DNA from: Parelaphostrongylus tenuis
Taxonomy: Eukaryota; Nematoda; Chromadorea; Rhabditida; Metastrongylidae
DNA length: 64,000 bases
Direction of reading: 5' to 3'
Assembly (NCBI GenBank): GCA_019055375.1
Contig: JAHQIW010001271.1
Coordinates: 62,001 to 126,000, forward strand
Under the pieces are notes generated by a model. It ran no database searches. It saw only the letters and a program-made list of their open reading frames with translations, and was not told the DNA's origin. This document shows positions 1 through 64,000 of this stretch, piece after piece; within the stretch, counting starts at the first letter, position 1, and each line of letters begins with the position of its first letter. The position numbers and the translations under genes were made by a program.

Positions 1-1095
1 CCGCTCTGTCTCACTTTCATCGATCTGAAGAAAGCCTTTGATTCAGTGGAGAAAGAATCGGTTATAGAGGCTCTGGATAACCAGGGCGTCCCCACTCGGT
101 ACATAATGATCCTTTGTGAGCTATATAAATCACGATCAAAATTTCTCCATTCTACAACAATATCACCACCGACGTAAGAAGAGCGGTTTGACAAGGCGAT
201 ACAATTTCGCAGAATTTGATCACTACCACCCTCCAGAACACGCGAACATCAGAATGGGAGGAAATGGGAGTGAAAATTGACGGTCGACAATTAAACCATC
301 TTCGCTTTGCTGACGATATCTTCTCATAACACCAAACATCAGCCAAGCGGAACGAATGCTGACCGATTTCGATAGCGCCTGTGGAAAGATTGGTCTTCAA
401 CTCTAATGCCCCATTCACGCTCAACGGAACGACAATCTCCGAATGCTCCAGTCACGTCTATCTAGGTCGTGAAATTAACATGATGAACGACCTAGCTCCA
501 GAGTTGTGCAGGGGGAAACGAGCGGCTTGGGGAACGTTTGAGATCATCGAAGATGTAGTGAAGAGGACAAAGAACATCCGACTCCGTGCCCACCTTTTCG
601 ACTCGACAATTATCCCTGACCTAACGTATGCAGCAGAAACCTGGTCGCTATGTAAGCAGGATGAAAGATCACTTGCCGTTATCGAACGAGCAGTCGAAAG
701 GTCGATGCTAGGAGTATCCCGTATCTCGCAAATGAGAGAAAGGATCCAAAGTTCCGACCTACGTCAACGATCGAAAATCAGAGACGCCGTTCTACACGCC
801 AGGATATTGAAAATTAGGTGGGCCGGACACATGATGCGCTTCAACGACAACCGATGGACGAGAGCCGTTACCGACTGGATTCCTCGGGACGTCAAGCGCT
901 CTAAAGGAATACCACTGACCCGTTGGTCCGATTTCTTCACGAAAGCGATAGAAGAAAGATATGATGCTCAGCGAATCCCTAGAGCGAGGAGGACCCACTG
1001 GGCTACTCTTGCACGCGATAGTGAAAAATGGAAGAGTTGCTGGTACCCGCTCGAGTCACTCGACGATCAACGGGACGACAGGTGATACAGGTGAT
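1..1095 (+). mobile_element. RTE-type non-LTR retrotransposon, 3' part, decayed
   Basis: This is the 3' half of an endonuclease-reverse transcriptase element cut by the left edge. Frame 1 opens with the RT motif FIDLKKAFDSV (about 17-50). The FADD box appears as LRFADDI near 300-322, in a different frame, so at least one frameshift separates them. From 381 to 1085 an intact frame carries the C-terminal region of the RT: a VYLGR motif, AAETWSL, a LKIRWAGHMMRF block and a terminal DDQRDDR. These are typical of abundant nematode RTE copies. The 3' end shows short repeats (ACAGGTGAT twice) near 1078-1095, as RTE tails do. Earlier frames contain stops, so the copy is dead. The 3' 300 bp are closely repeated at 11094-11400 and, inverted, at 27410-27800. 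Confidence 0.88.
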
Positions 1096-1162
1096 CAACG
1101 ATGATGTGATCTGGGATCCGTGTCTAAAACTCACAAGAAACTCACGATTCTATCTCTTTCAG

Positions 1163-1345
1163 GTCAATGTATTGGCACCAGACTTGCAAGAGAGGAAAGC
1201 AGCACTGATTTGATAGATCGGCAAGTTATCACGAGCCAATGTAAAGCTTAGATATACATCTAATCATCTCAAACTATACTAGATGAACAATTGCATGGCG
1301 CACCCTTCAGAAAATTCATTAACACCGAGATCTTTTTTATGCTAT
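1163..1345 (+). repeat. SINE-A copy, 5' truncated
   Basis: Matches the body and tail of the SINE-A family (GGTACCAGACTTG-like start, then the conserved ATGCATGG-CGCA-CCCT segment near the 3' end) but lacks the tRNA-like head. It begins about 70 bases after the end of the RTE fragment. Confidence 0.6.
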
Positions 1346-1526
1346 CGTGGCGAATCACAAAACATTATGCTAAGCTCCAGAGTCAACATCATTGGAAAAT
1401 TTTCTCCCTTCAAGATTCAGAAAAACACACATCAGACACGAAACATACATAGAAGGATCACGTAGTGATCAGCGCGATTGTCGAAATTAGTAACTGTTGG
1501 GAACTATGGGATATAAACGAAAATAC

Positions 1527-2734
1527 CTCCTTGACTCTGTTTTGTAGCTGTACTATAGAAGGCACCGGATTATCTTCGACGTTTTTCTTTCGTAATTCGT
1601 TCAACTCCTTTACCAACTTCTCGTTTTGAACCTTAAAAAAAAAATTGAAAATCGAACAGAACAGCGAAGTGCAAAATGCAAAAACGTACTTGCAACATGT
1701 CCACCGCTGTTAAAGCACTTGAAACATCTTGTTGAGCCTTGGCGATGAGTTCACTCTTTTCGTCTCTGAGAGGCTGCTATAAATACACATCACTTTAAGC
1801 GACCTTTCAAATTTGGAGTTCAAAAAATACTTGGTCCTCATATATTTCAACAAAAACAGTACCTCAACAACTGCATAGATATTAGCAGTTCGATTTTTGT
1901 AAAAAAACATCAAAGGAAAAACAAAAATAACAATAACTTCACTTCTATTTTCGATTTCAACCTGTCATTATCGTCTATAATACTACCGCCAAAATAGCTC
2001 GCGATCGGGTTTTCATCATCATAAAGTAAGCTATACAGGATAAGAGGCGCATGTGGGTCAGTCGTTGGATGCGCTCTGGGTCGCACAGAAGGTCGATGGT
2101 TCGATCTCGCGCTCATGGCCTACCTAGCCATTCATCCCCCCGGGGTCGGTAATTTGGTACCAGATCGGGTTCAGACTTGTCTCGTAGGATAAGCGGCAGT
2201 GACTCCATGGAGCGGGAGGCTATTGTGGGTCATTATAAAGTTCAGATATGCATATAGTTATCAAAGTTAAAAATATAAAGTAAATGCATGGTGCATCCTT
2301 CAGGCATTGACTGACGCCAGAAGCTTTATTCTTATTTATATAGGTTAGTGAGAGAAGAAATGGAATAAAAATTACTATGAACTGAAAATAGGAAAAAGAA
2401 ATAAGAACAAGAATAAGCAAGAACTGCTAGATTAGTATGTTACTAAAAATACTAGAAATTACTGAGGCCAATTGAGGAGCATTAGGTACTATTATCCAGC
2501 ACAGACCGCTCATATCTATGGAATTTTAGGGTACTTCCTTGACAACATACGTATTTGTATGGTCTTCCACGAAAAGAAGACCAAAATGAACACTTCAAAA
2601 AATCTATACCTTACTGGAATCCGAGTCCCGAAGTAATTCAATTTGACTATTACGCATCTCCAACTTTTGTAGAAGACAGTCTATCATTACATCTTGCTTC
2701 TCAACCAATTCAAGCAGCTCCTCGGCAGATGGCT
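1527..2734 (-). CDS. Coiled-coil protein, three internal exons
   Basis: Three exons in the order of transcription are 2734-2610, 1776-1690 and 1631-1527. Each has an AG acceptor (TATTTCAG, TTTATAG, TTTTTAAG) and a GT donor (G|GTATAG, A|GTACGT, G|GTATTT). The phases agree: exon one enters needing one base and leaves in phase 0, and the next two are 29 and 35 codons in phase 0. The peptide is rich in E, K, Q and L with heptad spacing, for example EELLELVEKQDVMID, EKSELIAKAQQDVSS and NEKLVKELNELRKK, so it should form a coiled coil. I do not recognise the family; a golgin or other membrane tether is only a guess. No stop codon or later exon was found between 1527 and the left edge, where an RTE and a SINE sit. 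The gene therefore continues off the window or is truncated. The 833-base intron holds a SINE-A copy. Confidence 0.72.
2042..2336 (+). repeat. SINE-A copy
   Basis: Full-length tRNA-derived SINE with a degenerate A box (GTGGGTCAGTCGTTGGATGC) and a B box (GGTTCGATCTC at about 2097). The shared body follows (GGTCGGTAATTTGGTACCAG), then the tail ending in GCTTTATTCTTAT. It lies inside an intron of the coiled-coil gene, antisense to it. Confidence 0.8.
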
Positions 2735-2828
2735 CTGAAATATTACAATGAATTCGAAGTTAACCAGATAGTATAGCCAAGACAAACTAAAAGGCTCTTG
2801 CTGTTAGCCTCATGATAACAAAAAATGG

Positions 2829-3122
2829 AGCTCTCGGCTTTGTCAATCCCTCAAAGATTCGTGCGCCATGCATTCGTTTTCATCTAGCATCGTTTGAGGT
2901 TACTGAATGCATATTTGGCCTTTACATTAACTCGCAGTGGCTTTTAGATGCATCAGGTCAGTGCTGCTATCCTCCAGAGAATTCTGCTGTGAATTTGCCA
3001 ACTCCGGAGAGAAGATGGCAGGCCTGGTGAGCTTTGATCGCGATATCAAACCATCGACCAACGATTGATCGCCAATTTTGTGCCCCAGAGAGCCTATAAC
3101 CATTGTGCCACACTCGCTCTAG
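2829..3122 (-). repeat. SINE-A copy
   Basis: The tail starts at GCTCTCGGC near 2829. The tRNA-like head (TGGCACAATGGTTATAGG when read on the minus strand) ends near 3120. It lies between the candidate exon at 3198-3287 and the exon at 2610-2734. Confidence 0.72.
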
Positions 3123-3197
3123 CCCAAAGACAAACCGAGAGAGATGTGTAGCTTCATGAACTTGATCTAGATTACACCATCCATCATGACGACTTAC

Positions 3198-3287
3198 GGT
3201 GTGGATCAACACTTCAATTCGTTTCCTCGCTTCCACGGATCCTTCATAGAAGTCCTCGAACATTTGAAGTGTTGTTTTGACTGCTAC
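3198..3287 (-). CDS. Candidate exon, possibly of the coiled-coil gene
   Basis: A 90-base segment flanked by a good acceptor (ATCCTCAG|G) and a canonical donor (C|GTAAGT). One frame only is open and gives 30 residues, including TTLQMFEDFYEGSVEARKR. It lies upstream of the three coiled-coil exons on the same strand. It leaves in phase 0, whereas the next known exon (2734-2610) needs a preceding phase-1 exon, so an exon is missing between them or it belongs to another gene. A 31-base piece bounded by AG and GT near 3140-3166 would repair the phase but implies an implausibly short intron. No family is recognised. Confidence 0.5.
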
Positions 3288-3537
3288 CTGAGGATTTCGC
3301 CTTCTTCACAAATGCCTTAGAATGCTAGTTAGAACAATTCTCCCTGCGATCTTGGAAGTAGCCGAACTATGACGCTCCTTAAGACGTTCGTTGAATGGTC
3401 GCAAAAGGGTGTTGGGGACGAAGATCGAACCAGCGGCCTGCTTATCATTACATCACATTAATACGACTAGCGCCGATGATGTATGATATCGAGTGTCATG
3501 AAACTAATTTCACATTGGAAAATAGTAATAAAATTAG

Positions 3538-3830
3538 CGCATGTGACGTAATGGTTAGAGGGTACTCTGCGTCACACACTAGGTCAATGGTTCGCTCTCG
3601 CGCTCATGGTTCACCAAGCCGCGTTCCCTCCGGGGTCTGTGAATCGGTACCAGACTGGTCTCAAAATTGCCTAGAAGGAAGCAGCACTGACTCGATACAG
3701 CGGGAGGCCAGTGCGAATTATTGTAAGGCCAGATATTCCTTCAATCACCTCAAACGATGTTAAAAATTGAAGACAAATGCATGTCGCACTCCTCAAGGAT
3801 TGATCAACGCCGAGAATTATCATTTCAGCT
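3538..3830 (+). repeat. SINE-A copy
   Basis: Full copy. The A-box region is GTGACGTAATGGTTAGAGG at about 3543, with a B-box GGTTCGCTCTC near 3590, then a GGTACCAGACTGG body and a tail ending at CGCCGAGAATTATC. Confidence 0.82.
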
Positions 3831-3934
3831 TCAACAAAAATATGGCTAGTAAATTGAAAATCAATTAGAACACAATGTAAAACTACAACTATGTCATAAT
3901 TAGTTATAAGAAAATCGAGAAAACTTATCCTGAT

Positions 3935-4080
3935 TAGTTGGCGCGAGGTTGGTAAACTACTCGTAGAAATTCGGTTGATAGGCTACATACGTCTCCAGGC
4001 TCTGAAGAAGAGCAGAAGAGGGTCGCCGAAACGTCAGCCGAATCTACGACTAATTTGCCAACCTCGCGTCAGCTAATCAC
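3935..4080 (+). repeat. Inverted repeat enclosing a hammerhead-like core (type B)
   Basis: The left arm (about 3935-3980) and right arm (about 4036-4080) are near-perfect reverse complements. Both contain GCGAGGTTGG as seen on one strand, and CGTAGA and TTCGG in matching order. Between them, 3998-4039 reads GGCT, CTGAAGA, about 19 bases, GAAA, CGTC, AGCC. GGCT/AGCC forms helix I and CTGANGA plus GAAA are the two invariant hammerhead strands. In this copy the intervening bases pair poorly and three extra bases (GCC) precede GAAA, so activity is doubtful. Confidence 0.5.
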
Positions 4081-4224
4081 TATTACTAGGTTATTTCATA
4101 AGTTTGATTACGAGAGCAATAATTTATAATAATAATAGGCGAATCTATTAACCAGAAATAATTATAACTGCACGACTTCGGTACCGTTCGATTGCACATT
4201 TTCATGTGAACATTTTGCTAAACA

Positions 4225-4740
4225 ACTTACCTATATTTGTTCCAAGATAGAGCTGCCTTGGGAAAAAATTTGCCTGCTACTCATGCACGAATAGCGCGTA
4301 GGGGAACATGCTAATGTAGCGTGCGCAAGATTAATAGTTCAGGGGGCAACAATACGATTGCAGAAAGAACGGCTAAGAAGTGGTTCACGAAATTCAAAAC
4401 TGGAGAGAATAGTCCGAAGGATCAGCCGCGCTCTTGCCATTTCAGAAAGCTAAGACAGAAAGAAAGACAGCAAACTAGGTTAATCTTGCGCGCTGCTTTA
4501 CTATCATTCTCCCCTACGCGCTATTTGTGCATGACTAGCAAATGAATTGTTCCCACGACAGCTCCAACTGAAAGGAAGTACAGGCACACTGTATACCAAA
4601 ATCTCCGCAAGAAAATGCGCAACTGAACGGTACCAAAATCGCGCAATTCAATTCTGGTTTGAAAATTTGCTGTTTATCCTCCACCGTCAAAAGTTATGAA
4701 AAGACCTAAGGATAAAACACTCACCACTCTTCCCATCGTC
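4225..4740 (+). mobile_element. mariner-type transposase remnant, N-terminal part
   Basis: The frame from about 4321 reads GGNNTIAERTAKKWFTKFK followed by TGENSPKDQPRS. This is the second helix-turn-helix of mariner transposases (usual form ERTxxxWFxKFRxGDxSLEDxPRSGRP). The preceding stretch contains a stop at about 4315, and the following DNA keeps only traces such as LRKKMRN near 4600. No catalytic Asp block is visible. It is a dead fragment, transcribed in the same direction as the RTE at the left edge. Confidence 0.72.
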
Positions 4741-4854
4741 CATTCACAGAGATTTCACTTGCTGAAACACTAGCATCAATCAATAAGATGATTCCTTGCT
4801 TAGGAGGTACTAAGAATTGTCCTATGGGGATGAGTAATTTGCAAAAGTTTGAAC

Positions 4855-4925
4855 CTCGGACGGAATCGAACACGCATCTCACCTTTCTGAGTGACGTGCG
4901 CTAACCTATTGCGCCACCTAGGTTC
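4855..4925 (-). repeat. tRNA-like sequence, probably a SINE-B head
   Basis: Read on the minus strand it has an A box (GGTGGCGCAATAGGTTAGCGC) and, about 30 bases on, a B box (GTGTTCGATTCC). The T stem does not pair and no clean acceptor stem exists, so it is not a working tRNA gene. Confidence 0.5.
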
Positions 4926-5188
4926 CTAACCTATCCTTCCTTCCGCGATACAAATACAAAGTATCAATTACTAGGTGGTAAGCAAAATGAGCACCTAAGT
5001 CTTTGAATCTTGGAATACCTTTTATTTCCAAATTTCAAAAGATTTAGTAATATGCTGGGCTGACAAGTAAATCAAGCGACATCATATAAACAAATTTATA
5101 GAAATTCTCACTCTAGAACTTGTTAATCAGTCAGAAATCTTTTTATTTGACTGCCACTTGCAGTGGTATGATGTTATGTTATACCCAA

Positions 5189-5360
5189 TAATGTGAAGTG
5201 CTGTGTAAAAACATTTTCGTCAGCCGGGATTCGAACACAGATCTCACTCTTTCCGGTAGCGTATGCTAACCGTTGCACTACCGACGGAAAGAGAGAGATC
5301 TGGGTTCGAATCCCGGCTGACGAAAATGTTTTTGCACAGCACTCCGCATTATTGGGTAAA
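5189..5360. repeat. Inverted pair of SINE-B arms around a tRNA-like A box
   Basis: Arms of about 75 bases (5189-5264 and 5286-5360) are over 90 percent reverse-complementary. Each reads from ACCCAATAAT through TCGTCAGCCGGGATTCGAA to CTTTCCG. The spacer of about 20 bases holds the A-box region (GCAACGGTTAGCATACGC on the minus strand). The minus reading gives an A box and a B box (GTTCGAATCCC), so one complete tRNA-like head is fused to an inverted second tail. Confidence 0.78.
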
Positions 5361-5399
5361 ACTTGATACTTCAGAAATACACTTGACTACCAAAACCTA

Positions 5400-5697
5400 G
5401 AAGAAGCTTCAGGCGTTGATCAATCCCTGAGGGATGCGCCATGCATTCGACTTCAATTTTTAACTTCGTTTGAGGTGATTGAATGCATATCTGACCTTTA
5501 CAATGACTCGCGGTGGCCTCCCGCTGATCCGAGTCACTGCTGCTTATCCTCCCTGAAGAGTCTGAGACCTGTCTGTACCAATTTACCGACCCCGGAGGGA
5601 TGGTTGGCTTGGTGAGACATAAGCCCAAGATCGAACCACGGACATTGTGTGCGACGCAGAGCACCTCCAACCACTGCGCCACAAGCGCTCTTTACCA
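5400..5697 (-). repeat. SINE-A copy
   Basis: Nearly consensus copy: the tail starts at the CAGGCGTTGATCAATCCCTG region, and the head ends in the minus-strand A box (TGGCGCAGTGGTTGGAGG) near 5685. The B box is TGGTTCGATCTTG on the minus strand. Confidence 0.88.
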
Positions 5698-5699
5698 TC

Positions 5700-6190
5700 A
5701 AACAAGGCAATTTAGGATACAGTACAATCTTCGTGACTACCTACACCGAAAAAAAAACACGGACACTCGTGGGGAACACAAACGCTGGGAAGTGAGGCGC
5801 CTGCAGAATCTTCCGGATGCAGAGCACCCAATTCAATATTTTGTGATTGTTTTCGCATGCATAAACCAGAAATAGCCCAGCTAAGGTCTCTCCATATCTC
5901 ACTTCACCATTTACTGGCAATTAAACCCCCTTCAATGACGACAAAAATCCAGATTTAATCAGAAAATCACAGCATTCTCATTATGAAGCGTTGCGCTTGT
6001 CGCGTGGCCCCGTGAGGTATCAACGCGGGATAAACGGATAAAACAAGGTTAAAATAAGCCAAGTTCCATCGCAACGTGTGGAAGGGGTCGCTGCGCCGAG
6101 GACACCTCCACACTTTTAGATCAAACACACTAGCCTGCAACCGACAGTGTTTGGACCTCCCAACCCCTTTTCCGTACCAGAAACCTACAT
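5700..6190. other. No gene seen
   Basis: Spacer between two SINE-A copies. It contains a GC-richer block (about 5990-6170) with GTGGAAGGGGTCGC and other repeat-like words, but no exon with matching splice sites and no known element that I can support. Confidence 0.4.
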
Positions 6191-6192
6191 AT

Positions 6193-6471
6193 AAAGGATA
6201 AAGTCACGGAGCTAATTAATCCTTGAGGGATGAACCATGCATTCGACTTCATCAAATATCGTTAGAGGAGATTGAATATATATTTAGTCATTATAATGGC
6301 CCGCGGTAACCTATCTATTAAACAGGTCACTATTGCTATACTCCAAGACGAGTCTGGTGCCAATTTGCTGACCCCACAGAGATGGAAGGTTTGGGGAGTT
6401 GAGTGCGGGATCGAACCATCGACATGTGTTTCGCAAAGAACCTCTAGCCACTAAGCTACATGAAACCTGTT
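6193..6471 (-). repeat. SINE-A copy, diverged
   Basis: Begins with the AAAGGATAAAG tail seen in other copies, has the ATGCATTCGACTTCAT body, and ends in a head reading GTAGCTTAGTGGCTAGAGG on the minus strand, with B box TGGTTCGATCCCG. Confidence 0.8.
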
Positions 6472-6624
6472 CTTCAACATACCAAGTAGATTTCTTCAGC
6501 ACTATCAATGTAGTATTCTTCCTCTGTGGAAGTTTCGTCACCGGTTAGAGCAACGCTTCAAATTACACAAAAATACAGCGTGTAAAAATGGCTTCAATTC
6601 GGTGATGAAGGAACAAATGAAAAA

Positions 6625-7035
6625 TCGCTCTTGTTCTCTGGACAGAAACTTTTCATAGAAGTGTTAGTAGCCATTCGAAAGCAGAGAATTTATGCTCCAG
6701 TCCCACGTCGCCGATTTTTCAGCCATCAGTTTACAACGTTGTAAAATCCAAATTAAATCTAGCCTCAGACGGGCATATTTCCACCCGGACAGAGCTTTTT
6801 CTTTGGACTACTAGTAGTCATTCGACAGCGTAACGGCGGCTGATTCGAACGTTATGTTTATATCCTGAAAATACCGCCTCTCTGCAACACAGTAGGTAAA
6901 TCTCCCTCCGTAGCAACGTGCAAAAATGTTTTTTCGAAAAACCGGCGAGGTGGGCTATAGCTTGAAGTCTTAGCTTTCAAATTTTTACCAGCACTACTAT
7001 GAAAAGTTCCTGTCCAGCGAATGAGGTCGGTTTGT
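6625..7035. repeat. Foldback element, about 410 bp
   Basis: The left end (CTCTGGACAGAAACTTTTCAT, then GAAGTGTTAGTAG) is the reverse complement of the right end (ACTACTATGAAAAGTTCCTG then TCCAGCG). Complementarity continues inward past a TCGCCGATTTTTC block on the left and GAAAAACCGGCGA on the right. A related, longer copy lies at 21225-21980. No coding capacity was found, so it fits a MITE or foldback transposon. Confidence 0.68.
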
Positions 7036-7128
7036 CCCCTCGTAACCATAAGGAAGCTAAAAATAGAATATTCGCATAGCATACGGATTTCAAAGCACAT
7101 ACAGTGCAGTGGTTCTTCACCTACACCA

Positions 7129-7186
7129 CACGTGTGGTTATCGGCCCAACCCACGACACGTGTGGTTATCTGCTCAACCCACGACA
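7129..7186. repeat. Two-copy tandem repeat, 28-bp unit
   Basis: The unit CACGTGTGGTTATC plus about 14 bases ending in CCCACGA occurs twice in a row, with two internal differences. Confidence 0.75.
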
Positions 7187-7345
7187 AGGGTTCCCCAAGC
7201 CCTCCATTCTTCCAGGGTCGGCAAACTGATGCCATTCATGCCTAAAATAACTAATGGCACTGACACTGTAACCTCTTCAGTGATTTATCCCACTGCGCGG
7301 ATCCCAGTACTTCTAGTACCTAATTCCTTTTTCTTTTTTACTTGA

Positions 7346-7522
7346 ACGTCGTAGAATTTTGATTGGGCGCATTTCCTTGCAATCTCGGGGACAGCTTGGC
7401 TGTGACGTCACACATAAGGCGTTCGTTGTTAACTGCCGGAGAATGTTGAGGGATGGGGTTCGGCCCCATGCGCGCCGCAACGAACGCCACTACCGCTCGG
7501 CCACGTCCCCCAACTCCTAGAA
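7346..7522 (-). repeat. SINE-C copy
   Basis: The minus-strand head (GACGTGGCCGAGCGGTAGTGG) matches the A box of tRNA-Ser/Leu genes and is followed by a degenerate B-box region (GGCCGAACCCCATCC). The body contains GACGTCACAGCCAAGCTGTC and AGATTGCAAGGAAATGCGC, and ends at CTACGACGTTCAAG. The body closely matches 16547-16738 on the other strand. Confidence 0.78.
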
Positions 7523-7869
7523 TGCCAGCTACACTGGTATGATGCCTGGCCATCAATTCTTGTCAGCTTATAGCCCATACTTGTATTCATTCCTATCTAA
7601 CGATAGTATTAATTGAATTAAATGAATAACGCATCCATCACGGACGGATGGAAGCTTATGCTTCAAAGCAAACGTACCTTTGTGCTACTTTCGACTCCTT
7701 TGTTAGCTTCTAATCAGCATAGCAGAATACCCAAAGCAGTGATTCCACACTATGATTAATGTGTACATCTAACCGGTTGACTTCCGGGGACCCACGAAGG
7801 CGGACACCCCCAGCGTGGATCTGCAGAAGTCAAGCGTTCCTCAGGCAGGTCACGCCTCTACTAATTCGA

Positions 7870-8012
7870 TTGTATCTAAAACTCTTGAGTGATGTGCAAA
7901 GCGTTAAACGTCGGACAGGACTTGAACCAGCATTTCACCTCTTCCCCGCCTATGCTAACCACTGCACTAGCAACACTCCCTTTCTGCCGTCACTCTTTTC
8001 TCGACACAAATG
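7870..8012 (-). repeat. SINE-B copy
   Basis: The tail GAGTGATGTGCAAAGCG opens it. The minus-strand head reads TAGTGCAGTGGTTAGCATAG with a B box GGTTCAAGTCC. It abuts an oppositely oriented SINE-B at 8022. Confidence 0.72.
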
Positions 8013-8021
8013 TATGAGACC

Positions 8022-8140
8022 GTCACCTACCAACCGCTAGTGCAATGGTTCGCATGCATCCCTGGGAAGGCTGAAACGCGGGTTCAAATCCTCTCCGATG
8101 TTCAAAGTTTTCCACATCACTCAACATTATTGATACATTT
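8022..8140 (+). repeat. SINE-B copy
   Basis: The A box region GCTAGTGCAATGGTTCGCATG is followed by a B box (GGTTCAAATCC at about 8081) and the tail CACATCACTCAACATTATTG. With the 7870-8012 copy it makes an inverted pair with heads facing, like the pair at 5189-5360. Confidence 0.75.
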
Positions 8141-8465
8141 TGTAACATCACACCACCACAAAAAGCGGTTGGATAAAGTGAGATCTAAATCATTTCTACT
8201 TTAGGGATTCCTCGTCGTTCAAAGCCGACATGGGCTCAGTTTCTTCCGCAGAGTCGTTAAGTACCCAGACGCTACAACCATCTGACGAAGGTAGCGTGGT
8301 GTATGTAATCAGTTTAATCCTTTGTGAACGGCGGCCATTTTCGGGCGGTGGGTAGTTCTAAGCGCTACGAAGAACGGTAGGCGACGCGTTTTCCAACGAT
8401 TACTGGTAACTTTATAATAGAATTTAGATTGTTCTCGCCGCTGAAATGGGTTCTTACGTGACTAA

Positions 8466-8612
8466 GAGATTATAATCTGCCTCTGGAAAGAGATCTAAGA
8501 TACAACCTTCCTCGTAGTCTCAAGAGACTCAATGACTCTTGAGACCTCGAGGAAGGTTGAATAGCGTGCGCCCTTAGCTTAGATCTCCTTCCAGAAGCAG
8601 ATTTCGCAATGT
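8466..8612. repeat. Palindromic foldback element, about 140 bp
   Basis: Arms 8474-8526 and 8536-8604 are reverse complements over most of their length (AATCTGCCTCTGGAAAGAGA against the matching TCTCCTTCCAGAAGCAGATT). The inner hairpin is CAACCTTCCTCG/CGAGGAAGGTTG and CTCAAGAG/CTCTTGAG around a 9-base loop. There is an asymmetric insert of about 15 bases in the right arm. Confidence 0.82.
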
Positions 8613-8924
8613 CCGGGCAGAACCATGTAAGAGCAAAAATAGCTCGACGTAGTCATCGACATATTTCCTTGTTGATCGAAAGCAACACACAGTCAACCCT
8701 TGCCCATTCTTTGGAAGATCCCCAAAAAGCGGTCCACTTGTGAAGACTTTACCCAAACCAAATTCCTCAGATAAACATGAAAAAAAAGGCGGAAGAACCA
8801 TGCGGCAAACGTAATTGTAATTAGGACCATCTTCTTTGATATAAAGCGCCATAACCACAGGACTCTTGAGAAACACCTTCGCTGTGATATGTATCGCAAG
8901 AAAAATGATAGCATGACAGAATGC

Positions 8925-9025
8925 TCAGTAGTGCAGTGCTTAGCATGCGCACCGGGAAGAGTAGGACGCAGGCTCCACTTCCGCCTGAGCTCCAGAGTTT
9001 AGCATATCACTCAACATTATTGTAA
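8925..9025 (+). repeat. SINE-B copy, diverged
   Basis: A-box-like AGTAGTGCAGTGCTTAGCATG, a degraded B-box region, and the tail CATATCACTCAACATTATTG match the SINE-B at 8022-8140. Confidence 0.6.
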
Positions 9026-9404
9026 AGACCTAATCATTTCGTGAAGATTGCCTCTGACCTCACATGGAAGTAAACAAGGAAGAAAAACACCTAAGTATAG
9101 GTTTAATTTTCAGAAACGTGAATTTAAATAGGCACAGACGCTTTTCTCTTACATGAGATATTTAACGTTGGAACGCTGACGAAAGGAAATTTCACACAAC
9201 CATTAGAAGATATCGGCTTTACTCTCTACATATCACAATTACTGAAGATGAAACGACATACATTCCGGTCACACGGTATCAACTATATAAGACGAGAAAG
9301 AGACGAACTTGATAGCTTCATTTGGTTTCCATGTTGCACCATCTCGACACGAGTCCGCTACATACTTCAAACGTTAATCACTTGACACTTCCCCAACCAT
9401 GGAC

Positions 9405-9575
9405 CGTGGACCCAATACTCTGCGTCTCTAACCCCCAGCGTGTTAAATCTCACAACACCGTCTAACTCCCAGCGTGTTGTGTCTAACAGTGGCGTCTAAC
9501 AATGGCACGCTGGGGTGAGACGCCACTGTTAGACGCAAAACGCTCAGGGTTAGAGACGCAGAGGGCTGGGTCCTC
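9405..9575. repeat. Foldback repeat with internal iterations
   Basis: The outer arms pair GGACCC...CTCTGCGTCTCTAACCC with GGGTTAGAGACGCAGAGGGC...GGGTCC. The inner part repeats GCGTCTAAC and CCAGCGTG words and pairs AGTGGCGTCTAACA with a complementary copy. It could form a long imperfect hairpin. Confidence 0.75.
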
Positions 9576-9923
9576 CGAAAGAGTTAATAACATTGTCCAT
9601 AAAGATTATGCTGGTTTTCCAAGCGAACGAAAAGGAAATGGTAGATGGAAGAAAACAGAAAACTCGAAAAAAAAAAAACGGGATACTTTACTGGGACGGT
9701 ATCATATGAAGGACTTAATAATAGTCTATTGATGTTTTGTATACATATGAACTCATAATAATTTAGACTAATGTTGATTTGATAAACTGGATCGGAGCGA
9801 AGCCTATGGGTTTTCGTAAAAATATGAATTCTAACTCAAAATAATGCAGACTGGAAGGAGACTGGATCGAGGAAAAGTCGATGCGTTTTGTATACGATCA
9901 AATCAATTACACTTAAACTACTA

Positions 9924-9929
9924 TTTATT
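9924..9929 (-). promoter_or_regulatory. Possible poly(A) signal of the clathrin light chain gene
   Basis: AATAAA on the minus strand, about 217 bases downstream of the stop codon at 10146-10148. It is the first such hexamer noticed on that strand past the stop. Cleavage site not shown. Confidence 0.35.
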
Positions 9930-10145
9930 GGAAAAGAAAGAAACTGGACCGAATGATCCTACAGCTGGAATTGAGGGAACAATGTGAAGGCAAAGTGAAA
10001 TTTAGAAGAAAATTGCAGTCAATAAACACCGCCACACGAATCAACGCGAGCTTCCGGGTAAGCTACCTGAAATAGGTCACCTAAGTATGAAAACATTCCA
10101 GAAATCCCGGATAATTTACACCAAATGCTCGAACAAAACTCAAAC

Positions 10146-13100
10146 TTACTTGCGCTGATGATCCTTGAGATGAAGTAGAAGGCTTTTTAGACGACTAACG
10201 TCTTTTCCACCTTTTGCCTGAGCTTTCGCCTCGCACAATCGAGCGATTTCGTCCCACTGAGCTCCTTCTCCTTGTTCACGACCAAAGGCAGCCAGATGTT
10301 CTTCTTCTGCTTTCCTAAATTTTAGTAACTGAAAAGAACTTAGCGTAAGAAAACAAGATTTATCGACAATACAACGAGTAGAACACTTTATCTCTTACAG
10401 TACCTTAATAGAGCCTTTGATGGAAAATCTATAATTGAAGTATTTTCGATCTTCCTCCTCCCCCACAGTTCAGAACAATCAAGAAAATTCGAGGAAACTC
10501 CATAAAGTACCTGTTCGCTTCCTTAGTTAGTTTCAATGCTGCATCACGCTGTTTATACCATTCCTCTAGCTCTTTCTTTGCCAAACTCCTAAGCTCATTC
10601 TTTCTCTTTTCTTCCGCTTCATCTATAACTACTCAATAACAAAAGAAAGCGATAATTGAACAATTATTTCCTAACTCAACAAATTCACCTAAAGACTCTC
10701 TAAGCCGTTCACCTGGACAGACTCACCAAAAATACTGACCTTTTTTCTCAAGGAGGATCTTCTGCTGCTCGCGCCACCTGCGTATATTCTCAGCTTCAAT
10801 GCGTGGTACAGAGGGAACCGGCGACGCTCCCTTCGAACTTGCCGCTGAGTTGTAACTGTTCACACCGTTTCCATTTACCAGTGGAACTATAAAAGTTTAA
10901 CTTTTTCATCCTTATCACTACCCTGTCTGAATTTCACCTGGAAAAGGCTTGCCAAGTATATGATCTATAGACACATGTTAGCTTAAGGTGCGCTTGTGCA
11001 GCCAAATAGTCCACAACACCAATTGATTCGTAGTGAGGATGTGAGTCATGATTGTATATGGCCGCTCATTATATATTAATTTTTCTTCATACACGTTCTA
11101 CACGCCAGGATATCGAAAATAAGGTGGGCCGGACACGTTATGCGCTTCAACGACAATCGATGGACGAGAGCCGTTACCGACGGATTCCTTGGGACATCAA
11201 GCGCTCTAAAGGAAAACTACTGACCCGTTGGTCCGATTTCTTCACGAAAGCGATGGAAGAAAGATATGATGCTCAGCGAATCCCTAAAGCGAAGAGGACC
11301 CACTGGACTACTCTTGCACGCGATAGGGAAAATGGAAGAGTTGCTGGTACCCACTCGAGCCACTCGACGATCAACGGGACGACAGGTGGTACAGGTTATC
11401 TTCACACGACTCGTCTTCACAATCTTTCTGGGCGAATCCCAAAGAAATCGATTCCTTTCTTCAAATTCATTATACACGAAGGCCCCCGAACACGCGTGCT
11501 GATACGACTGCTGCATGAGGATTTCGTCTTCCATACGCATGCCGTAGATGTTGCTCGATACAACTTTCCTTCCAGTCTTAAGGGTAATTCAGCCAATTCG
11601 GGTCGTTGACTGATTGCAAGAGAGTGTTTGGACGAACATTGAACTAAAGCCTTGTTTATCACATTGCTTCCTGACATATTCCACCAGTAGCAACTAAGCT
11701 ACCTCGCTCTCGAAACTTAAATCTCGACGCTGAAAATATTAAAACTTCCTGCGCTTTTCACAGCCTAAGTACTCAACTCTATATGTGTTGAGCTGGACAG
11801 TTTAAAGGTGGGGAAATATATGTACTTAGTACAAACTTTTTTGCTCCTTCCTATTTTGAATTTGCCACTATTCCCACGCCAATCATAGCCTTCTTCAGAT
11901 AGCATTAGCTATTGCAGCTGAGTGATTCCACAGTCACTTTCAAGTGCATTTTTTGTTCACCTTTGGTACCATGACGTCGAAGGTATACTTAATGATAGTA
12001 TGTGACAAATCAAGTTTTAGTTTTGAAGCGAAGATGATAACAAATCGGCCATTACACGTCACTCTGAGTAAAAACTAGGAAATGGTTCTAAACAGCGCTC
12101 TGTTTTATATCACTAAAATCTAATCAAAAGTCTGTGTACTGCGAAAGATTCAGAGAGACTTTGTTTGAACGAACTTGTAGTTAGCGCTTTGGATACTTAT
12201 AAGTGGTAGTACTAGGTCTTCCAAAAGACCATTCACGAATCGATGATAAACACATATTAGCACAACATGATGGCTAATCGTGATGAATCTCCAGCGGCCC
12301 ATTTCAATTCAGTGTCACTTCCCCCTCTGCACTAAGCCGTCTATTGCTTTAATGTGATGTTCTACAACATATTCCATCATATTTTATGCCGATTTAGTCG
12401 TGAAGGAAATTCTCAGGACGAATTAGCAAGAACTCTGTTGCAGTCAAGTCTAAATGTGTGATTACTGGTATTTTAATGGGAAAAACGGAGTGGTTAGTGA
12501 TATGCGCTCAGTCAGCAATGAACTGGTTCGAACCCTCCTTCATTGCGCTCCCAAGTAATGGCCCTTTGAGAAAAATCAACTCGACCACCATCCTATGACA
12601 TTTATTAACGGGTCAAAATTCTCAAGCATCAGTCAAAACACCATGGGAGATACGAAGACCTTTGCGACGAGTAACGATGTGTAATGTGAGTAAAAACGGA
12701 GTTCAAGAAGTGTTGGGAACCCCACAGTAGATGTGACGACGGATTACGTGAACAGATAATTGAATAAACCATTCCTGGCTATTTTCAACACTACTAAATA
12801 ATATCATATCTTGAGCTTTTCAATGAAGTCTGTTATGGCAGTTATATAGTGCTAGACACGTTTTTCGGCTTTACAGCCTCATCAGTACCACGGTGCCTTT
12901 CGAGTCAGCCAATTCCTTGCAGGAGAGGTATACTACTTCATACAAAAGAATCAACGTCGAATTATTTCGAAACACCGCATGTCAGGTGATAAAGTTCCCC
13001 TACATTGCAGTGACCAACAGCCGATCGCTCATGGCTGGTAAAATGAATTATATTTTTTTCATTCGAGTGTTTTTATAAACCTCGCTCAAAACTATATATG

Positions 13101-14943
13101 ATCTGATACCATCTCTTGAGCCTTTCATAAGATCTATTATGGCATTTATACAGTGATAAGGTTCTAGCGTATATTCCCTGCAAGGGATTGGCTGGACCGA
13201 AAGGCACCGTGTAACTGATGAGGCTGTGAGGCCGAGACACGTGTCAAGCACCGTATAAGTGCCATAACGGACCTCATGGTAGGCTCAAGATTGCTACCCG
13301 ATTATATATTATTTCCAACAAGGTCTATAAAAACTGTCTCGAATGAAAAGGTATGATTCATTTCACCAGTTATGAGCGATCAACAGTTGGTCGCTGCCAT
13401 GTCGGGGAATTTTATCACCTAATATGCGCGATTTGTTACGGCGTCGATTCCTACATGTAGGAGGTTTATCCCCCGCACGCGATTGGGTTAACCGAAAGGC
13501 ACCGCACTGCTGATGGGGCTGTAATGCCGAAATACGTGTCCGGCACTATATAAGTGTCATGACGGTCCTAATGAAAGGCTCAAGATATATTATAAGATTA
13601 TATAAATTGCCTTGAGCGAGGTCTATAAAAAACAATCGGATACAAGTGCACTACTAAGTTGGGAAGACGTGGGACGATGGACTTTTTCAGTGCAAAGAAT
13701 TCGACCCTAAGCATGGAATTTCGAAGGTCAGGCTCACGGAGATACATTGGGAAGTGTTATGCGAAGCTCGCTACAACCACTGAATGACTCAACTCTTAGC
13801 ACTGCTATATCATTCGGTCTACTCAAAATTTTGAGAGCGAGAGAGCATGAGCCTACCCAAATTATAAATCAAAGTACTTTATGAGAAGGTTTGAGCAAGA
13901 ATACACTACTGATAATCTCCACTATTCCCACCTGAAGGTGTTGCTTGATAGTCCATGGCCGTGAGGTCTACACCAGAATCTGCTCCAACGAGCGGAGGAC
14001 CGACTGCCATAGCGCCGAACTCGTCTGAAACTTCGAATATCAGGTCTGAAGACACGAATCTTCATAGTTCAGTGATTTTATTACTGAGCAGATGAGAGGT
14101 TGTTAGCAGCAGAACGTTCACATTCAGTAAATTCCACTGTTATTAACGCCACAGCCCTGTTCATCAAGAAAAACACCGAATTCTCTATACTATACAAAGA
14201 TCGATAGCTAATCGATCCAAAAAATCTCCATTATCTAACATCCTCATCCCATTTTAAACATTCAAAAGCTCTGCAGACAGTTCTTGTTTAGTTTTCGTTA
14301 ATTAAAGGGATTTTTTCCTTCATTCAGAAAAAAACCTCACATTTGCTGCATTAATCTGATACTCCAAGACTTTCTCAACACGCTCGTATATTCGAATATG
14401 AAACGTAATTTTCTTTTGCTCCTACAGCGCACTACAAAGACTTTATTCGAAAAGGAATTTAGCCTAGGAATCGCCAAGATTTGTGCTATCGAATGAGCAC
14501 TGGTATAGACAAATGCAAAATCATCCACAAACCCTAGCCATAAGAAAACAAAGCAAAGCAATCTCAAAGTGAAACATAATTTCATTTCAGTTACTACAGC
14601 TCACTAAGAGGGGTTTTTTTCTGGAACCATGCACAGCGTTAGAACTGCCGAGATTTGAGCCATCGAACGACGACTAAAAACTTAGTTTAAAAAAAAAGGT
14701 ATGTCTAACGATAAAGGCCACTAAAATTTCGTGCATGAAAAACGATGCACGCTATCCAGGAGGAGTTTAAACGAAAAAAAAAAATGAAAACTATGGTCAA
14801 TTACCTGCTGCTGCAGCTGCAGGTTGAGGTGGTGCTGCATTAGCTGCTAGAAGACCTCCTGCCGGTGCCCCAGTTGGAACGCCATCGATCTCAGCAAGTA
14901 GATCTTGTTCACGGGCAAGAAAATCGGCCACTGGGTCGGCCAT
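10146..14943 (-). CDS. clic-1: Clathrin light chain
   Basis: Five exons read 14943-14805, 14024-13932, 10886-10740, 10622-10511 and 10314-10146, all with GT/AG ends and agreeing phases, for 219 codons plus TAA. The protein starts MADPVADFLAREQDLLAEID, a typical light-chain N-terminus. A low-complexity AAAPP-like linker follows, then about residues 100-190 a charged helix including ENIRRWREQQKILLE and KKELEEWYKQRDAAL, the clathrin heavy-chain-binding region. The end is QWDEIARLC...KDVSRLKSLLLHLKDH, matching the conserved WxxxARLC...KDVSR-L block of the family. It binds the clathrin hub and regulates coat assembly in endocytosis. Length is normal. Exon 2 could start 21 bases earlier (14045) in frame. 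The ATG follows TTACAG by one base, so the mRNA is probably trans-spliced. The 3-kb third intron is full of repeats. The symbol is that of the C. elegans gene. Confidence 0.96.
11094..11400 (+). mobile_element. RTE 3' fragment in a clathrin light chain intron
   Basis: Repeats the last 300 bases of the element at the left edge: ARISKIRWAGHVMRFNDNRW-like coding, RWSDFFTKAMEERYDAQRI, then the GGTGGTACAGGTTATC tail. It has one frameshift near 11180, lies antisense in intron 3, and is 5' truncated as RTE insertions usually are. Confidence 0.85.
12484..12545 (+). repeat. tRNA-like sequence, SINE head or tRNA relic
   Basis: An A-box-like GAGTGGTTAGTGATATGCG is followed 25 bases later by GGTTCGAACCCTCC, a consensus B box. 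The stems do not pair well, so I read it as a SINE-derived head inside the clathrin light chain intron. Confidence 0.4.
12849..12892 (-). ncRNA. Hammerhead ribozyme-like motif, type A
   Basis: On the minus strand: CTGATGA at 12885-12879, stem II GGC/GCC around TGTAAA, then GAAA starting at 12866, stem III AACGTGT, and the GTC triplet at 12857-12855. All invariant core bases of a hammerhead are present. Helix I closes with only two sure pairs (TA/TA), so this copy may be weak. Confidence 0.62.
13203..13252 (+). ncRNA. Hammerhead ribozyme-like motif, type A, core mutated
   Basis: CTGATGA at 13215-13221, stem II GGC/GCC, then GAGA instead of GAAA at 13234-13237, stem III ACACGTGT and GTC at 13243-13245. 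The A-to-G change in the second core strand should abolish cleavage. Confidence 0.55.
13497..13546 (+). ncRNA. Hammerhead ribozyme-like motif, type A, core mutated
   Basis: CTGATGG at 13510-13516 (last A of CTGATGA changed to G), stem II GGC/GCC, GAAA at 13529-13532, stem III ATACGTGT and GTC at 13538-13540, followed by CGGCAC. It is the right-arm partner of the 12849-12892 motif. Confidence 0.55.
14337..14600. repeat. DR-Y dispersed repeat copy
   Basis: Shares CTACAGCGC..CTACA..GAC, GAATTTAGCCT and ACAAACCCTAGCC words, in the same order, with parts of 19940-20180, 49400-49530, 57700-57870 and 61260-61420. It lies in the first intron of the clathrin light chain gene. Ends are not sharply defined. 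Confidence 0.4.
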
Positions 14944-14950
14944 TCTGTAA
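14944..14950 (-). promoter_or_regulatory. Probable trans-splice acceptor before the clathrin light chain start
   Basis: Minus-strand ATTACAG followed by one A and then ATG. With no exon visible upstream, this is the expected position of a spliced-leader acceptor. An ordinary 5'-UTR intron end is the alternative. Confidence 0.55.
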
Positions 14951-15022
14951 TATCGACACTGACTGAACTTGAACTTGAACCGTCCGTCTTCACAAATTGT
15001 TCGAACCCTAGCACAGGGAAAC

Positions 15023-15320
15023 CACGATGTAAGCCTAGCTGGGGCTTCCTCGGATCGTCACCACATCAAAGCAGTCGCTGGCCCCAGTGGAACAGAGGGA
15101 GCTTGCCATCATTCGACTAGTAGCTAGACTACCAAGACGGCGGCCGTTTATGGCACGGGTTATTCTGAACTCCAGTTCAGTGGTCCTTCCGGGTGGGAAC
15201 CTCGGACTTCTTCTCAGTTTGTGTGGCCTTGCTAGGGGATAGAACCCTTGCTGTACTTGGCAGTTCGACACCTAGGAACACTTCCCTGCTACGATGAGGC
15301 GGTAAACCATCTGCAAAACA
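15023..15320. repeat. DR-X dispersed repeat copy
   Basis: About 290 bp matching 56770-57048 in the same orientation. Both start GTAAGCCTAGCT and continue with a GTCGTCACCA-like segment, GGGAGcTTgCCAT and a CGGCCGTTTATG/CGGTCATTCTAG region. Both end ...TAGAAC(C/T)CT then CTGTACT, followed by AT-GAGGC-GT-AACCAT. On the minus strand this copy has an open frame of 78 codons, including TRAINGRRLGSLATSRMM. The class is unknown. Confidence 0.68.
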
Positions 15321-15342
15321 AAATTATTGAAAGGATATAGGA

Positions 15343-15674
15343 TAAACCTCTCGGCGTTGATCAATCCCTGACGGATGCGCCATGCATTCGTCTATAATAC
15401 TAACATAGCGAGCTATGGTCTGTCTTTCGACTTGCTAAATTCGTCTTCAGTTTTTACCTCCGTCTGAGGTGGTTGAAGCATATCTGACCCTCGTAATGAC
15501 TCGTGGTGGCATCCCGCCGTATTGAGTCAGTGTTGATTATCCTCCCCGACAAGTCTGGTATCAATTTACCGAACTCGGAGGGATGGATGGCTTGGTGAGA
15601 CATGAGCGCGAGATCGAACCCTCGACCTTGTGGGAGACGCAGAGCACCTCTAACCACTGCGCCATATACGCTGA
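15343..15674 (-). repeat. SINE-A copy with an internal insert
   Basis: Near-consensus SINE-A (tail AGGATATAGGATAAACCTCTCGG, minus-strand A box ATGGCGCAGTGGTTAGAGG) with about 45 extra bases near 15390-15436. Confidence 0.85.
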
Positions 15675-15949
15675 CTTAGTAAAGACATCAAAATAATATA
15701 TTCAACAAAAAAAGAAATCAAAAAAGTTCATGCTATTGAAGACGAAGGGAGTGATTTGCCGCCAGTGATTAAAATCGAGTTCCAATTGTCACCAACTAAT
15801 CCCAGTGCCTGCTGACGATCAGATCCCGACTTCGAGCGAATAATTTCGTACTTGTTGATCTACTAAGGGGATCGAGGTCGCTAACAACACGGTTTATTCA
15901 CGGATATGGAGAGACATCCGATAAGCCTTCTAGAGACATCAATGAGCCC

Positions 15950-16035
15950 CATGGCCGGGTGGGGGGGGGGAGCCAATGACCCTCATGCCTGGGTAAGGGG
16001 GGGGAGTCAATGACCCCCATGGCGGGGTGGGGAGG
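15950..16035. repeat. G-rich minisatellite, two to three units
   Basis: Units of about 35-45 bases share CCCATGGC(C)GGGTG, a run of 7-9 G, and AG(C/T)CAATGACCC. Confidence 0.7.
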
Positions 16036-16299
16036 AGTAGAAGGGCATGCATGGCATTGAGAAGACACTCAAAGCGAGTCGTAAACAAACATGTAAACAA
16101 AAGATAAACAAAAACAACAAACAACAAACAAGAGAACTGCAAGCGAGGAACCACCGCCCCCGCCCGGAAGCTCGTCATGGAGCAGTGGGCGCCGTCGAGG
16201 TGACACACCGATCCGCGTTGCTGCCGCGTCGCGACATTTCCCCTTCCCCTGAATCAGGGTTTGTGGCGCCAATCGATTTCTGCGAAATACACTCACCGT

Positions 16300-17225
16300 C
16301 GTTGCGTGCATTGACCTCGATGCATGTCTTTCTCTGTGTCTTTTCTTCACAGTGAGGACGTATCTGCGATGTTTTTTGTAGTGTATCAGTACCCTTTATA
16401 GTAGGTAGTCATCTATTCAGGGAATGAAGTTCTTCGGGAGAACCTGTTGCTTGTCCTATGCATTGACCTCAATGCAACGATTTTCTGACGGCTTTTTTCT
16501 CACAGAGAGAATTTCCCTGCGATTTACTTTACACCGTACCCGTAGTTAGGGCGCCGTGGCCGAGTGGCTGTGGTGCTCGTCGCGCGCACGTGGACCCGAG
16601 TTCCACCCCCACCCCCTCCCCTCCCCCTCCAACGCTCTTCGGCAGACAACAACAACGCCCTACGGAAGACATCACAGCCAGGCTGTCCTCGAGATTGCAA
16701 GGAGACGTACTCAACCAGTATTCTACGGCGTTCAAGCTACGATGTGTTTCGTACTGTATCAGCAGTATTCTTAGCGATTTGCTGCACCGTACCATGCATT
16801 GGTATCAATGCATGTCTTTTCCGTTGGCTGCTTTTCACCAGGTCATCCTCTCTGCGGCGACGTGTTTTGTTCGTACTGCATCACTGCCTTCATTAGTAGA
16901 TATTTCATCGAGTTTGGAGAAAGATGCGCTCAACTGAGTTCTTGAGGAGAATTAGTTGCGTAGCTCCATGCATTGATCTCAATGCGTGTCTTTTGCGACA
17001 GCTGTTTTTCCCAAGAAGATTTCCACGATGAAAGAGTTATTTTCAACACACTTCATGAGAAGAATCTGTTGATAGACGCGTGTTTCTCTGCTAGCATGAG
17101 TACTGCAGCATTTTCGTTCTTGATAGAGTCACACAGAGAAGGGCTGACGATGAGGAGTGTACTTGAATGTTTCTTCCTAAGCGGGACATTCCGGACTGTA
17201 CGCATTGTACTCAATGCATGTGGCT
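16300..17225 (+). repeat. Satellite-like tandem array, about 150-230 bp spacing
   Basis: A palindromic word (TGCATTGA-C-TCAATGCA type) starts successive units near 16308, 16459, 16795, 16969 and 17201. After it comes TCTTTT...GGCTTTTT-CAC-AG, then CTGCGAT..TGTTTTGTA.TGTATCA, then TTCTT-GAGAA. Removal of the SINE-C insert (16547-16738) restores a unit length near 150 between 16459 and 16795. Open frames here follow the repeat and are not genes. Confidence 0.72.
16547..16738 (+). repeat. SINE-C copy inserted in the satellite array
   Basis: The head GCCGTGGCCGAGTGGCTGTGG is an A box of the tRNA-Ser/Leu type. The body shares ACATCACAGCCAGGCTGTC, GAGATTGCAAGGAGACG and TTCTACGGCGTTCAAG with 7346-7522. 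It splits one tandem unit. Confidence 0.8.
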
Positions 17226-17296
17226 TGTGAAGATACAAACATAAACAGATATTGTCAGAGAGATTGTTTCAAGCCATTACGAGGTCCGTGTGTCAG

Positions 17297-17345
17297 TAGT
17301 TTACCTATTTTTCGGCGGCCTTACCTGCCTCATCAGAGCCACGAG
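17297..17345 (-). ncRNA. Hammerhead ribozyme-like motif, type A, decayed
   Basis: The minus strand has CTGATGA at 17336-17330, a GC-rich stem II region of about 17 bases, then GAAAA starting at 17313 and GTAAAC beyond. Stem III (AAATAGGT) no longer pairs. Confidence 0.4.
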
Positions 17346-17471
17346 GCCCGCAAGTCCCCTATTGATAGTCGGGACTGAGAGACGGTGAAATTGTGGTTTC
17401 CAGATTCTCACCATTCTAAAGCCAGTCTATGGCTTTCATAAGGGGGGGGGGGGGGGAGGGGAGGGGAGGGG

Positions 17472-17505
17472 GGCTGATGAGACCGCCGAAATGTGCGTAA
17501 ACCAT
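17472..17505 (+). ncRNA. Hammerhead ribozyme-like motif, type A, short stem II
   Basis: CTGATGA at 17474-17480, only 7 bases (GACCGCC) to GAAA at 17488-17491, then ATGTGCGT and a GTA triplet at 17497-17499. Stem II is too short to form normally. Confidence 0.4.
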
Positions 17506-17827
17506 CGACGTATTAACCTCAAAATCGCTTAAAACATTTTCTCTGACGATATTGATTATTGCTTATGAGGTTTTACAAGCCATTTAAACGTCATATACAT
17601 CAGCAAATGAATGTGAATGTATTAGGAGTCCATAACCAAGCTGCAAAAGCAAATAATGCCTTGAAGCAACTAATCGAGTTATCACGGGACGAACCTTACG
17701 GCTGTGGCCTTGTACGGAGCAAAGACGTGTGAACACGTTTGAGACAAGAATTATTTTACTGCGCATCGTAATGATGTTATAACTACATATCGATGAACGA
17801 TGAGTGATAAGCAAACCTTTAAAGCCC

Positions 17828-17900
17828 TGATGGGGGCTGAACTCACGTTCCACTTAAAGCATGGGCATGTGTTACCACTACACCATTGAGACCACCACTT
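17828..17900 (-). repeat. tRNA-like sequence
   Basis: The minus strand reads CAATGGTGTAGTGGTAACACA (A box, Asp/Gly/Glu-like), then GTGAGTTCAGCCCC (weak B box). No paired acceptor stem was found. Probably another SINE head. Confidence 0.4.
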
Positions 17901-18289
17901 TTCTGCCACTCTTTCTTTGATATAAGGCATCGAAGCTGTTACCAGAGTTTATCACTAATTATCCTTGGATATACAGTTATAACAATCGCGTTAATCAATC
18001 GAGAATCTAAACTTTAGCTGAAATGCCATGAAGATCTCTGGGAGAAATGCGGATAATCTCGGTGGGTGTCTAACCAGAGTGGGTTCTAAGATTTCTCGGC
18101 TGTTCATGGGCGAGAAAATCAGCAATGTCATTTTTTGAATCTAAGGATTTTCACGATTTATTTTTCCAAGTTGTCATCGTAATGAAGCTTAATACGTAGC
18201 AAAAATTAATGAGCGTTTTGTGTATGTAATAATGTACAATCTTAATTGTTAAAAAAAAGTGCCCACATCTTTGACGCCGCTACTATTAT

Positions 18290-18400
18290 TTGTTGGGATG
18301 AGCCGTAAGGCACGTGCTACTGATGAGGAGTGCGGGTAACACTGAAACGTACGTATACCATTTGAAATGCCATACCAGATCCTTGAAAGGCTCGGAAGAG
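18290..18400 (+). repeat. Half copy of the hammerhead-bearing repeat
   Basis: Right half only: GATGAGCCGTAAGGCAC, core, then TGCCATACCAGATCC and TTGAAAGGCTC, as at 13203-13295. It is followed within 20 bases by a SINE-A. Confidence 0.65.
18311..18360 (+). ncRNA. Hammerhead ribozyme-like motif, type A
   Basis: CTGATGA at 18320-18326, stem II AGTG/CACT around CGGGTAA, GAAA at 18344-18347, self-complementary stem III ACGTACGT, then GTA as cleavage triplet and TACC. Core bases are intact. Helix I pairs TA/TA, with a C-C mismatch at the third position. Confidence 0.6.
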
Positions 18401-18417
18401 ACCATAAAGATAAGACC

Positions 18418-18690
18418 ACTGGCCTTGATCAATCTTTGAGAGGCGCACGCATTCGGCTTCATCATGAGCTATTCGCAGTGGCTTAATGCTTATCTGGTCT
18501 ATCCAATGAATTATTGTGAATTACGGATGTACTAAGTCAGTGCTATAACCCCAGATAAATCTACTATCAGTCTGCTGAACCCTCGATGGGATCGAAGGTT
18601 TAGCGAGCGCAACTCGCCGAATGGAACCGATAATTACGTGCGTATGGCATGGCATCTCTCACTGCAACATTGTACACGCTATCGTAAGAG
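18418..18690 (-). repeat. SINE-A copy, diverged
   Basis: CTTGATCAATCTTTGAGAGG tail side and the CGCATTCGGCTTCATC body match the family. The head region has drifted. Confidence 0.65.
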
Positions 18691-18699
18691 CGATGACTA

Positions 18700-21220
18700 G
18701 TTGTACCACTATTACTTATGGAATAACTCACATTGTGGTTTCATCCATTCAGTGACATTTGCTTGAAAGCTTCCGACATCCGGGAATAGCAAGGAACCCG
18801 GTTTTTATTAGAGGTTTCTGATTTACTTTATGTTGCGGTAACTTCCCCAGTGAGTTTACGTGGCAAGGTAGCAAAATTCAGCTGCCATATTCCCCGTAAA
18901 TGATGTATTTGATCCTGCAACAGTGCCGTACCAACGACATCTTTGGTTTGGCATGTCTGAACACGAGAAAACTTCAGATTTTTTTTGTCAATTGGTAGTT
19001 CTATTTGTCGATAGTCAAAGAGGTTTTAATGGAGATTATCTCATAACAGGACCACACAGACCGTAAATAAGTTTATCCACGTTTCAAGCCTCTTGAGGAG
19101 ACGTTTAACATAAGATCATAAAATATAAGGTCGTAGAAGCCGTTGTTGCGCATTGAGAATATGCGAGTGCCGTACCCTGACCATCTCATGGCTGCAGATA
19201 TTGCTGAGTTCAAGTTGGTAATGAAACGGTTTAGGTACGTGGAAGAGTTCCTTCAAATCTTTAGAAACTATGTATGGAAACCTAACGGCACGCAGTATGT
19301 TAAATACATATGACTGGAAAGTTCTCAAAGTACACAGATCTCCTTGCATCGCATTTTTAAGATTTTTTTTTTATTAAAATTAGTATGCGGCCACGGTAAC
19401 ATTATAGAATTGCGGCTGACTTGGAGTTTGGTGTTTGGTGGAGAGATCTTTACCAAATTGCTGAGCTTCTATACGTGCACATCTATCTTTATCAGACGGA
19501 GCTGACGTATTTCAAGCAGGCAGAGATATAGTGATCCATAAAGTTCTATGTAGACGGAAATTGCTGATAATGTTTACAGTTGTCAAACGTTAAATCCTTT
19601 TTTCATTACTACTAAATAAACAAATAGCTGTCGAATCAACACACAAAGAGGCATTTTTCGCTATGTTAATGCCCTAAATAGAAATATGAAAATTCCAATT
19701 CAAAAATTTTTGTATGACGGAGAGAAATTTTTTGTATAAAAATGGGAACGTGCGCCCTTCCGAGGCGGTAGTTGAGATTGCTGCTCACAGCGCGATTAGA
19801 GAATTGCACCATATACTCTGAGTACTTGGCAATTTTTCTTTGTTTCAAAGGTATTTCTAGGTCTCTTGAATCGAATTGCAAAGAAACTTTGTTCTGTCGA
19901 TTCATGGGCACTTGTTTTTTTTTTTCATATTGGCTCTGAAGTCATGAAGATTCTTCTAAGAAGCCAAGTGACGGGCTAACAACTACTTTGTGTGTAAAAC
20001 GCAATCCTCTTTTCTCACTTACATAGCCATAGAGATATTTCCAGAAACCAGTTTTAGCTCCAGAATCGTCAAAAATTGGGACATGAATGATTATATAAGT
20101 CTGGCTAAAACCATCTACAGACCCTAGCCGAGCGAACGAAGCAAACCGTATGTGTAACATAATGTTGTCTTTGCTGCTAGACCATATTCACAGTGTGTTT
20201 TCAAAAACTAAATACAGTTGTCAATTCGCCGAGATTCAAGAGTTTGAATGATCACTAAAATTATAAGGGGAGGCTCTACCAAGCAAAAAATGCCTTTAGA
20301 AATTTTTTATTATTAAAAATATGGGCGCCGTCTTGAAAGGGCTAAAAAATAATGGAAGTGGTAGTCGGTCTATGTACCTGCACTAACCTTTCCGTATGGT
20401 TGCTCATGATTTATGGTGTGAGACTGCAAAGACCTCATGTGACTATGCCGAAGTAGAACTGCATGGATCGTTCAGAGAACGTGAGAGGTCTTCCTATGTT
20501 TTTTTAATTCAAGAAGAAGAGCGCTTAAGATAAGGAACCTCGTGACCTCGTTTTTTCCCAAATGTTCGCTGACCACAAACGGCCATTAACGAAAAAATCA
20601 CCGCTGTCGAGTTTATCATATTATGCGAACAAATGGCAATGGACTGGAGATCTGGTGCAGGTATTAATGAAGTTCCTTAAAGTTTGCGATTTCAAGGAGG
20701 ACCTTAAGCAAGGTGAAGAACCGTATTCAATAGCTGGATAACGGAGTTCTATCTGCGGTTAGTTTGTTAGTACAGATACAAATCTATACGAATACAATCC
20801 TCTTGTGGACAAAATTTGTGGCTCAAATGATATTTGATATGCCTTCGTATGTTGATAACAATTTGTGTTGAGCGGCATTTAGTGGCACCACAGCTTGGGA
20901 CGGACTTATTTTTCAGCGATACAAGCAAAATGCTTTCCGAAATTAGATGATAGTATTTTTATAACTAGGGAATCCGGCGGAGCGTAAGCATGATAATCTT
21001 GTAGAACAGACTTCGTTCTTTCATTCTAGAAGTATATGGCATGGAAACTATCGTTTACTAGTATTACTACAGTTCATTGCTCAAAAGCAAATATTGCGAT
21101 CAGTTTTTGGAAGTGTTTTGCAATTTATACCGTGCCTATCCAAATACTGTTCACACCCGCACAATACATACAAGTATGGCTTAATATGATGATAGGTGGG
21201 TTCTCTTCCGTTGGACTGCG
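18700..21220. other. No gene seen; one DR-Y copy
   Basis: AT-rich DNA with no exon that has supported splice sites. About 19940-20180 resembles the DR-Y copy at 14337-14600 (AGAATCGTCAAAAATT, ACAGACCCTAGCC and CAAACCG words in order). Short open frames here look like chance. Confidence 0.4.
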
Positions 21221-21224
21221 TCAA

Positions 21225-21980
21225 ACGAATGCTCAACCCCAGTCATTGGACAAGAACTTTTTATAAGAATGTTAGTAATCTTTGGAAGCTCCAAACTCTG
21301 GCTTGCGTGAGACGTGAACGGTTTTTTAAAACCCTTCTATAACGCTGTCAAATTCAAGATCAAGTTATGTTTTCCATCGGCCGCACTGCTCAGCTATTAC
21401 TTCGCTGAAAGCACGCAAAGCACATGAACGTGCAGAGAAAATTTTTTAGTATTAGAGTCAGACGTTTGATCTGGAGCTTTTTCCAAAGCGGAAAAACGAC
21501 TCCCAATTAAGTAACTTTTTCAAAGCGGAAAAACGACTCCCAATTGAATAAAATCGCACATCCACGACACTCGCCGATGGGCATGTCGATGAACGGCCGT
21601 GTTGAAATCGCCGCATTTACACTGACCCCCCTCCCGTCCCATTCGTAGAGTAGCCAAAATCTCCTTGTCTGCATATGTGCATTTGATCTTATTCTTTCCT
21701 GCTGCACTGCAGAGAAACGTTCTTTCCAGAAAATAAGCACGGTGTTGGAGTCGTAAAATCTTACACTTCCGAATGGCTCCTAATAGTCTAACGAGAGAAT
21801 TCAGTCGTGAGAGAAAAACTCGTGTGTGAATCCCAAATGTTTCCTTTCGTTGAAGCGGTAAACTGAAGGCTTTTTGAAAAACGGCCGCGTACCATGCTAG
21901 TCAAAGATTTAGACTTTTGAATGATTGCTAACACCCTTATGAAAAGCTCTTTATCAGCGAATAGGGTCGAATATTCATCT
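21225..21980. repeat. Foldback element, long relative of 6625-7035
   Basis: The left end (CATTGGACAAGAACTTTTTAT, AAGAATGTTAGTAATC) is complementary to the right end (GATTGCTAACACCCTTATGA, AAAGCTCTTTATCAGCGAA). Both show the same order as the 410-bp element. A direct duplication of about 32 bases (AAAGCGGAAAAACGACTCCC) occurs near 21485-21540. Confidence 0.6.
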
Positions 21981-21984
21981 GTCG

Positions 21985-22930
21985 CCATATAACGGAGATG
22001 TACTGATTATTGTTTGACTATCATTCAGTTAACTAAACGCCTAGGAACACCTAAGCTTAGCCACCTCCAAAATTGAAAGAAAAATCGTCCCAACCGGCCT
22101 TCCGACGGAGACGAAACCATCAAGAAGAAGTAGAAACAACGTGAAATATTCATAGGCTTTGTGGAGGGCATGCTAGAAGACGAGTGGAGTGTTAGAAGTA
22201 CTGGGGTCCATCTAGTGAAAATGTGATGACGAGCAGTGTAAAATAAAAAATAAGCATTTGATTAGCAATTAGTTGTATTCCTGGTAGAACATGTGATATG
22301 TCATCCTCAGAAAGACAGATTTCAGAATAGTGATGGACATCGCGCGCAGTCATCTTGTCCAGGAAGAGTGATCGAAGGATTTCTATAACTATTGCGGGCG
22401 TGTTTATTCAACGAGTGCCAGAAGGTATTTATAATGTTTATCCTACTATGTATGTTGAGTCACTTGGTTGGTTTGAGTCACCGCCAGTCGAGTGAACAGG
22501 ATTCAGACAGCGACTCTGCTGTGCCAACCCCATATAAGCTCGATCAGTAGTCACACAACTCTGTCTGAGTAACATGCGACCCTTGTCCAAAAACTTCTTG
22601 GCTACGAAAAATTATTTGATAGCGTAATCCAATCCTATGACGAATCCAATCCTATGAGTGGTCGTGGATTGAGGAAAGGGCCAGTTCTACATCTCCGTCA
22701 AGCTGTACTTGCAGCTGGCATAATACAGCTCTTCCGCTGACTCCTCTCCATGTATATAAAAAACAGTTTGATGAGCTCGACAATACTACACAATATCGCT
22801 GAGGCTGCTTATTGTCGCGCTGCAGTGGATAAGGAATTTCAATTGGGGCAACAAGTACACATGTATCGATAAAAAACTTCTATCAAACTCTCGTCCTGCT
22901 AATGATATGGTCATCTCTTTGAGGATAAAA
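21985..22930. other. No gene seen
   Basis: Unique-looking AT-rich DNA. The only structure noticed is a short direct repeat, AATCCAATCCTATGA, near 22625-22660. Confidence 0.4.
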
Positions 22931-22935
22931 AAGCT

Positions 22936-23228
22936 CTAAAAGCTCTCGGCGTTGACCAATCCCTGAGGGATGCGCCATGCATTCGACTTCAATTCTTAAC
23001 TTCGTTTGAGGTGATTGAATGCATATCTGGCCTTTACAATGACTTGCGGTGGCCTCCCGCTAAACCGAGTCAGTGCTGCTTATTCTCCCAGACAAGTCTG
23101 AAATCAGTCCGGTACCAATTTACCGACCCCGGAGGGATGGATGGCTTGGTGAGCCATGAGCGCGAGATCGAACCATTGACCTCGTGTGCGACGCAGGGCA
23201 CCTCTAACCACTGCGCCACATGCGCTCC
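22936..23228 (-). repeat. SINE-A copy, near consensus
   Basis: CTCTCGGCGTTGACCAATCC tail, ATGCATTCGACTTCAATTC body, B box TGGTTCGATCTCGCG and A box TGGCGCAGTGGTTAGAGG on the minus strand. It differs from the 25097 copy at few positions, suggesting recent activity. Confidence 0.92.
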
Positions 23229-23229
23229 T

Positions 23230-25045
23230 CTTTGAGGAATATTACTGAAAAGAGAAAAATTTTAGCAACCTCGACAAACCGGGAACAAAGATAGAGTATT
23301 TCAATGCGATTAGAATGATGAAATGAATAATAAATTGGTGCGAAGAGGAACAAATAGTACTAGATCGTTTTCTAATTACAGAGATCACCTAGACCTTACA
23401 GTAACGTGGGCACGCTTTAGTTCAGCTATTTTCAAGATTATAAGGAAGTTTGCTTCTGCCACCATTCTAAGGTGTCCATGAAAAAGCAAAATCCGCAATC
23501 AGTAGTCGAAAGAACATGTGAAATATCTGAAGACATCTAAAGCGATCAATGCGAAGAAATGAGTAGAATGTAAGAGGTGTTTGAAATTGCACAGCAACTG
23601 TGACGGCGACTAATGCTAAGAAAAAAAACCAGGTGTTTGTACTTTGGAGGTTCACTGAGTATGGTAAACAACATGAAGGATGAATTGTAGAAAGGAGAGC
23701 GACGTGGACCGTATTCAGGTCACAAAAGAACTCATCGATAGACTAACGTTTCCGGAACTTCGCGTTAAGCTTCTCAATTAAACAGTCACCCTAACGCTCT
23801 GTTATCTGCGGAAACGTAGGCCGAAAAGTGGATGATTGAGAAGAAGGTAGACTCCAAAAGATCGGAGCCCTTTTCTTAGATGACCGTCCCCTTACGATGA
23901 ACGGACGTATTTGTGGATAACGTCAACCATCTTCCATATTGGCAGATGGGAACGATAAAAGGAACTGAGAATATGTATGCATCATGGACGTCACCATGTT
24001 CAAAGCAGTCCACGACCAAAGACGACGAATGTGAGAAAGAGAGAGGCGAATGGAAATAATGCTGAGGCACACATTATCAATGAAGATGGGCCATTCAGGT
24101 AAGTAACAGAGAAGCAGTGCCATCTTAACTAAAGTCCCAGGTCGTTGAGTTTTCAGACTTACATCTTTATCGTAATCGATTCATCTGAAGGAAGCTGTGA
24201 TGTATTATCGTAGCAACAGATCACGCAGAGGTTGGCATCATGACACATCTATCGTGCAATGTGAACTTTAGAAAATGCTGTAAAGTTTCATCACTGCTCA
24301 ACTATGAAGCCGTTAGTCGTTGAATGTCCTAGAAAATTTATTTCTTGCCGTATAGAATGCGGCCGAAAAGCAAATCGTCTTAGTTGAGCAGAAACATTCG
24401 CAATGTCTCAGAACGACGATTCTTTAGCTGTTATAAGATTCGTACGATCTTCATTTGTCGACTTTCTGAGATTCTTGTGATGCTTTATAAAATTGTGATG
24501 TCTAGGGAGTTTTTTTTTTCGGATTTTCTTAGATAGATGTGCTCAAGATTATTTGCGTGAAAGCCTCCAAAACTAACATTGTCAAATTGCAAAAGACGCA
24601 CGCCATTTCCCTCAACTTGAAAGGAATTCTTTCCCGACGAAAATTTCTGAACCGGAACTGCATACTGCGTCCTTTAACGCTAGCACCTCATCGACCCCAT
24701 ACCGGAATGACGTTCAATTAGTTTGGTTGCACATCGTTCAAGTTTTGATTCCTCGAATTAGATTTGTCGTAATGATTCGATACGATTTTCTCGAAAATCT
24801 CATATAATCACTTTAGATTCTTTACCTCTCCTGAACTTGATTTTCCATTTAAATGTGAGGCAAATCTTCACAAATCATGAGAGACCACAGACCAGCTTAT
24901 GCAATTCCTTTTCGTGGAGTCAAATACGGGAGGGACTTTTAGAATTGTTCAACATAATCGAGACGGCGTTTGCATACTGCACACCGTAGACTGGACCAAA
25001 TGATCGCGTGCGCAGCGTACTGCGCATTTTGCGTTTATTGAGCTT
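23230..25045. other. No gene seen
   Basis: Both strands were read for exons with matched splice sites and phases. Open frames near 23876-24123 have no such support. No known element was recognised. Confidence 0.4.
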
Positions 25046-25050
25046 CAGAT

Positions 25051-25097
<47 letters not shown>
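25051..25097. repeat. (TA)n microsatellite, left of SINE-A
   Basis: About 47 bases of alternating TA with one interruption. It ends directly at the tail of the SINE-A copy. Confidence 0.95.
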
Positions 25098-25392
25098 AAG
25101 GATAAAGCTCTCGGCGTTAATCAATCCCTGAGGGATGCGCCATGCATTCGACTTCAATTTTTAACTTCGTTTGAGGTGATTGAATGCACATCTGGCCTAT
25201 ACAATGACTCGCGGTGGCCTCCCGCTGAACCGAGTCAGTGCTGCTTATCCTCCCAGACAAGTCTGAGACCTGTCTGGTACCAATTTACCGACCCCGAGGG
25301 GATGGATGGCTTGGTGAGCCATGAGCGCGAGATCGAACCAGTGACCTCATGTGCGACGCAGGGCACCTCTAACCACTGCGCCACATGCGCTC
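25097..25392 (-). repeat. SINE-A copy between two TA tracts
   Basis: Near-consensus copy: AAAGGATAAAGCTCTCGGCG tail, intact B box (TGGTTCGATCTCGCG) and A box (TGGCGCAGTGGTTAGAGG) on the minus strand. TA microsatellite lies on both sides, so it probably inserted into a pre-existing TA tract. Confidence 0.93.
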
Positions 25393-25418
25393 ATATATAT
25401 ATATATATATATATATAT
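25393..25418. repeat. (AT)n microsatellite, right of SINE-A
   Basis: About 26 bases of AT repeats, starting at the 5' end of the SINE. Confidence 0.95.
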
Positions 25419-25604
25419 GGGGGCGAAAGTGGCTCGCTGGACTTGACAATTTGCAAAAAAACTCTCTGCATCTTAGCCCACTGAGAGGTAATTTAGCTAA
25501 TAATCAACAATCCTTTCTTTTAATCGCTATGATGAATTGTGACACTGGTATGGAATGAGCAGATATTTAAAACACCGATATATAAGCGTTATAGCGTAGA
25601 AAGA

Positions 25605-25690
25605 GGTCTGTGAACCAGCCATCGGTAGTGCAGCTGACTAGTACGCACAGCGAAAAAGTTGGAATGCGAGTGCGATTTCCTTCTGACGCC
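25605..25690 (+). repeat. SINE-B copy, diverged
   Basis: GGTAGTGCAGCTGACTAGTAC matches the A-box region and GAGTGCGATTTCC a degraded B box. It lies just upstream of a mariner relic. Confidence 0.45.
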
Positions 25691-25814
25691 AAAGTTTTGC
25701 TTTTTCTATTTCAAATCACCTTGAGCAGACAGGGCTGTAGCACTATTGCTGACCATCTGAATGAAACGACTATCGAAAATCATTTGAATGGAACGACTAT
25801 CGATGTCTCGATAG

Positions 25815-26160
25815 ACATTTCATGCACTCACCGTCACCTCAAACTGCAAAGTCGACCCGCCACATTCTGGAGAAACTGGGCTGGGCCACGGTGCCACATC
25901 CACCATATAGCCCTAATATTGCCCTACTGAATTATTCCCTCTTCCGCGCCTTAAAGCAGCATTTTCGGGAAACGAGATTTGAAGATACAACCAGCTCAAT
26001 AGTAGCCTCTTCAAGTTCTCAACTTGCTATCATCATTCGTTCTGGGAAAAGGCATCCTATCTCCACACACCAAATGGCTGCATATCGTTGATAATAATGT
26101 TGATTATATTGTTGATTGGTTGATTTTTTACAGATATTCAACGGTTGAATAAACATAGGT
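25815..26160 (+). mobile_element. mariner transposase remnant, C-terminal part
   Basis: Reads TAKSTRHILEKLGWATVPHP, then PYSPNIALLNYSLFRALKQH, then FRETRFEDTT. This is the block around the third catalytic Asp of mariner (usual HPPYSPDLAPSDYHLF). Here the SDYHLF Asp is Asn (LNYSLF), and the DNARPH motif that should precede TAKST is replaced. The last part (SGKRHPISTHQMAAY) corresponds to the region before the usual C-terminal stop, shifted in frame. Inactive. Confidence 0.82.
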
Positions 26161-26164
26161 GTCA

Positions 26165-27405
26165 AAAACGAAAGAAATTAAGGGACAGCCATTACATAAT
26201 TTGTGCCGTAGAACAAGAGAGCATTTTCTGCTTTCTTCTAGAAAGTCTCGTTCAGAATTCTATTATTTAAGAAACTCCTTGAGTTTTAGCCTTCGACAAA
26301 TCATTGTTTATTGTCAGAGCAGCAGCAAGTTCGCAGCGGCGAGCGTTCAGGATAATTTTTCTGAGAAAGGAACTTCATAGATGTAAGCTCACCACGTATG
26401 CTCTCTCGACCCCAAATTTCACAAAAACTTTTCTACAAAGTGCAATTCAGGAACAGTTTACTCTTCTTCATGTGTTTACTCTACTCAACCTTAGCCTACC
26501 TCAAACGTCAATCGTTGTTGTTCTTTTCCTCAGACGTTGACCCTTGTTGTTCTTACTGACGATTCATAGTTAAATTGATAATAAAATGTTAAGCAAAAAG
26601 AGAAGAAAACGTTCCGTATGGCTTGCATGACCTGTCAGTTGCACGAACTGACGTTCTAATTTTTTTCGTAAAGAGGGTTTTCACTTATCTGTACGTCGTG
26701 TTCAGAATTGCTTCCACTAAAAAAGTTAGTGCATATGCTGAACTTTTATCTTCTTGATTTTTCTAGTGAATCCCCGAGAATATCAAGCACCAGCCACAAT
26801 TTGTTAAACGTATCATAATTTCAATAGGAACCACAGCAAATGAGTTGCCAATCAGCCGAAAAATTATTTCCTGAATAGTTCGTGCTGTCTTTAGAAAGGC
26901 ATAAATAATATACTTGTTCAAGAGGTCTATGGAATAGGTTTGTTGAAAGAATCCATAAACAAAGTGATCTGAGTAGTTATAGCAGCTGTCCCTTAAACAA
27001 ATTTCGCTCTTGATGGTGATCATCTTTGCCGTGTCTTGTGACGCTCCATCTTTTCCAACTCTGTTGAATATTCAACAATCACTAAAGTCATTTCACCGGA
27101 TTATAGCAGATCATGCTGGATGAGAATAGATCAGAAAACGTCCAGTTATGAAAGGGTCCAGATGAGTGGGAAAACTTTATGAGTACGGTGCTGAACTTCA
27201 GACAAAAACTAACCCCATACATTACGAGGATCCTTAGAGGAAGAATGGAGGGCGGTGAGCACTCATCAAATCATTGCCGTTCGGAAGGGGGTGAAAGCTC
27301 ACCAAAATGCAAGAGACTCGTCTAGTATTAACGTAACTTATATACGTTCACCAAAATGCGAAAGTCTCTTTATATTATCAACTTCATGCTAGTTTAATCA
27401 CTTGT
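26165..27405. other. No gene seen
   Basis: AT-rich spacer. A minus-strand frame at 26763-27023 lacks a supported acceptor or donor and is not called. Confidence 0.35.
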
Positions 27406-27409
27406 ATCG

Positions 27410-27800
27410 CAGTTGACCCGTTGATCGTCGAGTGATTTGAGCGGGTACCAACAACACTTCCATTTTTCCCCATCACGTGCAAGAGTAGCCCAGTGGGTCC
27501 TTCTCGCTCTAGCATTCACTGAGCATTATATCTTTCTTCTAGGCTTTTCGTGAAGAAATCGGGCCATCGGGTCAATGTCCTTGTTGTGGAGCGCTTGATA
27601 TCCCGAACAATCCAGTCGGTAACGGCTCTCGTCTATCGGTTGTCGTTGAAGCGCATTACTTGTCTAGCCTAGCGTATTTTCAATAGCCTGGCAAACGACA
27701 TTTTAAACTCTCGATCGTTTACTTAGGTCAGAATTTCGGATCCTTTCTCTCATTTGCGAGATATGGGATAATCCAAAGAATCGACCTCTCGAGTGCGCAT
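27410..27800 (-). mobile_element. RTE 3' fragment
   Basis: Minus-strand DNA repeats the 3' coding end of the element at 1-1095: a GATTCTTTGGATTATCCC region, then SSDLS-, VMRFNDN-like, DWIVRDIKRSTT and ERYNAQ-like coding, ending near the GTCACTCGACGATCAACGGG equivalent. Several indels are present. Confidence 0.78.
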
Positions 27801-28300
27801 TCAATAACAACAAGTGATCTTTCATTACGCTACAAACAGCTAGCTTAATAATCCATTGAATATGTCAAAATTTATTTATTTATAGGTTTTGAAAGAAAAT
27901 AAACTCAAATATTAAGTCAAATAGAACGTAGTTAATTAATAAACACTGCAGAGAAAGAAACAACTTCCCGATTTAAAGAGGTACCCGTAATCATAAACGA
28001 AGCATGATTGCGTAAAGGTTAAATCATGAGTAGCGATGGAGTTATGGAAAAAGTGGGAATTCATAGATTGATCAAACAGAACGATATAGTCATTGTCATA
28101 TACAATAATTAAGTAATGCTGACACCGACCGCAACTGGGAGTCTTATGAAGGAAAACGAGAAGAAGTGATTTACACCTAATGGTAGACGAGTCGACTGAT
28201 CTCATCTAGTAAAACAAAGCAGTTGAAGAATAACACTAAACACAGCAGGTTTATCAGCTGAGCGACTATACTATAGGAGGAATCCAAGAGCAAACACCTA

Positions 28301-31300
28301 TCAGGCGGTGAACGCTTCCTCTTTGATAAGATTGAAAGCAATCCTTGATGATCCGCGTGCGATTTGGACTCGTCGCGAGCGAAAGTCATCGCAGACAAAA
28401 ATTGTCATTCCGGATGAAGACATCATCGAGAACAGTTGCCCATCAACGCCCTCACAAGGCAGTACACGGCCGAAATCCCAGTCTACCACTGAGTCGTCGT
28501 TCAAACACTGAAAATTTTGCATTAGCTGAGAAAACGATCATCTATTTGTTGCTGCGTGGCTGTTTACACAAAAAATTCAGAAATATAGAGTCAATATTTA
28601 GCCTTCCGATGGAGAGAAAGTGAAGGATGGAAAACACAGTAATAAGCAGTATATAAACAAGTGGTTTCTGGTTTGATCACGACCTTCGGGATAGCTTAGT
28701 AATCACCATGGGGTCGATAGATCTCATGAGATCGAAAAAAATGTCTGCACATTGAAAAGCTAAATTTGGGTTCAATCAAAGCTTAGAGGTGCTCTGCAGC
28801 GCGCACAAAGTCAATGATTCGATCTGTTATTCATTCACCAAGCCTTTTATCTTTCTTTAATTGCTTAATTGGTACCAGACTTGTTTGGGAAGATAAGAAG
28901 CACTGACCTGAAGCATTGGTAGGCCACCGAAAGTCATTGTAGGGCTCAGATATGCAATCAACCACCTTAAGCAAGGCCAAAAAATGGAAAGACATGAATG
29001 CATGGTTCAACCTCAACCATTGATCAACGCCAAAAGCTAATCCTTCCCCTTATGGAAATCTTTATGCGGATGCTTCACCTCGATATTACGTGAAGAACTT
29101 ACTTTAATCATGTCAAAAATGCCCTGTAGTGTGATGCTGGTGACGCAACTGTAGAGTGCAATAGTAGTGGGCGGTGATGCGGCCCAATTCTGTAGTGTTG
29201 CATTCGTCAGTTGATGGAGGAAGACGTTTGATCGAGGCTGAACCCGTAAACTTTGCAGACATACGATCGCTCCCAGCACCTGAATATGAATTCTTTGAAG
29301 AAGAGCTTATTTGGAAAGTTTTTTTTTTACTATACTAAGCTGTGCTAAAACGAATAAATCAATTCTCCAATTCTCTAAGGAATCGTAAACAAAGTCAAAA
29401 AGATCCAAATAAAGAGGATGAAATAAGTACTACTTCTTATCAGTTTTGTGTATATTTCAATCAACTTTTTCACCGTAATCAAAGTACGCCATCTGAAGTG
29501 CTTTTTTAATTTGTAGTCTTCTTAAACCTTTCCTACGCTACTGATAAGCACAAGTGGCCATTATTAGTCAGCTACACTCCTCCAGTTGTGATTAGAGCAA
29601 CATCTTACTCATTTATCTTTAGTTTTACCACTTATGATTAATAGGGAGCGCATGTAGTTCAGTGGTATGAGGTGCCTTGAAATACGCATACGGTCCTTAG
29701 TTCGATGCCATGTACAGATCCACAACATTTCATCCCTGCGGCGTCGAGCAATTGCTAAAGGACATGTCTGGATTGATGGCATTCATATATCGATAAGTAA
29801 CTGCCAGCCCTTCTAAAGGCTAGATACACTCGAAAACTTCTTTAGAAGCTCAATGATCGAATGTATGATACATCTATCAAGGAGTGTCAAATGCCGAGCG
29901 CTCTGCACTTTATGATACAGTAGAAGTGAATAGCAAAGCCATTCAGTCTATGCATTATAGGCTAACTCGACGCTGCCCCACCTTAAATTCTCGAGCACAA
30001 TGCTTTCGAAGCTCAGACTTCATCGACATCCAGCCCAAAATTCGTACTTGATATCTTTGGTGTAGAAAAAAACCGGTCTGTCAGAGTCCCTCATCAGTCT
30101 GTCTTGTGATGCCGATTTTTCGTCGGCTGTCGCGCATGCCAGAGATGTGTGATAGTTTGTCGTACGGCCAACCTGACACATATGATGTGTTTTCGTAGTG
30201 ACAAGCCCTTGACAGCCGACCATCAGAACGCCATCAATCCCGTTGAATTGTGATGCACTCAGTCATATCAACAGATAGGCACGAAATTTTCTAGAGAGTT
30301 AATAAAAGAGCTTCTGTGTGATTCATGGATTCGAATATGCTACCGATACAAAGTATTCCATATTCAATGTGGAGGCCTAACAAGAGTCGCTTTTCAATTT
30401 TAGCTTTTTGTGCTTTTTCTTTTACTCAAGGAACCATTAAAACTTCGGAAAGAAAGGGTTTATGTAAAACCGAAGGTGTCGAAGCGACTAATCAAATTTG
30501 AGGTATCTTCTTAGTTTAACAATGAAACCCATTTATTGCGCTAAAAATTAGATGGTTTGCCTCTCATATATTACACTGAGAATATAACCTCTAACACTCG
30601 CAGCGCAATAGGTTCCAGTTTAGTAGCCATTTCTAACTTTCTTGGAGCCTTGCGGATTCAATTTGACTCAGATCGATGCAGTTGATGAGAATATGGTTAC
30701 TCGCTTGAAGCTTCAAACCGATTAGTAATAGATATATCCATCGAAGTCAAATGCTCGAAGGTTCGAATCTCTTTGAGGTACGAAGACCTATACATCCCCT
30801 CTAATTGACTGGCTGGATAGGTGGCTGTAGTGACTGAATGACCTCTTGAAGTCATCATTATGCGTGGCACATTCCATTCAATCACTGTGTAGATGATTTG
30901 AAACCCAACTATCCTTTAACTTCGGCATTACCGACTAATCACATATTCCTTTCAATTAAGTGAAACAGCACAAAGTTGATAAACTCATCCATTGCGCTCA
31001 CTACACACTTATACTGCCCGCTGTAGGATCAATTGTCCGCCGAAGAACAAAATTTTATCAGCGGGCAGACAATATCATCAACAATCATCCTGGACTAGAA
31101 GAACACTGCCAGGTGAGGTGCTCTTTAAGCATTGCTTCGCCGAAAAAGATTTAATTCGAACGATAGCGAAGGCGAAGATCACAACGAGCACGAAAGGTTG
31201 TGGGCCATTAACTCGGATCAAGTCGGCTCCGAAGATGACGAAGCGAGTCGAAACGTCAGCGGATTGAAAAGTGTTGTCAGATTAAATTGCCTTTGAGCGA

Positions 31301-33670
31301 GGTCTCCAATGAGTCGATTGAAAGAGCGTGATCCTTTCACCGTACGAGTGTAAAAAGTTCGTTTTTGATTCATCTGTACAGGGGTATGTTCCCGAGGAAC
31401 TGACTGAACGAAAAGGCACCGCATAGTGAGGAGGCTAAAAGGTGAAACACGTGCCTAGCATCTCATAAGTGCCATAACACACCTTATGAAAGGCTCAAAA
31501 TGTGTTATCAGATTCTATTGTTCTTAAGTAAGGTCTCCAAAGAATCGATTGGAAGGTTTTATCGAATAAAAAAGTTTTTTTTGGAATTGACTTTGTGCTT
31601 TTCGCTTAATCAAGAACTAATCTGTAATCAACTTCTTCATAAACTGAAAAAAAGCTAGTTAGTGACCCACAGCGGGACACACCTTTACGAAATGGACATT
31701 CTCAACAAACTGTAAGCACCTGAAAGGTGATCAAAGACCAACGTGGGTCCCGTATGTTTGTGTTCTAATTTTTTGCCTAAGGAGATAGATGTATAGCAGA
31801 AGGTTTTGATGATTATTAAGAAAGCTGCAGTAAACATTCGGATTTGCTAGTTTTACAACAAATTATTCAGCGAAAGCCTCTAGAGCTATATGAATAGATA
31901 GAAATGGTCGATGGCTACTGTATATCCCGACTTCTACCCACATAACGTTGCTATTGATCCTCATCGGAATGGCTTTACTTCAGTTCCGAGAAAAAAATTA
32001 GTTCCGAATGATTAGAAATTAGCTTATCCGAATCAGTATACAAACATATTTATTTCATTCGGCACTCGAAATTATATAAGTTTTACCTTGTCGCTAACGA
32101 TGTCATGTTCAAAGTGACAGAAATCAAGGGTGAGGGAATGACAGGCGGTCCGTGTCAACAACGATAACATCTGCTCTTCAGAAAATTTTAGGCGACATAA
32201 CGTAAACGACAAGTTGCGAACACATCTGAACAAATGTTTTACATCCTCCACGTTTACAAAACACCAAGAAAAATTGACCGTATATTCAATTCTTTTAATA
32301 GAACTTTGAATACTGGAAAAGGTCACATGATTATCATTCAAGAACTTCGTAGAAGCGAATTGTATCGATATCCAGAGTGATAAATAATTAGAAAACATAC
32401 AAATCTGAAGAAATTTGGAAAAAGATCGGAAGAATCATTAAAATCTTTTGAAACGTGAGTTGTCAGCACTGGATACAAAGCACTCCACAAACCTTAAGTC
32501 ATTCCATTTTGCTGTTAGCATGTTGTAAAATTCGGTGTCGGCTGTCACGCCATCGAATGAAAGCCGATCAAGCAGGAATACCTGAAGAAGTCCTCTATTT
32601 TTCGGCTTCTGAATAGAGAGAAGACAGGAGTTCACCAAATTAGATCCGACCAGTTTCGCAGCTATGAGTAAACCTATACTCTGGTAGAGCTTTACGAGTT
32701 GATATGACAATGTGCTCCTCAATAAAGGGGTAAGAAATAAAAGGCATTAGATCTTGAAAAAGGTAAAGCGGTTCGTGTACTTCTAAAGAGCTTCTTAGGA
32801 TGAGCACAGCGTATAAGGTGAAGATTTTGCTTAGTGTTTATAGCCTTACTGATACAGGTGTAATTGGCACCCTATGATCTCGCGCAAATTTCTGAAGAAT
32901 TGTTTACAATTGAATGATTACTACGAACCTTTTTCATCTCTTCACCAACGAGATTGATTCCGTAATTGCTGGGTCCTTCGATTCCTTCTTCGACCACATG
33001 TCTGCTTTTATTCTTTCGCTTTATAGTCACTACTATTCGTCGGTGAAGTTTTCCGGACGGGTTTATCGGTTGAAGTTTGCCAATTGGACGCGTTCTTCCT
33101 ACGAATGATCGCATTTCGACACTGCAAATAAGTTGATTTGCATTTCTAAACAGAGGACGAAATTCCAGTATCACAACATGGAGATAAAAAATTTTTGAGA
33201 TACAGTTTTTCGGGTATCAATGTCAAGGGTTCAGAATTCATCTTTATGAAAGATCAACACAACTTTCGGAGTAGACATGAGGCAAAAGAGATATTATGCT
33301 GTTTGTCTTTGATGGAGTCGTCGAGTACAACTCTTTGAATCCCTGGAAATTATGATAGTAAAATTAGATGCTGGAATATTCTTCAAAAGATCGTCCCCCT
33401 TGATGAGCAACGTCGGATTAACTGAAGTACGTAAGAAGACATAAAATGTATCGATCCCTAAGCCTACTACTTCATCGGATGGTTACTGGTCTATGTCATA
33501 TATAAGTTCGAAAGGTACTTGAAATCGTCAACGCGAGGTTTTCCAAGATGATTACGTTCGACAATCCGATTCAGCTTCTTGTTTAGCCTTTTTGCTGCTA
33601 TCACCGTGCTTGGAGTGGTTAATCTGAGAACGTTCACTAGCACTTCTTCAGGAAGAAGTGACAAGTCCAT
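28301..33670 (-). CDS. F-box protein with LRR-like segments, model incomplete
   Basis: The first exon, 33670-33519, begins with ATG directly after TTTCAG and encodes MDLSLLPEEVLVNVLRLTTP, an F-box start, followed by AAKRLNKKLNRIVERNHLGK. Exon two, 33121-32929 (64 codons, phase 2 to 0), fits it exactly. Further exons: 32493 to about 32680 or 32715; 32404-32087 (FRCVRNLSFTLCRLKF, LRR-like); 30884-30701; 29279-29103 (ATTCAG| and |GTAAGT, 59 codons); and the last exon 28507-28301 (TTTTCAG|, 69 codons including TGA). The final two agree in phase. The joins around 32.4-32.9 kb and from 30.7 to 29.3 kb do not, so exons are missing, two genes are merged, or the gene is decaying. F-box proteins recruit substrates to SCF ubiquitin ligases. 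A SINE-A lies in the last intron. Confidence 0.6.
28780..29042 (+). repeat. SINE-A copy in an F-box intron
   Basis: TTAGAGGTGCTCTGC, a degraded B box (TGATTCGATCTG), GGTACCAGACTTGTTTGGG, and the tail TTGATCAACGCCAAAAGCT. It is antisense to the gene. Confidence 0.78.
29645..29720 (+). repeat. tRNA-like head, related to SINE-A
   Basis: GAGCGCATGTAGTTCAGTGGTATGAGG matches the SINE-A A-box region in two pieces, and TTAGTTCGATGCC is a B-box-like word 35 bases on. The SINE-A body does not follow. Confidence 0.5.
31225..31261 (+). ncRNA. Hammerhead-like motif, type B
   Basis: GGCT, CCGAAGA (one change from CTGAAGA), stem II GAC/GTC around GAAGCGA, GAAA at 31250-31253, CGTC and AGC. GCT/AGC forms helix I. 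Stem III is only ACGT. The downstream flank (CAGATTAAATTGCCTTTGAG then CGAGGTCT) is shared with the type A repeats at 13.6 kb. Confidence 0.5.
31395..31510 (+). repeat. Half copy of the hammerhead-bearing repeat, core decayed
   Basis: CTGAACGAAAAGGCACCGC, then GAGGAGGCTAAAAGGTGAAA, CACGTGCC, and TAAGTGCCATAACACACC with GAAAGGCTCAA. It matches the 13203-13295 order, but CTGATGA is replaced by TAGTGAGGA. Confidence 0.6.
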
Positions 33671-34496
33671 CTGAAAGTATTATAGAGTTAATTAATGGAT
33701 TGTGAAAAGGCTTTTCTTTAACGTAAGACACGTAAAACACTAAGTAAAGATGAGGATAATGGAGTTGGTACTTCAGAAATGGAACCAATATATATTCAGG
33801 TAATAAATTGCCACCGCCCTCATCATCTTGACTACCGTCACCACACGCGACGTGTTGACTTGACGAACGATAGATGATGTGAAAGTTACACTAATCAGTC
33901 TATTCTTGATGAGGTGTGAGATGACTGCCAGCGGAAACCATTAGTGATGACCTGATTTGAAATACCTTACTGTCATCATTAACCCGTTAAATACTTCAAG
34001 ATGTCAATTTGTAGCTGGCCCTAATGATTGAGGTCACGACATAAATGGAACATCATAAGGAATCTTGTAAGGATTTGCTGAATTCATCCGAAAGAACTCG
34101 TTGATATAAAAAATTACAAGAAATTCTCTAAAGTGATACTAATTTATGAAAAAACCCAAAAATATGGGTAACGAAACAACAATATTTCAACCTTTTCAGT
34201 TTTACACCTACTTGTTTTGAACTTAGTTACATCTTTATCCACTGAATTGTTGTCATTCTCAACTAAAAGAACATAGATAACAAAGGACTAAAAGAGCAAC
34301 TAAAAGAACGTAGATAGAATTTCCGTCTAATAGAAGCGACGAAATCACTACTAGATAGAAAGGATTTACTTCCACATGTAAAAGGCAGCGATCTATGTGG
34401 TGATGATATTTTGAAGAGTCAATAAAAAGAGTTGTAAGTCGGAAGCGACAGTAGAAAGCTCTAAACTCATGAAGCTTCACGCAGGAGAACAGTTAC

Positions 34497-34715
34497 TTGG
34501 AGCCAAACTCTGGCATCCATTAGAGAAATTTCGTTCACTGAATTTCCTGTGGCTCCTTGTTTCATCTCTGAAACTGACGTTTGAAAGAGTAGTAAAAACT
34601 GGTCACAGCATTCATGTGGACTGATTGACACATTCCAAATAGTACACATCGCTCGTGGCCAAACGACATTAAGCCGATCCATAGTCAGGTTGACATTCAG
34701 CGAACGGTGACGCAT
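34497..34715 (-). pseudogene. F-box-family-like exon, probably decayed
   Basis: Minus-strand frame SLNVNLTMDRLNVVWPRAMC, then CTIWNVSISPHECCDQFLLL, ending at a donor (CCAA|GTAACT). The DRL-centred segment resembles LLDRLSFDGV in the F-box gene at 28.3-33.7 kb. The piece just upstream (IELNFLSELSNSYDCLVLIC) reads as protein in another frame after an AG, which suggests a frameshift. Family assignment is inference. Confidence 0.3.
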
Positions 34716-35267
34716 TGTGAGCAAATAAGGACCAAGCAGTCATAGGAATTTGATAATTCGGATAAGAAATTTAACTCGATCTAATGAGTGAAAGTTCGAT
34801 ATTAGTCTTAGTTAGTGAAGCTTCTCTAGTTAGTATACCTTGATATGGTTTGACATCTCCGAAATACCTTAATAGACGGTGTTTCCTTTGGTGGAAGTCG
34901 TCTGAGCTCTGTGAATTTCTGCTTAGTCGGTTCTGTACCAATTACAGTTCACAATACCTTAATTGTAACCTGATTGCCCACCTAATAACTTGCCACCTCA
35001 TCGAAATCGACGGCATTTGCGAGTGTGAATGCTACGCACAACGGTAAATCATACTTCCGGTACGATAACCCAAGGCGAGACGAGGTCCCATATTTCCGTG
35101 CGGAAGCTGAGCTAAGACCAAACCAATGCTATAAGCTACTTTAGTATTGACCTTTGTGGCAAAATACCGAATATTTTTTAGGGCTGCAAGGCACAGGAAT
35201 TGCTGATTGGGACCATTTAGAGATCTAGCGCACGCTATCTCGACAGCCCAAAGAAGTTGAAACTTAC

Positions 35268-35419
35268 CCAACAAGCAAATTTTCCACATGAAACTGTAGT
35301 AGAGTTTGTACGATGCCTTTTGTAGGCAAGGCATCCAACTCTTCCAGCAAGTATAATCTAACTGTTTAGTTTGATGAGAATAAAAATGCTGCTTGAAAAG
35401 CCGGATGAAAAACTTGAAT
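35268..35419 (-). CDS. Candidate exon, unknown protein
   Basis: Acceptor GTGCTCAG| and donor GG|GTAAGT bound 152 bases, with an open frame including FFIRLFKQHFYSHQTKQLDY and ending YSFMWKICLLG. It lies upstream of the F-box exons on the same strand. No family is recognised. Confidence 0.25.
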
Positions 35420-36454
35420 CTGAGCACAACGAAGAACGTCATCGTAGGAAATGTTTCTCAGCGTCATTCGCACAGCAGATGACATAGATGTTTGCGAATA
35501 TATGAAACGATTCAAGAAAAAGATTCCAATGTCGAGAAAGCTAGAAGAGAGAAGGCGAAAACGCGACATTGATGAAAAAGTAGATAATAGAGATCGACTA
35601 GGGATATCTGAAAATGAGCGATGTGTTAATATTGAGCAAAAACAACTCAGTCATTCCTGGAGATATAGGATATAACTCAAAGAAGCTACCGGCACAAGTC
35701 ACTATTGAAAACATTGGTGTGATACGGTATAGACTTCATTTGTGACTCAGAAAATCACAGTACAGCCGTTTCGAACCAGGCAATATGTCAGTCCAGAAAA
35801 GAGAGAAGATTACAAGCGGAAACTTTTTCTTCCTCTTTTTTCTAATTGTCATGTCAGACGTTCACTCAGTGGTATGACTTCAAATTGAGAAACTTCTCTT
35901 TATCATCGGAAATTCGGTTAGTCGACATGGAAGTGATTTAGCATAGTCACCATGGAACTCTCGAAGAGTTGAAAAAAAAATTCGAAAGGAACTAATAGTG
36001 GTATTAGAGAAATTGCTACAATAAGTATTGAAACAACCTAAAACCACCAAAATTTCAGCTTAGATAAATTCAACGTCAGTATGCATAACTTTAACTATAA
36101 GATCCTCGTGTCTGGCTTGAAAAGAAAAACGAGGATATCATTGAAGAATGCCGAGGTTCATAGCTGTTCGGTCTTGGGAATGTTGCAGATTTTAAATGGG
36201 ACTTCACTAACGGGGTACTGAGGAATGTTAAGGAGTAGATGAAGTAGTGGGCATGATTCAGTGGTTGCCGGGGGACACTTGGGCGGAGGACGTCAGCGAC
36301 CCCGCATCATCGCTTGCAAAGCCAACAGCATGCCAACACTCCTCGCTGTCTGACCATGTCGAGAGAGAGTGAAGTCGGCTGGCTAAGCTAAGCAGTCAGT
36401 CAGTCGGGTTTCATGACAGATGATTGACTAAGGAGCTACGATACATACGTGTAA

Positions 36455-36631
36455 ATGACAGCCGATTCGCTTGCAAATGATGTGTCACTCAGTACGCCAC
36501 ACAAAGACGACGACGCCCTTGATAAACCAACGTGTTTTGCGCTCTACACCAACATCATCGGCGATGAGTACCACTTATGGATATTCTGCTCAGCCATGAA
36601 GCGTGGCATACAGACATCTCAACAACCGTAA
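36455..36631 (+). CDS. Short open frame in a GC-richer block, unknown
   Basis: 58 codons from ATG to TAA, including MTADSLANDVSLSTPHKDDD and FALYTNIIGDEYHLWIFCSA. It sits in a block (about 36250-36720) that is GC-richer and less repetitive than its surroundings, but no acceptor, donor or partner exon was found. It may be part of a decayed element or gene. Confidence 0.2.
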   Translation: MTADSLANDVSLSTPHKDDDALDKPTCFALYTNIIGDEYHLWIFCSAMKRGIQTSQQP

Positions 36632-36734
36632 ACAAATGACGCTGCTTCTATTTTGTAACATGGCTACTCGGTGATGAGATGGGAAGTCGTCGTGACGACT
36701 ACCACAAAAGCATTGACAAGGGAAACGGTATTGA

Positions 36735-38875
36735 CAAATCTGTTGATAGACCTCGAGTCAAGATTCACGTCGTATAGATGATCTGTGCATCCTGGATTTC
36801 CATGGTCAGTAAGCTGTTGTAGGGCATCAGGTGACAGCGAAAAAAATAGGAACTAAAGCCTGGCGGATCACGAGCAAAATTACAGAAAAGAAAACTAGGA
36901 AATACTCAACAACATGCAGTGGTGGGACAATTTGAATAATACGGCTTATTTTAAAGCATAGAAAGGCAAGGTGAAATAATATTGGCTTGTAGACAATTCA
37001 GATGGCTTGTACATAATAGTGAAACATTCGATATGTTAAGAAGTCCTCTTTACAGTAGACCTCATGCAGGAATGATTTAGAGAACTATTACTTGATTCGC
37101 TTAGAACTTACACACTTAAATGGCTCGTTTCTCATATCATTCAGTTCCAGGCACTCCATCGTGCTACTCATTTAATTGCCACCCTTACATATGGAAGTTG
37201 TTGGTCTGGATCATTCGTAAAAGTTTAGTTACAGCTTAGTTCTATTTATGCGGAGTCCCGAGATAGATATGAGAGAGCATCCCCATTTTCTCATTACAAA
37301 CAGACACCTTTTTCTGTAGGTTAGAGAGAGGTTCATCGCTTGAACTTTCAGATTCATTAAGCAGTACATTAATTTCTGTAACATCAGCGAATCATTCAGA
37401 TTGTTTACCGACAAATAGAGCTTGACGTAGATGTTCATTACATGCTTGATACTTCGGATGAAACTTATGTCACATTTCGTTTTCAGGTCACTCGTTGTTC
37501 TGCCAATATATCTTTCGTTTTTCGAAGAAAATGAACAAAATTAGGCGCAGGAAGAAAAAGACTTTTCATACAGCTCGTCAAATAGATTCAGAAAGTCAGT
37601 GTTTTCCTTTCGGATATCAAATAGATGGTAAAAATTTATTTTGGTAGATGGTAGAAAATATATCATTCCTGAACTAAAAGGCATATATGTTGCAAACCCA
37701 GAAGCCACATCGTCACATTCCAATCTTAGACACTTTATGCATAAATGACGACTAACGTTCTTGAAAGTTCTTTCGAGTTCAACCTAAATGCAGAGAAAGT
37801 TCTCCACGCTACTTTCGAACAACTTTTTGCAGAATGTTCTAAAGCGGCGTTGTTTATCGTCTCTCATTTTGGAACTATTGTTATGCCTTAGAGAGAGATT
37901 TATATGGAATTAATTATTCGAATGATTAGAATGAACAGAGTTGTCAGACCTATTAGAATTGTTATTTCTATAAGTCCTATTCCACCCTTAATATATTGAA
38001 GAAGAGAAAACACTCCTAAGTTCACATTTGCTCGGGCAAGGATGAAAAACGGAATCGCAAAATAAAGAAGCGAGTTACCTGAATAGTTAAAAACGATCTA
38101 AGTTCAAGAGTGGCTAGTAAGAACAATGCTAGTGTGTGGTTTAAAAGAAATCCAATCTAGAGGTCGCAAGGAAATTTTTGTATAAGTTTCATAAGTAATT
38201 TTAATAGAGTGAAGTGCTCGAAAGGAGACAGAACAACGATTTTAATACTATTTAAACCAAATTAATGGAGATAAACGGTCCTTGTGGAGCAAAATTTAGA
38301 TCATGCTACGTTTCTTGAAAATTTCCAACCTAGATGCTAGTTTTTACCCTTTTGATCTAACCATGCACTGCCCAACTAGAGTGATTTTGTCTTTCGAATC
38401 TATTAATACTAACAAGTTGCTACAGCTATAGTGACACAAACGTCACCTTCTATAATCATTAAATGTAGCGATATGTGATCGAATTGCCTCTAATGTCAAC
38501 ATCTCCTTATAGTTTTGTTAAAGAATATGTCGGTAACTAAGTGAAAAATTTCTATCTCCAGCTTCAAAAGTATTCCTTAGAAAAAGAATAAGCCAATTTA
38601 CTCATGTTCATTCCTTCAGAGGAAAAGGACTTCGGAGGGAACACACGGAAGCCATTACAGTGTGGATGGCTTGAGCTCAGACTTAGGCTTAGACATAGGT
38701 TTAGGCAGCCGAAATCTGCTATGTACCTTACTACTCATACACAAGCGGTGAATCGCTCAATAGTATAGGCAACTCTGTTCTAATGATCTCTCTGGCAATG
38801 AAGAAGTAAAGTAATTAGAAAAGATCAACTGGTCTACATAATTCGAATCAGTGAACGAGACTGCTTGCTGAGAAC
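36735..38875. other. No gene seen
   Basis: AT-rich. Minus-strand frames at 37229-37723 lack consistent splice sites. No element was recognised. Confidence 0.35.
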
Positions 38876-38879
38876 AACG

Positions 38880-39200
38880 TACAGTTGCCGTGGGCGGAAT
38901 TCAAAGTCACCTTCAATGAGGAAGAGTTAGAGGGGAGGGAGTGGGATGTCGTTCATCGTCATCATTCAATGCAGCGATGTCTTATACGGAGCGGCAGAGT
39001 GTCAGGTTCGCTAGCTTCGTTCATTCGTCTGTGTATGTCGTTGCCAATCACTCCCGTGTCACACACAATTCCATGGTCGCGCACCGACAGCGCCACGCAT
39101 CCGATGACATGAGACGAACGCGCTATCGCCTCCTGCAGTCGTTGGGCAACATCAACGCCGGCAAAATTACCATATCACATAGTAGCTCGTTTAAAGTGGC
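38880..39200. other. GC-rich block of unknown nature
   Basis: About 300 bases of clearly higher GC, overlapping open frames on the plus strand, ending just before a SINE-A. No motif of a known protein was seen in any frame. Confidence 0.3.
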
Positions 39201-39242
39201 AAGAAAATGTAACACTACTGGAACAAGATGTTGTAAGTAAAA

Positions 39243-39530
39243 TAGCGCACGTGGCGCAGTCATTAGAGGTGCTCCGCGTGGCACACAGAGCGATGGTTTG
39301 ATCTCGCGCTCATGGCTCACCAGCCCTTCATCTTTCCGATGTTGGCAAATCGGTGCCAGACTTGTCTTAGTGGATAAGCAGCGCTAACTTAGGATATTGG
39401 GGGCCGCCACGAGTCATTGTGAAGGCCAAATATGCATTCAATCATCTCAAACAACTAAAAATCGAAGACGAGTGCATGGTGCATTCCTTATGGAATAATC
39501 ATTGCGAAGAACTTTATCTTTATATCCTTT
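39243..39530 (+). repeat. SINE-A copy
   Basis: A box GTGGCGCAGTCATTAGAGG, B box TGGTTTGATCTCGCG, then the body, and the tail ending ...GAACTTTATC then TTTATATCCTTTAT. Confidence 0.9.
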
Positions 39531-40037
39531 ATAGTGAGTAAATCTACAGAGATACCATAAACAATATTTTATTATGGATAAAGTGGTAATCAATCGACTT
39601 ATCTTAAAGACTTAGTAAGGATGCTTACATTCAACTACTATTTGGTCCAATATTATGGCATCGGCTCTAAAATTTTTATCATGGGTTGCAGAAGGGATGA
39701 GTAACAAGGAAAGAAGGGAAAGGTGAAAAGAATTTCTATCGACACGGGAATAAGAAAGAAAAAAAAAGATGACTAATCTTCACGTATAGTGGTCTTAGTG
39801 CAGCTTTGACTATAATAAGAGACAGCACAAAAAAGTATGGTTTTGCGGTGCGACAAGACGTTTTTGAGGTGTATTTTACACAGAGAAAAATCCTATGAGG
39901 AAACCTGTTTTTCCTGATTTTCTAGTTGTATCGGAAAATAAATCAAGTATGTGCTCGGGTAATTTCCATTTTTTTTTTGAAGAAAAGAAGATTGTGAAGA
40001 GTTGGAGGAGATCACATGTGCTCACATATGGCGATAA

Positions 40038-40290
40038 ACACATCCGAAATTAGAACTGTCACGACGACAAACAAGGAACACTCGTAAATGTCAACTGGAC
40101 ATACTCAAATGGACGTATGCGTCGTTATAAGTGTTGAATCAGATAATAAGACAATCAGAGATGTGAAGAAAACACTTTCGCAATTAGAAATGTCACAACG
40201 TCAAACAGGGAACACCCATAAATGTCGACTGGACGCACTCATAAGGACGCATGCGCCCTTATAATTGTTGAATCAGATAATAGAAGTCGA
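40038..40290. repeat. Two-copy tandem duplication, about 128 bp
   Basis: About 40038-40165 and 40170-40290 share AATTAGAA-TGTCAC-ACG, CAAACA-GGAACAC, TAAATGTC-ACTGGAC, GGACG-ATGCG and GTTGAATCAGATAATA in order, with about 85 percent identity by eye. Confidence 0.85.
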
Positions 40291-40299
40291 GATGACAAA

Positions 40300-43200
40300 C
40301 GTACACTGGCAGGTTTCCACCTGAATGCACACGGGAGATTGCAGTGCGTGTTGAGCAGTCGAAAGACGGCCATCGCCATCGCCACAGATTTTGCAAGGGG
40401 AACACCTACACTATGGCCGGCAACGAGCAGGTTTGGCTAAGGTAGGCTCTAAGATATCACGAGAGATTCCAAGCCAGAAAAGAGTAGACAGGTGATTACA
40501 GCCGCTCACATGACTAATACTTAGTGCTATGATTGACTTCCACAACATCCACCATCGCCTGCCCGGTGCCAGCAGCAGAAAGACGTTACTCAGCCCCTTA
40601 GGCTTCCTTGAGATCTTCAAAACTAATCCGTTTCCAGTCCCGATAAGAATATCCTACGTCCAATGAAACTATGGATACAATAATCATGCGAAAAACCAGC
40701 TACTTCTTCAAGTTAGCGAATGTGATCTTTTACAGGTATAGAAAGTTGTAGATGTCATTGTACGACGTGAGAATAACACGACTTGCGACTAGATCTGGGA
40801 AGATTGAATGAGCTCGTCTAGGAGGTCGAGAAATCTAATGAAGTTTCGCAGAATACGTCATAACCCTGATTGGGGTATCGTTAGTGCAATGAAATTAACG
40901 AGTTTCTAGCGTAATGATGAAAAAATGTGCGAAAGCAAAACGTTTGCGCTGAGAGCGCTGATCGCTTTCAAAGTATCGGTTATGAAATTCTTAAGGGAAT
41001 TGGTACTGCTGTGCTACTGAAATAAGAACGCCATTCTGCCCTGTAGTGCTCATCCAAAGTCTGTATTGGCGTGTGAGCGATACTTTGCTCCGTTATCTCT
41101 GAAAAGTTCAAATTTCATTGAACTAGCATGAACTTGCATAGCGAAGCATGGTGCTCTTAGGTTGGTGGAGAAAAGGATGAACACGAAACGAAGGTGACCA
41201 AGTACTTGGTTTGAGACGAAGATGGCTCAACGGGTGAGATCCCTGTCTCTGCGCGTGATTGACTTATACCTTCCGTATTCGCGTAATCAAGCGGACATAA
41301 GTGCATTGGCTCGTGTGCCGATTGTATAACGTATGTCGATTCAAACAGAATCTAGTAATCTAGTGGTTAAAAAATAAAGTATGAGAGGAAAAGGAGAAAT
41401 ATTCAGACTATGTCTACTTTGGAAGAAGCTGATAGGCTATGCAATGCTTGCTCAGCTCCAACAGCTAAGTCCGTCAGACCGGACTTGGGATTTCTTGCAA
41501 AAATGCTAAAAAAAGGGTTATGAACCTTACTGGTGTAGTTGGAACTCCCCTATGAAATATCTGTTACAAACTTGTCTTTAGAAATAGTGCTCCAGTTAAA
41601 ATAGAAACATGGTCTGCAGTGTTATAAGGCATTTCTTACTCAAAACTATGCCCAGAGTTTGATTATTGTGGAAAAAGTGCTTCCTTGACCCAAATGGCTA
41701 CCTTTCTAATTTAATACGCATACGTTATGAGGATGTAGGTAAAACAACATTCCAAATATGAGGAGTGTCGCTGCAGTCTTTGTCAAAAGCTTTTTAGAAA
41801 TGTGCATATCAGAACATCGAAAGGCAAAAGTGCCTGACAAGTGGAATAGTGATGAATGAAGTTCTGCGCGTATATGAATGCGAGTAGTAGTAGATGGCCT
41901 GCTTCGAGTGCATTAATCACTATGCTCGATCTTCTTAATACATAACTGTGAATAAATAAGAGCATAAGTAGGTCTCTTGTATAGTTAGCTCTCCAAGAAA
42001 ATAACCTCATCAATCAGATATCATGAGGGATCGTATCTTATGAAGTGTATAGAATAAACTTCTCATACTGATGGCCCATCACCACTCAGAACCGATTTCA
42101 AATAAATCATGCCTAGCCAATCATCGTAAGCGAAAACTGAACAATACCGTATATAGTGGCTCGCTCGGTTAAGGCAAGACACAAAGCGAGTTTTACCTTG
42201 CTCTTTTTGAAGCAAGCTTGGGAATAGATTGAACAGGATCAATTTTTCTATCTCAGCTGAAAGTTATCAATATGCAAGGGCATGCAATTTGTGTGCTCCT
42301 GGACGAAATCTGGATAAGATAATAAAGAAAAGCAACAAAAAAAAATGGAGGGCGAGGCGCTCAAAAAGGATCACACGTACACAAACAGTGGCGGCGATGC
42401 TATTTGGTAATGTCGAAAACAGCTGTACTCTCGTTGGGCAGGTGGTCATGTCCGACCTGCGTATACGTTATTTGAAGCGGTAAACACTCGAATGGATTAA
42501 ACGACGACAATGGACGTCGATCTCTACTTTGAAATTCTAAAAATCTGTGATGATCAATGGAACACGGCGGCGATTTAGCCTTATTCGGGAGCCTTAGTGT
42601 CAGCTGTCTGAAAGGAGTAGTGACGGCTCACTACGAAAAAGGATGAACACACTAAATGAAGCCATGGTATATATTTGAATGCCTTATTTTATACTGAGCC
42701 GAGCCCATCTGATGGTCACTTGAGCACTTCTAGAAAGATTAATAAGGATTCCTTTCCATATCAGATTCTACCGTGATCTGATCACCACAGTTACGTCACT
42801 AGAACCTGTGTCGGTATGTTTTTTGAAGATTTACAAAGATGGGACGGACTAGTAGTAGGATGATGATTAGATATCATAACAAGTTACTGATAGGTAATTG
42901 TAGATCGATATCTAAAGGAACCAATTAAGAAACAGAAGAGGTTCAACATTTGCTGAGGAGGGCATGCTGCAGTAGGCCCTCTCAGGAAAGGGCTGCATTC
43001 TGTCGTAACTTCTTGCAGTTAAAATTTTTGGGAAATGAATCGTTTCTCAATGACCAAGCGGGCAACTAAGAGCTAAAGAATCGGTATATGTTTTTATCGT
43101 TGATTCATTTGAATAATCGGTATCGCTTTTCGTCGTTGATTTACTTATAAAATTAGTTACAAAAATAATGGAGTGGAGATTTGGGTTATCTTGATTCGTT

Positions 43201-44780
43201 AAATTCTATTTCATTCGGACATTGGAAACATACTAGCATAAAAATGGCAAATCTTAATAAATTACGTCATTTCTTTTCCAAAATCATTTTCATCGTTATC
43301 ACTAGAGAGCTGGGAAGTTTGAATATTGGTCGTGCTAATGACAGCTGAAACGAGTGTTTTCAAATTTTAAATATGTTGAGAATCACTCTGAGGTAGCAAA
43401 AGTAAGAAAGAAGAACAAATTTTCTTGAGTAGGAGATACAGAGATATTTGTAAAGAAGTAAGAGTTGCAATAGTGGTTTAGTTACATAACCAAAAAGAAG
43501 ACATGAGAGAAGAAGACTTTGGGCGCCACATGTGTCGGTTTAGAATGGAATCACTAACCGAGCATCGTTGAAGTATCATCCTATTAGAGGATCTTGTGGA
43601 CGATGGTGCTTTTCACAAAGCATTTATTCCATGTGAATGATTGTGGTAGACGATTACGAGAAGTGATGGTATGGATGGAGGTTGTCCAACAGGCTGACTG
43701 GAGCGGGCGACTAATTCGATGCGACTCATCAAGATCTGATTCGATCGAAATTGCTTCGTCCGGATACAACCAATGCACAACTTCTTTGTAGACGAAACTA
43801 GTCAGTCGTCATGTCTACCCGATTACCGTTCAACATTGTAATTTCTTGTTGAATTACTTGTGACAATTGTGGCGGCATCATGGTTAGAAGTGATAATTTA
43901 GTGATGGTCGCGAATCAACACGAACGCCTGCAAAGTGCTCGAAAATACTAACTGCACAATGGTTTAATTTTTATTCAAAAGTCTTATTGAACTTGAGAAA
44001 GTACCATGGTTTTTAACAAGGGATAAAATAATGAGGCATTTCTTGCATTATTTTTAGGGAAAAGTGTCTATACGAATGTGGAGCTTTTGTCATTCCAGAA
44101 AGTTCTCCTAGCAATTTGACGACCCAGAGGGAATTAGAATGTCAAAAATTTTGATCACATTCGTCTATTATGCATGCAGTTCCAAATGAGAAAGAAGGTC
44201 GTCTCTCCAAAAACTTAATCAAGCGCCGTCATTCTGATGACTAATAAATTGACAAAGAAACCGTTTATAGCAAAGGAATGGTGCTTCACGCTCTGCAAGT
44301 GGAAAATATGAAGAACGACGTTCTCTAGCAAATGAATAAACAAAAGAAAATCGAATAGCGTACACCATTTTTTTCATGAGCAGCCATGAGGCTGTCAGCA
44401 AAACTCTGATTCAGTGAAATACTGATTGACGCTTGAGCGGTCTCGCCTTCTCTGGAGTGGAGCCTCAAAAGGTCAAACTGACATGCAGCTCACTCAGCCG
44501 CTGTTTCGTAACTTCAGGAGAAAATAAACTCAATGTACAGATTTTCGCCCACGCAGCAGTCAGCTTATTATGTGCACTCACCGTTCTGTTCTTCTGATCA
44601 TCCAGTTATTTTTAAGGAGGAGCCGCAGATTCATACATATGCAAGGAGTGCGTTTAGCTCAGATCATAAAATCGGACCAGAGGTATGCGCAAAGGCGACA
44701 AGCACTTATCCTTGCAAATAAGTATTCTGAATTTTTAACATTCGTTCAAAATTTCATACTGTGATGATAAAAATGCTTGA
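40300..44780. other. No gene seen
   Basis: 4.5 kb of AT-rich DNA. Open frames at 42229-42483 and 43584-43791 have no supported splice sites or family motifs. Confidence 0.35.
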
Positions 44781-44885
44781 ATGGGTAAACTGCGTGTCAA
44801 CTTGAACATTTTAGACTCTGAAGAAGAAATCTTCGGAATCTCAATCAGCGTTGTAGTGAATAGAAGCTCTGTTGACACGTAATGT
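44780..44885 (+). repeat. Degenerate type B hammerhead-like repeat
   Basis: CTGAAGA at 44818-44824, stem AGA.GA/TCTTC, then GGAATCTC in place of GAAACGTC, and CAGCG. Flanking CGTGTCAAC and GTTGACACG are inverted, as around the 4.0-kb copy. Confidence 0.35.
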
Positions 44886-44899
44886 ACAATCAGTCCTGG

Positions 44900-47230
44900 G
44901 AAACCTAGCCAATAATAATGTTTTTTTATGTCTCTCTCTTTCTGTCTCTCACTTGATGTTACTTGATAGCTCTATGATTTTTGATAAGGATATTTATGAC
45001 AATATGACAGGTGGCCACCTAGACATTTTCCAGCTCCGTTGAATGTGCTTAGACACAAACAATACTATTATTGCAGTAATCAAGATAGTAGCCATTTTTC
45101 CATATTGGTGTTCACATGATGGGAAATCATCAGTAGAGAGACAGAGCAATTACAATCTAGCTTTGATACATTGATCAAAAAAATCAAAACATTTTCCAAG
45201 TTATTCCCCTCACCCTAAATTATTCTATACTACAGATAGATCACCTGCTTTCTTACTACCAGTATATGCGTTTATGATAATTTAAAAAATATGTACTAAG
45301 CTAGACATAGAAATATTGCGAATTGTGACACTGTAGATTGAAATTCGTTGATCTCCTGAACAGGAGAGATTCTAAGCTAACTTTCTCAACGAATGACCAA
45401 AGGAAAAAAAATAACTTGTTGGAAAGAATTCCGTTACTTTACCGAATAGTTGTGTGGACTGATTTGATGTTCCGGATTTAATCAGAATTTCTGTAAAATG
45501 TTACAACTGTAAAATTACTGGAAACGACGTCTACGCAGATGAGGAGTCAAGAACAAAATTAATATCTATGCTAAAATAAAGATAATAATGGTCGAAACAG
45601 CAGTAAAGTATGAAATTGAGATTGCCGTAGAAAAATTGTTTGACTAAAATAAGAAATAAGATTCTTTAGAAAGATTCGAGATTATGAAAACACTTTTTCC
45701 CCTATTGACGACGCTATTTATTGTGAAAAAATTGAATATTCTCCTGTACTTAGCCAATTTTTTCAAGACTTAGTTATTAACGTCGCTTATAGAATTCTTA
45801 CTTAAGTGATTGCAGCAAGATAAAGATTGTCACTATGTTTAATTGTTATGATAGGTTTTATTCGTTTGAAAAGTAATGATTTTTCAAGTCAGAAGACGAT
45901 CCAGACTATGAAATGGATGACCACAGGCGAATGGAAAGCAAGCGATCGGCTCCATGGATTACGGTACTACGAAGAATTCAATAGTTTGATTGCATTCTGA
46001 TCGATAACAAGACGTAGTAATCGAGTTGCTCTAGGAATTTTATTGTGCGTAGTGTTGACAGTGCACAGAACTCCCTAGTATTTCTTTTTGTTAATGCAAA
46101 TTAATAACATTTCCAAGGCAACAAAATCTTAAATTCATATAAAATCATCCTTGTTAAGCAGCTACGGTATAAATTTGGTTGGAGAAGCTTCTCTACAGAA
46201 TCAGTATCAAGTGAATGGCAAAGAATTTTACTCTTCATCCAAAAAAACACATTCATGTTCGACCGTTTTGATCCTAGAAAATTGACGTCGAAGCGAAATC
46301 ACTTTTTTTCCGCACACTGGCCTGCTAAAGGGTGCACTAAGAGGGAAACAAATCCTTGTAATAATTATAATGTAAGAAGAATGATTTTCCTGTGAGCGTC
46401 TTCCTAATAGTAAGAAAACTTCCTTAGCAATGAAAGTAGTGCAAACTGCTATGACATTAAGCAGTAACGACATTGTGAAGAAGTAATGTCATCAGAGTGA
46501 GAAGGTCTGGAACGAGACGACGACAGTTGAAGTGAAGGTCGCCTGTTCGTTTGTTCGTTCGTTTGCGTATAATTAGCGGTTACCGTAATTTCAGGAAATG
46601 TCATTTGCCGCTCACGCGACAAAAAACGCTCGTCGCGCGATTTCAGTGTGTATCACAACGATGTCGGCAACGTTTGATCATATGACGTTTACATATATCG
46701 TTCATTTTATGGAACGAGTTGCTGTACAATGTGAAATCTGTCGTCGAATACGAAGAGCTCATCTCATATTCTGCCGTCAGTGGCACCAATGATCAATCTA
46801 CATAGGGCGGCCTAATTGACAGAAGGTGAGAACGAAATCCGACAATTATCAGACAGTCACCCTCATCACTTGATCCCTTCACTGACATTTAGCCATAAAT
46901 TACTACGATTACTAGTCAGTCAGATGGCATGTTGTGCGAGAATTGCGCATATGTGGGACAAAGTTGAAGGGATCCTCATGGCATTTGAGAGACTGAACAC
47001 TCACTTTGAGACCCCTTCTTGCCCCTCGTGCTCCCAGACATGCGTTCTATGAAGAAAATTTTACTGCGCTCTAGCTTTCTGTTAAGCTGTTTTGCATCAA
47101 AACCTTGTACTGTATATGGAGTTTTTAATACATAGCAGATTGATTACTATAGGAAAGAATGTTCTTAATACTAGAAGAAACAAAATACCATGCGTGTATC
47201 ACATTAGTTCGAGGCATATGTAGTCGACAA
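44900..47230. other. No gene supported
   Basis: Mostly AT-rich. About 46540-47050 is richer in GC and holds two plus-strand frames (46598-46792 and 46816-47052), the first starting four bases after TTTCAGG. Neither shows a recognisable domain or a partner exon. Confidence 0.3.
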
Positions 47231-47236
47231 TTGTAC

Positions 47237-47420
47237 CTGGCATCTGGGAATAACGAAGCCTTTCGTCGTCCTGAACTAACAAATTAATCCTGGACTTGTA
47301 TTTGAGGAAAGAGATCACTGATTTCAAGCATTGACCAAGACCGAACAGTTTATGCTGCAAACATTCCATCGGACTTATTACTCGAACATTGTCCAAAGTC
47401 AGTCGATCGGTAGGTTCATC
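47237..47420 (-). CDS. Candidate exon, possibly F-box/LRR-like family
   Basis: Acceptor CTATAG| and donor CAG|GTACAA bound 184 bases that are open in one frame for 61 residues (phase 0 to 1). It includes DEPTDRLTLDNVRVISPMEC and GQCLKSVISFLKYKSR. The DRLTLDNV segment resembles DRLSFDGV in the F-box gene at 28.3-33.7 kb, same strand. No first or last exon was found. Confidence 0.45.
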
Positions 47421-47429
47421 CTATAGTTG

Positions 47430-50400
47430 ACGAAAAGTCGATCGGGAGTTGATTATAATAGTAAAAGTCGGAAATGTCTCCTAATACGAAGTGAGTCACT
47501 TTGACGTACAGGTAAAACTTAAGCGTGTAAACTATTGCCAGTGAGATTCCAATTGTTGTCATATATAACTTTCTTTATTTCTAAAAAGTTGCCAATAGTC
47601 TTCTGACTAGATTAGACACAGAATAACCACAAGGATAGATGTATAGATGAAGTAATCTATGTATAGAGCCAAGATAGATGACAAATGTCAGTTTCGTTCA
47701 AATGTTCCTCTACTGTAATGATCGGACAGGCTGAGAAAAAGGCTTTCATATTGGACACAGACATAATATCTAACAAACACATACAAAGTTCAAATGCACT
47801 TAAGCAACTGATTATCACTGATATGGACATTTATCTAACGGTGATGGAATGTCATTGAGTGAACTTTTAAGTAACGTCAATATAACAAGAAAAAACTAAG
47901 CTATCCTAAGATCTGACAGCCAATCATTGAATGACAGAATGTTATTGGAGATAATGTAAATGATCAAAGTGTACATTCTAAAATATAATGTGACATCTTG
48001 AGCGATTCTCGAGCACTAAAATGAAGACAGTGACAAAAATTCTTTGCCAAGTTAAGGAAGTATCCTCCGGTTCTTCAGATGAAGTACTCTTCCTTGACGT
48101 TATTCTACTACTATTCTGACTTCTTCACGTCGTAAGTAAATTTTAAGTGCACGAAATCCCGCTCTTTTCATGAAACAGGAAAAGCACCCCACAAAGACGC
48201 TTAGGTGCAGTACCTAGTAATTAGACTAGGTAAATAATATAATATAGTATGTAATCAAAAACCGATTTTCGCACCAACTGAATGAACTCTGTGAAAACGA
48301 TAGAATTTGAAAAGCCAGGTAGAATTCTCTCTGAGGAAAGGCTTTGTGATGTTATGTGGAACTTCAAACGAATCTCCTATTGTAGCATAAAGCGTTCGTT
48401 CTCATGATGATGGCGTAACGTTGTTCATAGTGATGAGACTCACTACCCGTCTTTCTCTCATAACCTCTCAATCATTCAGCTTACCGTTTCCAACAAAGAA
48501 TGCCGCTAAGCACTGCCAACACCGAATGCTATTAATAACTAAGACACTCCTTCCTAGGATGAGCTACATTGGGATCGAAGGTTGCGCGGAAATGTCTGAA
48601 TAAAGTTGAAAAGTAGGGCAAGGATGAAGATGATGGTAGAAAGTTTGCTGTTGATTAACATCTGTAAATGACTTGAGACGGTATTGTTTGCTTTTGTATT
48701 ATGAACACTGATAGCTTTTTTCGCTAAACAAAACTCATTTCTTATATTTTCAGTAACAATTAGAAAGCTCAATTGTCGTGAATTTCATGTCGCGTTGTTT
48801 CTAAAAAGGCCTTTTTGGTGCGATTTAGCAGAGGAAGCAAAATTATATTTAACGTTCGGTTTACTTTTTTTGGCTCAGCTAGACACTGTAGATCTCTCTT
48901 TGCCAGACTTTAGCACTTATCCAATAATTCAAATTTCGGCGATCATTCCATAAACTAATTCCTAGGAAAGTTTTCATATAGCACTGCAAGAGTCAACAGA
49001 GGATTACATTTCACACCCAAAGTAATTAGCCTGGCGCTTGAACTTCGAAGCAGATCCATTTTTTTATTCAGCAGCGTGAGTTACAAGAAAATATTACGTG
49101 CAGTACAATGGAACAAAGTTTCTTCTATAATTCAATTTTGGGCATCCTGGAACTTTTCCTAAAACGTAAAAGAAATATTTAGATAATCAAAGAAAATTGC
49201 GCTGCGCATGACGATTTCGGCTGTTGCCGGAGAAGGAGCATTTTGGCAATTTTTTGATCAATTTCTTGGGTTTTAGAAGAAAAATTTCGGGCTCTTCTGT
49301 AGTCTGTCATCTATTACATGAAGATTTTACTTGATTATATACTTGTAGTATGTACATCGCTAAGTGCAAAACGTCATAATGAATGAATGCCCTTTATGAA
49401 GACTTTTTTGTATCCAAACCCTGTAAAATTTTCAAACTTATTGATTAAGCACTGAAACTCTATTGAAAAGCTATCCACATACCCTAGCCGAACAAAAAGT
49501 GCGCGCCGACGGTGAGTCGTAGTCGCATTTTCTCTGCTACACCGCACAAAGGACGTTTACAGAGTACAAGAGTGCAGTGCGGTTTTGAAATGGTTGAGAT
49601 CAACCTGTCGAGTAGTCACCAAAAGTAAAAGGGAGAATGAAAAAGGCCTCGTTCCGAGCGAGTTAATATGGGCCGTAAATCAGATTTCGTTCGTAGACTC
49701 AAACAGACATACTGAACCTGTATAATGACTTGCGCGGGCAACCAATATGTTATGTCGGTGTTTCTGACCTCCCAAACAAGCATGGTAGCAATTCGCTTAG
49801 CATGAAGGGACGCAAGCTTATGCTTCATCGAACGAAGGGACTGCAGGTTTTAAGACATTTTAACCATTGCGCCAATCGAAAAAATCCTTAATGAGCAACC
49901 TTTGAGAATACATTTGTGTTACTTCTGATTTCTTTCAGAGAGAAAACATATTAGATGAAGCTATCTGATACGTACAGAATATTCTTCAACCGCCAATTCC
50001 AAAAATTAGGTCTATAATTTTTGTACAGAAAAACTTCAAAAATTATTTTAACTGTTACCTATCTGTGACAATGACAAAGTTGATTCTGGTGACTGGAAAT
50101 GATTTTCCACGTTTACATTTTCTGATAAAATTGATGGAAATGTAAGAAAATTTGGGCTTCCGTTCTGCATAGGAAGCAGAAAACCCATCTTATACCTTTT
50201 ACACGGGATTGAAGCGATTTTGGTTCATTTTGCAAGAAATATGAGTGGTATTGAACAAAATGATTAATAGAGGGTTGAATATGTCGGATCGTAGAGATCG
50301 TTTACATAAAGACCACATAGTGGATTAATTCTAACCCTCATATGAGTCAGTTTTCTCATAAAACCAAGGCCTGAGCGCAAATCGCTGGTGTCTCGAGTAC

Positions 50401-52400
50401 TTCAATGTTCCGATAAAACGATGTAGTAGGGGTTTTAGAGCACTCCAAATGTTTTCTTATTGGGAAGACTTCAGAAAACCTGACTGATTTTCCGAGAATA
50501 ATACCTGCATAGAATTAGCTTCATGTAGAGGCTTTTTCATGCAGTTTAACTATTCGAAAACACTTTATCAGCAGTGAAGTGTGACGCGATTGCCATCAAA
50601 GTCACATAATCCAAGAATGACTAGTCTCGAAAATCAGCTTATCTCAACTGATAGCAACTTTTATTGATTGAAACAAAAGCTATTAAGACCCTTAAAATTT
50701 TTCTGCAAAATTAAGTAAAAGTTCATTAGCTCTATCACGAAAGGCTACTTTTTCGGAAATCTATATTTTTCTCCTTATACTTTATTACTTCACGCTTCAA
50801 TTTTGATACCCGAATGCAAATAAATCAGCGGTTTGTAGTCTAGTTCAACACCGTAGTTTTTCAATAACAATTGTATCTATAGCTTTTCTATTGGTAGTTC
50901 AGAAAACACAAAGCTCAAAGCGAGTCCTTGTAGATTTATTCCTAAGCACCTTTAGGTTCAAAAGGGTCTTGGAGATAAATTACACATACGATCATTGTGA
51001 TGAGGCTGCCTCTCTTCTATAAGAAATACTTGTGCGACAGTCGATCAAGAAATCGCTATTGTTGGAAAAATTGCATAGTTGAGTAAGAAACAGCCGACTT
51101 TAAAGTTAGTACATGCTATCACAGTAAAGCATAGCGTTGTTACTCACTTGCTTACAAAGTAGACAAGCGAAATAAAAAATACCTATGCAAACTCTGACAA
51201 TATTCGACATGATATGAAGGAATATGTACGAAGAAGGATAGGAAGTGTACTCCATGGACTACAAAAAACAGTGCTAATAAACCAGAGCAATCAAATGGAA
51301 TACCGTTTTCAATAAGTAAAGAAAGGAATGCGCGGAACGATAGGGGCCAAAAAACCCCAATAATTTCTATGTTATCAAGAAGACTCTTCAGGAGAACGCA
51401 TAATCATTGTTATATGAGGCTTCAAGTTTTTCGCCCACTCAAAGCGCAATACATCGTTCCATGTGAATTTGGAAAAATCACGTTTCTTGGATGGAGTGCT
51501 GTGCTAAGGAAAGGTCTGGGAGTTCTGCACCCTTTATGAAAAGAACTGAGTCATACTTGGTCAAATACTTTTCTATTAACAAAAGTAGACGGCTATCTTT
51601 GTTGACGAGCAAGAAGCACAATCGCTTAAGCTTTACTTACAAATTCAATTTATAAACGACTAACAACTGGAATGAGATACTACTAGATTTCGTACTTCAT
51701 CTTATCAAATATGGAATATTCGCAAATTCGTCAAGTTTTGGGTAATGCAATACCTATATGGACACATAGTACAGCAGTTTAAGCAAGGTATCTGATGTAA
51801 ATTTTTGAAACATCGAACCCTCAAAAATTTCTCATCACTGGATATGAGCAGGCATTAATCATGAGAAGTCGTGAGTCAAATATCAAGGACAATAGGGGTA
51901 ACGAGAGCGCGTTGCTTATACAGTAGTGAGCAGAGTGAAGTTGCTATAATGATTGTCCACTTTTGACGTCATCGAAGATATACGCTCTGACAATTTTTCA
52001 ACGACTGAACTAACGAATGGACTGCAGAGAATTGAACATGGGCGCTCTTACTGACAGATATCGTCTTAATGTATTGTCTGAACAAAACAACCTTTTTTTC
52101 TATTGTCGCTGTGACTCAGGCATATAGGAAAGTACAAGTGAGGAGCATATCAATGATTTCAATCTAGTGCGACATTGTTTTCGTATTTATCTTTTCAAAT
52201 TCACTGTGTCTGAAAAATGATCGCTCCTCTATTAGCAGCTGAACGAGCACAAAAAAACTATAAAGCAGCGATGTAAGCACCATTGGTGCCGTCATAAAAA
52301 ACAAATCTGTAAAGCTACACTTGAATTGCCGACGGAACTGTTTGAAGGACGGGATAGAAGAGTAAAAAGCGTCTCGCATTTCATCACCACACATCTGTCT
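47430..52400. other. No gene seen; one DR-Y trace
   Basis: 5 kb of AT-rich DNA. About 49400-49530 resembles DR-Y (CTATCCACATACCCTAGCC). No other element or exon could be supported on either strand. Confidence 0.35.
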
Positions 52401-52403
52401 TCT

Positions 52404-52504
52404 TTACACCATCACGTTGAATGGTCTCGATCTCACCATTTCCTCTGTCAAGATGACATTCGAGTCGTATGGCTTTCCGTCTGGCACAATAAACTCTGGC
52501 ACGA
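52404..52504 (-). CDS. Candidate terminal exon, unknown protein
   Basis: After an acceptor (GCGAATTAG|) the frame reads VPEFIVPDGKPYDSNVILTE, then EMVRSRPFNVMV and TAA (33 codons counting the stop, entering needing one base). The composition is protein-like. The upstream exons, which should lie to the right, were not found. The same frame continues open after the stop for 70 codons (to 52189), so a nonsense mutation in a longer exon is the alternative. Confidence 0.35.
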
Positions 52505-53217
52505 CTAATTCGCATTTGTATTATAGTCGGTGTTGAAATGGAATATAAAAATTGAGAGTTTTCAGCTAGAAAATTCTTCAGTACAGAAAAGCAAGGGTAT
52601 ACCTATTTGCCCAAATATCAAACGCTTTTTTACAGAGCATCGACTCTTTTTTTTTATCGAAATGGTGTGGCTATAATGAAAGGAATAACTGGAAAACCCA
52701 ATATTTCTCATTAATTGGATTTGTTTACGTATTTCAGACTTGCTAAACTTCCATTTATATTTTGTGGGGCATATTTTTTATATCTTATCATTTCAATTAT
52801 ATTATTTTGTTTTAGAAGATATTATTTGGGGCGAATAAAGTAAGAGGACTGGCAATGAACACTCGTTTTATATTTTTAGTAAGCACGGGACAAAAAATAA
52901 AGTCATCTTTAGTAACCTTACTTGACTTCATCTCTCTTGTATAGATAGTTCAATACGGGTATATTACCAAAAAGTTGCTTGTGTAATTTGTTCCTGTAAA
53001 AATGGAAGCGTGTTCAAAACACAATAAATGAAGAATAAAAAATAGTTTGAGAGAAGAGAAGTTTGCTCCATTTTACTACTTTTCGCACACATTCTTTCAA
53101 AATTTGGGTGACGGATCAAAGGTTGTTCAACGGCACCAATTTGAGCACGATGAGCGCCATATGTGATCAAAAGCGATGACTGAACAGGCTGAGTTCCTTC
53201 ATTTGAGACTGGCACGG

Positions 53218-53219
<2 letters not shown>

Positions 53220-53254
<35 letters not shown>
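53220..53254. repeat. (TG)n microsatellite
   Basis: About 17 TG units without interruption. Confidence 0.98.
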
Positions 53255-53255
<1 letters not shown>

Positions 53256-53259
53256 ATGG

Positions 53260-55010
53260 ATTGATGATCCAGAGGCTATCGTTACTAGTGTAAAGGTAGT
53301 AATGCTGCGGCAAACACAGCGGAACTCGCGATCGTCTGACCCTTCTATTAGAATTACCTCACTACAATGCGGAAACGATAACTATTATCCCCTTGTTCTC
53401 ATATAAGACCGAACAACCATCCCTAATCTTTTTTCCTAGAAATATCTGCTAAAGCGACCCTTTATACTCTTTGTCTCAGCATCAGACCAATGTTGCCGCT
53501 GATGAAGATGTGAGCGAAAACAACTGTTTTTTTTAGACTGTGTATTGAAATCCAGGTACAGCTTAAGTTTGTTAGGCAGGGTGTTTCTGAGAAGCGTATT
53601 AAGCTAATGACACAACATATTTTTTCCTCGCATTCTTTTTTATGCCCTCAATCCGTTTCATAGTAGATCAACCACTTCACTGTAACCATTTTCACTGACT
53701 GATGCAACTGAAGAAGGCGAATTAGATGTGTTCTACTATCAGCTTGAGGAAGCGATGTCTACAACGACGACCCTTTTATGAGTTCGTTGTCGGAAACTTT
53801 CAATTAGGGTAAGTGAGACCGCCAAATACGAATGGAATTTAAAAAGTTTGAATTAGGAGAAGGAAATAAGGATGGAAACCGTCTTACAGAACTACGGTCG
53901 CAACAAGCCTCTTTGGAGGAAATCGCGTTATCCAGAAGAGAGAAAATTGCTACAGTATAGGAAACTCACTCAACAGTATGTACAAAAACGACCATCTACT
54001 CGAAAATGGTGACCATTTGACACATTCCCAGTGACAACATTCTGTGTTCAGTCCACTCACCTCCTACTTCGCACGAAGACCCGATTTAGCACTAGTTTCA
54101 AAGATATAGTGTCAGCGATCAAGAAAATAATGTCAAACTGTATATGAAGAAAGGCTCTAAACTAAACCGTGTCCAGACGTGGTTGGCAGATCAAGGAAAA
54201 TCGACCAGTGCACGTGGTGTTTGTTAAATAACACAAAAGAGATGTGCCGAGTAATCCAGAACTAGTAAGAAAAAGACTAGATCACATATTTGTTATCACC
54301 AAGAAGCTGCTTGAGAGAAACAAGAAGCGGAAGTTTGATCCTAATCCAACATATTCAACATAGTTAGTATGAAATGTCAGTTGTAGGAGAGATATGCAAA
54401 CCGTAGAAACTCTCAAAAGAAGCAGAGAAGAAACAAATCTGACGGAATCTCCTTGAAACATATACGATTATGAAGTTCATCCGTCAGTCATGATCAAGAA
54501 GATGGAATAGTGAGACTTTTTACCTCGATATAACATCGTTAAAGGAAAAATTCCACACCATTTTTTTTGTTCCACAGTCTCCATTCTAAACCGTAAATTC
54601 TTTACTGAAAAAAAGATCTTAAATGCTTCATTTAGACATTCAAATTACGATACAGGGCATGAAGAAAGCTCTTGGTCCATTGTAGTGACTAAAAATCACA
54701 AATACTGAATAGTTCTTTTTCCGACTGTTCACAAAAAATTCGTTGAAACATTCATAAATAATACTTGGGAATGTTTTAGACGTCTTTTTCGAGAATTTAT
54801 CCAAATCAACACTTTGGCAGACATGTCGTTTTCGCCATTTTCATTGCCAGTTTCTCGGCCACTAGCCCCTATCTTAGGGAATGAGAGTCGAGAACGATAA
54901 ATTGTAGTCAAGTGAATATTTCACAGGGCAGTTGTTTTAAACTTGATGCCATGTGGCTGGAATGAACAAATTGATACCTTCTTTTTGGCACTGTTACTAG
55001 AAACCTTTCT
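53260..55010. other. No gene seen
   Basis: AT-rich spacer with no supported exon or element. Confidence 0.35.
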
Positions 55011-55024
55011 GAAACATTCATATA

Positions 55025-55400
55025 TGATGTGATAGCATGTTTTGAGCCATTCATAAGATCTGTAATGGCACTTATACAGTACAATACACGTGTTTTAGCC
55101 TTTCGGCCTCGTCAGTTGCACGGTGTCCTCCAGTTGAGTCAGTTCCGCGGAGAAACACTTCTTGAATATAGGAACCAGCGTCGAATATTTCACACGCACC
55201 GCTACGTAAAAAATCACTGAACGGGCTGGGCAGTGTCGCACACTCGATTGCTCTTGTTTTTTGAGATCTCGCTCATAACAATATGATAGCTAATAGCTGA
55301 TAGTGATTTTAGTTCCACTGAATAATTGTCATTACATATCTCATTAAAGGCTCAGAATAAGCCATCAGACTATATTATTTGAATGAGATCTCAAAAAATA
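55025..55400. repeat. Hammerhead-bearing repeat copy
   Basis: TTTTGAGCCATTCATAAGAT, TGTAATGGCACTTATACAGT, then the core on the minus strand. About 200 bases on, ATTACATATCTCATTAAAGG and GGCTCAGAATAAGCC close it in the opposite sense. The order matches the left half of the 13.1-kb element. Confidence 0.68.
55079..55121 (-). ncRNA. Hammerhead ribozyme-like motif, type A
   Basis: The minus strand has a perfect six-pair helix I (GTGCAA at 55121-55116 with TTGTAC at 55084-55079), CTGACGA at 55115-55109, stem II GGCC/GGCT around GAAA, stem III ACACGTGT, and GTA at 55087-55085. The second core strand reads AAAA instead of GAAA, so the ancestor was probably active but this copy is not. Confidence 0.62.
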
Positions 55401-56089
55401 TTCGAAACATTCACATACAGTCTTTAAGGAAATTTTTAGCGCTCTCGCGGTACCATTTCACCTATAACCCCTAATAGATTGTCGATTAATAGTGTAGTTC
55501 AGAAGTTGAGATCCCTATTCAAATGAAAAACAAACTTTGTTTTTCGTTTCATAAGCATTACTTCTATTATTTATTGATTGTGAAGTATGAATACATTTGA
55601 TGGTGGGAACGCAACACTAGTCATGTGCCCTGAGTTTAGGCCCTCTACGTATTTCCTCTCAGTTTGAAGCATTGAGGACGATTTTCTGAACCCTATCCAA
55701 TTTCAAACTCTCCAAATACTTTACGTGTCACCGTGCACTTGATTGTGGCCACTCAGCAGTAAGCCAGAGACCTTCTGGTCCCTCAACTACTTCCGTTGGC
55801 TATCCTTCTCCACTTACACTAATAAAAGTATTCCTTCTCCTGCTTGATATGTTCACTTTACCTTCGTGCAGCACTTTTTAGAAGAAATTTAGAGCTCTTA
55901 CTCTTTCCTGACATAGTGATAGTAAAAGGTTGATGGATAAAATTGCGTTTTAAGCATTGTTGGAATGTGCCATTTGATATTGGATATGTTCTCAAATAAA
56001 CGTGGTTATGCTATACACTAGTGACCATTTATCGTTCTGTTTTATTGCTATGAGGCACTGCTGGGTGTTTGTTTCATAATCATTTTAGA

Positions 56090-56560
56090 CTATAGAAAGG
56101 ATGCTGGTTGGTGTAAAGTCATAGCGTTCCCGACCGTGTGTTCAAGATAGATCCGAAAGCAGCACAGACAACTCGCAACATCATCAACGCATTTGACTAA
56201 TAGCTTCCAACGAACATACAGTAAAGTGGTGGTTCTAGAAGTTTGGTAAAGGAGACAAGAGCCTTGAAGATGAGGATCGTTGTGACCGACGATGGGAATT
56301 TGAAAACGACCAACGAGATTTCTTTTTCGGCACAGGCTGGAACCGCAATTACTCTTGCATCAAGACGATGGTACTATTTCTATTGATAGAATTTTTGATT
56401 TCCCGGAGTTACTCAAAGTTTAGTTATGCAGGAGTCGGATATTTTTGCGCTACGGTGACCAATAAATCGTACTGTTAGCAAAACCGTGTCAGGTCATTGA
56501 AAGAACACTGTTAAAGAGATGATCGGTGTGTGGTAAAAAAGGTGCCGCCACCCAGAATCT
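56090..56560 (+). mobile_element. mariner transposase remnant, N-terminal part
   Basis: KAAQTTRNIINAF, then in a shifted frame VKWWF-KFGKGDKSLEDEDR. This is the HTH and linker region of a mariner close in wording to the vertebrate and hookworm Mariner-1/bandit type (usual TVxWWFxKFxKGDESLEDEDRSGRP). Stops and frame changes follow, and no catalytic motif remains. Confidence 0.7.
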
Positions 56561-56769
56561 TGTCCTACTTTGTGATAGACAGTGGAAAGTTGTTCAGTTC
56601 GACGCACAGCTCAGTTGCATGAACCTACTTCTTCAAGCTGGACATGCCCGATTTATATGCATCGATTGAAAAACAAGCGAATACTTGGAAAATTGGATGG
56701 CCTAAGTTCACACATTGTGCGGCGCAGCACACAAAAACGTGCTAATTTCATTATTTTGCTTCCTGGAAT

Positions 56770-57048
56770 CTTGAGGTAAGCCTAGCTTGCACTTCCGTAG
56801 GTCGTCACCATAACAAGAGCCACCGGCGTTTGTGGATCAAAGGGAGATTATCACCTTGCCATTAGCAGCTATTAAGCCAACGGTCATTCTAGGTATGATT
56901 TATTCTTAGCTGGGCTTTCCGAGCACAAACGCCGGACTCATTTTTAGCTTGGGTGACCCTGCTGAAGGTAGAACTCTCTGTTGTACTCCATAGTCCAAGC
57001 ACACCACCCAGCTGCGATGAGGCAGTGAACCATTTAACAGAAGAACAG
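56770..57048. repeat. DR-X dispersed repeat copy
   Basis: Second copy of the 15023-15320 repeat, same orientation, lower GC, so probably older. It starts GGTAAGCCTAGCTTGC and ends GCGATGAGGCAGTGAACCAT. Confidence 0.65.
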
Positions 57049-57699
57049 AGGAATTTGTTGGATTTATAATATTGATGAGTTAGCAAGACGCTCTCATCCT
57101 TACAACATGGTCCCTTTTCGGATAGCAAACTATGTACTAGATTCCTCATTCATGAAACTATAAAATGAGTTTTTAAAAATTATTGAAGAAGTAGAAATAA
57201 CTAGCCGTTGACCATAGGGAAGTATAAGTTCTACGCAGCAAAGTTAAATTGTTGGCAGTTGCTAATGTTTGATGAAAGATAACTTTTTTTTTGAACCAGT
57301 GGTTATAGTATATGTTGCTGATTGCTGATCATATTTTGAACAGAAAAACTACAAGTTCAGTGAAATATTTGAGGCCTGAGAAATTGCTGTCTTCCAAAGA
57401 AGTATTCCACTAGTTGACGACCGACTGTGAGCTGTTAACTAACTCCAACTGCCACAATTCAGTAGACCACCGACCCTTCCCAGCACTCTCTATAAATTCC
57501 TCTCAAAAATAGTGCATTAAAAAAATTGTGGCACTGAGATAACCTTCATGGCATCTGTGAAAGAAATGGTAAAAAAAAAACAACTGAAAACGCTTCGATA
57601 CCCATTACTCCGCTTTTCATAAAAAATGAAGAAAGTCTCAGGACATGTAGAAGATCGTTCTTACTAAAAATTCGTTTGTGAAAGTATTTTTATTACAAT

Positions 57700-57870
57700 A
57701 AGATCTCTTTCTTTTTTAATTTCACTATCCAAATACCAGTAAATCGCTGTGAAGTTGAAAAGACGGGTTCTTCAACTCCAAAAGCAAAACTTATCTTCCT
57801 TTTAATAGTAGAACATCTTATAGAGGTCTTTTCAAAAGCCAAGCTTAGTTTCAATACTAACTTTTCTGAG
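57700..57870. repeat. DR-Y dispersed repeat copy
   Basis: ATAGAGGTCTTTTCAAAAGCC and the neighbouring words match 61260-61420 and 14380-14480. Confidence 0.35.
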
Positions 57871-57884
57871 TAACGATGAGAGAT

Positions 57885-57990
57885 GTTCAAAATTTCGACG
57901 TTCAAACGGGAATCGAACCCGCATTTTACCCTCTCCGGTGAGCGTGCTAATCAATTACAGTAACGACGTCTATTTTGTCACCACTCTTTT
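57885..57990 (-). repeat. SINE-B copy
   Basis: The minus strand reads GTCGTTACTGTAATTGATTAGC (degraded A box) and GCGGGTTCGATTCCCG (B box). Confidence 0.7.
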
Positions 57991-58204
57991 TGCCCCACAA
58001 TGCATCAATTTGTCAGCAAGCAAGCAGTAACAGCTTGGCTTTACAAGCCATATCGACATTATCTCAACACGCTGACAAATATTGGATATATGTTATCAAC
58101 GAGATTTCTTTTTTATTTAATTGTAATTAATTCTGACAATGTGTTTTAAGTCCCTTCAATTCTTTCTTGTTTGATCGCTTACAGCTGCTGTATAATTCTA
58201 CAGA

Positions 58205-58345
58205 CACACCCAATTATGTTGAGTGATGTGCAAAACGTCGTCAGACGAGAATCGAACCCGCATTCCACTTTCCGCGGGAACGTGCTATCTGACTGCACTA
58301 AAGACACTTGTTTTGCCACCACTCTTGCTATGCTACATTTTATCG
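58205..58345 (-). repeat. SINE-B copy
   Basis: The minus strand has TTTAGTGCAGTCAGATAGCACG as A-box region, GCGGGTTCGATTCTCG as B box, and the tail TTTTGCACATCACTCAACA. It lies 220 bases from another copy in the same orientation. Confidence 0.78.
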
Positions 58346-58619
58346 TTTAATTACGACAATGTCTTTTGAGACCCAAATTTTAGTATACAAAAGCTAGATA
58401 TCCATTGCGGTGTGCGTCAATACAAATTATCCGTCACGTGGCGCGACAATCACTGCACCATTTATTGCATATACCACTTCATACTGGAGAAGTCACTAGT
58501 GGAGGCCACAATGTACAGGTACTCCTCGTCGGCTATATAACATCGTACCTTTAGAAAAGAAAGAATCCTTGATCAATGACGGACGTCACACACAGCCATC
58601 TTATCCAAGAAGGTTGTTA

Positions 58620-59170
58620 GAAGGAATCTTCGTAACCACTCTCCAGTATGCCTATTGAGTGTGCTTCACAAGCTATTCATAAAGATTATCTTTCTCCACA
58701 TAACGACGTTCTTGGGTGAGACGCAATGTTTTGAGCAAGCTGAACTTCAACAAAGATTTTGTTGCATGAACTACAGCCAAACTGTGTCCAGAGTCATAGG
58801 AGCTTTTCAGAGATATTATCTGACCTTAGTCCTAGATTATGTCTGCATGAAGATCGTTTGAGAATGTCTGAAAGCAATCCTATCAGCACCCGTCGATCAA
58901 GAGTGAGCCTGTTCTACATAAAAACTCTAATAAGCCGATTTCGCAACTGCCACGAAAGGGCACTTTCTTCGTCGATCCCTCATCATAACCATAGAAAAAG
59001 GAGTTATCCAAGGCAACATCATGGATAATTGAGTCACCTGATTAGGAAGTAAAGGGCACATGCGTTGATGGAAAATGCTGCCAAATTCTCGTTTTCCCGA
59101 AGATACTGCCATCTTATCAGGAGATTACAGTGCTGCAAAGACGATTCAATGAACTCAACAAAATGAGAAA
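58620..59170 (+). mobile_element. RTE-type reverse transcriptase remnant, second lineage
   Basis: Codes ETQCFEQAELQQRFCCMNYS, then QTVSRVIGAFQRYYLTLVL, an endonuclease-RT linker and the start of the RT palm. Beyond stops come LSAPVDQE, LIITIEKGVIQGN (normally PIGKGVRQGD) and FNELNKMRK in the order expected. The FVDYEKAFDSV box and FADD box are lost. It is more eroded than the element at 1-1095 and differs in wording. Confidence 0.75.
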
Positions 59171-59220
59171 ATAATCTGACTGCGCTCAAATATGATGAAG
59201 TTCCAGTTAAGATCTAGTCC

Positions 59221-59544
59221 GTGACGCGAAACAAGGAAATTGTAAAAGATGGTTTTTCTGATTATAGAGGCAACCTCTTTCGTATACCTTGCACATTCAT
59301 TGATGAAGATCACTTGGAAAAAATCAGACAGAAAGAGATTAAAGCATCGGCCACATCCAGATCTTTTAAAGAAGTCATTGATCAAGCGAGGTACCCAAAA
59401 ATGCGTGATGACAATTTGAGTTCAGCAGATTCGCAACAATCTGTTATGCAGCAGAAGGTGGTAGTTCAACCACGACGACAATACTACGTGTTAGACTTAG
59501 AGCACATGAAAGTTCTGACCTCTGCACACATCCCAATGTCCTGA
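59221..59544 (+). CDS. Open frame of 107 codons, unknown
   Basis: Protein-like composition (GFSDYRGNLFRIPCTFIDED, KEVIDQARYPKMRDD, VVVQPRRQYYVLD), directly after the RTE relic. It could be an eroded part of that or another element. No acceptor was found at the start, and no family is recognised. Confidence 0.22.
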   Translation: MTRNKEIVKDGFSDYRGNLFRIPCTFIDEDHLEKIRQKEIKASATSRSFKEVIDQARYPKMRDDNLSSADSQQSVMQQKVVVQPRRQYYVLDLEHMKVLTSAHIPMS

Positions 59545-59751
59545 TTTTCTAAATCTGTCACTCTTGGCGGCTCAGTGGATTGCACATCGATAGCGATGCC
59601 CCAAGTAGAAAATCCGTGTGAAAAGGAGTGACAACACACGGGCAAAAACGACTATCTAGAGAATTCTAAGAGATTCAAACGTCTCCACTGCGATCACGTT
59701 AGATGAGGGTGTTTGTGACTAAAAAGAAAAGCCAGGTGCGTATGCACTTAC

Positions 59752-59920
59752 CGATGTTCCAACGACCACGGTATGAGACACTCGGCACGGTAATCTAATC
59801 GTACCACGAACAGAAAGGAGATTATGAGGCAAGGAAATGGATGAAAGATTTGCTGGGTTTCGCAGTGGGTAAATAAACTTAGCCCATAACCGGCACTGAT
59901 ATTGTCGAAGCTCGTCGGCT
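59752..59920 (-). CDS. Candidate exon, unknown protein
   Basis: Acceptor TTCACCATCAG| and canonical donor TCG|GTAAGTG. One frame gives 56 residues, including ADELRQYQCRLWAKFIYPLR and TIRLPCRVSHTVVVGTS; a second frame is also open. It could belong with the candidate terminal exon at 52404-52504 on the same strand, but nothing links them. Confidence 0.35.
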
Positions 59921-60194
59921 CTGATGGTGAATACGCAGCATAAATCATGATAAATCAAGTTTGATAACCACCTTCACACAGTTTCGTAATTCATTAAGTG
60001 TATCGTGTTATACTTTAAAATTTGCTCTAACCAATATCATCCTATCATCAAAGGATTGATTACGGTGCCTAAGAGACGATACAAAGCTGAACACAATGTT
60101 TTTGGCGCTTTTTAGCTCAGTGATAAAATCGACTCATGCAAACTATGCAAGTATGCGTTTCATTTGATCTCTTGAGGAGATTTATATTAACCCA

Positions 60195-60400
60195 AAAACT
60201 TGGCAAGGATATTACATGTTTTAAACTGTTAGGTCTAGTGGTACACAAGCGCCTGTTTCGTCCTATCGGGACTCGTCAGTACCATCCTCACTCGGTTCAG
60301 CCAATCCCCTGAGGATAAATAATCCTCTATAAAAGAATCGAAGCCAAGTAATAGAAAAAAAACACCCCAAGTCAGATGATGTAGTTACGTGACATTGTAG
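60195..60400. repeat. Hammerhead-bearing repeat copy
   Basis: GTACCATCCTCACTCGGTTC and CAGCCAATCCCCTGAGGATA follow the core in the same order as GTACCACGGTGCC...CAGCCAATTCCTTGCAGGAG at 12.9 kb. Confidence 0.65.
60240..60283 (-). ncRNA. Hammerhead ribozyme-like motif, best conserved core
   Basis: On the minus strand: helix I GGTA (60283-60280) with TACC (60243-60240), CTGACGA at 60279-60273, stem II GTCC/GGAC around CGATA, GAAA at 60259-60256, stem III ACA/TGT around GGCGCT. The core strands are perfect and the stem II region resembles that of the Schistosoma satellite hammerhead. The cleavage position reads G rather than A, C or T, which should block cleavage at that site. Confidence 0.65.
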
Positions 60401-60404
60401 TACC

Positions 60405-63110
60405 GGCAATCGAGCACGTAGCTGTTATAATGAAATCCTATCATAAACTTGGGCTTTTTCGAGTAAAAGGATGTTCCTCTGATAGATTACAAAATAAATA
60501 GGTTCGTTTAAAGCAATTGACACTCCAAAATACTTAATCGAGGACTCCTTTACACCCGCAAAAAATTCAGAGCCTGTCAAAATTTCAATCAAAACAGCAT
60601 TAAAATCTTTGAAATAAGATTATCATTATCCACGATCTCTCACCAACAATCTTCAAACTCCAAAACAAACAACGACCTGAGAGGGTGCCTGTGCGATTAT
60701 CTTGAGATTTTTAAGAAAATGTCATTCGAAGTGCATTTATCATTTGCGAGGCGGGATGGAAAAGTCGGCTGATATCCAGTTAGTAATCGAATCAGCAAGT
60801 AACCTCAACCCTCTTATTGATGATGGCTGAGTGACAATAATACACATGAAGCAGTTACTAAGACCCAAGCGTCATATTGAGCCAAAATTCTAAGTATGCA
60901 ACTAGTTAAGTGTTGAGAGCTAATCCGACTGGGTATGATACTTGCGGAAATACTTTACTTTGACTAGGTTTCACATGACCCGACATATACTGCGTGGATC
61001 CCAGCACTTCCTAAACTCGAATATCTTCCTCGGATTGATCCTCCACAACATTCTTTGAAATTTACACGTGTTGCTCCAGTTACTGCTTTATGACTTAGTT
61101 CTTTTTTTAAAGACGATTCTGTGTACGATCTTGAGGAGAGTTTTGCTAAGGAGACATAACGTTAACCTTGCGGACGAGCGTTGGGAGGAGGCCGAACTTT
61201 GATTCCTTGTAGCACGAATCACAAATCCACTCCAATTTACTTTTACACCAGCCTAATACTACGGGTGTTAATCGTAATCTTCCTTTCACTCTTACAGCGC
61301 TCTATGGAGATCTTTTTAAAAGCCAATCTGGGCTTTACAGCTATCGCATAACTACCCAAAGTCTAGTGAAAAGCCCTTAACAAATCTCATTCGAGCAATG
61401 AAAGCAAGCCGATAATGACACATTCAATAAAAGAGCCACGAAAACACGTGAGTTTAGCTTAGAACACACGCCTTCTCCAACAGGTTAATGGTAACCAACT
61501 CCTGTGTAATCGGAAGGTGAGATACTGACCGGTTGCAGCTCATCATCCTATCTACTCGTACCTCCGTGAATATGTGTATAGTTATACCTTTTCGCGTTCC
61601 TGGCAAACATTGTTCTACTTGGGCCTATTTACGTCTCCAACGATGTTGAGCATAGATAGACGCCTGCGTTGTTCTGGGTAGGAGGAAAATTTGCTTGCCT
61701 GTGACTACAACAATTTAGTAATTCCTCTACTACCACTAAAACTCCCGATTAAGCAACCGGCAGAAAACGTGATACTGATATATTTGCTTGTAAGACAAAT
61801 GCAATACAATAGATTTTGGAACGATGAAATAAGACGATTTCAAACGCCTCACCAATTTAGCGTTGTGTCAAGGACGCCTTTTGAGATACTATTTAAGTAC
61901 ATCATGAAATGAAAAAGCCATACTCAGAGTGAACCTATTCGTCCAAGGCTTCAAAGATCGCTATAAAACGTTTTTGCATCAGTTACCATTTTTGTATTCG
62001 TAAGAGTATTTATTGCAAGCCATAATCATCTTGACATAAATATTCAGCGTTTAAGTGCCCGTCCCAAGTTGTGTTATGAGGTGCAATTACTACCCTGATG
62101 TCACCAGTGAGATTTCCTTTAGAGGGTTGCCGAATAGAAAGTTTGGGAAACATTACAACGGATCTTATGATTGGATAATTGACAAGAGAGTTTTATTCAA
62201 ATTTTGTCTTTTGCTCGAGAAGACACTAAGGAAGGGATTTGCTGCATATTATATTTATTCGAATAGAGAATACTGATTAAAAATTTCATGCAACAGTAAC
62301 TAATGCAATAGTCAAATTAGTACTAATCTATGCTTGAAAGTGACTGAAATGATAGAAAAGGTAAATGTTTTTTTTTGTGCTTTTACATATTGTGCCAATT
62401 CCAAAATCCATATCAGATAACTGCTCATTCATCATACACAAAGAGCTTCGGCCTTGCTTGTTGCCTCGGGAACTGCTTGAGGATTTCTGGCCTTGTTATG
62501 AATCTTGAATAATTCAACTGAATCTAGAATTATCTTTGGAATTACGGGCAGCCGTACAAGGTCATTCCTAAGGTCAATTTAATAGCCTATGCACTAATTT
62601 CCTCTCCAAAAATTTTAGCAAAAAAGGCAAAATTCTCACTGCTTGATATGTTGTATGTTTGGTTAGAAATTCTTCTTGAATCACAAGAAACTATGATAAA
62701 AGCTCAGGATGTGTGATGGAATAGTCATGGATTTTGTAAGCTAAAAGAAAAGTCGCTATTCTGTGACTATGCTTCTTCTAAGTGGCAGCGATCTTTAATG
62801 TTATGATCTGAGTGGACGGTTTTCAGATGGAAATTTCATAAAGGCAATCGGCTTCAATGGCTGTGAGTGCTTTATGTCGTGTTCGATAGCGACTCATGTC
62901 CACTTTGTGAAATGAAGAACAAGTGACAATATGAATCCAAATAAGATTTATGAAAGTCGTTAGAGAAGAATCAAATTTTCTTCCACTAATTTAGTCCGAG
63001 TTCTCAATGAAGACTTTGAAGAAAGTCGAATCTATTGTGCTCGCGATGATTGCGTCTCACCGTAATTCGCCCTCAATCTGATTTGAGTGTCTTCAACTCC
63101 GTGTTTATGG
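60405..63110. other. No gene seen; one DR-Y copy
   Basis: AT-rich. 61260-61420 is a DR-Y copy (CTCTTACAGCGCTCTATGGA, GATCTTTTTAAAAGCC). Open frames at 61691-61912 and 62055-62276 have no supporting splice sites. Confidence 0.35.
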
Positions 63111-63112
63111 AA

Positions 63113-63388
63113 GGATAAAGGATAAAGCTCTTGGCGATGATCCACCATCCATTCCTATAATCCCTCTAATTTCTAACTTTGTTTGATGTGAACGAATGCA
63201 TTTCTGGCCTCTACAATGACTCACAGTGGCCTACCACCATACCAAGTCAGTGTTGCTTGTCCTCTCAGACAGGTTTGTTTTACCGAGCCCGGAGGGATGA
63301 ATAGCTAGTGAAGCAATGTGCGTAAAATGGAATCATCAACCTTGACTGCCACTCAGAGCACCTGTAATCACTGCATTACATACGTGTT
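63113..63388 (-). repeat. SINE-A copy
   Basis: The tail is doubled (AGGATAAAGGATAAAGCTCT), then comes the body with TGAACGAATGCATTTCTGGC and GGAGGGATGAATAGC, and a degraded head (ATGTAATGCAGTGATTACAGG on the minus strand). Confidence 0.82.
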
Positions 63389-63394
63389 TATATG

Positions 63395-64000
63395 GCCATA
63401 AAAAAAGCGAAATTCGAGACATATATCCAGATAGCAGAAGTACTAACCTAGGGATGATGACTGCCATTCTTTGTCTTGGTTGACATCCAATGTCTTCGAA
63501 GGTCAGAATTATGTCGAGTGGTATTTAACTTGCTTACTGGTACAAATGCGAATTCCTAATGGGTGACCTACTATAATGCTCAACGTCTTCCTTTGATTCC
63601 TTTTTCGTCACATCCTCATTCTCCACATCTTGTTCTTGGGACACTTCATTGGAATATCACACTGCGGAGTTCTGAGAATCCTTCACCGCTACCATCATTT
63701 CAAATCCTTTTTCATTGCCAAGCCTTTTGAAATGGCTTTTTACCTCATATAGCGTTTCAGAGCATTTCTTCGTATATTAATCTAGATAAGTGCTATATGT
63801 ATTTACACAGATAAGTGTTATCGCCGTGCCACTTAAGCCTTATGAAAGCTGCGCTGCAAATTCGAAGTGTTTCGTTATAAGTTATTGCTAGCAAAAGTCT
63901 GGAATATTTGAAGCTTGATCTAATTTTTGTATCACTACATTGCTGTTCACGGAACGAAATGATTGCAAATATCGTTACATTCTAAGGAATCCTTGTCGTC
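63395..64000. other. No gene seen
   Basis: AT-rich right end of the window with no supported exon or element. Confidence 0.35.

Follow-up and report, generated by a model that had tools for sequence, protein, structure and literature searches.

Penelope-type insertion scars on a non-coding hammerhead repeat of Parelaphostrongylus tenuis suggest a retrozyme mobilised in trans

The animal non-LTR retrozymes (Cervera and de la Pena, 2020, PMC7229834) are built of non-coding tandem units of ~170-400 nt with a type-I hammerhead, and their host genomes also have Penelope-like elements (PLEs) with minimal hammerheads. A 2020 review names PLEs and Terminons as "likely candidates" for the movers of animal retrozymes in its accessible parts (PMC7761336). 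In the available portions of two papers, Penelope insertions are described as having head-to-head arms, a tail on one side only and a short target duplication of variable length (PMC3846280, PMC11167929); the tail is bounded by two start sites of the reverse transcriptase (RT), and both target strands are cut and extended (PMC11167929). Here we analyse an element in a 64-kb stretch of P. tenuis DNA (the window, which means the whole stretch). It is very probably a non-autonomous, non-coding retrozyme, made of ~295-nt units with a type-I hammerhead and moved in trans by a resident PLE protein.

Anatomy of the element and its hammerheads

The element is a single insertion (window 12798-13648) with an exact 9-bp target duplication, CACTACTAA, on both sides (Table 1). 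The unit is non-coding, ~295 nt long (293-298 nt) and has one type-I hammerhead; direct copies within the element are spaced by 295 nt. A minus-strand arm of ~1.2 units stands head to head with a plus-strand arm of ~1.6 units. The minus arm is without a tail and ends 57 nt past the hammerhead cut, while the plus arm has the tail and ends 108 nt past the cut of its second hammerhead, both outer ends being fixed by the duplication. The inverted outer arms reported in a preliminary description were borne out (84% complementarity over 101 nt, 12823-12923 with 13177-13277, plus further stretches). The smaller inverted partial copy that it placed at the centre was not: the central copy is head-to-tail with the right copy, and the plus arm is therefore a partial tandem. 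Seven of 38 aligned rows cover more than one unit, and no large multimers were seen among them. It was also claimed that the element lies in an intron of a clathrin light chain gene. This could not be confirmed, as the genome search returned a single exon, on one side of the element, and none beyond the far side.

Table 1. Positions of the features in the window
Feature	Position	Strand	Basis
Clathrin light chain exon, C-terminal part	10155..10322	-	PF01086, 36 bits, C980:72155-72322
Target-site duplication CACTACTAA, left copy	12789..12797		exact repeat adjoining element end
Minus-strand arm, ~1.2 units	12798..13158	-	unit alignments and end class
Type-I hammerhead, stem III damaged (AAACGTGT)	12825..12905	-	R1 79.8 bits
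Plus-strand arm, ~1.6 units in tandem	13169..13648	+	unit alignments and end class
Type-I hammerhead, GAGA core and stem I mismatches	13195..13275	+	R1 75.8 bits
Type-I hammerhead, core CTGATGG and stem changes	13490..13570	+	R1 70.9 bits
Tail, between the two end positions, plus arm only	13604..13648 (left limit approximate)	+	end mapping
Target-site duplication CACTACTAA, right copy	13649..13657		exact repeat adjoining element end
Decayed related hammerhead	18296..18383	+	R1 25.1 bits; short unit match
Penelope-type minimal hammerhead remnant (CCGAAGATGAC...GTCGAAACGTC)	31229..31257	+	pattern scan
Related unit, hammerhead 31407-31485	31381..31536	+	R1 35.4 bits; unit match
Second like insertion	55011..55413, body 55021-55403		exact 10-bp repeat GAAACATTCA and arms
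Hammerhead of second insertion	55055-55135	-	R1 77.7 bits
Distant related copy	60237..60434	-	unit match 68%

The three hammerhead-like cores claimed earlier were all found, with 70.9-79.8 bits in a model (R1) built from 71 sequences, these three among them, but each is damaged in core or stem. Intact-looking cores, predicted to be ribozymes, occur in units elsewhere in the genome (for example L042). Rfam gave weak type III matches to two of the three window cores (19.6 and 19.2 bits, threshold 48.5), and folding of the window element as a single sequence showed no excess stability. In an alignment of 71 genome copies, from which two regex matches judged to be chance (L002:2660 and L027:2468) were left out, 87.8% of cells are paired. 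Double changes in the stems number 126, whereas shuffles give 51.1 +/- 9.7 and a slid alignment no more than 27; neither the count of doubly changed pairs nor that of further pair types exceeds the shuffles. The strong covariation supports a predicted RNA structure in the units, namely a type-I hammerhead in which the core is conserved and the stems covary.

The 481-Mb genome contains 507 hammerhead cores with at most one mismatch and none for a reversed-pattern control. Further hammerhead types are present, such as cores ending CACCGGTGTA. Five loci with unit-type hammerheads, one of them doubtful, lie in the 64-kb window; the hammerhead match 60237-60285 within the distant copy is doubtful (R1 15 bits, E 0.14). 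The second insertion has its repeat copies at 55011-55020 and 55404-55413, its left limit being less sure since the local alignment of the minus arm continues past the repeat to 54990. Copies of the unit are old, with 78-93% identity to the consensus, whereas most of the main PLE copies resemble one another at 86-99%, a contrast that counts against the retrozyme model; current activity of the retrozyme is something we infer.

Insertion signature of the units and of the resident PLEs

In 26 of 27 two-arm unit insertions a tail is found on one of the two head-to-head arms: the short arm ends ~36-74 nt past the hammerhead cut and the long arm 88 nt or more past it, the 80-nt threshold between short and long having been chosen after the data were seen. 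The exception is L047 1471/1559, in which both ends are short. With strict scoring 25 of the 27 pairs are opposed and L031 fails as well. With first, narrower bins, one pair per locus and L003 left out, the ends were opposite in 17 pairs and alike in 1, while 4 pairs fell outside (14, 2 and 6, respectively, with strict scoring); the recount of 27 pairs includes L003. It should be noted that four of these pairs (L051, L052, L053 and L058) appear to be duplicates of a single segment, that an arm of L003 reads through (155 nt) and that one arm of L047 aligns weakly. The asymmetry of the arm ends is the decisive evidence for insertion of the Penelope type. The inner ends of the arms are not concentrated at the hammerhead cut (in 2 of 38 rows they lie within 3 nt of it) and thus give no support to self-cut RNA as the template.

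The target duplications vary in length from 8 to 14 bp. A duplication score of at least 9 was obtained for 4 of 20 insertions and for none of 380 mismatched pairings, and none of 2000 permutations matched the observed mean score; L003 and L070 were omitted. An earlier, looser test had given a mean of 6.4 versus 5.6 for mismatched pairings. Of 18 unit insertions, two (L033 and L036) yielded an empty site when their joined flanks were searched for, and so did L075, the one PLE queried. Short target duplications together with empty sites are what a Penelope mover should leave.

A resident protein of the right kind is at hand, the genome having many frames with RT and GIY-YIG domains. The two end positions seen in the units, one per arm, are found in these PLEs too: the plus arm ends 56-75 nt past the PLE hammerhead cut in 11 of 18 cases and 101-119 nt past it in 7, with none between. 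For L071 and L075, where the inverted arm is mappable, one arm is long-ended and the other short-ended; in L070 the inverted arm breaks off 20 nt past the cut, and this arm and three low-score matches were dropped from the end mapping. Neighbouring PLE hammerheads at most 6 kb apart, in a listing of 100 out of 3012 places, are head-to-head in 17 cases, tandem in 5 and tail-to-tail in none. Homology between the PLE and unit tails is weak, as 182 of 5000 shuffles for family A and 919 of 5000 for family B equal it, and can be taken as only suggestive.

Insertion scars of this kind on a non-coding repeat suggest copying by Penelope enzymes. The Penelope idea of the preliminary description was thus largely right: its link stands on the head-to-head arms, the one-sided tail, the short variable duplication and the RT and GIY-YIG frames of the genome, and the DNA-transposon duplications lacking any RT link, which it had named as contrary evidence, are not what the insertions show.

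Possible movers

The same description took the units for pseudo-LTRs (pLTRs) flanking an RT gene. In a related explanation they derive from an autonomous PLE family with this hammerhead type, as solo pLTRs or as copies with internal deletions. Units and PLEs do share their insertion signature, and a rarer family could be missed, because the PLE loci examined were the top-scored candidates. In 6 of 20 PLE loci unit-type hammerheads are found no more than 1.5 kb from GIY-YIG, but never at the PLE 3' end and at a density resembling that of the window itself, so that this adjacency was rejected as evidence. Instead, 18 of the 20 loci have a different, minimal hammerhead (CTGAAGA...GAAACGTCAGC) in the 3' UTR, ~270-300 nt after GIY-YIG, which leaves the flanking pLTRs unsupported. 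The units are in tandem without coding sequence, the window element has no RT/GIY-YIG frame of its own between pLTRs, and the 64-kb window has no match to the two PLE proteins. We consider this explanation unlikely; the better fit is a non-autonomous retrozyme that was moved in trans, not a piece of an autonomous Penelope.

A retrozyme could also be moved by another RT, for instance that of an RTE-type LINE, and an RTE-type RT frame is indeed present in the window (363-1085). This is very improbable, since PMC11167929, in the portion at our disposal, describes head-to-head arms with a one-sided tail as a PLE-specific trait, and the PLEs of this genome have it. Least credible of all is a DNA transposon of the MITE or foldback type with arms that only resemble hammerheads, for which the inverted arms and short duplications might speak, but which is at variance with the asymmetric ends, a duplication of no fixed length where a TIR transposon has identical inverted ends and one fixed length, the partial tandems with variable inner ends inside the arms, and the strong covariation of the stems.

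The retrozyme model proposes that a multi-unit RNA, tandem or circular, would be produced, which may be able to cut itself at the hammerhead. The PLE protein would bind the unit RNA, and its GIY-YIG domain would make staggered cuts in both target strands. On both strands RT would initiate inside the RNA, at a pair of neighbouring positions ~60 and ~108 nt 3' of the cut. Where the cDNAs meet, a head-to-head junction would form, and once the staggered ends were repaired, a duplication of 8-14 bp would remain.

An extension of the model, which we put forward as possible rather than probable, is that PLE RT takes its position from the hammerhead fold and, whatever RNA bears it, starts at ~60 and ~108 nt downstream of this fixed point. 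Retrozymes would therefore be built as mimics of PLE pLTR RNA, and both cut strands would serve as primers for their insertion.

Comparison with known systems

The mover of animal retrozymes has so far been argued from co-occurrence, and an insertion signature shared within one genome makes the question directly testable; it also points to the part of the RNA that the PLE protein may recognise. A nematode case is added, nematodes being unnamed in the main text of PMC7229834 (no occurrence of "Nematod"). No report of retrozymes with PLE tails or of retrozymes in nematodes was listed among the open-licence titles and abstracts searched, though earlier reports may exist.

The W-elements of Schistosoma, which have active hammerheads, are likewise satellite-like helminth repeats for which mobility has been suggested, but they are tandem satellites, and the available part of the paper (PMC8490949) describes no comparable insertion signature. 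The retrozymes of PMC7229834 are tandem, from dimers to large multimers, whereas the P. tenuis element is a head-to-head two-arm insertion with tail and target duplication. With PLEs that have pLTR, tail and inverted partial copy it shares, as far as the accessible text of PMC3846280 and PMC11167929 goes, the head-to-head arms with an optional extension of one arm, the short duplication (8-10 bp in rotifers) and a hammerhead located 5' of two RT start positions. Its tail is ~45 nt long versus 30-40 nt in these published PLEs. It differs from them in having no coding region, and its hammerhead has a stem III (ACACGTGT) as well as a stem I longer than that of the minimal PLE form.

Structure of the insertion and identity of its hammerheads

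The insertion is made up of inverted and direct copies of one unit of about 295 nt, and mapping to a 293-nt unit consensus places two arms head to head with about 10 nt between them (see the table). An exact 9-mer abuts each end of the insertion. The preliminary description saw a nested third copy at the centre, which on this mapping is instead the first of the tandem units in the plus arm. It also placed the insertion in a clathrin light chain intron, a tentative assignment supported by one exon, found on one side.

Features of the window and target duplications at genome loci
Feature	Position	Strand	Basis or sequence
Minus arm	12798-13158	-	alignment to unit consensus
Plus arm	13169-13648	+	alignment to unit consensus; partial tandem
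Duplication, window insertion	12789-12797 and 13649-13657		CACTACTAA
Second insertion of the same kind	55011-55413		
Duplication (exact, 10 bp), second insertion	55011-55020 and 55404-55413		GAAACATTCA
Unit-type hammerhead outside training set	55055-55135	-	covariance model, 77.7 bits
Unit-type hammerhead outside training set	31407-31485	+	covariance model, 35.4 bits
Unit-type hammerhead outside training set	18301-18383	+	covariance model, 25.1 bits
Doubtful hammerhead match	60237-60285		covariance model
Penelope-type minimal hammerhead remnant	31229-31300		directly 5' of a retrozyme unit
Duplication, L009			AGAATAGT
Duplication, L019			TTAAATCAAA
Duplication, L033			AATGATTG[T/C]ATGAT

The three hammerhead cores described earlier in the insertion are all detected by a covariance model, though they are part of its training set. 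Rfam recognizes two of the three as type III at a sub-threshold 19 bits, and folding of the window copies alone was uninformative. In an alignment of 71 sequences (73 pattern matches in genome loci minus two judged to be chance) 87.8% of the cells pair under the hammerhead structure, and there are 126 double changes, compared with 51.1 +/- 9.7 after shuffling and no more than 27 with the partners slid; two weaker covariation measures on the same table show no excess over shuffles. Compensatory stem changes set apart two families, with GUGCUA/UAGCAC versus GCCCGA/UCGGGC in stem I and GGC/GCC versus GAC/GUC in stem II. A pattern search of the genome returned 507 cores at no more than one mismatch, and none with the reversed pattern. 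The window copies are damaged and, judged from their sequence, probably inactive; the hammerhead of the second insertion has AAAA in place of the GAAA that the core needs.

Hammerhead-like cores with a stem III near ACAGGCGCCTGT (L042:644-728, L042:276-307 and the doubtful window match) are perhaps a fourth family. A further type, GGTCA-CTGATGA...CCTCCGAAACAC..GTGTA-TG(A/G)CC with a palindromic stem III, occurs at L052:1092-1141(-), L056:9794-9844(+) and L074:2636-2682(+).

Target duplications and resident Penelope elements

The assembly searched comprises 481.5 Mb in 5105 contigs. Of the loci analyzed, L001-L020 were picked for similarity to the window unit, L021-L058 for a hammerhead pattern and L059-L078 for GIY-YIG; the ends played no part in the choice. 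The unit and Penelope-like element (PLE) loci are the top-scored genome copies.

Duplications were scored in 20 insertions, with L003 and L070 left out. A direct-repeat score of at least 9 was reached by 4/20 insertions and 0/380 mismatched pairings, a score of at least 8 by 5/20 and 1.05%, respectively, and the observed mean by none of 2000 permutations. In most of the 20 no duplication is clear, which is what old copies would be expected to show. When the joined flanks of 18 unit insertions were queried against the genome, two gave a contiguous match across the joint: L033 at three places with 73-74% identity, the match falling 8-13 nt short of the query length, and L036 at eight with 71-73%, falling 8-12 nt short. 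The absence of one duplication copy would produce such shortening. The joined flanks of the window insertion itself gave no contiguous genome match. Those of the Penelope copy L075, where a TATGTTTAGTGG duplication was recognized by eye, gave one of 94%.

The genome search for GIY-YIG considered the best 150 scored matches of 1723 first-look candidates. RVT_1 and GIY-YIG occur together in two of three frames scanned; the third, shorter frame has GIY-YIG alone. For the Penelope frame of L077, the best matches that carry a name come from strongylid nematodes, and an RTE-type frame in the window has its best match in Parelaphostrongylus tenuis (93%); the genome is taken to be that of a protostrongylid or a near relative. 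A minimal hammerhead, typically CTGAAGAAGGCGAACTGCCGAAACGTCAGC, was found by pattern in the PLE 3' UTR at 18/20 loci, and the remaining two have a mutated one, judged by eye. Exact genome matches to this motif number 3012, and the control has none. Positions were analyzed for 100 listed places of the 3012, on whose contigs 10 GIY-YIG places fall. Among the matches listed, the motif lies 270-303 nt downstream on the same strand at seven of these, two of which have an additional motif about 2.7 kb upstream, a pseudo-LTR arrangement; at the other three no minimal motif is among the matches listed. Neighbours within 6 kb, for the same 100 places, are head-to-head in 17 cases, tandem in 5 and tail-to-tail in none. 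The Penelope-type remnant in the window is possibly part of a template-switch chimera or a nested insertion.

Arm ends and the probable mobilization of the unit

Aligned unit copies have two outer end positions, mostly about 36-74 or 88-119 nt past the hammerhead cut. By its duplication-defined ends the window insertion has 57 nt on the minus arm and 108 nt on the plus arm. A first count, with one pair per locus and narrower bins, scored 17 pairs as opposite, 1 as same and 4 as outside the bins (14, 2 and 6 when strict). The recount, on covariance-model matches, paired every minus arm with a plus arm that follows it at no more than 700 nt (n=27). With a threshold of 80 nt, picked after the data were seen, one arm is shorter and its partner longer in 26/27 pairs, or 25/27 by stricter scoring, where L031 fails. 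The exception is L047 1471/1559, with both ends short. The pairs of L051, L052, L053 and L058 are nearly copies of a single segment, and counting them once gives 23/24. The recount leaves out L024-L030, which belong to these segmental copies or to contig C2468. It should be noted that the L003 pair is weak, one arm reading through (155 nt), and that in the first L047 pair the alignment of the plus arm is poor.

The unit-type hammerhead copies of L051-L053 and L058 (contigs C2464 and C2467) are near-identical, lie about 30-50 kb apart on C2464 and apparently sit within a larger segmental repeat. Six hammerhead matches cluster at L047 322-1889; they represent two families, occur in either orientation and include the short/short pair.

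The PLEs end likewise at two positions: their plus arms stop 56-75 nt past their own cut in 11/18 loci and 101-119 nt in 7/18; of the 18, L067 and L068 are 99% identical. In both L071 and L075 the plus arm carries the long end and the inverted arm the short one, and in L070 the inverted arm stops abruptly 20 nt past the cut; three low-scoring matches were discarded.

Most likely the window element is a nematode retrozyme mobilized in trans by the resident PLE machinery. PLEs have been proposed as likely movers of animal retrozymes from co-occurrence (PMC7761336, PMC7229834); ends at two positions common to units and PLEs make a more specific case. Primary-sequence homology between PLE and unit tails is weak, and recognition may therefore rest on structure or short motifs. 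Since 7/38 arm rows exceed one unit length, the template is read from the sequences as a multimeric or circular RNA. Inner ends in 13/38 arm rows, some of them from the same arm, lie beside a GGGGGTATATCCCC hairpin at unit positions of about 200-225, 5' of the hammerhead, which is perhaps a stop or self-priming site for reverse transcription.

Comparison with published Penelope anatomy

Among the unit arm rows, no clustering of inner ends at the hammerhead cut was seen, which agrees with a lizard study where insertion in vitro did not need hammerhead cutting (PMC11167929). In that study both target strands were cut in vitro by a Penelope protein and then extended by it, and reverse transcription began at two adjacent internal sites bounding a tail of 30-40 bp, a signature it terms unique to PLEs. 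Start-site use in vitro did not differ between the two strands, unlike the one site per arm in this genome. For rotifer PLEs, PMC3846280 describes an inverted pseudo-LTR, a characteristic 31-bp tail, optional, on one inverted pseudo-LTR, and target duplications of 8, 9 and 10 bp. The two end positions in this genome match the anatomy published in these two studies.
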